From Planctomycetota bacterium (GTDB lineage: Bacteria > Planctomycetota > Planctomycetia > Pirellulales > UBA1268): a stretch of 35,512 nt of DNA. Shown here piece after piece: positions 1 to 35,512 of this stretch. The position numbers and the translations under genes are program-made. Below the pieces are notes generated by a model. That model saw nothing but the letters and a program-made list of their open reading frames with translations. It was not told where the DNA came from and made no database searches. The first letter of the stretch is position 1; every line of letters begins with the position of its first letter. The stretch lies in the NCBI GenBank assembly GCA_016872925.1, contig VGYR01000007.1, positions 1-35,512 on the forward strand, given 5' to 3'.

Positions 1-47
1 ATGGCGATCTTCTCGGGGCCGGACAGCCGCTTGCGCTTCTGGGTCAT
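1..47 (-). CDS. Transposase-like protein, N-terminal fragment cut by window edge
   Basis: Only the first 15 codons are visible, reading MTQKRKRLSGPEKIA from an ATG at 47-45. A GGAGG ribosome binding site lies about nine bases upstream (near 56-60), which supports this as a true gene start. The short, basic start followed by a helix-like PEKIA segment resembles the beginning of IS3-type OrfA transposase subunits, which open with an HTH domain. That identification rests on memory of the family and on few residues. The rest of the gene lies left of the window. It could equally be another small DNA-binding protein. Confidence 0.4.
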   Translation of the reverse strand, partial: MTQKRKRLSGPEKIA

Positions 48-215
48 GGGATGGAATCCTCCGGGGGAAAGGGTAGGCTAACCCTTGCCCGCGGAGATTC
101 CAGGTTCGACGGGAGCAAGACACATGTAGTGAAGACTCTGACCCAGAATTCGAGGAAATCCCGGCCTTTACGCTCCCAAGTGCGTAACTTGGGCTAGGCG
201 GGCGACGGGGCGCGG

Positions 216-1316
216 TCAGGACACTGCTCGCAGGAACTGCCGGATGTCGGCCACCTGCCGGCTCGTGAATGGCACCGGGCCGGCAAGCAGCCCGGGGTCG
301 CGGCGCTCCTCGGGCACCAGCCGATCGACGATTGCGTCGGTGAGTTCGTCGATGCCCTCGCCCGTCACGGCGGAGGTGGCAATCGCCCCCGGCAGCCGTT
401 TCGCGGCTGGCAGGTCGATCTTGGAGCGGACGACGACCTCCCGGTCTTCAGGCTGGGTGACTTTCGGCGACTCGGTGTCCGCAGCCACCACGCGGAGGAG
501 GAGATCGGCGTGCTGCCTTGTTTCGATGGCCCTGGCGATTCCCGCCTGTTCGACCGCCGAAGGTGGTTCGCCGCCGGGCCGCGTGCCGGCGGCGTCGATG
601 AGGTCAACGGGCCAGCCCCGAAGCACGGCGGGGGCGACGATGACGTCACGGGTCGTGCCCGGCGCAGCCGCCACAAGGCTTCGCGAGTGACCGAGGATCG
701 CATTGAGCAGGCTGCTCTTTCCGGCATTCACGTCCCCCGTCAGCATCACCCGCCACGGCCTTGTCAGCCGCAGACCGATCCGGGACGCAGCCAGCAGCCG
801 GTTGGCGAGGGTCTCCGCGGCCTTCCGATCACCGCCATGGAGCCGCACGAGTTCGTCGATCGCACCATCCATCACCCCCGAAGCCTGCCGGGCGAGGATC
901 ATGGCCGCCTTCGGCCCGATCGCCCGCGGGAGCGCTTCGAGCGCCTCGCGGCTGCAGGGCCCTCCCTCGGGCCAATCCTGCCACCGGCCCCGGATCGCGC
1001 CAGCCGCCTCGAGGCCCGCGAGCACCGCGGCCGGAGCCGCCAGGCCTCCATGGCCGTGCACCTCGACGCGGTCGGCGGCGTGCCGAACGAGCACCACGTC
1101 CTCGCCGGTCGGTCGCCAGGTTCCGTAGGCGATCGCGCCGTCGGCCCGCGCGGCGAGCGACCGGCCGCCGCGGGGGGTGAACAGGGTATCGACGAGGGCG
1201 ACGGCCCCGGGGCCCGCGACGCCCACGACGGCCAGCGCCGCCCGGCCGGAAGGCGTGAGGAGCGCCGCGGTCACGGGCCCGACGCGAGCCCGCTCGGTGC
1301 TGCGACTCTCACTCAC
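216..1316 (-). CDS. MnmE/TrmE-like GTPase lacking the C-terminal Cys motif
   Basis: The 366-residue protein has the order of MnmE, the GTPase that with MnmG modifies U34 of some tRNAs. A tetrahydrofolate-binding-like N-terminal domain opens with VTAALLTPSGRAALAVVGV (15-33). A short helical region follows, then a G domain: G1 GDVNAGKSS (194-202), G2 GTTRD (220-224), G3 DAAG (241-244), G4 SKID (298-301) and G5 TSA (314-316). It is clearly shorter than the roughly 450 residues usual for MnmE. It ends FLRAVS, without the C-terminal CxGK motif whose cysteine is essential in E. coli MnmE. G4 reads SKID rather than NKxD. I chose the GTG at 1316 because the conserved N-terminal strand begins just after it; upstream codons lack conserved content. 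It may be a divergent paralogue with a different role. Homology to MnmE is clear; the function is uncertain. Confidence 0.78.
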   Translation of the reverse strand: MSESRSTERARVGPVTAALLTPSGRAALAVVGVAGPGAVALVDTLFTPRGGRSLAARADGAIAYGTWRPTGEDVVLVRHAADRVEVHGHGGLAAPAAVLAGLEAAGAIRGRWQDWPEGGPCSREALEALPRAIGPKAAMILARQASGVMDGAIDELVRLHGGDRKAAETLANRLLAASRIGLRLTRPWRVMLTGDVNAGKSSLLNAILGHSRSLVAAAPGTTRDVIVAPAVLRGWPVDLIDAAGTRPGGEPPSAVEQAGIARAIETRQHADLLLRVVAADTESPKVTQPEDREVVVRSKIDLPAAKRLPGAIATSAVTGEGIDELTDAIVDRLVPEERRDPGLLAGPVPFTSRQVADIRQFLRAVS

Positions 1317-1586
1317 GTCCCACACTCTCCCAAGGCTCAACGCTTTTCCACGAGCATCATGCCCGACCGGCCAGCCAACGGCGACACCCCGCCCGCTCTT
1401 TTCCCGCCACGATGGGGCACGGGCAGCCCCGAGCCCCAGGAGGCAGCCCTTGCGTGCAAGTCCAGTCGACAAGGCCGTCACGACCGGCCCACTGCGCCCC
1501 CCGCGGCGAGGCCCCGTCAGCCGCCGCGCCCGGAGCATGGCGTAGAGTTGCGGGCACGATCTCCGAGCGGATCCGCAGCCCCTGCC

Positions 1587-2174
1587 ATGCCAACCATCCT
1601 CTCCCGCCTCGTCGCCGTGGGCATCATCGCAGGCGGTTTCGCCTTGACCGGTGACCTCGGCCGGCTGGCCAGCCGGGGCCTGGCGGTGCTCAATGCTCGC
1701 GACGTTCCGGCGCCGCCGGATGCCCGGCCGGCGCCCGGTCCCGGAACTCAGCCGGTGCCCCCCGCCACTCCGGGGCCCGACCGACCGCCGGTCACCCCGC
1801 AGAATGCCGAGTTTCGGCCTCCCCAGGACGGGGCCGAGCGAGTCGATCTTGCGAGCCTCGCTCCCGGAGACCGGGTCGTGATCTGGCTGGCAGCGTCGCG
1901 GAGCTCCGGCGGACGTCTCCACCGCTGCCTGGTGTTCGACATGATCGACCCATCCGCATCGGAGGCCCTCGCCTACGAGGCCGTCTCGCTCGCCGCCGAC
2001 GGCAGCCCCAAGGCCACGTCGGCCCCGCCGCGGCGGGTGCGGATCCGCGGTGCTGGCGCCGACGGCACAGTCGTCGTCGGGGGTGGGGTCGAGCTGCAGC
2101 GCCGGGGAGTCGCGGCCGACGGCGTGGGCCTCGAGCGGATCGGTCCCATCGTCGCCCTCGGACTCATCCGCTGA
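1587..2174 (+). CDS. Membrane-anchored hypothetical protein
   Basis: The 195-residue product is not recognised. An N-terminal hydrophobic stretch (about residues 4-22, LSRLVAVGIIAGGFALTG) looks like a signal anchor. A Pro/Ala-rich linker (about 40-75) follows, then a small C-terminal domain rich in beta-type residues (about 85-195) ending in ALGLIR. The ATG at 1587 is preferred over the long open frame upstream because that upstream part overlaps the divergent GTPase gene and reads as low-complexity Arg/Pro sequence. The gene is convergent with the barrel-protein gene, with only 21 bases between stop codons. The likely location is periplasmic or membrane-bound. Confidence 0.65.
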   Translation: MPTILSRLVAVGIIAGGFALTGDLGRLASRGLAVLNARDVPAPPDARPAPGPGTQPVPPATPGPDRPPVTPQNAEFRPPQDGAERVDLASLAPGDRVVIWLAASRSSGGRLHRCLVFDMIDPSASEALAYEAVSLAADGSPKATSAPPRRVRIRGAGADGTVVVGGGVELQRRGVAADGVGLERIGPIVALGLIR

Positions 2175-2195
2175 CGCCAGACCGGGCCGCGGACG

Positions 2196-3170
2196 TCAGT
2201 ACGCGTAGGCGAAGCCGGAGTAGCCTCCCGACGGACTCCCAATGCCGTCGAGCGACCAGTTGTAGCTCGTGTAGACCGCGAGCCGCTGGCCGAGGTTCCA
2301 CTGCACGCCGAGACCGCTGACGAGGTCCGACGGAAAGTAGGGGATGCCCGCACCGTTGTAGAAGCCCTGGTAGAAGACGGCGATCGTCTCCGTGAGTTGT
2401 TTCTGGATGGCCCACCGCACGCGGAGGTCAGGGAGACTGAGCACGTCGGGGATTCCGTCTCCGCCAAGACCGTACAGACCCGCATTCCATTCGATCACCC
2501 AGTCACCCGGCAGCTTGTGATCGACGAGCAGCACCACTCCCGACTCCGTGCCCACCTGGAACGGCTTGGAAGCGATCCCCGTGAGAATGAAGGTCTCCAC
2601 GCCCACGATCGGCACGTAGAGCTGGTCCTTGTCACCCCAGAGGTGCACCTTGAGGTCGAAGACCAGCGGGGCGAAGCCATCCTGCTGGGGTGAGGTCGCC
2701 GTGGCGTCCACCACGGTCGGCCCCTGGCTGATGATGCGAAACTCGCAGGTGTCGGTGAGGCCGGTCCGCATCATGAAGGGCCACGACCATGTCGCGGGCG
2801 TTCCATCCGCCCCGGCGAGCGAATAGGTGCCGGGAACCGTCTCGATGTAGGAGCGTCCCTTGGGCAACGTCAGCGGGCTGTTGGGATAGTTCGCCGTGTC
2901 CGGCCCCGGGTCGGAGATGTCGCACGGGGGCGGGCGACCGCGATCCCCTTCCGGAATCAGCCGATTGATGAGCCGGTACACGAAGTTGTCGTCCCCCGCC
3001 GTGGTCGCGGGATAGGGCTCGTCGAACTCGGGCGCCTTCAGGAAGGTCACCGGTTGGATGGCCGACTCGTCGACCTCCGCCGGCAGCTGGCCGGCGGCCG
3101 TCGAACCGGACACCGCGACGAGCGCGAGCACCGTCGCGAAAGGCATGGGGAAGCGAGCGCTCGGCGACAT
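2196..3170 (-). CDS. Secreted outer-membrane beta-barrel protein, MetA-pathway/transporter-like
   Basis: The 324-residue protein begins with a typical signal peptide (MSPSARFPMPFATVLALVAVSGSTAAG, cleavage near 27). Alternating hydrophobic strands follow over most of its length, with many aromatic residues, and it ends in FAYAY. A terminal aromatic residue after alternating aromatics is the usual outer-membrane assembly signal. The strand pattern (for example FVYRLINRLI, VEFTFIL-like turns and the last strands LGVQWNLGQRLAVYTSYNWSL) fits the family annotated as putative phenol-degradation MetA-pathway or transporter proteins, which occur widely in planctomycetes. No substrate can be read from the sequence. 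It appears monocistronic. The family assignment is moderate; the outer-membrane location is more secure. Confidence 0.65.
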   Translation of the reverse strand: MSPSARFPMPFATVLALVAVSGSTAAGQLPAEVDESAIQPVTFLKAPEFDEPYPATTAGDDNFVYRLINRLIPEGDRGRPPPCDISDPGPDTANYPNSPLTLPKGRSYIETVPGTYSLAGADGTPATWSWPFMMRTGLTDTCEFRIISQGPTVVDATATSPQQDGFAPLVFDLKVHLWGDKDQLYVPIVGVETFILTGIASKPFQVGTESGVVLLVDHKLPGDWVIEWNAGLYGLGGDGIPDVLSLPDLRVRWAIQKQLTETIAVFYQGFYNGAGIPYFPSDLVSGLGVQWNLGQRLAVYTSYNWSLDGIGSPSGGYSGFAYAY

Positions 3171-3324
3171 GACGCATCCGGGAGAGTTGTCTTCCCGAAT
3201 GTTTCGGCATCTGCGGCCGAAGTCCGCGAACCCGCGGCCGATCCAGGGTCAACGCAGCCGCCCAGGCTTCCGCAGATGCCCCTCGACCGATCGCCCGCAC
3301 GGCTCAGGCCCTTGCCAGGCTTGC

Positions 3325-5013
<1,689 letters not shown>

Positions 5014-5085
5014 GCGTTGGGGGTTTCGGAAAAAACGGGTTGGGGGAGAGGGATGAAGGCAGGCCACGAAAAAATCGAGCCCCGG

Positions 5086-5114
5086 AGCATACCAGCGGCC
5101 CGGAGATGGAACAA
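5086..5114 (-). promoter_or_regulatory. Candidate sigma-70 promoter of rpsA
   Basis: Read on the minus strand, TTGTTC (5114-5109) and TATGCT (5091-5086) are separated by exactly 17 bases. This gives a good match to the -35 and -10 consensus and a leader of about 65-70 bases before the rpsA ATG. The match is visible in the sequence; activity is inferred. Confidence 0.6.
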
Positions 5115-5224
5115 TCGAGCAGGCTGCCGCAGCCGCCGCAGCTTGCCCGACTGAGACGTCCGGCCACGGGTCTCTCGCGGTCCCGCCCGGCCGACCGATC
5201 CTGCCCGAGGAGGGTACGGTTGCC

Positions 5225-6235
5225 ATGCATCGCTCCGCCGCCCCGTTCGCCTCACGGCCCGCCAGGCGGCTGCTGGCGATGGCCGTCCTCGCCTGGCAGG
5301 CCCTCCTTGCCGGCCCGGTGGCCGGGCAGTTCCTCGAGGCTGAGACGGTCGCGGGAGACTCGGCCCCCAGGCTGGGCGACGTCCGCACGCAGCGCTATCG
5401 CGTCGGCGTGATGGTCACCGCCGACGGCGGCCCCTGCCGCGGCATCTACGCCAGCATGCCGGTGCCCCGGGACTGGCCCGAGCAGAAGGTGCGGGTCGTC
5501 GAGGAAGATGTCACCCCGCTCGTCAAGTCGCTGCGGTATCGCGAACTCGCCGGCGACGTCAAGCAGCTCGTGGTGGAAATCCCCGAGCTTCCGGCCGGAA
5601 ATCAGGCCCGGGCGATCGTCACCTTCGAGCTGGAGCGGGCCGCCATTCTGCCCCCGGAAGACACCGCCGGCCTCCAGCCCCCCGAGAAGCCGGACCGCAG
5701 CCTGCGAACGCACCTCGGGTCCAGCGCCTACATCGAGTCTCGGGATCCGAAGGTGGTGCGATTCGCGAAGGCTGCCGGCCAGGACCTCGACGGCTGGGCC
5801 AAGGTCGAGGCGATCTACGACACGGTCCGCGAGAAGGTGGAGTATCGCAACGGCGACCTGAAGGGTGCCCGCCGGGCGCTGGCCGACGGCTGGGGGGACT
5901 GCGAGGAGCTCACCTGCCTGTTCATCGCCAGCTGCCGCGCCGAGGGCATTCCGGCCCGCACCGTGTGGGTGGAGGGACACTGCTATCCCGAGTTCTATCT
6001 CGTCGACGCGGCAGGCGCCGGGCACTGGTATCCCTGCCAGGCTGCCGGGACCCGGGCCTTCGGAGGCATGCCCGATCAACTGCCGATCCTGCAGAAAGGG
6101 GACGCGTTCCGGGATCCCGACCGCCCCGGCAAGCCGCTCCGCTACGTCTCCGAGTTTCTCAAAGGCGCCTCGGTGGCCAAGGGCAACCAGCCGGCCGGCC
6201 AGCCCCGCGTGACGTGGATCCGCGAGGGGGCGTGA
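5225..6235 (+). CDS. Secreted transglutaminase-like (papain-fold) protein
   Basis: The 336-residue protein has a signal peptide (about 1-34, ending GPVAGQ). It has a beta-rich N-terminal region and a transglutaminase-core fold at about 185-275. The catalytic Cys lies in WGDCEELTCLF (C226) and the His in VEGHCYPEFYLVD (H252), with D261 or a nearby Asp as third residue. The spacing from C226 to H252 is short, as in bacterial transglutaminase-like proteases and amidases. It probably acts in the periplasm, but the substrate is unknown. A GAGGAGGG ribosome binding site (5204-5211) precedes the ATG. The gene diverges from rpsA. It is unlikely to crosslink proteins; most family members of this type are hydrolases. 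Confidence 0.8.
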   Translation: MHRSAAPFASRPARRLLAMAVLAWQALLAGPVAGQFLEAETVAGDSAPRLGDVRTQRYRVGVMVTADGGPCRGIYASMPVPRDWPEQKVRVVEEDVTPLVKSLRYRELAGDVKQLVVEIPELPAGNQARAIVTFELERAAILPPEDTAGLQPPEKPDRSLRTHLGSSAYIESRDPKVVRFAKAAGQDLDGWAKVEAIYDTVREKVEYRNGDLKGARRALADGWGDCEELTCLFIASCRAEGIPARTVWVEGHCYPEFYLVDAAGAGHWYPCQAAGTRAFGGMPDQLPILQKGDAFRDPDRPGKPLRYVSEFLKGASVAKGNQPAGQPRVTWIREGA

Positions 6236-6249
6236 TCCGGGTCACACGT

Positions 6250-6273
6250 GAGCCTCGCGCGTTCGCGAGGCTC
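6250..6273. terminator. Strong hairpin after the transglutaminase-like gene
   Basis: A perfect 10-bp inverted repeat, GAGCCTCGCG and CGCGAGGCTC with a four-base loop, starts 14 bases after the stop codon. It lacks a T-tract, so it is either a non-canonical terminator or an mRNA 3-prime-end stabiliser. Confidence 0.45.
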
Positions 6274-6290
6274 AGTCCCCATCGCTCACG

Positions 6291-6405
6291 CGATTGGGGC
6301 TTCCGATGCGGGGTCTGCGCGGGTGCGCCGCGGGTTGGAAACCCGCGCTACTATGAGGCACGGGTTGAAAACCCGCGCTCCGAAGGTCAGGAACCCAGCC
6401 GCGGG
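6291..6405 (+). repeat. Dispersed palindromic repeat, copy A
   Basis: This segment is closely matched by 16141-16256. Both copies open with CGATTGGGGCTTCCG, share GTGCGCCGCGGGTTGGAAAC and end near GCCGCGG. The core holds two palindromes, GCGGGTTGGAAACCCGC and CGGGTTGAAAACCCG, able to form stem-loops. Translating the minus strand gives repeated AGFQPA, a sign of a non-coding repeat rather than a gene. It lies between the 3-prime ends of two convergent genes, as REP-type elements often do. Confidence 0.8.
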
Positions 6406-6456
6406 TTGCCGTGAACCCAAGCCAGACGTGCGTCGCCCCGCCCCGCATCTGCCGCG

Positions 6457-6530
6457 CCGAACAGGATTGGCGTCCTGCCCTCCACGCGCTCGATGCTCCC
6501 TCCCCTCCGCCAGCCGTGGCTGCGCGGAGG
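6457..6530. repeat. Intergenic 15-mer shared with copy B region, plus cruciform hairpin
   Basis: CCGAACAGGATTGGC (6457-6471) recurs in inverted orientation at 16111-16125, next to the second dispersed repeat. A compound hairpin follows at 6504-6530, with arms CCTCCGC and GCGGAGG around the inner arms CAGCC and GGCTG. The rest of the gap between 6406 and 6591 shows nothing else I recognise. Confidence 0.55.
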
Positions 6531-6591
6531 AAGCAACGCCGGCTCCCGGACACGGGCAGGCCCGCTTATGTCGCCCTGACGGGCAGATCCC

Positions 6592-6639
6592 CAGGGGGCC
6601 GGGGCAGCAGGGGGCCGGGGCAGCAGGGGGCCAGGGCAG
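6592..6639. repeat. Three 16-bp tandem repeats (G-rich)
   Basis: Three consecutive copies of CAGGGGGCCGGGGCAG begin at 6592, 6608 and 6624; the third has one change (CCAGGG). They lie just after the end of the TIM-barrel gene in its direction of transcription. The G-runs could form a quadruplex on the plus strand. Confidence 0.85.
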
Positions 6640-6652
6640 CGGACGGGTCGGC

Positions 6653-7594
6653 TTACTCGATGCCGACGGGAATCGCCGCCTCGTCGCCGATCGGCCGCCC
6701 GAGGTGATCCCTTTGGACGGGCGTGAACCAGCGGGGCACGATCGGCAGGCCGGCTTCCTTCCAGGCCGCCTCGAGCCGCTCCCCGGCCATGCGCACGATC
6801 TTCTCGCGACCACGGCCCACGAGGTTGGAGCGATCGGCCCAGGGAGTGACCGGGCCTTCGAATCCCGCGGCCTTTGCCCGCTGGAGCAGGGCCGACGACG
6901 AGATCACCCCGGTGTCGCCGGGCATCAGCCGCTGGGCGGCGGTCAGGTCGGCCGCCGCCACGTCCCGCGGGGCATCCGAGAGGCGCACTTCGACCAGCCG
7001 CCCCTTCGGCAGGCTGGCGACCAGGTCGGGCGATTCGCCCGCGACGTGGAACACCCACGAGTCGGCGATGGCGCCGATCCGGTCGTGGGCCACGGCCACG
7101 AGGCCCACCAGCCCTTCGAACGAATGGATGAACTGGTTCGCCGCATTCGCCCGGGCCTCCGCCTCGGGCCGCACGTTCAGGCCGAGCATCATGCCGTGCT
7201 GGGCGAGCAGGTCGCCCACGTCGTTGAGCCGCCGCCGGTAACGCTCGAACAGATCCTTGAACGAGTGCTCGTCCGACGCGGGCGTTACGGTGGCCACCGC
7301 CCGAACCGCCTCGGCCGCCGCCGCGAACTCCAGCCGCTTGGGCAGGGCCGCCAAGCCGGCCTCGAAGGTGGCGTCGTCCGCCCCCAGATCGACCGGCAGG
7401 TGGAAGGTACCGCTCTTCAGCCGGGCGCTGACCATCAGCCGTCGCGCGTGCGGAATCCCGAAGGCCTCGGCCTGCTGCTGGAAGTCGAGCAGGTCGATGT
7501 CCATGGCGTCGAAACCGAAGGACAGGGCGAGTTCGATGAGTTCGCTGGGCCGCCCGGACAGCGGCAGGCCCACCGTGCTGAGGTTCCGGAACAT
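6653..7594 (-). CDS. TIM-barrel sugar isomerase/epimerase or AP-endonuclease-2-fold protein
   Basis: The 313-residue protein has the strand and helix rhythm of the xylose-isomerase-like TIM-barrel superfamily: LIELALSFGFDAMDIDL (19-35), LMVSARLKSGTFHLPVD (53-69), HGMMLGLNVRP and IGAIADSWVFHVAGES. Family members bind a divalent metal with His, Glu and Asp at the C-terminal ends of the strands and convert sugars, or cut DNA in the endonuclease IV branch. Here the acidic and His ligands cannot all be placed with confidence, so activity is open. There is no signal peptide, so it is predicted cytoplasmic. The ATG at 7594 starts a coherent first strand; upstream frame content overlaps the divergent uppP gene. 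The gap to uppP is 94 bases. Confidence 0.7.
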   Translation of the reverse strand: MFRNLSTVGLPLSGRPSELIELALSFGFDAMDIDLLDFQQQAEAFGIPHARRLMVSARLKSGTFHLPVDLGADDATFEAGLAALPKRLEFAAAAEAVRAVATVTPASDEHSFKDLFERYRRRLNDVGDLLAQHGMMLGLNVRPEAEARANAANQFIHSFEGLVGLVAVAHDRIGAIADSWVFHVAGESPDLVASLPKGRLVEVRLSDAPRDVAAADLTAAQRLMPGDTGVISSSALLQRAKAAGFEGPVTPWADRSNLVGRGREKIVRMAGERLEAAWKEAGLPIVPRWFTPVQRDHLGRPIGDEAAIPVGIE

Positions 7595-7688
7595 GCGGGC
7601 TGACGTCCCCCGGAGGGGGCTCCTGGTTGGATTGTCGGGAATCGGGGAGTATGACTGACCCGAGTCGCATTTGGAAGCACCCCGCCCG

Positions 7689-8549
7689 ATGTCCATCCTC
7701 GAAGCGGTCGCGTTGGGCGTGGTGCAGGGACTGACCGAGTTCCTGCCGGTCTCGAGCACGGCACACCTGCGGATTCTGCCTGCGGTCTGTGGCTGGCAGG
7801 ATCCGGGAGCGGCGTTCTCGGCCGTGCTGCAGACGGGCACGCTCGCGGCGGTCTGCCTCGCCCTGCGTGGCGACCTCGCCGCCCTCGCCCGCGGCTGCCT
7901 GACGGCCCTGCGGTCAGGCGCGCCCTTGAGCACGCCGGAGTCGCGGCTGACGCTCCTGATCATCGTGGGCACCGTGCCGATCGTGGTCGCGGGATTGATG
8001 TTCAAGGACGTCATCCGCGGCGAGGCCCGCCGGCTCGAAGTCGTGGTCGCCGCGCTGCTTGCCGCCACGGCCCTGATGATCGCCGCCGAGGTCACGGCCC
8101 AGCTCCGCGCGCGGCGCGGCAACGCCGGTCGGCAGGGGCTCGAGGCCGTGCGGCCGGCCGACGGGATCGGCATGGGGCTCGCGCAGGCGCTCGCCCTGGT
8201 GCCCGGCGCGTCGCGCAGCGGCGTCACGATCTCGACGGGCATGCTCGCCGGGCTCGACCGCCGCACGGCCGCCCGCTTCTCGTTCCTGCTCTCGCTGCCG
8301 GCCGTGGCCGCAGCAGCCCTGCTCGAGGCCTGGCAGCAGCGGGAGGAGATCCTCGGCAGCGGGGAGGCGGCGGTGGCCCTCGCCGTCGGCACCCTGGCCG
8401 CGGGCATCGTCGGCTACGCGTCGATCCGCTGGCTCCTCCGCATCCTCACCGGCCACACGCTCTGGCCCTTCATCGCCTATCGCCTGGCGCTCGCGACGGC
8501 CCTGGCGGTGGCGATCGGCACGGGATGGATTCCCGCCCCGGCCCTCTGA
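7689..8549 (+). CDS. uppP: Undecaprenyl-diphosphatase (UppP/BacA)
   Basis: The 286-residue integral membrane protein dephosphorylates undecaprenyl diphosphate to recycle the lipid carrier for cell-envelope polymers. Both signature regions are intact: QGLTEFLPVSSTAHL (13-27), with the catalytic-region Glu, and PGASRSGVT (172-180). Multiple hydrophobic helices cover the rest, including about 87-106, 117-133 and the last 60 residues. The ATG at 7689 gives the standard family N-terminus MSILEAVALG. An in-frame TTG 18 bases upstream is less likely. The length agrees with family members of about 260-290 residues. The downstream phosphatase-fold gene starts 23 bases after the stop and may be co-transcribed. 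Confidence 0.95.
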   Translation: MSILEAVALGVVQGLTEFLPVSSTAHLRILPAVCGWQDPGAAFSAVLQTGTLAAVCLALRGDLAALARGCLTALRSGAPLSTPESRLTLLIIVGTVPIVVAGLMFKDVIRGEARRLEVVVAALLAATALMIAAEVTAQLRARRGNAGRQGLEAVRPADGIGMGLAQALALVPGASRSGVTISTGMLAGLDRRTAARFSFLLSLPAVAAAALLEAWQQREEILGSGEAAVALAVGTLAAGIVGYASIRWLLRILTGHTLWPFIAYRLALATALAVAIGTGWIPAPAL

Positions 8550-8572
8550 ATCCGCCAGGCCTGCCCCCCCGC

Positions 8573-9565
8573 ATGTCATCGGCTGCCCCTCCTCCCTGCG
8601 GATCGCGCCAGGCCCCCGGCTCCCCCCTCGCCTGCCGGCTTCCCCGGATCGTCGACGCGGCCGCGATCCTCGTGTTCTGCGGGTCGGCGGCGGGGCTGCT
8701 CTCGGCCTGGCATTGGCTGTTCGACCTGACCACCCACTTCCGCCAGTACTGGTTTTATGCCGCCGCGGGCGGACTTCTCGCGGCTCTCGTGTTCCGTCGC
8801 CGGCCGGCGGCCGTGATCCTGCTGGCGGCGGTCGTTTTCAATGGGCTCGACCTTGCCGGCTCCTGGCTCCCGCCGCCGCCGAACCGCGACCCGGCGGGGA
8901 GCGAGTCGGTGTTTCTGATCTCGATGAACGTCCGGCGCATCAACCGCGACACCGCCGCCGCGATCTCCTACCTCCGGGCGCGGCAGCCCGACGTGGCCGC
9001 GGTGATCGAGGTGGACGGCCGCTGGGCCCGCAGCCTGGAAGGCCTGGGCGACCTGTTTCCACACCGCGTGATCGTGCCCCGCCCCGACAACTTCGGGATC
9101 GCCGTGCTCTCCCGGTGCCCGCTTGCCGACACCCGCGTCGTCGAGTTTTCAGCGAGCGGGTATCCGAGCATCGTGGCGACGGTGCGTCACGAGAGCGGCG
9201 ACTTCCGGCTGATCGCCACGCACCCCTATCCGCCGTTCGACGCGTCCGCATGGGCGACCCTCAACGAGCACCTCGCCGGAGTTGCCGCCGAGGCCGCCCG
9301 CGGACCGCTCCCGAGCGTGGTGGTCGGCGATCTCAACGCGACCCCCTGGTCGCACCCGTTCCGCCGCCTGCTCGAGTCCGGCGGGCTCGTCGACACGGCC
9401 CTCGGCCGCGGCGTGCAGGCGACCTATCACGCCGGACAGCCGGCACCGCGAATCCCGATCGACCACGTGCTCGTGCCGCCGGCGACTCAGGTGCTGCGCC
9501 GCGAGGTGGGGCCCGCGAACGGCTCGGACCACTTCACGGTCGAAGCGGAGGTCGTGCTGCCGTGA
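8573..9565 (+). CDS. Membrane-anchored endonuclease/exonuclease/phosphatase family protein
   Basis: The 330-residue protein has three N-terminal hydrophobic segments (about 27-50, 60-73 and 79-97) followed by an endonuclease/exonuclease/phosphatase domain. The active-site series is complete: ISMNV (N119), VIEVDGRW (E146), ATHPYPP, VVGDLNATPWS and GSDHFTV. Family members hydrolyse phosphodiesters in DNA, RNA or phospholipids using a metal ion. The membrane anchor places the domain at the cell surface or in the periplasm, which favours an envelope or extracellular DNA or lipid substrate. The start is uncertain: an in-frame ATG at 8525 would overlap uppP by 25 bases and add 16 Pro-rich residues. 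I prefer 8573. It is probably in an operon with uppP. Confidence 0.82.
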   Translation: MSSAAPPPCGSRQAPGSPLACRLPRIVDAAAILVFCGSAAGLLSAWHWLFDLTTHFRQYWFYAAAGGLLAALVFRRRPAAVILLAAVVFNGLDLAGSWLPPPPNRDPAGSESVFLISMNVRRINRDTAAAISYLRARQPDVAAVIEVDGRWARSLEGLGDLFPHRVIVPRPDNFGIAVLSRCPLADTRVVEFSASGYPSIVATVRHESGDFRLIATHPYPPFDASAWATLNEHLAGVAAEAARGPLPSVVVGDLNATPWSHPFRRLLESGGLVDTALGRGVQATYHAGQPAPRIPIDHVLVPPATQVLRREVGPANGSDHFTVEAEVVLP

Positions 9566-10936
9566 TCACCGTGCCGGCTCGAGCGCGGCCACGTCCATCC
9601 CCAGCCGCTTGAGCTTCTTGTAGAGCGTGGTGCGGTTGATGCCCAGCGCCCGGGCGGCGACGTCGCGCCGCCAGCCGGACCGTTCGAGCGCGGCCACGAT
9701 CAACTGCCGTTCCGGCTCGGCCATCGCCTGCTTCAACGCCGCGGGAGACCGGCCGGCGGTCGACGAGGCCGGTCCGCCCAGCACGGCCGCCGGCAGGTCG
9801 CCCACCTCCACCAGCGGCCCGCGACCGAGGAACACGCCCCGCTCCACCGCATGCTGGAGTTCGCGGACGTTTCCCGGCCAGGCGTGCCCGAGGAGGGCGT
9901 CGTGGGCCGCCGGCGTGAATCCCTCGACCACGCGGCCCGACCGGGCTGCCGCGGAGCGCAGGAAGTGCGTGGCGAGCACGGGGATGTCGCTCGTCCGCGC
10001 CCGCAAGGGGGGCATCTCGATCGCCACCACGTTGATCCGCCAGAACAGGTCGGCCCGAAAGCGGCCGGCCGCCACCAGGGCGGCGAGATCCTCGTTGGTC
10101 GCGAGGACGACGCGGGCGTCGACGGCGTGCGTCCGGCCGCCGCCGACAGGCTCGAACTGCATGTCCTGGAGCACGCGGAGGAGCTTGACCTGCATCGCGG
10201 GCGAGGCCGTCGCGATCTCGTCCAGGAAGATCGTGCCCCCGTCGGCCTGGAGGAAGCGGCCGTCGCGGTCCGCGGTGGCGCCGGTAAAGGCGCCGGCGAC
10301 GTGCCCGAACAGTTCGCTCTCCAGCAGCGACTCGCTCAGGCTGCCGCAGGCCACCTCGACGAATCGACCGCGCCGACCGCTCAGCCGGTGGATCTCCCTG
10401 GCCAGCAGCGACTTCCCGGTGCCGCTCTCGCCGGTGATCAACAGCGTGGCGGGGGTCGTCGCGACCCGGGAACCGAGCTCGAGGATGCCGGTGATCGAGG
10501 GGTGCGAGCCGAGCAGTGCGGCGGCCGGGGGGCTGGCCGAAGCGTCACGGCCTGCCGCCACGCGGATCGCCCGCTGGATGCCCTCCATCAGGTCGGCATC
10601 GACCGCCGGCAGCGAGGAGGTGGCATCCGCCCACGGCAGCGGCCCGACATCGGCTCCGCGTGGAACGGTCGCCACGGCGGCGGCCCCCGGACTTGCGGCC
10701 CGGACCGACGCCACCACGGCCCGGGCCCCGTCGTCCGCCAGGCAGGCGTCCACGATGCAGGCCGACCAGCCGCCGCGACAGGCGGCCTTGGCGGCCTCGC
10801 TCGTCGAGCCGGCGGCCACCGCATGGTGGCCGAGGCCGCACAGCCACTGCGCGAGCGCCGAGGCCATCCGGCGGTCGTCGTCGACCACGAGCAGCCGAAG
10901 CGAACCCGGGGGCGACGTGGCGGTGGTGGCGGGCAT
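9566..10936 (-). CDS. Sigma-54-dependent NtrC-type response regulator with degenerate receiver
   Basis: The 456-residue protein has a receiver-like domain (about 13-127), an AAA+ domain (about 143-370) and a Fis-type HTH at the end (RDVAARALGINRTTLYKKLKRLGM). The AAA+ part is complete: Walker A GESGTGKS (169-176), GAFTGA (215-220), which contacts sigma-54, Walker B GGTIFLDE (233-240), and the arginine-finger region FRADLFWRI (293-301). It should therefore activate sigma-54 promoters. In the receiver the acidic cluster DDD (19-21) and D63 are present. The usual switch Lys in the KP(F/L) segment seems replaced by Leu in SSLPAV, so phosphorylation control may be lost. The ATG at 10936 is chosen since the receiver starts about 12 residues in. 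No partner kinase lies nearby. The stop lies just after that of the plus-strand gene. Confidence 0.93.
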   Translation of the reverse strand: MPATTATSPPGSLRLLVVDDDRRMASALAQWLCGLGHHAVAAGSTSEAAKAACRGGWSACIVDACLADDGARAVVASVRAASPGAAAVATVPRGADVGPLPWADATSSLPAVDADLMEGIQRAIRVAAGRDASASPPAAALLGSHPSITGILELGSRVATTPATLLITGESGTGKSLLAREIHRLSGRRGRFVEVACGSLSESLLESELFGHVAGAFTGATADRDGRFLQADGGTIFLDEIATASPAMQVKLLRVLQDMQFEPVGGGRTHAVDARVVLATNEDLAALVAAGRFRADLFWRINVVAIEMPPLRARTSDIPVLATHFLRSAAARSGRVVEGFTPAAHDALLGHAWPGNVRELQHAVERGVFLGRGPLVEVGDLPAAVLGGPASSTAGRSPAALKQAMAEPERQLIVAALERSGWRRDVAARALGINRTTLYKKLKRLGMDVAALEPAR

Positions 10937-11110
10937 GGCGACTCCGAGGGAGGCGGGCCGGATGGGAACCCACAGAGTCTTTAGGTTGCGATGTGGCGAC
11001 GGCAAAGTCGCCGCCGGGCGACGGACCCTCGCGACCCGCAGGGTCTCGGCCCTAGAGCCCGGACAACCGGAAGAATCCGACCCGCGGAGCCTCCCCCGGG
11101 GGCGTTCGCC

Positions 11111-11842
11111 TCAGCGGGAGTTGCCGGACGAGGGTTCGTCCTCGTGGTTGACGTCGCCGAGCGCCACGGCGTCGGCGATCCGGTCGGCGGCCGGGCCGAG
11201 GAGAATCTCCCGGTTCTCGAACAGGGCGTCGGGATCCTGGTCGAGCATCCGGATCCGCCGCTTGCGGAACGAGAAGAACGCGATCACCGCCAGCACCACG
11301 CTGGCCGCGGCGATCACCGCCACGGTCAGGCCGCGCTCGGCCGACTGGATCAGGCTCGTGACCCGGTCGCCGAACAGGTAGGCGAGGCCGAAGAAGCCGC
11401 CGATCACGACCGATGCGCAGATGAAGTCGGCGAACAGGAACCAGCGGTACTTTACCCGCAGAATGCCGGCCGTGAGGTAGAAGGGGCTGCGGAGGCCGAC
11501 GAGGAACCGGGCCACGAAGAACGCCTTGATGCCGTGCTTTTTCAGCAGGTCTTCGATCGTCTTCTCGCGCTCGGGCGTGAGGAATCCCGACCACCAGGGG
11601 TGTTCCTTGAGGATCCGGGCGCCGAAGAAGCGGCCGATGGCATACATCAGGCTGTCGCCGAGCAGGGCGCCGAGCATGCACGCGGGCAGCGCGTAGTACC
11701 ACTTCAGCGCCCCCGCCTTGCTGGCCACCCCGGCCGCCACGATCGGCACCTCCTCGGGGATCGGCAGCCCGATGCCGGTCAGGGTGAGGAACAGGATGAT
11801 GCCCAGATAGGAACCCCGCTCCAGCCAGTCGAACATGGGCAT
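11111..11842 (-). CDS. DedA family membrane protein
   Basis: The 243-residue membrane protein of the DedA (SNARE-associated) family carries the family motifs GLPIPEEVPIVAAG (25-38), with membrane-embedded acidic residues, and FFVARFLVGLRSPFYLTAGI in the middle, with the conserved Arg residues. Hydrophobic helices lie near 12-27, 30-65, 132-158 and 168-190. Some DedA proteins flip undecaprenyl phosphate or phosphatidylethanolamine across the membrane; the exact substrate here is unknown. A cytoplasmic tail ends in polar residues. The start is the ATG at 11842 (MPMFDWLERG), six bases upstream of a second in-frame ATG. A lipid-carrier role would fit the UppP enzyme 3 kb away, but that link is inference. 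Confidence 0.9.
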   Translation of the reverse strand: MPMFDWLERGSYLGIILFLTLTGIGLPIPEEVPIVAAGVASKAGALKWYYALPACMLGALLGDSLMYAIGRFFGARILKEHPWWSGFLTPEREKTIEDLLKKHGIKAFFVARFLVGLRSPFYLTAGILRVKYRWFLFADFICASVVIGGFFGLAYLFGDRVTSLIQSAERGLTVAVIAAASVVLAVIAFFSFRKRRIRMLDQDPDALFENREILLGPAADRIADAVALGDVNHEDEPSSGNSR

Positions 11843-11925
11843 GTGGTCAGAGCGGAGAAGGGATGGCCGGAAGCCGCCGCCGGGTGTTGCGGCCGGACGA
11901 AGTGTACCGCGCGACGTGTGGGAGG

Positions 11926-12954
11926 TCAGGGCGCAGCCGGCACTCGAGCAACCGGCTCCAGCCACTCGACGACCAGTCCGGGTTCCTCAGCGAGCGACAC
12001 GGCCGCGGCATCACGGTTGGCGATGGTGACGCGGAGCCCCTCCTCGCCGGCGGCGACGAGGATCGCCCCGATCCCGCTGCCCGGAGGTGCCAGCATCGCC
12101 AAGCCCTCCGGTCCCAGCACGTACAGGGCGGTGGCCAGCGCGTCGGCCTCCGCCGCCGACGGGGCGATCACGGTCGCCGAGATGACGCCCTCGGCCGGGC
12201 GCCCGGTCCGGGGGTCGAGGATGTGCCCGAGCCGGCGCCCGCGATCGACGAAGAACTGCGTGCCCGAGCCGCTGGTGCCCAGCGCCTCGTCCTCGACGGT
12301 GATCGTGGCCAGGCGACGACCGGGCCGCAGCGGGTGCCGGAGGCCGACCCGCCAGCCGCGTCGGCCCGGCACCGCGGGCCCCTGCACGCCCCGGGCCCGC
12401 ACGCTGCTCTGCCCGCCATGGACCAGGGCGCTCGGCGCGCCCCCCGCGGCCACGAGGGCGAGCGCCCGGTCCACCGCGAAGCCCTTGCCGATCGCCCCCG
12501 GATTCAGTTCGACCCCGGGCCGCAGGAACCGCACCCGGCGTCCGGCGGCATCCCACTCCACCTGCCGCATGCCCGCCGACGCGACCGCCGCCTGCAGGTC
12601 CGCGGCGTCGGGCGTTTGCCCCCGCCGGCGCAGGAAGCCCCAGGCCCGTACCAGCGAGCCGGCCGCCATGTCGAAGGCGCCGCCGGTGCGCTGCCAGAGA
12701 TCCCGCGCCTGCTCGAGCAGCGGCCAGACGTCGGCAGACACCTCCACCCAGCCCGCAGCAGCCGCGGCGTTGATCCGCGAGAGTTCGCTGCCGGGCCGAT
12801 AGACGCTGATCCGCTCCTCGATCTCGTCCACGAGGTCGAGGGCCGCCACCGCGATCTCGGTGTCGCCGGGCACCTCACCGGCGTTGAAGGCCACCTCGAA
12901 CCGGCAGGCCATCGCCTCGCGGCCGACGACGAGCGTGTGGAGGTCGTCGCCCAT
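11926..12954 (-). CDS. apbE: FAD:protein FMN transferase (ApbE family)
   Basis: The 342-residue protein transfers FMN from FAD to a Thr or Ser of target flavoproteins. Motifs seen in order are SVYRPGSELSRIN (50-62), FDMAAGSLVRAWGF (94-107), NPGAIGKGFAVDRAL (151-165), GGQSS (180-184), GTSGSGTQFF (226-235), HILDPRTGRP (244-253) and ADALATALYVLG (270-281), with the metal-binding D271 and T275. There is no signal peptide or lipobox, whereas many ApbE proteins are exported, so this one is probably cytoplasmic unless the start is wrong. A flavinylation target is not evident nearby. It lies 11 bases downstream of the KAP-like ATPase gene and 83 bases upstream of dedA, consistent with one leftward operon. 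Confidence 0.92.
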   Translation of the reverse strand: MGDDLHTLVVGREAMACRFEVAFNAGEVPGDTEIAVAALDLVDEIEERISVYRPGSELSRINAAAAAGWVEVSADVWPLLEQARDLWQRTGGAFDMAAGSLVRAWGFLRRRGQTPDAADLQAAVASAGMRQVEWDAAGRRVRFLRPGVELNPGAIGKGFAVDRALALVAAGGAPSALVHGGQSSVRARGVQGPAVPGRRGWRVGLRHPLRPGRRLATITVEDEALGTSGSGTQFFVDRGRRLGHILDPRTGRPAEGVISATVIAPSAAEADALATALYVLGPEGLAMLAPPGSGIGAILVAAGEEGLRVTIANRDAAAVSLAEEPGLVVEWLEPVARVPAAP

Positions 12955-12965
12955 GCTCGCGGCTC

Positions 12966-14429
12966 CTACCGCGGGGCCAGGCCCCGGTCGAATGCGTCCT
13001 GATCGCGGCGGAAGAGGGCCAGTTCGGTCTCGAACCGCTCGGGTGAGATGGCGTACACCGGCCGTTCGTCGGTGTGCGAGTGGCAGTGCGCCACGAGCAG
13101 GCGATAGAGAAACTTGAACAGCTGCCGCGGCACCCGCAGCGACCGCAGTCCGTCGATCAGCCGGCGCTGGTCGATCGCCGGGTCAAAGAGCTGGGCGAGC
13201 GTCGCGGGGGGGGAGCCCACGCTCGCCGCCTTCACCCGGGTGGAGGCGATGTCGTAGAGCGTCTCCCCCGTCCACTCCAGCGACGGCACCAGGTTCTGCT
13301 TGTCGAGCCGGGCCCGCTGGTGGAAGGACTCGGTCTCCCGCTCGATGAAGGCGTAGAGCTCCTTGGGCAGGAGCAGCTTCAGGCCCAGCCCCGGCACCTT
13401 GAGGAACTTGTTGTCGAGCATCGGCCAGATCACCTGCCGCATCCGCTCGGCCGAGCCGTTGATCAGGTCGGGCTCGTCGAGCCGGTCGACGATCACCACC
13501 CAGCCGGTCCAGCCCAGGGCGGCGAGCACTCCCTGCAGCTTCGCGACGAGCTCGTAGCGGTCATCGCTGCGGGGCAGGGCCGGCAGGGGCTGCCCGGCCA
13601 GATCGACCTCGGGCATCGACGCCAGCGCCCGGGCCAGCTGGCCGGACGACCGGTTGCCGCTCCGCATGCTGCCGCAGATCCGCCACGCCCGCCACACGCT
13701 GCGCAGCCACCGCCAGGCGAAGGGCACCCAGCCCGCCACGAGGGCGGCCCACGGCCACCACTGCCCCAGCCAGGAGACGTCGCCCCGCGTGGCGCCGACG
13801 ACGGCGCCGGCCACGAAGGCCAGCGTGCTGGCGGCGGCCGCGAGCCGCGGCCAGTTCCCCAGCCAGGTCCGGTAGCCCACCCGCCGCCGCAGCCGGGACC
13901 AGCGGGTCGGAAACGACTCGGCCGTCGACTGGTCGTAGCAGGCGGCCAGCAGCGCGAGGTCGCGAGCCTGGGGGCGCGTCAGCCGCGGCAGCTTGTCGCC
14001 GTCCGCGACGAGCCGCGTCACGAGTTGCGTCACGGACAGCGTGAGGATCGCGTCCATGTGATCCCAGAGCTTCCACTGCCCGAGGGTCTTCTCGACCGGT
14101 CGGCCACGGCCGACCCGGCTCACGAACCGGTCGAGAAAGGGATTGAAGTCGTCGTACAGCACGACGAACGTTCGGGCGTCGGGATGGGCCTCGTTGTGCC
14201 GCTCGAACTGCCTGACCATCTGCAGCTTGAGGGCCGTCTTCCCCGACCCCTTCTCGCCGAACACGATCGCCGTGCTCGGATCGGACGGGTCGCCGTACAC
14301 CTTGTCCCAAGCCGGATGGAACGTCGTCTCGAGGCAGGTGCGCTTGAAGACGGTGTCGTTCTGGGCATCCTCCTCGGCAAACGGGTTGCCGGCGATCCCG
14401 TGATGCTCGAGGAACTCGTGGACCTTCAT
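12966..14429 (-). CDS. KAP-like P-loop ATPase with internal membrane hairpin
   Basis: The 487-residue P-loop ATPase has Walker A GEKGSGKT (58-65) and Walker B VVIVDRLDEP (311-320). Two hydrophobic segments (about 195-213 and 222-241) sit between the Walker motifs. An ATPase core interrupted by a membrane hairpin is the hallmark of KAP NTPases, which organise membrane complexes and sometimes act in phage defence. The N-terminus EFLEHHGIAGNPFAEEDA resembles ATPases that begin with a short NPF motif. No export signal is present. The ATG at 14429 fits the start of conserved sequence, and the upstream gene ends 36 bases before. It is probably part of a leftward operon with apbE; the specific role is unknown. 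Confidence 0.75.
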   Translation of the reverse strand: MKVHEFLEHHGIAGNPFAEEDAQNDTVFKRTCLETTFHPAWDKVYGDPSDPSTAIVFGEKGSGKTALKLQMVRQFERHNEAHPDARTFVVLYDDFNPFLDRFVSRVGRGRPVEKTLGQWKLWDHMDAILTLSVTQLVTRLVADGDKLPRLTRPQARDLALLAACYDQSTAESFPTRWSRLRRRVGYRTWLGNWPRLAAAASTLAFVAGAVVGATRGDVSWLGQWWPWAALVAGWVPFAWRWLRSVWRAWRICGSMRSGNRSSGQLARALASMPEVDLAGQPLPALPRSDDRYELVAKLQGVLAALGWTGWVVIVDRLDEPDLINGSAERMRQVIWPMLDNKFLKVPGLGLKLLLPKELYAFIERETESFHQRARLDKQNLVPSLEWTGETLYDIASTRVKAASVGSPPATLAQLFDPAIDQRRLIDGLRSLRVPRQLFKFLYRLLVAHCHSHTDERPVYAISPERFETELALFRRDQDAFDRGLAPR

Positions 14430-14465
14430 CGTGCGGTTCGGCTCCGAGACGGGGCGTCCGGGACG

Positions 14466-15122
14466 TCAGTTCGACGCCGGCACCATGCCCTCCACCATCT
14501 TCCGGAAGCCGGCGGCGTGCTTCTCCACGGTGGCGGCCGGGCCGTAGAACTTGAGGAAGTAGTTGCCGTCCGCCCCCTCGACGATCGCCGCGAGCATGCG
14601 GTAGCCGGGGCGGTCGACCGTCTGGCCGCCGGCGAACGGGCCGCCCGGGGAGTCCTTGTAGGTTCCGGCCACGTCGACGAGCGTCACGTTCCGGCCGGCC
14701 ACCTGAAACGTCTTCGTGGCCGCCTTGTCCTTCGTGCTGGAACCGTCGGGCTGGGCGAACTGGCCGTACCACCGTTCGATGTTGGCCTCGACCGAACCGC
14801 CGGCGCCCATCACCGTCATCCGGCCCGGGGCGAGCGGGCGGCCATCGGGACCGTCGCCTTCCGAGGGAATGGCGAACTCCGTCTCGATGATGCCCGACTT
14901 CGGCTGCACGCGCCGCCAACCAGCCGGGGCTTCGAGCAACACCGCGCCCGACGCGATCGCGAACACCGTCGCCTCCTCGGTTGCCGCGGGCTGGCCATGC
15001 GCGACCAAGACCCCGCCGCAGGCTGCCAACGCCAGGGCGAAGCTCGGAACGCGACGCCTCACCGCGGCGAGCCCCGGAGACCGTCCTGCCTGGTGCCGAT
15101 CCGTGGTGCGGTGGAACGTCAT
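14466..15122 (-). CDS. Secreted hypothetical protein
   Basis: The 218-residue product has a long n-region followed by a hydrophobic segment and likely cleavage near 44 (SFALALAACGGVLVAHG). The mature part, about 175 residues, has a mixed alpha/beta pattern with LEAPAGWRRVQPKSGIIETEFAIP near its start, a repeated Gly-rich strand and a C-terminal helix KHAAGFRKMVEGM. The opening (a phrase like APAGW plus a stress on fitting a membrane or gas of change) resembles small secreted proteins of planctomycetes, but I do not recognise a domain. GGAG about six bases before the ATG at 15122 supports the start. It heads the leftward block with the KAP-like ATPase, apbE and dedA. Confidence 0.7.
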   Translation of the reverse strand: MTFHRTTDRHQAGRSPGLAAVRRRVPSFALALAACGGVLVAHGQPAATEEATVFAIASGAVLLEAPAGWRRVQPKSGIIETEFAIPSEGDGPDGRPLAPGRMTVMGAGGSVEANIERWYGQFAQPDGSSTKDKAATKTFQVAGRNVTLVDVAGTYKDSPGGPFAGGQTVDRPGYRMLAAIVEGADGNYFLKFYGPAATVEKHAAGFRKMVEGMVPASN

Positions 15123-15382
15123 GAGATCCTCCGGGGGGATTCGGGCAAGCCAGTGAACCGCACGATCGGCCCGCACAATCGCGTGGTTTGGCGGTCGGCG
15201 AGAGGGTAGCACACCGGCCCCCGCCCCGCTCGCAGGGCCTCCCGGCCGGCCGGTGCCGCGGGCGAGCCTCCCTCCTTGTGGGAGCCCCACGGGCATCGTA
15301 ACCTCTATCTGAAATGTAACGTTCCTCGCGCCGGCGGCGATCGACCGAACCCCTCGATCCTGCGGCTGGAGAATCCCCAAGC

Positions 15383-15955
15383 ATGACCCCGCGCGGTCCA
15401 TCCGAAAACCATTCCGCAGCGGGCGAGGAAGACCGCGGTCCGATCGAGATCGCGCTCGTCGGCGATCTGACCGACAACGAGGGGGAACTCACCGATCGCC
15501 TGCTCGGGATCGAGCCGGGCGGGGAGTGCTCGATCTACTTCGATTCGCCGGGGGGCAGTCCCTACTGCGCGATGTCGCTCGTCAGCCTGCTGCGGCTGCG
15601 CGACATCCGGGCCACGGCGATCGTCACCGGTGAGTGCTCCTCGGCGGCCCTCTGGCCATTCGCGGCCTGCGGACGGCGGCTGGTGACTCCGTACAGCGTG
15701 TTCCTGTTCCACACCATGAAGTGGCAGAGCGAGGAGCACATCGGCATCAAGGAAGCGGCCGAGTGGTCGCGGCACTTCGCCGACCTCGAGCGGGAGATGG
15801 ACGTGCTGCTCTGCGACCTCTTCGGGCGCTCGTCCGAACTGATCAGCGAGTGGATCCGCACGCACCGCTACGTGACGGGCAAGGAGATGGCCAAGGCCGG
15901 GCTCGCCGAGCTCGTCCCGCTGGAGCCGCTTTCCTGCCTCGCAGTCCGGGCCTGA
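15383..15955 (+). CDS. ClpP-like serine protease homologue
   Basis: The 190-residue protein has the ClpP/crotonase fold. It contains FDSPGGSPYCAM (53-64), matching the oxyanion-hole region of ClpP, then GECSSAA (83-89), where S87 fits the nucleophile, and VFLFHTMKW (106-114), where H110 fits the catalytic His. In ClpP a catalytic Asp follows in a DR(F/D)LS segment. Here the aligned segment is THRYVTGKEMAKAGLAEL (160-177), with His in place of Asp. Activity therefore either uses another residue or is absent. ClpP proteins are usually about 195-205 residues, so the length is near normal. There is no signal peptide, so it is cytoplasmic. GGAG about 10 bases upstream supports the ATG. No ClpX or ClpA gene is adjacent. 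Confidence 0.8.
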   Translation: MTPRGPSENHSAAGEEDRGPIEIALVGDLTDNEGELTDRLLGIEPGGECSIYFDSPGGSPYCAMSLVSLLRLRDIRATAIVTGECSSAALWPFAACGRRLVTPYSVFLFHTMKWQSEEHIGIKEAAEWSRHFADLEREMDVLLCDLFGRSSELISEWIRTHRYVTGKEMAKAGLAELVPLEPLSCLAVRA

Positions 15956-15975
15956 AGTCCCCCGGCCGCTCTCCA

Positions 15976-16023
15976 TCACGTCCGGGATCGGTCGCGTCCG
16001 GGATCGGTCACGTCCCGGATCGT
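15976..16023. repeat. Three 16-bp tandem repeats
   Basis: Units TCACGTCCGGGATCGG, TCGCGTCCGGGATCGG and TCACGTCCCGGATCGT begin at 15976, 15992 and 16008, so the array has an exact 16-base period with a few changes. It starts 21 bases after the ClpP-like gene. It matches in unit length and number, but not in sequence, the array at 6592-6639. It cannot be a CRISPR array because there are no spacers. Confidence 0.85.
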
Positions 16024-16140
16024 TGCATCGCCGGCTCAGGGCCGGCAAAAGTCTCGTCGCCGGGGCGAGGATACGCCCAAGGCTCCTCGAGCGTTCGCCG
16101 ACCCGCGCCTGCCAATCCTGTTCGGTATGGGATGTGCGCC

Positions 16141-16256
16141 CGATTGGGGCTTCCGGTGCGGGGGTCCGGGGGGGGTGCGCCGCGGGTTGGAAACCCGCGC
16201 TACTCTCAGGCATGGTTTGAGAACCCGCGCTCCGAGGGGCAGGAACTCAGCCGCGG
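16141..16256 (+). repeat. Dispersed palindromic repeat, copy B
   Basis: This is a close copy, in the same orientation, of 6291-6405, sharing CGATTGGGGCTTCCG, GTGCGCCGCGGGTTGGAAAC and the segment GAACCCGCGCTCCGA. The first palindrome is intact. The second is weakened by changes (TGGTTTGAGAACCCG). Its right end overlaps the last few codons of the cytochrome gene, which therefore ends inside or at the edge of the repeat. Confidence 0.8.
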
Positions 16257-17200
16257 TAGTCGCGGTGGCAGGTGTCGCAGGATGTCTTGAGCAGGCTGGA
16301 GGCGGCTCGGGCCGCCTCTGCGTCGTGCTTCTCGCAGGCGTCCCGCAGCTTCAGGGCCGCATCCCGCATCCGCTCGCTGCAGCCGCGGTAGGTGTCGTCG
16401 TCGTGGTCCTCGAACTCCGGCATCCGGATCACCTCCGCGATCACGGCCACGATCTCCGCTTCGTGAAGCACGCGGCCGCCGTCGGCGAACTCGGCCCCGG
16501 AGGCGACGCCCGCGAGGATCGCGGCCTCCGCCGCCTCCAGCCGCTTCATCAGGGCCGATCGGGTGGCCACGTCGCTCCACCGGAACGCCCCGTCGCGGCC
16601 TGGTTGCCTGCGCGGCCCCTCTCCCGCGAGCAGCGACTCCAGATCGACGACGCCGAGCCGTGCCTCGGCCAGCGACTGGTCGGTGCCGACCTTGCAGGTG
16701 AAGCCGATCTGGGCGAACAGGTCGCGGGCCGTCGCCGCATCGTGCTTCCAGCGGATGTCCTGCTCGTGCTCCGCGATCACCGCGAAGGCCAGGGCGAGGC
16801 TGCTAAACGCCTCCCGCGCCCGGTCGTATCCCCCGCCCTTGAAGTCGGTCGGGCGGCTCGTCGCCGCGGCAGCCACGCTCTTCAAGCCCTCGATCTCGTC
16901 CGTCAGGGTGCCCTCCGAGATCAGCGTCGACCACCTGACACCGGCGCCAGTTTGGAAGCCGGTGTCCGCGGCTGCAGCGCCGGGTTTCGACGTCGGTGCG
17001 GAGCCCCGCGCGCCGAAGTCGGGCCGGCTGCCCTGAAGCGCCGTGAACGCATCGGCAAAGAACACCTCCTCCGCCTTGCCTTCGCACTCGGAGGCGGACG
17101 GGGCGGCCTGACGCCGTGCTTGCCGCGGCCGTTCGGCGCCGCGGGATTCCGCAGCCCACCCCAGAAATGCCGCGATGACGAGGGAGCGGAAGACTCTCAC
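16247..17200 (-). CDS. Cytochrome-c-prime-like protein with one C-terminal haem site
   Basis: The 317-residue protein has a signal peptide (MRVFRSLVIAAFLGWAAESRGA when started at the GTG at 17200). It is Ala- and Glu-rich and helical throughout, ending in SCDTCHRDYRG. The CxxCH (C308, C311, H312) at the extreme C-terminus is where cytochromes c-prime and c556 attach haem c. A cytochrome c-prime domain (about 130 residues) fits the last part; the N-terminal half is extra. The protein should act in the periplasm in electron or gas binding. The start is uncertain: a further in-frame ATG at 17254 would precede the same signal peptide by 18 codons. The stop codon lies at the edge of dispersed repeat B. 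Confidence 0.7.
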   Translation of the reverse strand: MRVFRSLVIAAFLGWAAESRGAERPRQARRQAAPSASECEGKAEEVFFADAFTALQGSRPDFGARGSAPTSKPGAAAADTGFQTGAGVRWSTLISEGTLTDEIEGLKSVAAAATSRPTDFKGGGYDRAREAFSSLALAFAVIAEHEQDIRWKHDAATARDLFAQIGFTCKVGTDQSLAEARLGVVDLESLLAGEGPRRQPGRDGAFRWSDVATRSALMKRLEAAEAAILAGVASGAEFADGGRVLHEAEIVAVIAEVIRMPEFEDHDDDTYRGCSERMRDAALKLRDACEKHDAEAARAASSLLKTSCDTCHRDYRG

Positions 17201-17462
17201 GGAACCGGGCGAAGTCCACCCCGTTCCCCCGGAATACCCGGTTTCACCCCGCATGACGTCGCTTCCGGCAGTGCCCACGTGAGTCCGGCAGCATAGCACT
17301 GGATCGTCACGGCCCGCCCGCGGGGTTCGCCTTGACCCGCGGCGCAGGGAACGTCACCTTCCCCGCCTGCCGCGGCTCGCGGGGTGGAGCGACCGCCCCC
17401 TGCGGCCGGGTTTTCGGTCTCGATCGACTCGTCCGCCTTCGACTCTCGAGGAGTTCCGCAGC

Positions 17463-18077
17463 ATGCGACGCGTTGCAACCACCGGCGACCTTCGTCCTCG
17501 CAGGCCTTGCTTCTGGCGAATCGCCGCCGGCTGCCTGGCGACGGTCGTCGCCGGCGGGTGTTCGTCGACGTCCGCTGGTTCGGCCGGGACGGAGCCGGCC
17601 AAGGCGGCGGTCGTGACCTTCCTCGACGCGATGAAACGCGGCGACGAAGCGGGGGCTCGCGCCATGCTCACCCGCGTGGCCCGGGCCAAGACCGAGGAGG
17701 TCGGGATCTCGGTCGCCCCGCCCGTGACCGATACCGCCACCTACACGGTCCGCGAGTGCGAGATGGTCAGCGATTCCAACGACCTCGCGCACGTGGCCAC
17801 GATCTGGAGCGACGTCGACGACTCGGGGAACCGCACGACCGAAAACATCGTGTGGGCGGTTCGCCTCGACCCCGAAGGCTGGCGGGTGGTGGGCATGGCG
17901 ATGCGCATCTTCGAGGATCTGCCCCCGCTGCTCCTGAACTTCGAGGATCCCGACGACATGATCGCCAAGCAGGAAATGGTCGCCGCGGAACTCACCCGAC
18001 GGGCCCAGCAGGCTTCCGGGCAGCCGGCGACTCGAACGGCCCGAGGGCCGACGGCCGGCCCGGCACCGGTGAAGTAG
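17463..18077 (+). CDS. Lipoprotein with NTF2-like appearance
   Basis: The 204-residue protein has a basic N-terminus, a hydrophobic stretch and a lipobox ending VVAGGC (C33), so it is a predicted lipoprotein. The segment AKAAVVTFLDAMKRGDEAGARAMLT (46-70) followed by beta-type strands ending in WRVVGMAMRI is typical of NTF2/SnoaL-like or DUF4878-type folds, which bind small ligands or act as accessory domains. A Pro/Ala-rich tail follows. The specific function is unknown. GAGGAG lies about nine bases upstream of the ATG. It diverges from the cytochrome gene with a 262-base gap. Confidence 0.75.
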   Translation: MRRVATTGDLRPRRPCFWRIAAGCLATVVAGGCSSTSAGSAGTEPAKAAVVTFLDAMKRGDEAGARAMLTRVARAKTEEVGISVAPPVTDTATYTVRECEMVSDSNDLAHVATIWSDVDDSGNRTTENIVWAVRLDPEGWRVVGMAMRIFEDLPPLLLNFEDPDDMIAKQEMVAAELTRRAQQASGQPATRTARGPTAGPAPVK

Positions 18078-18167
18078 GGTCTTCCCCGCCCGGCCCGAGG
18101 CGGCAGGCCCGCCTCGGAGCCGCAAACTCGACGAAACCCCGTTTTTTTCGCCAAAGCCCCCAGTTTC

Positions 18168-18195
18168 TTGACATCCGGGGCGATGCTGGTAGGGT
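18168..18195 (+). promoter_or_regulatory. Candidate sigma-70 promoter of the Cys/His-rich peptide gene
   Basis: TTGACA (18168-18173), a perfect -35, is followed after 16 bases by TAGGGT (18190-18195), a weak -10. The implied leader is about 185 bases. It contains a small hairpin near 18244-18262 (GACGCTG, CAGCGTC), so post-transcriptional control is possible. Confidence 0.5.
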
Positions 18196-18388
18196 TTCAG
18201 CCAAGTTCGCCCGACCGGAAAGGCTCACCCAGCCGGCATTCTTGACGCTGTTTCGCAGCGTCGTGCGGTGCTTCCGGAACGGCAAAGGCAACTCTGCTGC
18301 GGTCCGGTGGCCGTCCCGGATCGGGGTTCATTTCGTGACGGCTTTGACTGGACGCAGAACGCGTTCCGTTCCTTCACTGGAGGTTCTG

Positions 18389-18799
18389 ATGAAGCGGTTT
18401 CTCGGTTTTGCTCTCGCGATGTTCTTCGCGATCGTGGCCATCGCCCTCGTCGGTGGCGACTCGGGCGCGATCGCCGGTCATGGCTGCCACGGCGGCCGGA
18501 AGTGCCACGGCGGCCTGTTCGCCCGGCATCATGCCAACAAGTGCCACGGCGGCCTGCTCGCCAAGCACCGCGCCAAGAAGGCTGCCCGTTGCCACGGCGA
18601 AGCCGCTGCTCCGGCCTGCGACTCGGGTTGCGACGAAGCTGTTGCGGCCGAGAACTGCTCGGGCTGTGGCGGTGGCAAGGTCATCAGCGGCGGCTGCGCC
18701 GGTGGTGACTGCGGTGGTGCCGGCGTGATCTCCGAGGGCGTGCCGACCGAGGCCGCTCCGGCTGCTCCCGAGGCTCCGGCCGCTCCCTCGGCCACCTGA
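18389..18799 (+). CDS. Small exported Cys/His-rich CHGG-repeat protein
   Basis: The 136-residue product has a signal peptide (MKRFLGFALAMFFAIVAIALVGG...). The mature protein starts with GHGCHGGRKCHGG. CHGG or CHG recurs at 33, 39, 52 and 68 with Lys/Arg/His spacers. A second Cys-rich stretch (residues 77-108) follows, then a Pro/Ala tail. I count 10 Cys and 8 His, so it may bind metal or form disulphide-linked surface material. GGAGG six bases before the ATG at 18389 is an excellent ribosome binding site. Together with a consensus -35 and a perfect terminator after the gene, this implies a strongly expressed single gene. I do not recognise a described family. Confidence 0.85.
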   Translation: MKRFLGFALAMFFAIVAIALVGGDSGAIAGHGCHGGRKCHGGLFARHHANKCHGGLLAKHRAKKAARCHGEAAAPACDSGCDEAVAAENCSGCGGGKVISGGCAGGDCGGAGVISEGVPTEAAPAAPEAPAAPSAT

Positions 18800-18844
18800 G
18801 CACCCCGGGCGTTCACGCCCGTCGGCGGTGGCTGACCAAACGAG

Positions 18845-18877
18845 ACCGGGCCTCCCGCGAGGGAGGCCCGGTTTTTT
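18845..18877 (+). terminator. Rho-independent terminator
   Basis: A 12-bp perfect stem (ACCGGGCCTCCC with GGGAGGCCCGGT, loop GCGA) is followed by a run of Ts up to 18877. It terminates the Cys/His-rich peptide gene, 45 bases after its stop codon. Confidence 0.95.
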
Positions 18878-18978
18878 CATGCCTGCGGCGGACCGTCGGC
18901 GGTGACGGCGAGCGAGTCGCGCTCGCGGGGCCGTCGGCCGGGACAGCCGGGATCTCCGGCGACCCGCCTCGGGCCGCG

Positions 18979-20670
18979 TCACTGGGGCGGCGCGGGGGAC
19001 GACGGCGGAGAGATGGGCCGCTGCAGACGCTGGCGGATTCGCTGACGGAGGGGCGACGGCGGCGATGGCGGCACAGCCTGCTCGGGATTGGCGGCCTCCG
19101 CGGCCCGCCGCTCGGCCCGCCGTCGCGCCACCTCGTCGAGCACCCCGCCGATGATGTCCACGACGGCGTCGGTCGTTTCGGGCTTGGCTCCCGCCTGCTG
19201 GGCGGTTTCACCTGCCAGCCGCGCGGCCTTTCGACCGGGGCTTTCGGTGGCGGCAGGATCGTTCGGCTTCCCGCTGTCCGGTGTGGCGGCCGCGCTGGGC
19301 GCAACGGGCTCAGCGGCGGATGCCGGCTTCACGGCCGCATCGCTGCCGGATGCCGGCGACCAGCCTGGGCGAGGCGGCTGGCGGCCCGGGGCCTCCGCCG
19401 GCGCCGGCTGGGCGTCGGGCGCGACGGGCCGCGGACCATTCCGCAACCGGTCGATGAGGTCGACGAGCACCTGGCCGGCAGCCTCCTTGATCGAGCCGTC
19501 GAAGATCACCTGCGGCTCGCCCAGCACGCCCCCCACGCCCAGGGAAATCTGCTTGCCGGCGACCGCCGCCACGAGCGGCCTGTCCTGGGGGAGGTCGGCC
19601 GGGATGGGGAGCGATAGCTTCAGGTCGAGCGACCGATCATCGAGCCCGACCGAGCCCTGCGACCGGACATCCAGCCGCTGCCCGGCCTTCTTCAGGGGGA
19701 TGCCGAACTCGAGCCCCTCATGCCACATCCGGCGCTCCGCGAGGTGAAACGCCACGTCCGCCTCGTCGGCGATCCGGATCGTGGGGGGTGGCGGAAGGTT
19801 GAACGGAAGCTCGCGGAACATCTTCTCGACCAGCGGGCCCGGTCCGAGCACGACCTCGTGCATCGAGAGCATGCCCGCCAGTCGGGCATCCTCGGGGCGG
19901 CCCACCGGAAACGTCGCCCCGTCGAGCTTCAGGGAGAATCGTCCGCTGGTCCGGGCGGCGTCGGCGAATACCGGCACGATGTAGGCGAGCACCTCGTGGG
20001 CGACGGTCTGGGTGAGCTTGGCTTCCGAGAGCAGCTGCACCGGCTCCACGGTCCAGGCCGCGTACCCATCGGCGGCGTTGCCGAGCGCGGCCTGGATGTC
20101 GATCGGATCACTCACCCAGGTCTCGCTCGACCACGGCCCGCTGATCCGCACGATCGCATCATCGACGTCGAGCCGCAGGGCCACGGCGGCGCGACGCGGG
20201 CCCGCGGCCCGGCCGGCCGGCACCGCGTCGTCCGGAGGCAGGATGGAGTCGATGTTGGACCGGTGCTCGCGGTCGAACACCACGTCGGCCTCCAGGTCTT
20301 CGATTCGGATGCGGCCGAGGTCTCCGGCCGAAAGCAGGATGCCGGCGAGCCCGTTCTGGACCTCCACCCGCCCGACGTGAAGCGGTGGGCGTTCGCCGTT
20401 GCGGGGCACGATGGCGAGGTCCTCGAGCACCAGCGGGCCGAACCATCCGATCCGCACCGCCCGGGGCTTCACGTCGGCGGCCAGTTCGGGCACCGCCGCA
20501 GCGACCAGCTTCGTGATCCGCTCCGGGGTGCCGAGGACCGACGGCAGGCAGGCCACCACGACGGCCAGCGCGGCCAGGAGGCTGCAGAAGATCCAGCCGA
20601 CGAGCGACCAGGCGGACCAGCCCTTCCGACCGGCCTGGGTGGAGGCGGGGGCTGAGTCGCTGTATGTCAT
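18979..20670 (-). CDS. AsmA-like membrane-anchored protein
   Basis: The 563-residue protein has one N-terminal membrane helix (about 18-44, GWSAWSLVGWIFCSLLAALAVVVACL) and a long periplasmic region of repeating beta strands typical of AsmA/TamB-like proteins: AVRIGWFGPLVLEDLAIV, VGRVEVQNGLAGIL, IRIEDLEADVVF and LRLDVDDAIVRISG. Such proteins bridge the periplasm and may carry phospholipids. The last 130 residues are Ala/Pro-rich linkers ending in an Arg-rich, Pro-rich tail. The start is the ATG at 20670; the open frame upstream lacks any conserved content and overlaps the divergent promoter region. Homology is inferred from strand pattern rather than a diagnostic motif. Confidence 0.7.
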   Translation of the reverse strand: MTYSDSAPASTQAGRKGWSAWSLVGWIFCSLLAALAVVVACLPSVLGTPERITKLVAAAVPELAADVKPRAVRIGWFGPLVLEDLAIVPRNGERPPLHVGRVEVQNGLAGILLSAGDLGRIRIEDLEADVVFDREHRSNIDSILPPDDAVPAGRAAGPRRAAVALRLDVDDAIVRISGPWSSETWVSDPIDIQAALGNAADGYAAWTVEPVQLLSEAKLTQTVAHEVLAYIVPVFADAARTSGRFSLKLDGATFPVGRPEDARLAGMLSMHEVVLGPGPLVEKMFRELPFNLPPPPTIRIADEADVAFHLAERRMWHEGLEFGIPLKKAGQRLDVRSQGSVGLDDRSLDLKLSLPIPADLPQDRPLVAAVAGKQISLGVGGVLGEPQVIFDGSIKEAAGQVLVDLIDRLRNGPRPVAPDAQPAPAEAPGRQPPRPGWSPASGSDAAVKPASAAEPVAPSAAATPDSGKPNDPAATESPGRKAARLAGETAQQAGAKPETTDAVVDIIGGVLDEVARRRAERRAAEAANPEQAVPPSPPSPLRQRIRQRLQRPISPPSSPAPPQ

Positions 20671-20947
20671 GGAGGTCGGGGCTCCTGGAGGTCGGCGTAC
20701 GGGTCGCCGCCGTCGGAGAGCGGCCCGGCGAGGCATCACGCACGTCGGTCGCGATTCTACGCGACACCGCACCCCTTGGGTCGGCGCGCCTGATACACTT
20801 CGGCGATTCTGCGGGCATCGTATCGGTTGGCCGACCGCCGGCTTCCCAAACTGGAGCCGGTCGAGTCCGGTCGCCACCCCGTCTTCCTCTCGGGGCCGAA
20901 CCATGCGTGGGCCTCGGAGTCGTCCGACCCCCTGAGGCCGCTGCGCC

Positions 20948-22861
20948 ATGCCCCGCATCTCCGTCGGTGCAGCGCTCGCCCTGCTGCTGTCGATCGCCGC
21001 GGCCAACGCCGAGGACGGAGCCGGCATCCTGTCGCATGCGGTTTCGCGGCCGCCCGCGTACGAGTCACTCGCCACGGGTCCATTGAGGGTGCGGCTCTTT
21101 CCCGGGCAGCGGGCACCGTGCCTGCAGCACTATGTGAACCTCGACACGCCCTCCTCCGTGGCGAACCTCGTCGCAGCCGTTGAGCGTCACGGCATCCAGG
21201 GCTCCTGGGCCATCATGAGCACGCCCACGTCGGGATGGCTCGCGCAGCTCGTCGAGACCGGGCTGCCCATGTGTTGCTATTTCGCCATGCAGCCTGTCCT
21301 GAACCACGAGCGGCCGCTCGATCCCGCGACGCGCGCCGCGCTGGATGACGTGGCGAGAACGCATCGGGCCTTCTACACGTTCGGCGTCTGCGAATGGGAG
21401 AACGCCTTCTTTCGGCACTGGCAGCCGGAGACCGACACGACCGCCACCTTCGGGGTGACGCCGGCCGAACTCGGCTGCATGGATCGTGCGGAGAACTACG
21501 CGGTGGTGGCGCGGACCGCCCGCCGCTGGAAGGAGAGCCTCGGGGGCCGGATGATGATGGCCAACGGGTACGGGATGCTCAGCCACCTGGCCGAGATCGG
21601 TCTCGACGCCGTCGGCGTCGAGACGTCCGAGACGATCCCCGCGACCCAGGTCAAACGGGCCTTTGCCCGGGGTGCCGCCCGGCAGTTCGGCATTCCCTGG
21701 TTCGAGGAGGTCTCCGTCTGGTTCGGCGCGAGCGTCTCGGGGGGCATGCCCGAGGCGACGATTCCCCTCTGGCCCGACACGCCGGTGGGTGGCCAGGCCG
21801 GACATTCGGCCAGTCACCTGAGGCGGCACTGGTTCACGGCCTGGTTCAGCGGCGTGAATCACGTGATGCTCGAGGCGTCGCCGCGGGTGTTGTTCGAGGT
21901 CCCGTGGACCGGCGAGTTTCCCGCGGACGCCCCGCTCTCGCGGTACGGCCAGGATGCCCGCCTGCTGGCCGAGTTGATGGCCCGCGTCGACGTGGGCGTG
22001 CCCTATACGCCGTTCGCCGTGCTGGTGGGCAAGCACCATGGCCGGTGGAGCGTGTGGGGGAAGCCGTGGGGACGCCTGGAGGCCACGGCCGGCGACGCGA
22101 TGACCGAGCGGTTCTTCGATCAGGTGTTTCCCGGGCAGTCGCTGGGGCCGGGCCGGGAGGAGCGGTATCTCTGCTCCTCGCCGTACGGCGACACCTTCGA
22201 CGTCGTGGTCAACGACGCCGATCGGACGTCGTGGCACGGCTACCCGGTCATCCTCGCGGTCGGCGACATCGCCTGGACGCCCGAAGACGTCCGGTTCCTC
22301 CTCGACCATGCCCGGGCCGGCGGGATCGTGGCCCTCAACGAGATCCACCTCGCGGGCTGGGATCGCGCGGTCCTGGGCCTCGCGGCCGAGGGTTTCACCC
22401 CGACGCGAGAGGCGCGGACCGTGCTCGCGGCGCCTGACGGGGTCGCCCGCGCCATTCGCCGCGACATCGGCCGCGGGTGTCTGCTCGTGTTCCGCACGAC
22501 GCCCGAGGGGGATCAGGGCCGGGTGCCGGCCTTTCCGCAGCAGCTGCTCGATGAACTCGCCGACCGTTACCTGCCGTTCCGGGTCTCGGGCGACGTGCAG
22601 ACCCTGCTCAACCGCACGCCTGAAGGCTGGGCGGTGACGGTGGTCAACAACAAGGGGATCACCAAGGATCTGCACGTCGATCGCCCGCCGGCCATCGATG
22701 CGTCGGCGGCCCAAAACGTGGTCATTTCGTTCCGCGAGCCCCCTGTGGCCGTGTCGGACCTCATCACCGGCGACGCGTTGGCCATGGATGTCGCCGGCGG
22801 ACGTGTGCTTCGCTTCGTGCTGCCGCCGGGAGAGATGAGGCTCGTGGCCGTGAAGGAGTGA
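20948..22861 (+). CDS. Secreted protein resembling a glycoside hydrolase with C-terminal beta domain
   Basis: The 637-residue protein has a signal peptide cleaved near 21 (AAANA-ED). The middle (about 60-350) has the alternating strand/helix pattern of a (beta/alpha) barrel or deacetylase-like fold: VNLDTPSSVANLVAAVERHGIQGSWAIMS, FYTFGVCEWENAFF and GLDAVGVETSE. A second Rossmann-like section (about 415-515, YPVILAVGDIAWTPEDVRFLLDHARAGGIVALNEIHL) resembles the glutamine-amidotransferase-like domain of GH42-type enzymes. The C-terminal beta-sandwich (VVINLRNRTPEGW-like to the end RFVLPPGEMRLVAVKE) is common in polysaccharide enzymes. No catalytic pair is certain, so the enzyme class is inferred. 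It is probably periplasmic or surface-bound. The ATG at 20948 begins a clean signal peptide. Confidence 0.55.
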   Translation: MPRISVGAALALLLSIAAANAEDGAGILSHAVSRPPAYESLATGPLRVRLFPGQRAPCLQHYVNLDTPSSVANLVAAVERHGIQGSWAIMSTPTSGWLAQLVETGLPMCCYFAMQPVLNHERPLDPATRAALDDVARTHRAFYTFGVCEWENAFFRHWQPETDTTATFGVTPAELGCMDRAENYAVVARTARRWKESLGGRMMMANGYGMLSHLAEIGLDAVGVETSETIPATQVKRAFARGAARQFGIPWFEEVSVWFGASVSGGMPEATIPLWPDTPVGGQAGHSASHLRRHWFTAWFSGVNHVMLEASPRVLFEVPWTGEFPADAPLSRYGQDARLLAELMARVDVGVPYTPFAVLVGKHHGRWSVWGKPWGRLEATAGDAMTERFFDQVFPGQSLGPGREERYLCSSPYGDTFDVVVNDADRTSWHGYPVILAVGDIAWTPEDVRFLLDHARAGGIVALNEIHLAGWDRAVLGLAAEGFTPTREARTVLAAPDGVARAIRRDIGRGCLLVFRTTPEGDQGRVPAFPQQLLDELADRYLPFRVSGDVQTLLNRTPEGWAVTVVNNKGITKDLHVDRPPAIDASAAQNVVISFREPPVAVSDLITGDALAMDVAGGRVLRFVLPPGEMRLVAVKE

Positions 22862-22938
22862 GCCCGTTCGCCGGCGACCGGGGCGGCGGCTCATTGCCCG
22901 GCGATGCGGCCGTGAGGTGCAACGCCCGCGGGGTTTGC

Positions 22939-22944
22939 TACACT
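22939..22944 (+). promoter_or_regulatory. Putative -10 box of tRNA-Gly
   Basis: TACACT lies 10 bases upstream of the mature tRNA 5-prime end, preceded by TTGC. There is no good -35 at the usual distance, so this is a weak but well-positioned candidate. Confidence 0.4.
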
Positions 22945-22953
22945 TCACGCATC

Positions 22954-23026
22954 GCGGGCGTAGCTCAGTTGGTAGAGCGCTAGCTTCCCAAGCTGGATGT
23001 CGAGGGTTCGAGTCCCTTCGCCCGCT
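22954..23026 (+). tRNA. tRNA-Gly (anticodon CCC)
   Basis: All stems can be drawn: acceptor GCGGGCG with CGCCCGC (22954-22960 and 23019-23025), D stem GCTC with GAGC, anticodon stem CTAGC with GCTGG (one T-G pair), and T stem GAGGG with CCCTT around TTCGAGT. The anticodon loop TTCCCAA (22985-22991) gives anticodon CCC at 22987-22989, which reads GGG. The discriminator base is T, and CCA is not encoded. The tRNA is the insertion site of the mobile element to its right. Confidence 0.97.
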
Positions 23027-24713
23027 TTTCTTCTTGTGCCGGAATCACGTGGAAAACACGGGCGATTGTCGGCTTCTTCGCGCGGGCGGATTTTTTGCCC
23101 GCTGGACTGCGAGGCCCTGCGGGACCCTCCAAAGCACCCCCGTTCCCTGAAGTTGGTACAACAATTGGTACAACGGGCTTGGCGACCTCGGCAGCGGCGG
23201 TCGAACCCACAGCCTCCAGCATCGGGGGCGTGGCGGGCAGCAAGTTGACCGCCTTCGTGACGTCGAGGTGCTTCTCGTCGGCGTAGGTTTTCAGCACGAG
23301 GTCGAGCGACGAGACCCGCATCGCCGCCATGGCCGTCCGCGGGTCGACGCCGGCGACTGCCAGCTGGGTGTTGAACGTGGTGCGCATCGCGTGCACGTCG
23401 AGCCGGCAGCCCCGCTCATCGACCTTGGGAATCCCGGCTGCCGCAAGGTCCCGGTCAAGAATCCTGATCAGGCCCGCCGGGATCTGAACCAGCCGGTCAT
23501 CGGCGGCCAACACCGTGCCCTGCGCCGCGAGCCGTCGCCGCCGGTCTGCCAACCAGTCCCGCACGTGGCTGGCGACGTCGGGCCGCAGGGGGATCGTGGA
23601 TCGCTTGCCGTTCTTCGCGTGGACACCGCGGAGGGTCACCACGGGCGCGTCGTCGCTCAGGTCCACGTCGGCCACGGTGAGCGACGCGAGTTCGCCCTTC
23701 CGCATCCCGGTGGTCAGGAGCAGCTCGTACGTGAGGGCCCGCTCCCAGCCCTGCAGTTCCAGATGCTCCGCCCTTTCCGGCTGAACGACAGATCGCCCAC
23801 GCGCAGACGCCTCGGCGATTGTGTCGACCGTGAGGGGGGACTTCTGCCACGTGGCCCGCGATTTGGAGGCCCGTGAGCGGCCCGGCGAACGGACCGTGGA
23901 CCGACCGTGCTCCGCCAGCGGCCGGAGACGGGCAATCAGGAGCAGGCGGCCCAGTTCGCCGGCCGTCATGGCCCGGCGGCGCCGCCGGACATCGTCGCTC
24001 TCGTCGAGCTTCTTTAGCCGATCAAACGGGTTCTCGATCAGTCGCCCCGAATCGACCAGCCAGTTGCCGAAAGCCGTCAAGGCGATGAGCTTGGCATTGA
24101 TCGTCCGCGGGCCCGGGGCTCTACGAATGCGGACGGTGCCGTCCTTTCTCGTGATGGTCTGGTCGGGACGACGGAGACTTTCGCTGGCCCAGTCGAGAAC
24201 CTTCTGGCGGTCGAGGTCGCGGAGCGTTTTGAATCCGCACGCCTTGGCGATGTCGCCCAGCCCACGACGCACGTTGTCGACGTGCGTTTTCGACACATTG
24301 GGGTGGGCACCCTTCCCGCGACTGTTCGCCAGAACCTTGAGATACTCGCCGATGTGTTCCTCGATCGGCGTCGAGAGATGTTCGGCGGCCTCGGCCTCGC
24401 GGGGCGAGAGCATTCCCGCCCGTACCTTCTCGGACCGCGCTTCGAGATCGGCGAGCACCTGCTTGGCGGCGTCGCGAGTCCGGCAGCCGGTCGCGACCTT
24501 GCGAACCACACCGGCACCATCCCGAAACTTGGCCGTGAAGGTCGCCGCCTCCACGATGATGCCCGGGCGGCTCGCCTTCGGCCCGGCGGTGCGAGCCCTC
24601 TTGAGCTTGCCCGACGCATCGCGCCACTCTGCCCACTGCTCCCCGCCGCGCGTCACGATCGTGGCGCCGGCCGGCAGCGGCCGCGTGACCTTGGCTTTGA
24701 AAACTGACCCCAT
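22980..24713 (-). CDS. Tyrosine recombinase (integrase)
   Basis: The 577-residue enzyme inserts and removes the element at the adjacent tRNA. An N-terminal arm-binding region is followed by a core-binding SAM-like domain (about 116-232) and a catalytic domain (about 318-485). The catalytic residues are R338 (TTGMRKGEL), K370 (KNGKRSTIPL), H441 and R444 (HAMRTTFN), and Y477 (KTYAD). The second His of the typical MRHS motif is Val467 here (MRVSS), so one catalytic position is replaced. A Lys/Ala-rich linker leads to a C-terminal 15 residues (KRAKGLEPSTSSLGS), whose codons run antisense through the 3-prime half of the tRNA; the TAG stop is in the anticodon stem. GGAG precedes the ATG at 24713. 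Confidence 0.93.
   Translation of the reverse strand: MGSVFKAKVTRPLPAGATIVTRGGEQWAEWRDASGKLKRARTAGPKASRPGIIVEAATFTAKFRDGAGVVRKVATGCRTRDAAKQVLADLEARSEKVRAGMLSPREAEAAEHLSTPIEEHIGEYLKVLANSRGKGAHPNVSKTHVDNVRRGLGDIAKACGFKTLRDLDRQKVLDWASESLRRPDQTITRKDGTVRIRRAPGPRTINAKLIALTAFGNWLVDSGRLIENPFDRLKKLDESDDVRRRRRAMTAGELGRLLLIARLRPLAEHGRSTVRSPGRSRASKSRATWQKSPLTVDTIAEASARGRSVVQPERAEHLELQGWERALTYELLLTTGMRKGELASLTVADVDLSDDAPVVTLRGVHAKNGKRSTIPLRPDVASHVRDWLADRRRRLAAQGTVLAADDRLVQIPAGLIRILDRDLAAAGIPKVDERGCRLDVHAMRTTFNTQLAVAGVDPRTAMAAMRVSSLDLVLKTYADEKHLDVTKAVNLLPATPPMLEAVGSTAAAEVAKPVVPIVVPTSGNGGALEGPAGPRSPAGKKSARAKKPTIARVFHVIPAQEEKRAKGLEPSTSSLGS
22985..23026. other. Predicted left attachment core (attL) in tRNA-Gly
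   Basis: The element-side gene begins inside the tRNA, so the crossover region must be the tRNA 3-prime half, from the anticodon loop to the discriminator base, or part of it. Integrases commonly use this part of tRNA genes. No second copy is found to the right in this window, so attR must lie beyond 35512. The exact core limits are inferred. Confidence 0.6.
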
Positions 24714-24758
24714 GTCTGACTCCTTTTTTCTGTCGTCCCCCAGCGTACTCCGCTCGGG

Positions 24759-25133
24759 TCATTTCCGGCCGCCGATACGCACGTGCCGAACGACGGGGCA
24801 CCCGGCGGCGATCCAATCGTCCACCACCTGCCGGTTCCAACGCCGCAGACTGCCAAGCTGAATCGGCGGCGGGCATCGGCCTGCGTCGGCCATCCGGCGA
24901 ATGTGCTTCAGGGAACACCCCAGCTTGGCCGCGAACTCCTTGACATCGATCAGCGGCTTCTCGGCCGCCGGCTTTGCACCAGCACTGCCGCGGACTCGGA
25001 CCCACGCGGCTCCCACAAGCTGGTTTACTTCGCCAGCAGGCCGCACGGGTGCCGGCGGGTTGATGTCGAGCGGCACGGGCGTGGCTGGCCGCGTAGCGAT
25101 AGCGGCCGTCTGTTCAGATTCGTAGCTCTGCAT
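24759..25133 (-). CDS. AlpA/excisionase-type HTH protein
   Basis: The 124-residue protein ends in a MerR-like HTH of the AlpA/helix_turn_helix_17 type (about 62-110): LIDVKEFAAKLGCSLKHIRRMADAGRCPPPIQLGSLRRWNRQVVDDWIAAG. This wing and the Arg-rich recognition region are typical of phage and satellite excisionases. The first 60 residues are a disordered Pro-rich extension. AlpA-type proteins switch on integrase genes or guide excision. The gene lies 45 bases upstream of the integrase gene and is likely co-transcribed. The ATG at 25133 is preceded by GGAG. A TTG two codons upstream is possible but less likely. Confidence 0.85.
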   Translation of the reverse strand: MQSYESEQTAAIATRPATPVPLDINPPAPVRPAGEVNQLVGAAWVRVRGSAGAKPAAEKPLIDVKEFAAKLGCSLKHIRRMADAGRCPPPIQLGSLRRWNRQVVDDWIAAGCPVVRHVRIGGRK

Positions 25134-25231
25134 TGACAAGTCTCCGTAATGGAATGTGATCGAGGGAAAAGTGATGGTGATCGACGGTCAACCTTGGGGA
25201 TGCCAGCGGATCGTCACGGTCGGTATGCGCG

Positions 25232-26761
25232 TCATGTCGATAACGCGGGGGTGGCCTTTCCTTCACGACGCCCCCGACGGCGTGGCTTCGGGATCTCGAA
25301 CAGCCGGAACACGCCCACCTGCTCGTCCAACCACTCGCCCTGCTCCTGCTGGACCAGCCATCGGCACGCCTCCCGCAGGTCCTCGCGGCCGTGGTCGGCG
25401 AAGGGTTCACGGGCGGCCAGCGCATCGATTTTGATCGCGGCGGTTCCCCCGTAGCGCACATACCTGACGAGCCGCTCGATAAGGCGGATCCCACTCTGTG
25501 CCCCATTGGCCATTGCCGCGAGCGCCTGCAAGGCCGGGTCGTCACCGGCATCGCTCAACAGCCCGACGGGTGCGCCTTCAGGAGCGGCATGGCCGCCCCG
25601 CAGTTCGGGACGCCAGATGAGCCACCGACCGAAGAAGAACAGCGTCGCCGCGGCCGCCGCTTGGGCGTCGTCGCCGTCGATATCGCCGAACGGGCCCTGC
25701 TCGCCGAACTCGCCTGCGGCCCACCGGAAGCACCGATGCAGCAGGGCGAGCTTGACGGCGTGCTGTCTGAGTTTCGCAACGATGCCGTACTGGGACTCCG
25801 GCACGCCGATGAGGACCACCAGCTGGTTGAGTTGAGCTTCCAGCCGCCGGCACGCTTCGAGGGCAGCGGGTGAGAATCGGGACTCCAACTGATTGCCTAG
25901 GGAGTCCGCGGCCAACTCCTCGATATGGAACAAGCGGTCCACGGCCTCGGCCCACGCGGCATTCAAGGCCGGGTCGTCGGCGTCCCGCGGCCACGTCGTC
26001 AGACGCGCAACGCCATCGCCGACCAGAAGAAACCGGTCGAGCAGCCCGTCGTCGCCCCGCTGGCTGTAGGTACACTGAAACAAACTCGGCTGGATGCCGC
26101 CAAGCAGGCACACGTACGGCGCGACGAGAGTGACGGACTGGGACTGCGACGACGCTCGTTCGCGCCGACGGCTGCGGCCGTCGTAAAGCTCGCAGAACAT
26201 CTGCCGGTCCGTGCCGCCGGTGTTGCGAATGAACAGGGTGCTCTGCTCGTCGGGGTTGAAGAGCAGCTGGCGGTTGTTGTGCTCAAGGAGTCGAAGCACC
26301 GCCGGACCGGTGCAGTCGTTTGCGATCACGCACGGCTGGGGTGGCTTGGCACCACGGCGGCGCCCCGTCCCCTCGCCATCGCCGTCGCCGTCCGAATCCT
26401 CATCGCAGTCGTCGTCGGACGAGTCCTCTTCGGCCATGAACGCGGCCCGCTGCTTCAACTCCTCCTCGTGGCGGGCAAGCGGGGCGAGCACCTTGTCCCC
26501 GAGGATGCTCTTGCCTGACCCCTTGAACCCGATGATCGAAAGGAACACGTTCGCGCGGACGCACCAGCCGGGTTGGACGCACGCCGAGACGTTGCCGCCG
26601 CTCGCGGTTCCGCCAGCCGCCAGCATGAAGGCGATCGCGAATTCGTCCGGAGTATCAGTCGCCTCGGAAAGCGACTGCCGGTACTGTTCGAGCTGGGCGG
26701 GAAAGAATTCAGGGAACGTTGTGGGCAGGCCGAGGTGGCCGAGGAACTCTTGGCGAGACAT
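25232..26761 (-). CDS. DUF3987-type P-loop ATPase (predicted helicase/primase partner)
   Basis: The 509-residue protein fits the DUF3987 family, replication-associated ATPases of phages and plasmids. The opening PEFFPAQLEQYRQSLSEATDTPDEFAIAFMLAAGGTASGG precedes Walker A GFKGSGKS (78-85). Walker B is RQLLFNPDE (164-172). An acidic insert (111-131, Asp/Glu/Ser/Gly, then Arg-rich) lies between them. Further features are LLGGIQPSLF (219-228) and, at the end, helices and the basic RRRGRREGK. The ATG at 26761 begins this pattern. The open frame continues upstream through low-complexity sequence that overlaps the ParB-like gene in another phase. It is likely co-transcribed with the upstream ParB-like gene, 77 bases away. 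It probably acts on DNA; exact activity is not known. Confidence 0.8.
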   Translation of the reverse strand: MSRQEFLGHLGLPTTFPEFFPAQLEQYRQSLSEATDTPDEFAIAFMLAAGGTASGGNVSACVQPGWCVRANVFLSIIGFKGSGKSILGDKVLAPLARHEEELKQRAAFMAEEDSSDDDCDEDSDGDGDGEGTGRRRGAKPPQPCVIANDCTGPAVLRLLEHNNRQLLFNPDEQSTLFIRNTGGTDRQMFCELYDGRSRRRERASSQSQSVTLVAPYVCLLGGIQPSLFQCTYSQRGDDGLLDRFLLVGDGVARLTTWPRDADDPALNAAWAEAVDRLFHIEELAADSLGNQLESRFSPAALEACRRLEAQLNQLVVLIGVPESQYGIVAKLRQHAVKLALLHRCFRWAAGEFGEQGPFGDIDGDDAQAAAAATLFFFGRWLIWRPELRGGHAAPEGAPVGLLSDAGDDPALQALAAMANGAQSGIRLIERLVRYVRYGGTAAIKIDALAAREPFADHGREDLREACRWLVQQEQGEWLDEQVGVFRLFEIPKPRRRGRREGKATPALST

Positions 26762-26838
26762 GTGTATCCGCGTCTGAGCGCGGCTCCATGGGTGGGATGG
26801 TCGGGGAAACGATGACTGGGCTGATGAGGGGCGCGGCA

Positions 26839-27798
26839 TCACTGGTCGAACTGCCGCTGCTCCTCGACGATGATCTGCTTGAGCAGCCGACGCAGTTCGC
26901 GATGGTCCGCGACGGCGAACAGCCGCTTGAGTCGCTCCCACCGCTCGCGGATTTCTGGCTCCGTCGGCGCGGGCTCGTCGACCTCGACCGGTGACGCCTC
27001 GAAAAACAACTCGGCTTCGGGCCGTACCGATTCCTTCTTGGCGGTCTTCCTGCTGCCCGGGGATCGCTTCGCAGGCACGACGTCCCGGAGGCGCTTCTGC
27101 CCGGTGGCGACCGCTACGACCTCCACGCTGCTGATCTCGCCGGCCTCGACGCCGTCGGCGAGGGCCACGGCTTGTCGGGCCTTGTGCAGGCCGATTTTGC
27201 ACATGGCGGCAAACTGCCCCACGGTGCTCGCCGCGTCCTTCTCCCGGCTGGTGCGATCGGCGGCAGAAGACTCTCCCGGTGGCGAAGAAATCTCCGCCGC
27301 CGCTCCTCGTTGCCCGAAACGTGTGGCCGCCTGACACGCCTTTCGCCTTTCGCGAATGATGGGCAAGAAGGAGAGTCCCAAAGCTGCACGCTGGTCGCCG
27401 GTCAGGTGGCGGCGAGGCACGTTGACCATCCAAATATGCAGCTCGACTGACTCGTTCACCGACGGCTGCCACTCCTCCGTAGGCAGTGCGATGTCAAGGC
27501 CCTGCCGACGCAACTCTTCGACAGCACGTGCACGATTTCGTCCATCAATCAGAAGCCCCTCGTGGAGTTCGACGGGGGTTACGACGCCGGTAAGCCGAAT
27601 CGCTTCTACGAAGTCATCGAACTCCTTGCCGACGATTAGCGGCAGGCGGCTCGCCGCCGGATGGACGGTGAAGCCCGCGATCACCTCGGGGATGGTCGGC
27701 TGCGCGGCGGCAACCGCGTCCCCGCACGTGGCTGCCGGAAGCAGTGCGACCTCGGGCAGCATCAGCGTGTGTGAGCCATCTACGGATTCAAAACCCAT
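26839..27798 (-). CDS. ParB-like protein
   Basis: The 319-residue protein has the ParB N-terminal-like domain at about 36-130. The core is EFDDFVEAIRLTGVVTPVELHEGLLIDGRNRARAVEEL, with LIDGRNR (83-89) as the family signature. A HTH-like segment lies at about 190-215 (TVGQFAAMCKIGLHKARQAVAL). A Lys/Arg-rich, then acidic linker and a C-terminal helix (RELRRLLKQIIVEEQRQF) follow. ParB proteins bind centromere-like sites; mobile-element versions can be nucleases or regulators. No ParA gene is in the window. The start is the ATG at 27798, preceded by AAGGAG; an inverted repeat 43 bases upstream may be its operator. Confidence 0.82.
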   Translation of the reverse strand: MGFESVDGSHTLMLPEVALLPAATCGDAVAAAQPTIPEVIAGFTVHPAASRLPLIVGKEFDDFVEAIRLTGVVTPVELHEGLLIDGRNRARAVEELRRQGLDIALPTEEWQPSVNESVELHIWMVNVPRRHLTGDQRAALGLSFLPIIRERRKACQAATRFGQRGAAAEISSPPGESSAADRTSREKDAASTVGQFAAMCKIGLHKARQAVALADGVEAGEISSVEVVAVATGQKRLRDVVPAKRSPGSRKTAKKESVRPEAELFFEASPVEVDEPAPTEPEIRERWERLKRLFAVADHRELRRLLKQIIVEEQRQFDQ

Positions 27799-27840
27799 TG
27801 CAAATCTCCTTGCCGTCTTCCGGCGTTGGGGTGCTCGACC

Positions 27841-27857
27841 GTGATCGCTGTGATCAC
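27841..27857. promoter_or_regulatory. Inverted repeat operator candidate upstream of the ParB-like gene
   Basis: GTGATC, five bases, GATCAC: a perfect inverted repeat 43 bases before the ParB-like ATG, with a second GTGATC in direct orientation overlapping it. Such symmetry suits a dimeric repressor. The binding protein is unknown. Confidence 0.5.
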
Positions 27858-28224
27858 GTTCGCGGCATTTTTCCCGGGGCACCGTGCCACCACTACGCAC
27901 GCGGGTGTTCCAACACACATGCGACTCGGAAGGCGGCTGTTCCGAGCCCGTTCCCCCTACGCGTGTACGCGCGCGCGAGCTATTTGTCAGAGCGGGGCGG
28001 CACGATCGCCTCGCTGCGGCGCACCCAAGGGATTGGAACGCGCTGGTTCCTAGTGTGGACGCAGTTGGAAAGCCGGCGTGCGTAGGTGGCGTCCGCCGCT
28101 CGCGTCACGATCGAAAGAGTTCATGACGATGCGCAGGGCTCCCTGCGGGCATGAACGCCTCACGGGTCGCGACGAACGATCTAGGTCGTCGCCGTCGATC
28201 CACCAACGCGAAAGCGAGACGACA
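27858..28224. other. Divergent intergenic control region
   Basis: This gap between the leftward ParB-like operon and the rightward primase-helicase gene must hold both promoters, but I see no confident -35/-10 pair. It contains a 20-base run of strictly alternating purine and pyrimidine (27958-27977), prone to Z-DNA, and an imperfect palindrome GGAACGCGCTGGTTCC (28035-28050). Much of it is open in the primase-helicase frame from 28078, but that part reads as basic low-complexity sequence and is probably not translated. Confidence 0.5.
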
Positions 28225-30957
28225 ATGTTGCGAGACCGATCCGAGATCGTGCCGGTAGATGCCAGTCAGATTCCGCAGGCTTTGAAGGATGCCCCGCGAT
28301 GGGCAATCTGGAAGGCCGAGCCCAAGCCACAACGGGATGGCACCGTCAAGCTCGACAAGGTGCCCTACCGTTCCTTTCGGCCATTCGTGCACGCCAAGAG
28401 CAACGACCCAGCGTCGTGGTCGACGTTCGAGGCCGCGTATGCGGCGTACAACGATCGGGCAAACACCGGTGCCGACGGACTGCTCTTTGCGTTGGGGGAT
28501 GGCCACGCTGCTGTGGACCTCGATGATGCGGTCGTTCCAGCGACCGGGGCGCCGACACCCGAGGCCCGTGAAGTCATCGACCTCATCGACAGCTACGCCG
28601 AGCGGTCGGTTTCGGGCATGGGCGTTCGTATTTTTGCGTTCGGCCCTGAAGTGAAAGGCATCCACTTCGGTAGCCGCGAGATCTATTCCCGATACCGATT
28701 CATGACTGTTACCGGGCAACATATCTCCGGGACGTCTGAGCAAGTCGAGCACAGGGAGTTGCCCCTCGACGCCCTGAGGCAGCGACTGGGACGAGAGCGT
28801 ATGGAGGCGGCCGCGCAGCGGCGACGGGCGCGTGGCGGCGATGAAATCTTCTCCACCGGGGACGCCGGACCGGTCGTGGATGCCGCGACGCTCGGCGTGA
28901 GCGACGCGGAGATCATCGACACCGGCTACGACATGGACGGGTTTGCGGAACTCTGGCGTGGCAGCACGGCGGCGTATGATGGGGATGCAAGCCGTGCGGA
29001 TCTAGCCCTTGCCGGCCGACTCGCCTTCCTCTGCGGTCCGGACCAGCATGAACGCGTGCGACGGTTGATGGAGCAGAGCGGTCTAGTACGAGAAAAGTGG
29101 TTCACGCACCGGACGTACTTGATGGAGTTGACGATCGCGAAAGCTTACGAGGAACGAGAGGACTACTACGCATGGGATCACCTGAGCGGCTTCGGCAACC
29201 GCTATGATCGGATCGCAAGGCGTGTGGCCGAGGCCGGCTCTAGTTATGACGACCGGCGTGCGGGCGGCACGGCGACGTCCATGCAAATACTGCGGGCCTC
29301 CGCCGCCGAGCATCCGGCTTCGGATGCTCGGGGGGACGAGCGTCCGACGATCGTGCTCGGCCCAGAGACCGACGCCCTGCTGCACGAGCTGGAGCACCAC
29401 ATGGCGCCGCACCTGTACCAGCAAAGCGGCCGACTGGTCAGGGTGGAGCGGCGTGACACCGCGGCTGCCAGTGAGGTGCTGAGACGGCCTAGGGAGGCGC
29501 ACCAAATCGTATCGGTGCCTCACGAGATGACCCAGCGTCTTCTGAGCCGGCATGTGTGTTTCGTGACCACTGAAACTACCGGGCAGGGCAAGCAGCGGAA
29601 GAGCGTGACCAAGCAGACGGCAGCACCAGCGAACCTTGCAAAGCTTTTTACGAACTGTGGCAGTTGGGCAAACATCCCGCACCTCGTTGGAATCACCAGC
29701 ACGCCGTTCATGCGGCGTGACGGCGAAATTGTTGGCACGCCGGGATTCGATCCCGTAAGCGGCTACCTATTCATCGATGACGGTACCGCGTGGGAGCCTG
29801 TGCCCGCTGATCCCACCCACGAGCAGGTGCTAGCCGCCGTTGATGCGCTGCTTGAAGTGGTCTGCGACTTCCCGTTTGAGAAGCCCGAGCACCGATCAGC
29901 ATGGCTCTCGGCGATGCTGACAGCGGTTGGCAGGCCCGCGATCTACGGCCCGGTGCCGATGCTCTGGGTGGACGGCAACCGAAAGGGCACCGGCAAGTCC
30001 AAACTCCCGCGGCTCATCAGCGGAATCGCCTGCGGGCACGATCCCACGGAGATCGGGTTTACGAGCGAGGAAAAAGAACTGGAAAACCGGCTCCTATCCT
30101 TGCTGCTTGGCGGGGACCGTGTGGCTGCGTTCGACAATGCCGTCGGCTCACTGCGGAACCCAGTGCTGGATAGGTTCCTGACGTCCACGATCTTCAGCGC
30201 TCGCGGGTTCTTCAAGCAGGAGATCGTGAAACGGCTGAACAATACCGTGCTGGCGGTGACCGGCAACAACCTGACGCTGCGCGGAGACCTGTCGCGACGA
30301 GTGCTGCGAGTTCGGCTCGTCACGCCTCTTGAACGCCCGGACCGCCGCGACGATTTTCGGCACCCAGACTTGTTTGGCTTCGTCCGGCGCAACAGACCTC
30401 GTCTTGTAGCAGCTGCCCTCACCATCCTCCGCGCACACGCTGCGAGTGGCTTTCAGGAGCCGTTAGTCCGGGTCACCAAGCCTGACGGAACCGTGGCGTG
30501 TGAACCGGCGAGGCCCGTCGGCAGTTTCCGAGAGTGGGACGTCGTCGTACGGCACGCCATGCTACGCATCGGCCTACCGGACCCCGCCCGGACGCAGGAC
30601 GAAGCCCACGAGCAGGACGAGGGCGAGATCAAGCTGCTGGCGTTCCTCAGCGCGTGGCATGCGTGGCTCGGGCCGAAAGAGGTGACCGCGACGCAGTTGA
30701 TCCGGGAAGCCGGCGAGGAACCGAGTAGCGCAGGAAAATCGCCGGACCGAGCCCTCGACGAAAAGGCGATGCACGCCGACTACCTGCTCGCCCTGCTCGA
30801 ACTCACCGAGACCGAGCCCGGGAGAACTCCTTCGGCACAAACCCTTGGATATCGGCTTCGCGAGAACGTCGAAAAACCTATCGGGGGCTATCGGCTCGTC
30901 AAACAAGCGAGGGGACGAGATGGCATCCGATACAAAGTTATTCGCGAGGGAAACTAG
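28225..30957 (+). CDS. Primase-polymerase fused to AAA+/SF3-like helicase
   Basis: The 910-residue protein combines two replication activities. The N-terminal part (about 15-190) matches a phage NrS-1-type archaeo-eukaryotic primase/polymerase: PRWAIWKAEPKP, ADGLLFALGDGHAAVDLDD (83-101, with the metal-binding Asp residues) and REIYSRYRFMTVTGQHI. Residues 228-318 match the NrS-1 HBD-like domain (ELWRGSTAAYDG, SRADLALAGRLAFLCGPD and SGLVREKW). The C-terminal part has Walker A GNRKGTGKS (584-592), Walker B-like DRVAAFDN (631-638), sensor-1 VLAVTGNN (675-682) and an arginine-rich LSRRVLRVRL (689-698). A protein like this can both prime and unwind DNA at an origin, as P4 alpha does. I prefer the ATG at 28225; the frame upstream has no conserved content. 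Iterons lie just after the gene. Confidence 0.88.
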   Translation: MLRDRSEIVPVDASQIPQALKDAPRWAIWKAEPKPQRDGTVKLDKVPYRSFRPFVHAKSNDPASWSTFEAAYAAYNDRANTGADGLLFALGDGHAAVDLDDAVVPATGAPTPEAREVIDLIDSYAERSVSGMGVRIFAFGPEVKGIHFGSREIYSRYRFMTVTGQHISGTSEQVEHRELPLDALRQRLGRERMEAAAQRRRARGGDEIFSTGDAGPVVDAATLGVSDAEIIDTGYDMDGFAELWRGSTAAYDGDASRADLALAGRLAFLCGPDQHERVRRLMEQSGLVREKWFTHRTYLMELTIAKAYEEREDYYAWDHLSGFGNRYDRIARRVAEAGSSYDDRRAGGTATSMQILRASAAEHPASDARGDERPTIVLGPETDALLHELEHHMAPHLYQQSGRLVRVERRDTAAASEVLRRPREAHQIVSVPHEMTQRLLSRHVCFVTTETTGQGKQRKSVTKQTAAPANLAKLFTNCGSWANIPHLVGITSTPFMRRDGEIVGTPGFDPVSGYLFIDDGTAWEPVPADPTHEQVLAAVDALLEVVCDFPFEKPEHRSAWLSAMLTAVGRPAIYGPVPMLWVDGNRKGTGKSKLPRLISGIACGHDPTEIGFTSEEKELENRLLSLLLGGDRVAAFDNAVGSLRNPVLDRFLTSTIFSARGFFKQEIVKRLNNTVLAVTGNNLTLRGDLSRRVLRVRLVTPLERPDRRDDFRHPDLFGFVRRNRPRLVAAALTILRAHAASGFQEPLVRVTKPDGTVACEPARPVGSFREWDVVVRHAMLRIGLPDPARTQDEAHEQDEGEIKLLAFLSAWHAWLGPKEVTATQLIREAGEEPSSAGKSPDRALDEKAMHADYLLALLELTETEPGRTPSAQTLGYRLRENVEKPIGGYRLVKQARGRDGIRYKVIREGN

Positions 30958-31031
30958 GATCCCGCCGGCGCGGGGCCACGGATGAGGCGGCACGGGGCAA
31001 TACGGCTCGTGCAGGACAGCAGGCCGGCCGC

Positions 31032-31233
31032 GTGACGATGTGACGATGTGACGATGATTTCAGTTCTTTGGATTTCCGGATACACGTAGGGAGATACCAA
31101 CTTCTCTTCATTCACCTTAGAAAGAGAATCATCGTCACATCGTCACAGGGATGCCGGAAGCACCTTGTATTCCGGGCTTTCTGCGTGTGACGATGGTCCA
31201 ACAGCATCGTCACGGATCGTCACGCATCGTCAC
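31032..31233. repeat. Iteron cluster: nine copies of GTGACGAT in both orientations
   Basis: GTGACGAT occurs three times in tandem (31032-31055). Inverted copies ATCGTCAC lie at 31131 and 31139, one direct copy at 31187, and three inverted copies at 31206, 31216 and 31226, the last three spaced 10 bases apart. The first two groups form a long inverted repeat around a more A+T-rich centre (31061-31125). The 31187-31213 pair forms a palindrome with a nine-base spacer. The last copy overlaps the stop codon of the next gene. This resembles replication-origin iterons, and also could act as a terminator between convergent genes. Confidence 0.85.
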
Positions 31234-31937
31234 CGGGGAGGTTGGGGCCGCCGCCTGACCAGTTCTGGAAGTTCAGGCCAGCCGTCAAAGAGCCAACTGC
31301 CGTCTTCCGTGAGCCTGTACCCCTGTTCGGCTCCCCCCTGCGTGGTCGAGGTCGTCGCCACGTATGCCGGACCTGCCCCCTTCCCATCCTCGCGCGATGC
31401 GCCCTTCAAGTCCCTGAGCCGGTTGTCAACGATTCTTCGGCCGGGGTTGAGGGTGCGGTCGAAAGGCGAATCACCGGGTGCACGTCGTTGCCGATGCGCC
31501 GCGGGAAGTTGCTGCTCTAGTTCATCGAGCAACATGTAGTACACATCGCCGCCGCTGCAGGTCGAGCCCCCCCTGTGGTTCAGCAGCTCGTCCAAGCACC
31601 GTCCGATCACCCGGAAGTAGGGCATGACGCGCTGATCGTGAGCCTGAAAGATTTCACGGGCAATGTTGCGGGCTCGGCAGGAGGAATCATGGACTGCGTC
31701 ACTGGGCCGCGCTGAAACTTCCTGCACCTGCACCACGAAGCCCTGAATCGGCTGCGTGACCGGGGCATGGACGTATTCGACAAGCTGCAATGCTGTTTCG
31801 CCGGCAATCGTGACGTAGAGCGCAGCATCAAGTGGCCCGGTTTCGAGATGTGCTTCTGCTCCCCGTGAAATTGTCGCACGAGAGGACCGGGGCGATTTCT
31901 TTGCGGCCTTCTTTTTCGCCGCCTTTTTCTTGGCCAT
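31230..31937 (-). CDS. Element-borne hypothetical protein with Lys/Ala-rich N-terminus
   Basis: The 235-residue product is not recognised. Its first 18 residues are made almost only of Lys and Ala (MAKKKAAKKKAAKKSP), like the histone H1-type tails that bind DNA. The middle (about 38-150) is a predicted alpha/beta domain with LYVTIAGETALQLVEYVHAPVTQPIQGFVVQVQEV and VIGRCLDELLNHRG. The C-terminal part has a segment GYRLTEDGSWLFDGWPEL that resembles a winged-helix end. The ATG at 31937 lies five bases after the stop codon of the upstream gene, so the two are likely translated from one mRNA. Its stop lies inside the last iteron. Confidence 0.65.
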   Translation of the reverse strand: MAKKKAAKKKAAKKSPRSSRATISRGAEAHLETGPLDAALYVTIAGETALQLVEYVHAPVTQPIQGFVVQVQEVSARPSDAVHDSSCRARNIAREIFQAHDQRVMPYFRVIGRCLDELLNHRGGSTCSGGDVYYMLLDELEQQLPAAHRQRRAPGDSPFDRTLNPGRRIVDNRLRDLKGASREDGKGAGPAYVATTSTTQGGAEQGYRLTEDGSWLFDGWPELPELVRRRPQPPR

Positions 31938-31942
31938 GGGCT

Positions 31943-32722
31943 TCAGCTCGCGGGTGCCCAAACGTGCTCAGCCAGTCCTTCGAGCGTGCGCCGGATCGCT
32001 TTGACTGGTGGCTTCTCAGGCGTGCCGGGCGTCTTCTTCGTGGTGCCGATGCCCGCTCCAACCCGCAGGGCTTTCACTTGATCGGGTGTGGCTGATCCTT
32101 GCATCGCGATGTCGGCCCCTACAGTCGCGATGAGAATGCCGCCCAGAACAGGATTGGGGACAGCGTGGGCGTCGTGGCTTGGGCTCGCGCTCTCACCCGT
32201 AGACTTCTGCTTTTTTTGAGCAGTAGATAGCCCGATCGCTTGCTGGCTCTCCGTCGCGAGTTTTTTGATGAGCATTCCGAGAGCCAACTGCACATCGGTC
32301 ACTCCGAAGGCACTCAACGGCACCGATTTTAGGCCAAACTTCTTGTCGGCGAACTTGACCAGTGCGTTAACGTGCGGCTCAATGCCGCCCGTGTCACGCA
32401 GTTTGGCGTCGCGGGCCTTGGAAGTCTTTGCCGCAAGGGCTTCATCCCAGCAGGCTTTTGACTTCTTGTAGACCTTGCCAAGATGCCCCTCCAGCTCAGC
32501 CTTTTGGGGATAGACAGCCTCGTGTCTCCGCTCCACGCCTTTCGTGACGAGCAATAGCAGCAAGCTCAACTGGGCAGCGCGAGGGATAGCCGGTAAGTGG
32601 GGCCCGTCGCCGAAGTCACCCTCAGTCCCCTTGGCGATGCGATTTAGGTCGTAGATCCCCGCCCGTACGAAGTCCTCAAACATCTCGGGTTCGGGAGCGG
32701 GTGCTGTTGCCGGGCGACGCAT
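31943..32722 (-). CDS. Element-borne hypothetical protein
   Basis: The 259-residue product is not recognised. It is mostly helical and hydrophilic: a short Pro-rich start, then EDFVRAGIYDLNRIAKG, a hydrophobic helix AAQLSLLLLLVTKGVERRHEAVYPQKAELEGHLGK, Lys-rich helices to about 120, and a Gly-rich hydrophobic stretch LGGILIATVGADIAM near 200. It contains no export signal. The ATG at 32722 is a plausible start, although no strong ribosome binding site is seen. The following gene begins five bases after its stop. The pair may be cargo or replication accessory genes. Confidence 0.6.
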   Translation of the reverse strand: MRRPATAPAPEPEMFEDFVRAGIYDLNRIAKGTEGDFGDGPHLPAIPRAAQLSLLLLLVTKGVERRHEAVYPQKAELEGHLGKVYKKSKACWDEALAAKTSKARDAKLRDTGGIEPHVNALVKFADKKFGLKSVPLSAFGVTDVQLALGMLIKKLATESQQAIGLSTAQKKQKSTGESASPSHDAHAVPNPVLGGILIATVGADIAMQGSATPDQVKALRVGAGIGTTKKTPGTPEKPPVKAIRRTLEGLAEHVWAPAS

Positions 32723-33762
32723 GGCTATTCACGGGTAGGCGCAAGTTTTTCCCATTTGCGGCTGGGAGCATACCCACCGGCAAGTTGCATGACATGCGGA
32801 ACCAGTCAACAGCCGGTTTTGCGAGTTTTTTGGAAGGGCGACGGCTGCCTGTGGGGCTGTCAGCCTTAGCGCTGGAAATGAGGGTGGTGAAACGACGATC
32901 GTGGCATGTCGCCAGCATAGCGCGGCTATTCAGGCGCGCAAGTCGGCAAGCCTCCCTGCCAAGACAGCACGAACATCTACCACGTAGCCGAATGACGCCA
33001 AAGATTGCCACCAACGCCGTGCTGCCTGCTTTTGCAAAGAGCAGGGGGTAACTTGTGATCGAGGTCACAACTAAAGCCAAGCCAGCGCGAGACTTGCGGA
33101 GGACGGTGCTAACAAAAGTTGTCCGATTTATGCGGACCTAGTGTAGGCTTCGCCTACAAGGGAGTCCCGTAGGGAGACTTTGATATCAAAGGCAGCTTCC
33201 GAGATGCCGTTTGATGATCGGGGGCTGGTTGGGGGATCTTGGGCCACCGCCCAAGCAACGAGCCCAAGAGCGCCTTGCCTCGCTGATCAGGCCCGCTGCT
33301 GATTGCCCGTTTACGACCTCCGCAAAGGCCAGCAGACGGAGCAGGACGCTTTCTACAACCAACTTGCATTTCGACAACGTTGCATTAGCGGAGCCGATTC
33401 CGGTCAGATTGCTGCGGCCGCACCAGCCAAAAGCCCACTGGTGGCAAGCACGACAGCGGTTTAGTTAAGAAAATGCGTCACCTCTCGGCTCTGCTGCTCA
33501 CCTCGAAGGCGTGCCCCAGAAGCCCTGCAGAGGCCCAAGAATCACGTATGCCGGGCGTTTGCGTCCCTTCGTGCCCTGAGCCCCGTGCTGACCATCGCCT
33601 CAAGAGCGCCTTTAGAGCGCGCCGGCAGCGGTTCGCGGCGATGAACAGTGGAATGAGGCGCTGTGTCATGCCCTCGACCAGCATGCCCCCCCTGAAACTC
33701 CCTTGGCTGGCTGGGGCTGCCTGACGGAGCCGGGTGTTTAGGCACTGATCTCTGACATCTAA
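32723..33762. other. Non-coding region with several hairpins and palindromes
   Basis: I find no credible gene here. It has visibly less G+C than the flanks and holds a CRP-like site (33053-33070). Its stem-loops are GTCCG/CGGAC (33121-33137), TGTAGGC/GCCTACA (33142-33158) and CTTGGGC/GCCCAAG (33238-33255), and it has a 14-base palindrome CTTTGATATCAAAG (33178-33191). Small open frames exist but read as low-complexity or shadow sequence. The density of structure suggests regulatory RNA, an origin or a transfer/packaging site; I cannot decide which. Confidence 0.5.
33053..33070. promoter_or_regulatory. CRP/FNR-family-like operator
   Basis: TTGTGATCGAGGTCACAA is a near-perfect palindrome with the TGTGA-N6-TCACA layout of E. 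coli CRP sites. No promoter or gene start is close on either side, so its target is unclear. Confidence 0.45.
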
Positions 33763-33793
33763 GAAAAAGCGGCACGGGTCTCCCCATGCCGCT
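33763..33793 (-). terminator. Rho-independent terminator of the nuclease operon
   Basis: On the minus strand an 11-bp stem (AGCGGCATGGG with CCCGTGCCGCT, one mismatch, loop GAGA) is followed by TTTTTC. It starts 16 bases after the nuclease stop codon and so ends that leftward operon. Confidence 0.85.
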
Positions 33794-33808
33794 CCTTCCT
33801 CCAGCCCG

Positions 33809-34672
33809 TCAGCCAGCCCAAGCACGGCAGGCTGATCGGTAGCCACATGACGCGCAGGACATCGTGCTAGGGGCCGGATAGAACACGCTCGACTCGATAG
33901 CCCGCCAGACTCGCTCCACGCCTGCAAGAGTGCGTTTCACGTTCCCCGGCTCGACCTCGCGAACGTGCTCCTCGACGACCGGCTCCTTGGTCTTCGTGAG
34001 CACCAAGAACCGGGTCGCGATCTTCTTCCCCGGGCTGATCTCCGAGGCCAAGTGCGAGTACAGCAGAAGTTGCTCGCCTGAATCCTCGACCTGCTCGGCG
34101 GACCATTTCCCGCGGCCGGTCTTGATGTCGGTCACAACCAGCGTGTCGGCGTCTTCAGTCAACAGGTCAACTCTCCCGTACAAATCCGGCACACCCTCGA
34201 TGAGCATGCCGCGAATCTCCTCCTCGACGCCCAAAACCTGCCCCCGAACGCTCGCCGCGGGGCTACTCAGGAAAGCCGTGAGCATCCGCGCGGCCAAAGC
34301 ATCCAGCGAGGCCCGAGTCTCCGTGCTGCCGAACTGAATAGCGTCCGGGTCGTGCGGCAGCCATGCGGACCGGTAGGCGAACAGCAGGGCATCGAGGTCG
34401 GGCTTGGGATCGCCGGATAGTTGGGCTTGGAAGTGCTGCTCGACGGCCGTGTGAATCCCGGTGCCGAAGACGAGCGCGCTGGACACACTCTCTTCGGGCA
34501 GGCCGTCGATGTACCGGAACTTGTATTTCAGCGGGCAGGTCCGGAACGTGGAGATGGCAGACCACGATATGTAGTCCCGCCCGGTGAGCCTCTTGGCGAT
34601 CTCGTTGGCGGGATTCGTGCTGGCGGGCTTCTCGGGCGTGAGCACCGGCAGCAGCTCAGCGCCGGCGATCAT
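33809..34672 (-). CDS. PD-(D/E)XK nuclease, Cas4/RecB-like, with predicted Fe-S cluster
   Basis: The 287-residue nuclease has the RecB/Cas4-type core: WSAISTFRTCPLKYKFRYID (37-56), FGTGIHTAVE (69-78, H74), GRVDLL (166-171, D169), VVTDIKTG (179-186, D182 and K184) and QLLLYS (201-206). C46 together with C273, C276 and C282 (MSCASCGYRSACRAW) provides the four cysteines that hold a 4Fe-4S cluster in Cas4 and AddB. Such enzymes resect DNA ends for recombination or spacer capture. No cas1 or CRISPR array is present, so a phage-type recombination role is more likely. Its ATG overlaps the upstream stop (ATGA), showing translational coupling. A terminator follows. Confidence 0.9.
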   Translation of the reverse strand: MIAGAELLPVLTPEKPASTNPANEIAKRLTGRDYISWSAISTFRTCPLKYKFRYIDGLPEESVSSALVFGTGIHTAVEQHFQAQLSGDPKPDLDALLFAYRSAWLPHDPDAIQFGSTETRASLDALAARMLTAFLSSPAASVRGQVLGVEEEIRGMLIEGVPDLYGRVDLLTEDADTLVVTDIKTGRGKWSAEQVEDSGEQLLLYSHLASEISPGKKIATRFLVLTKTKEPVVEEHVREVEPGNVKRTLAGVERVWRAIESSVFYPAPSTMSCASCGYRSACRAWAG

Positions 34673-35205
34673 CGAGCACCTCCAGTCGTCGCGTAGGCCC
34701 CGTTGCCGTTTGTGGGGCTGCTGGTTCCCTCATCGCTCTTCAGTTCGTCGATGAGGTTGCTCGCCTGCCGGATGCCGAGTTCGTCCGCCGTGGTCAGGCC
34801 GAAGCGTTCCCGTAGCAGGCCCACGAGGTCGATCTTCCGGCGTGCGGCGATGGCCCTGATGGCTTTGACCTGCGAAGCCGTGGCGGGACGGGGGCTGGGC
34901 TGATTCGTGAACTGGGCCGCCGGGAGCCTGTTCACGCTCGCGCCGCTGATGGCCGGACTGGTGCGCACCTCGATCACTTCCTGCGGCTGGCTGGTCTCGC
35001 TCTGGTCTTCGTTGGTCAGACGGGCGATCTGGTCCTGCACGGCCTTCTCGCACGACTGGTAAGCCCGCTGCACGACGACCTGAAAGCCCTCGTGGTCTTG
35101 GAGGAGGCTGGAATCAAGTTCGGCCTCGATGGTGCAAGAGGCCGAGGCGCTGGAGAAGCCGGGCAAGCCGACTTTCTTCGAGACGCCTGCGTGGAGTTTC
35201 AACAT
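34669..35205 (-). CDS. Small protein coupled to the nuclease, possible recombination partner
   Basis: The 178-residue product has an N-terminal domain of beta-type residues (MLKLHAGVSKKVGLPGFSSASASCTIEAEL), a helix with QVVVQRAYQSCEKAVQDQI, and a Pro/Ser linker. It ends in a compact helical module (about 108-157) of the pattern ATASQVKAIRAIAARRKIDLVGLL..RFGL..ELGIRQASNLIDEL. From memory, similar C-terminal modules occur in phage recombination proteins next to RecB-like nucleases; I could not verify this. The ATG at 35205 starts the conserved part. An upstream ATG at 35271 would add 22 less-conserved residues. It overlaps the nuclease gene by four bases, so the two proteins probably work together. 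Confidence 0.7.
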   Translation of the reverse strand: MLKLHAGVSKKVGLPGFSSASASCTIEAELDSSLLQDHEGFQVVVQRAYQSCEKAVQDQIARLTNEDQSETSQPQEVIEVRTSPAISGASVNRLPAAQFTNQPSPRPATASQVKAIRAIAARRKIDLVGLLRERFGLTTADELGIRQASNLIDELKSDEGTSSPTNGNGAYATTGGAR

Positions 35206-35301
35206 GGGTGGTTCTTTCTGTGTACGGGTAGGGGGGCGGCAGTACGGCGGCGCAGATTTCTTCGCCGCCATGAAAAGTCACCGATTCAGATATCTGGGAC
35301 G

Positions 35302-35364
35302 AAAAAGCGACGGGCGTGGGTGCAGCGAGGCTTGGGCACCTCCACCACACTCCACGCCCGTCAC
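35302..35364 (-). terminator. Rho-independent terminator of the gene at the right edge
   Basis: On the minus strand GTGACGGGCGTGG and CCACGCCCGTC form a stem of at least 11 bp, enclosing a second hairpin (GGTGC/GCACC). TTTTTCG follows (35302-35306 as As on the plus strand). It lies about 45 bases after the stop codon of the partial gene at 35409. Confidence 0.75.
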
Positions 35365-35408
35365 TTGATTGGGGTTCGCGGGATTTCTTCGAGCCGGTCA
35401 GCAGCAGG

Positions 35409-35512
35409 TCACGCCGCTCGGGCCGCCTGCTTCTTCGTACTCACCTTGGCCTTCTTTCTTCGGGCCTTCAGCGTGCTCGTATAGAACGGCTCGCGGCACC
35501 CGAATCGGAGAG
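35409..35512 (-). CDS. C-terminal fragment of an unknown element gene, cut by window edge
   Basis: The last 33 codons of a leftward gene are visible, ending at TGA (35411-35409). The end is basic and reads GCREPFYTSTLKARRKKAKV, followed by KKQAARAA. Lys/Arg-rich tails like this are frequent on DNA-binding proteins of this element. The other two minus-strand frames lack this character, and a terminator follows it directly, which supports the frame. Nothing more can be said of its function. Confidence 0.6.
   Translation of the reverse strand, partial: LRFGCREPFYTSTLKARRKKAKVSTKKQAARAA

Follow-up and report, generated by a model that had tools for sequence, protein, structure and literature searches.

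A 202-bp array of short repeats at positions 31032-31233 of the window, the whole stretch of 35,512 nucleotides analyzed here, is very probably the site where replication of an integrated mobile element starts, a cis-acting origin recognized by the primase-helicase whose gene lies upstream of it. As such, it would be an origin of the SaPI/PICI-P4-pRN kind, in a new variant. A sequence-only reading of this DNA had already interpreted the array as an origin, and the likeness to phage P4 and the arrays found in relatives now support that interpretation, in the absence of data on binding, origin activity or replication.

The array is built from the word GTGACGAT, which occurs in nine exact copies in four groups (starts at + 31032, 31040, 31048; - 31131, 31139; + 31187; - 31206, 31216, 31226). 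All nine copies lie where the sequence-only reading had placed them, and its further descriptions hold as well: the last three copies are spaced by 10 bases, two groups form a long inverted repeat with perfect 21-nt arms (31039-31059 / 31127-31147, 67 nt apart) around an A+T-rich core (Table 1), and the array directly follows the primase-helicase gene, starting 74 bp past its stop codon at 30957 in a convergent intergenic gap. The layout is a dyad with outer copies on the right side only; the left outer half, present in the full dyads of relatives, is missing in the window. The word matches 13 times in the whole window, whereas shuffled sequences average 1.2 matches and never exceed 4. No second cluster of it exists in the 35.5 kb window, and the exact 17-mer GTGACGATGTGACGATG, a tandem of the word, is unique in the 4.5 Mb assembly. 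An RNA element was rejected as an explanation, with only sub-threshold matches to eukaryotic miRNAs that are produced by the inverted repeat, as was a promoter or transcription terminator, with no promoter or intrinsic-terminator match in the array region.

Table 1. Features of the array, the primase-helicase gene and the surrounding element (window coordinates)
Feature	Position	Strand	Remarks
tRNA-Gly(CCC), probable integration site	22954..23026	+	integrase ORF overlaps its 3' end
Tyrosine integrase	22980..24713	-	Pfam PF00589; PHROG integrase
Small HTH_17 protein, excisionase-like	24759..25139	-	Pfam PF12728
ParB-like ORF	26839-27918	-	named from sequence only, without Pfam match
Primase-polymerase/helicase gene, 910 aa, proposed cognate initiator	28225..30957	+	
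NrS-1-type helix-bundle domain of PrimPol part	28990..29169	+	Pfam PF22763, E 1.1e-11
D5-like helicase domain	29335..30627	+	Walker A GTGKS, AAA+ core; alignments, AlphaFold2 model, fold search
C-terminal winged-helix-like domain, candidate iteron-binding part	30652..30957	+	model pLDDT 87.7; weak structural matches only
Inner left arm	31032..31055	+	three tandem GTGACGAT iterons, 8-bp period
A+T-rich dyad center, probable melting site	31056..31130	.	59% A+T in the spacer between inner groups vs 39% in flank
Inner right arm	31131..31146	-	two tandem GTGACGAT iterons, inverted
Flipped iteron	31187..31194	+	48 bp from outer member of inner right arm; relatives 42-51 bp, P4 ori1 43 bp
Outer right group	31206..31233	-	three iterons, 10-bp spacing, 67/77/87 bp from inner arm

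The length of 910 residues given earlier for the primase-helicase, with its ATG at 28225, is supported: in-frame stops precede this ATG in a related contig of the source genome. Within the 959-codon ORF, residues 60-370 contain an NrS-1-type PrimPol with its helix-bundle domain (HBD); the order of an AEP domain followed by the NrS-1 helix-bundle domain meets the criterion for this type, and the N terminus matches the NrS-1 primase (6a9w, 1.7e-14) and the SaPI5 primase-helicase (7ola, 2.4e-12) in sequence. The helicase module, residues 420-959, has neither a Pfam nor a PDB sequence match. Its AlphaFold2 model (pLDDT 80) is predicted to adopt a D5-like helicase fold, and a fold search with this model finds vaccinia D5 (Z 14.3), PriRep1 with dsDNA (7pds; Z 13.2 over 361 residues, rmsd 10.5, whole model), the SaPI5 structures 7om0/7ola (Z 12.6-12.9) and the C-terminal region of NrS-1 (Z 10.8). 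The last 130 residues are modeled as a winged-helix-like domain of helices followed by a beta hairpin. Taken alone, this domain gives weak structural matches (best Z 5.6), and no initiator domain, including the DNA-binding domains of P4 alpha and PriRep1, is among the matches listed; this is a missing match and not counter-evidence.

The surrounding genes run in the order tRNA-Gly/integrase, HTH_17, DUF3987, ParB-like, primase-helicase, array, PD-(D/E)XK nuclease and contig end. The contig stops (35512) before the element is complete, and of the PICI-type genes only int, the HTH_17 protein and the replication gene are seen on it. In a search of the assembly for attR with the 3' end of the tRNA-Gly, only the tRNA itself matched, and the other end of the element is absent from the assembly. 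The DUF3987 ATPase, a putative second helicase, overlaps the ParB-like ORF (25232-27918, minus strand), both being divergent to the primase-helicase gene. Further loci of the source genome (L402, G000:C143; L341, G000:C277; L342, G000:C341; L055, G000:C398) comprise primase-helicase genes whose 3' arrays use different words, CGTGGGCA, GTTGAGGTG and GGGTGAAGC, as well as a contig on which a close relative of the 910-residue gene begins.

Relatives of the gene were sought in several hundred genomes of the phylum and in viral contigs; a search of the genome contigs with the window protein returned no relatives, and a whole-genome search was used instead. The resulting set comprises 49 genes with the helicase module, 48 of them relatives of the window gene. 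Common to the relatives is the C-terminal module, at about 26-33% identity, and the N-terminal primase is swapped among them while the 3' array persists. An NrS-1 HBD N terminus is found in the window gene and in L036, L045, L318, L053 and L054, a Prim-Pol N terminus (PF09250) in L332, L333, L319, L069, L060 and L323, a DUF3854 N terminus in L014, L040, L325 and L066, and a Toprim_3 N terminus in L004, with a weak RepB_primase match in L044. The words identified by eye in the 3' flanks differ from locus to locus: GGTGAGTC in L036, GTGACTC in L039, where an integrase-like ORF begins directly after the array, GCAGAGGAT (also written TGCAGAGG) in L014 and TTGCGGGTA in L051. The identical word is rejected as a conserved feature, the 8-mer and 17-mer of the window being mostly absent in relatives. 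In the search for the 8-mer in related elements that the sequence-only reading had proposed as a check, the 8-mer itself is mostly missing; the repeats, whose absence from related elements would have counted against an origin, occupy the matching position there and keep their spacing. Because most relatives use a different 8-mer, searching for the 8-mer alone would have missed these arrays.

The layout was scored without reference to a particular word. The quartet score, with a maximum of 24, takes two direct 8-mers 8-10 bp apart, a gap of 45-110 bp and two inverted copies; a strong quartet reaches at least 22/24, and the 3' zone extends from -60 to +320 bp, counted from the 3' end of the helicase domain. 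This score replaced an earlier count of 8-mers with one mismatch, which was too noisy in G+C-rich loci. Across the 49 genes (578 kb), 27/29 strong quartets fall into the 3' zone, which makes up 3.2% of the bases (binomial p 2e-38). A quartet of at least 22 stands at the 3' end of 26/49 genes, rising to 33/49 at a threshold of at least 20; the array extends into the 3' coding end in L083, L069 and L325. The remaining 23/49 genes have no quartet of at least 22 at the gene end; either not every gene has the feature, or its diverged forms escape the score. Some loci of this first set are near duplicates, and its p-value is optimistic, since the score was designed after some of the same loci had been seen by eye. 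Fairer tests are P4 and a second set of 32 Pfam D5_N genes fetched afterwards, in which the 3' zone, with 7.8% of the sequence, contains 11/12 quartets of at least 22 (p 7e-12).

Beyond the quartet, the outer copies follow a common spacing, with distances counted away from the dyad center, starting at the outer member of the inner pair. At 42-54 bp, a flipped copy occurs 16 times, compared to 0.24 in shuffled flanks (maximum 3), and copies in the same orientation at 60-96 bp occur 38 times, compared to 0.94 in shuffles (maximum 5), concentrating near 65-67, 74-78 and 84-88 bp. The window values are 48 for the flip and 67/77/87 for the same orientation. Full two-sided dyads are found in L323, L051, L317, L324 and L052, and the D5_N set shows chiefly the inner quartet. 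No shared spacing rule of this kind was found in the open-access literature searched.

Phage P4 (L336, NC_001609) obeys the same rule with independently annotated repeats. Its deposited annotation places type 1 repeats at 9310-9413 and 4314-4585, corresponding to ori1 and crr. Written in word orientation, ori1 reads + 10 + 11 + 22 - 43 + 10 +, which by the same measure gives a flip at 43 and same-orientation copies at 65/76/86 bp, and this order of spacings and orientations mirrors the right half of the window array (8, 48 flip, 19 flip, 10, 10). The crr reads - 9 - 43 + 18 + 14 -, present two times over, and looks like the opposite half of the dyad; its location directly 3' of alpha is the position that the array occupies relative to the window gene. 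The P4 word GGTGAACA shares GTGA with the window word. The analogy with P4 drawn in the sequence-only reading is therefore closer than had been claimed. The two systems differ in that the cis sites of P4 are split over about 5 kb, whereas the window has one contiguous cluster, and in that the alpha primase is of the Toprim type (PMC4234260), in contrast to the archaeo-eukaryotic PrimPol of the window (NrS-1 type with HBD). From the arrangement of the repeats, it may be inferred that ori1 and crr represent two halves of a contiguous dyad. As to whether such likeness is convergent or related, which had been left undecided, the layout is probably related, given the D5-like fold shared by the helicases, and the words are lineage specific.

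Iterons in this location are also known from satellite elements of other hosts. The SaPI Rep acts through its C-terminal domain on iterons directly 3' of its own gene (PMC7581432), and PICI origins consist of two iteron sets around an A+T-rich region 3' of rep and are functional in plasmids (PMC6092414). Like SaPI5 PriRep1 and the pri-rep-ori of EcCICFT073, the window has its proposed origin directly behind the initiator gene, with two iteron sets around an A+T-rich region (arms +++ / --), and an AEP primase fused to a D5-like AAA+ helicase, in the window a predicted fold whose model aligns to 7pds/7om0/7ola at Z 12.6-13.2. Unlike these elements, the window belongs to another host lineage, its helicase module lacks a PDB sequence match, and its neighboring genes (DUF3987, ParB-like, PD-(D/E)XK nuclease) do not correspond to the PICI gene set. 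In SCCmec, the Cch2 helicase uses its C-terminal domain to bind short repeats that lie downstream of the cch2 gene itself (PMC7581432); that origin has three AAGTG iterons in a direct-repeat region and a separate primase-polymerase, unlike the window.

The archaeal plasmid pRN1 depends on a segment of about 100 bp on the 3' side of orf904, which has been described as a stem-loop with a 21-nt stem and a 58-nt loop, 54 bp after the gene (PMC4234260). Inspection of the first 200 bp after position 5030 (L343, NC_001771) shows the arms as TGTCCATAG|TGTCCAACT plus the inverse, a 9-bp tandem, with a quartet score of 20 that is equaled in 0/60 shuffles; pRN2 is weaker (19, 2/60). The pRN1 stem, being an inverted 9-bp tandem, may thus represent iterons rather than a structural origin. 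Both orf904 and the window gene combine a PrimPol, an HBD, a helicase (SF3 in pRN1) and a winged helix (winged-helix-like in the window), and in both, the replication gene is closely followed by an A+T-rich loop between 21-nt arms. Only the inner pair is present in pRN1, whose authors describe a structure and not iterons. A further cluster, of TACACTTT iterons, lies directly after the primase gene of phage NrS-1 (L335, 8161-8472) and contains the TTTGGTTA primase site. In the part of the NrS-1 structure paper available, only two 8-nt recognition copies are given, as a possible origin, and the iteron cluster is not mentioned (PMC7102993). NrS-1 and the window share the N-terminal PrimPol/HBD family, and the C-terminal helicase is only a distant structural match (Z 10.8).

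A multistep initiation mechanism can be proposed by inference from these arrangements. Here, GTGACGAT would serve as the recognition word of the primase-helicase, and two oligomers, probably hexamers, would dock through the C-terminal winged-helix-like domain, facing each other on the inverted arms. The facing oligomers would then melt the A+T-rich center, and DNA chains would be initiated on the separated strands by the NrS-1-type PrimPol domain, leading to bidirectional synthesis. The flipped copy (48 bp) and the outer trio (67/77/87 bp), whose three members are about one helical turn apart, may act as accessory sites.

Other functions of the array have to be weighed against this one. It is unlikely, though not to be dismissed, that the array is bound by the initiator without being the start point, serving as a crr-like or an incompatibility/copy-control site while replication begins at another place in the element. 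P4 requires both ori1 and crr, the latter adjoining the alpha gene, and the window array is a one-sided dyad. Against this stand the lack of a second word cluster in the window, the confinement of the tandem 17-mer to this one place in the assembly, and the origins of SaPI/PICI elements and pRN1, which occupy exactly the same position (PMC6092414, PMC7581432, PMC4234260). A stem-loop origin, in which the 21-bp inverted repeat is extruded as a hairpin and the 8-mers are not protein sites, has a slight chance of being correct; the perfect 21-nt arms and 67-nt loop much resemble the 21-nt stem and 58-nt loop of pRN1 (PMC4234260). However, four further copies (31187-31233) lie outside the hairpin at spacings that recur in relatives and in P4, relatives with imperfect arms, L036 among them, keep the 9-bp tandem, and the pRN1 stem is itself such a tandem.

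The HBD of the PrimPol might instead set the word, making the repeats single-strand priming sites without a role of the helicase in recognition. This has only a very slight chance of being true, even though the iteron contains GTGA, one of the two best primase motifs of the NrS-1 PrimPol (GTGA/GTGG; PMC8718748), and the known TTTGGTTA primase site of phage NrS-1 is part of the iteron cluster that directly follows its primase gene. Arrays persist with a Toprim-like or DUF3854 N terminus, GTGA words occur there too (L325, L066), and the HBD enzymes L318, L053 and L054 have words without GTGA. The HBD as the setter of the GTGA word is consequently not supported; the word does not track the N-terminal type, and the match of GTGA to the NrS-1 PrimPol motif may be incidental. 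A partition or integration site, either a parS for the ParB-like gene or arm sites of the integrase, is scarcely credible. Both genes are present in the same element, but the array tracks the 3' end of the helicase gene across relatives, and the integrase of the window sits at the tRNA-Gly, some 6 kb from the array, while the integrase-like ORF of L039 directly follows the array.

The reading of the array as an origin can be extended to a general proposal, which is held tentatively and is slightly more apt to fail than to stand: the origins of D5-type self-loading primase-helicases, in bacteria as well as archaea, would all be built alike, following one fixed spacing rule but using words specific to each lineage. 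This architecture would consist of inverted 8-11 bp tandems around an A+T center and, farther out, one flipped site at 42-51 bp and a trio at about 65/76/86 bp, with P4 ori1 and crr as its two halves and the pRN1 stem-loop as its core. If the rule is true, the origin and the recognition word of an element can be read from its sequence alone, which offers a route to both in uncharacterized satellites, plasmids and phages; it also suggests a reason why P4 requires both sites. The same organization stands behind several primase-helicase families, very probably of Planctomycetota elements, in which the spacing is conserved and the word can vary. Such a natural series of one helicase module with many words and swapped primases is suited to studies of how initiators read DNA and load facing rings.

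Arrays of the window word also occur outside this group of genes. Three-copy hits of GTGACGAT in a blind scan were mostly coding repeats, with a spacing that is a multiple of 3 inside an ORF, and were rejected; only noncoding arrays of mixed orientation were retained. In the records with other GTGACGAT arrays, the helicase module was not found by a search with a diverse alignment. The viral contig L161 has a nearly full GTGACGAT dyad at 8753-9064 amid tail-like genes and no primase-helicase of the diverse-alignment, PF08800 or PF19263 kinds found in its record. Phage BT4734-like primase-helicases (phrog_28855) are found in L118, L162, L094 and L082, with the GTGACGAT arrays 5' of the gene and not 3'. 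In L155, about twenty GTGACGAT-like copies at 2239-2415 form an unbroken 8-bp tandem that overlaps small ORFs.
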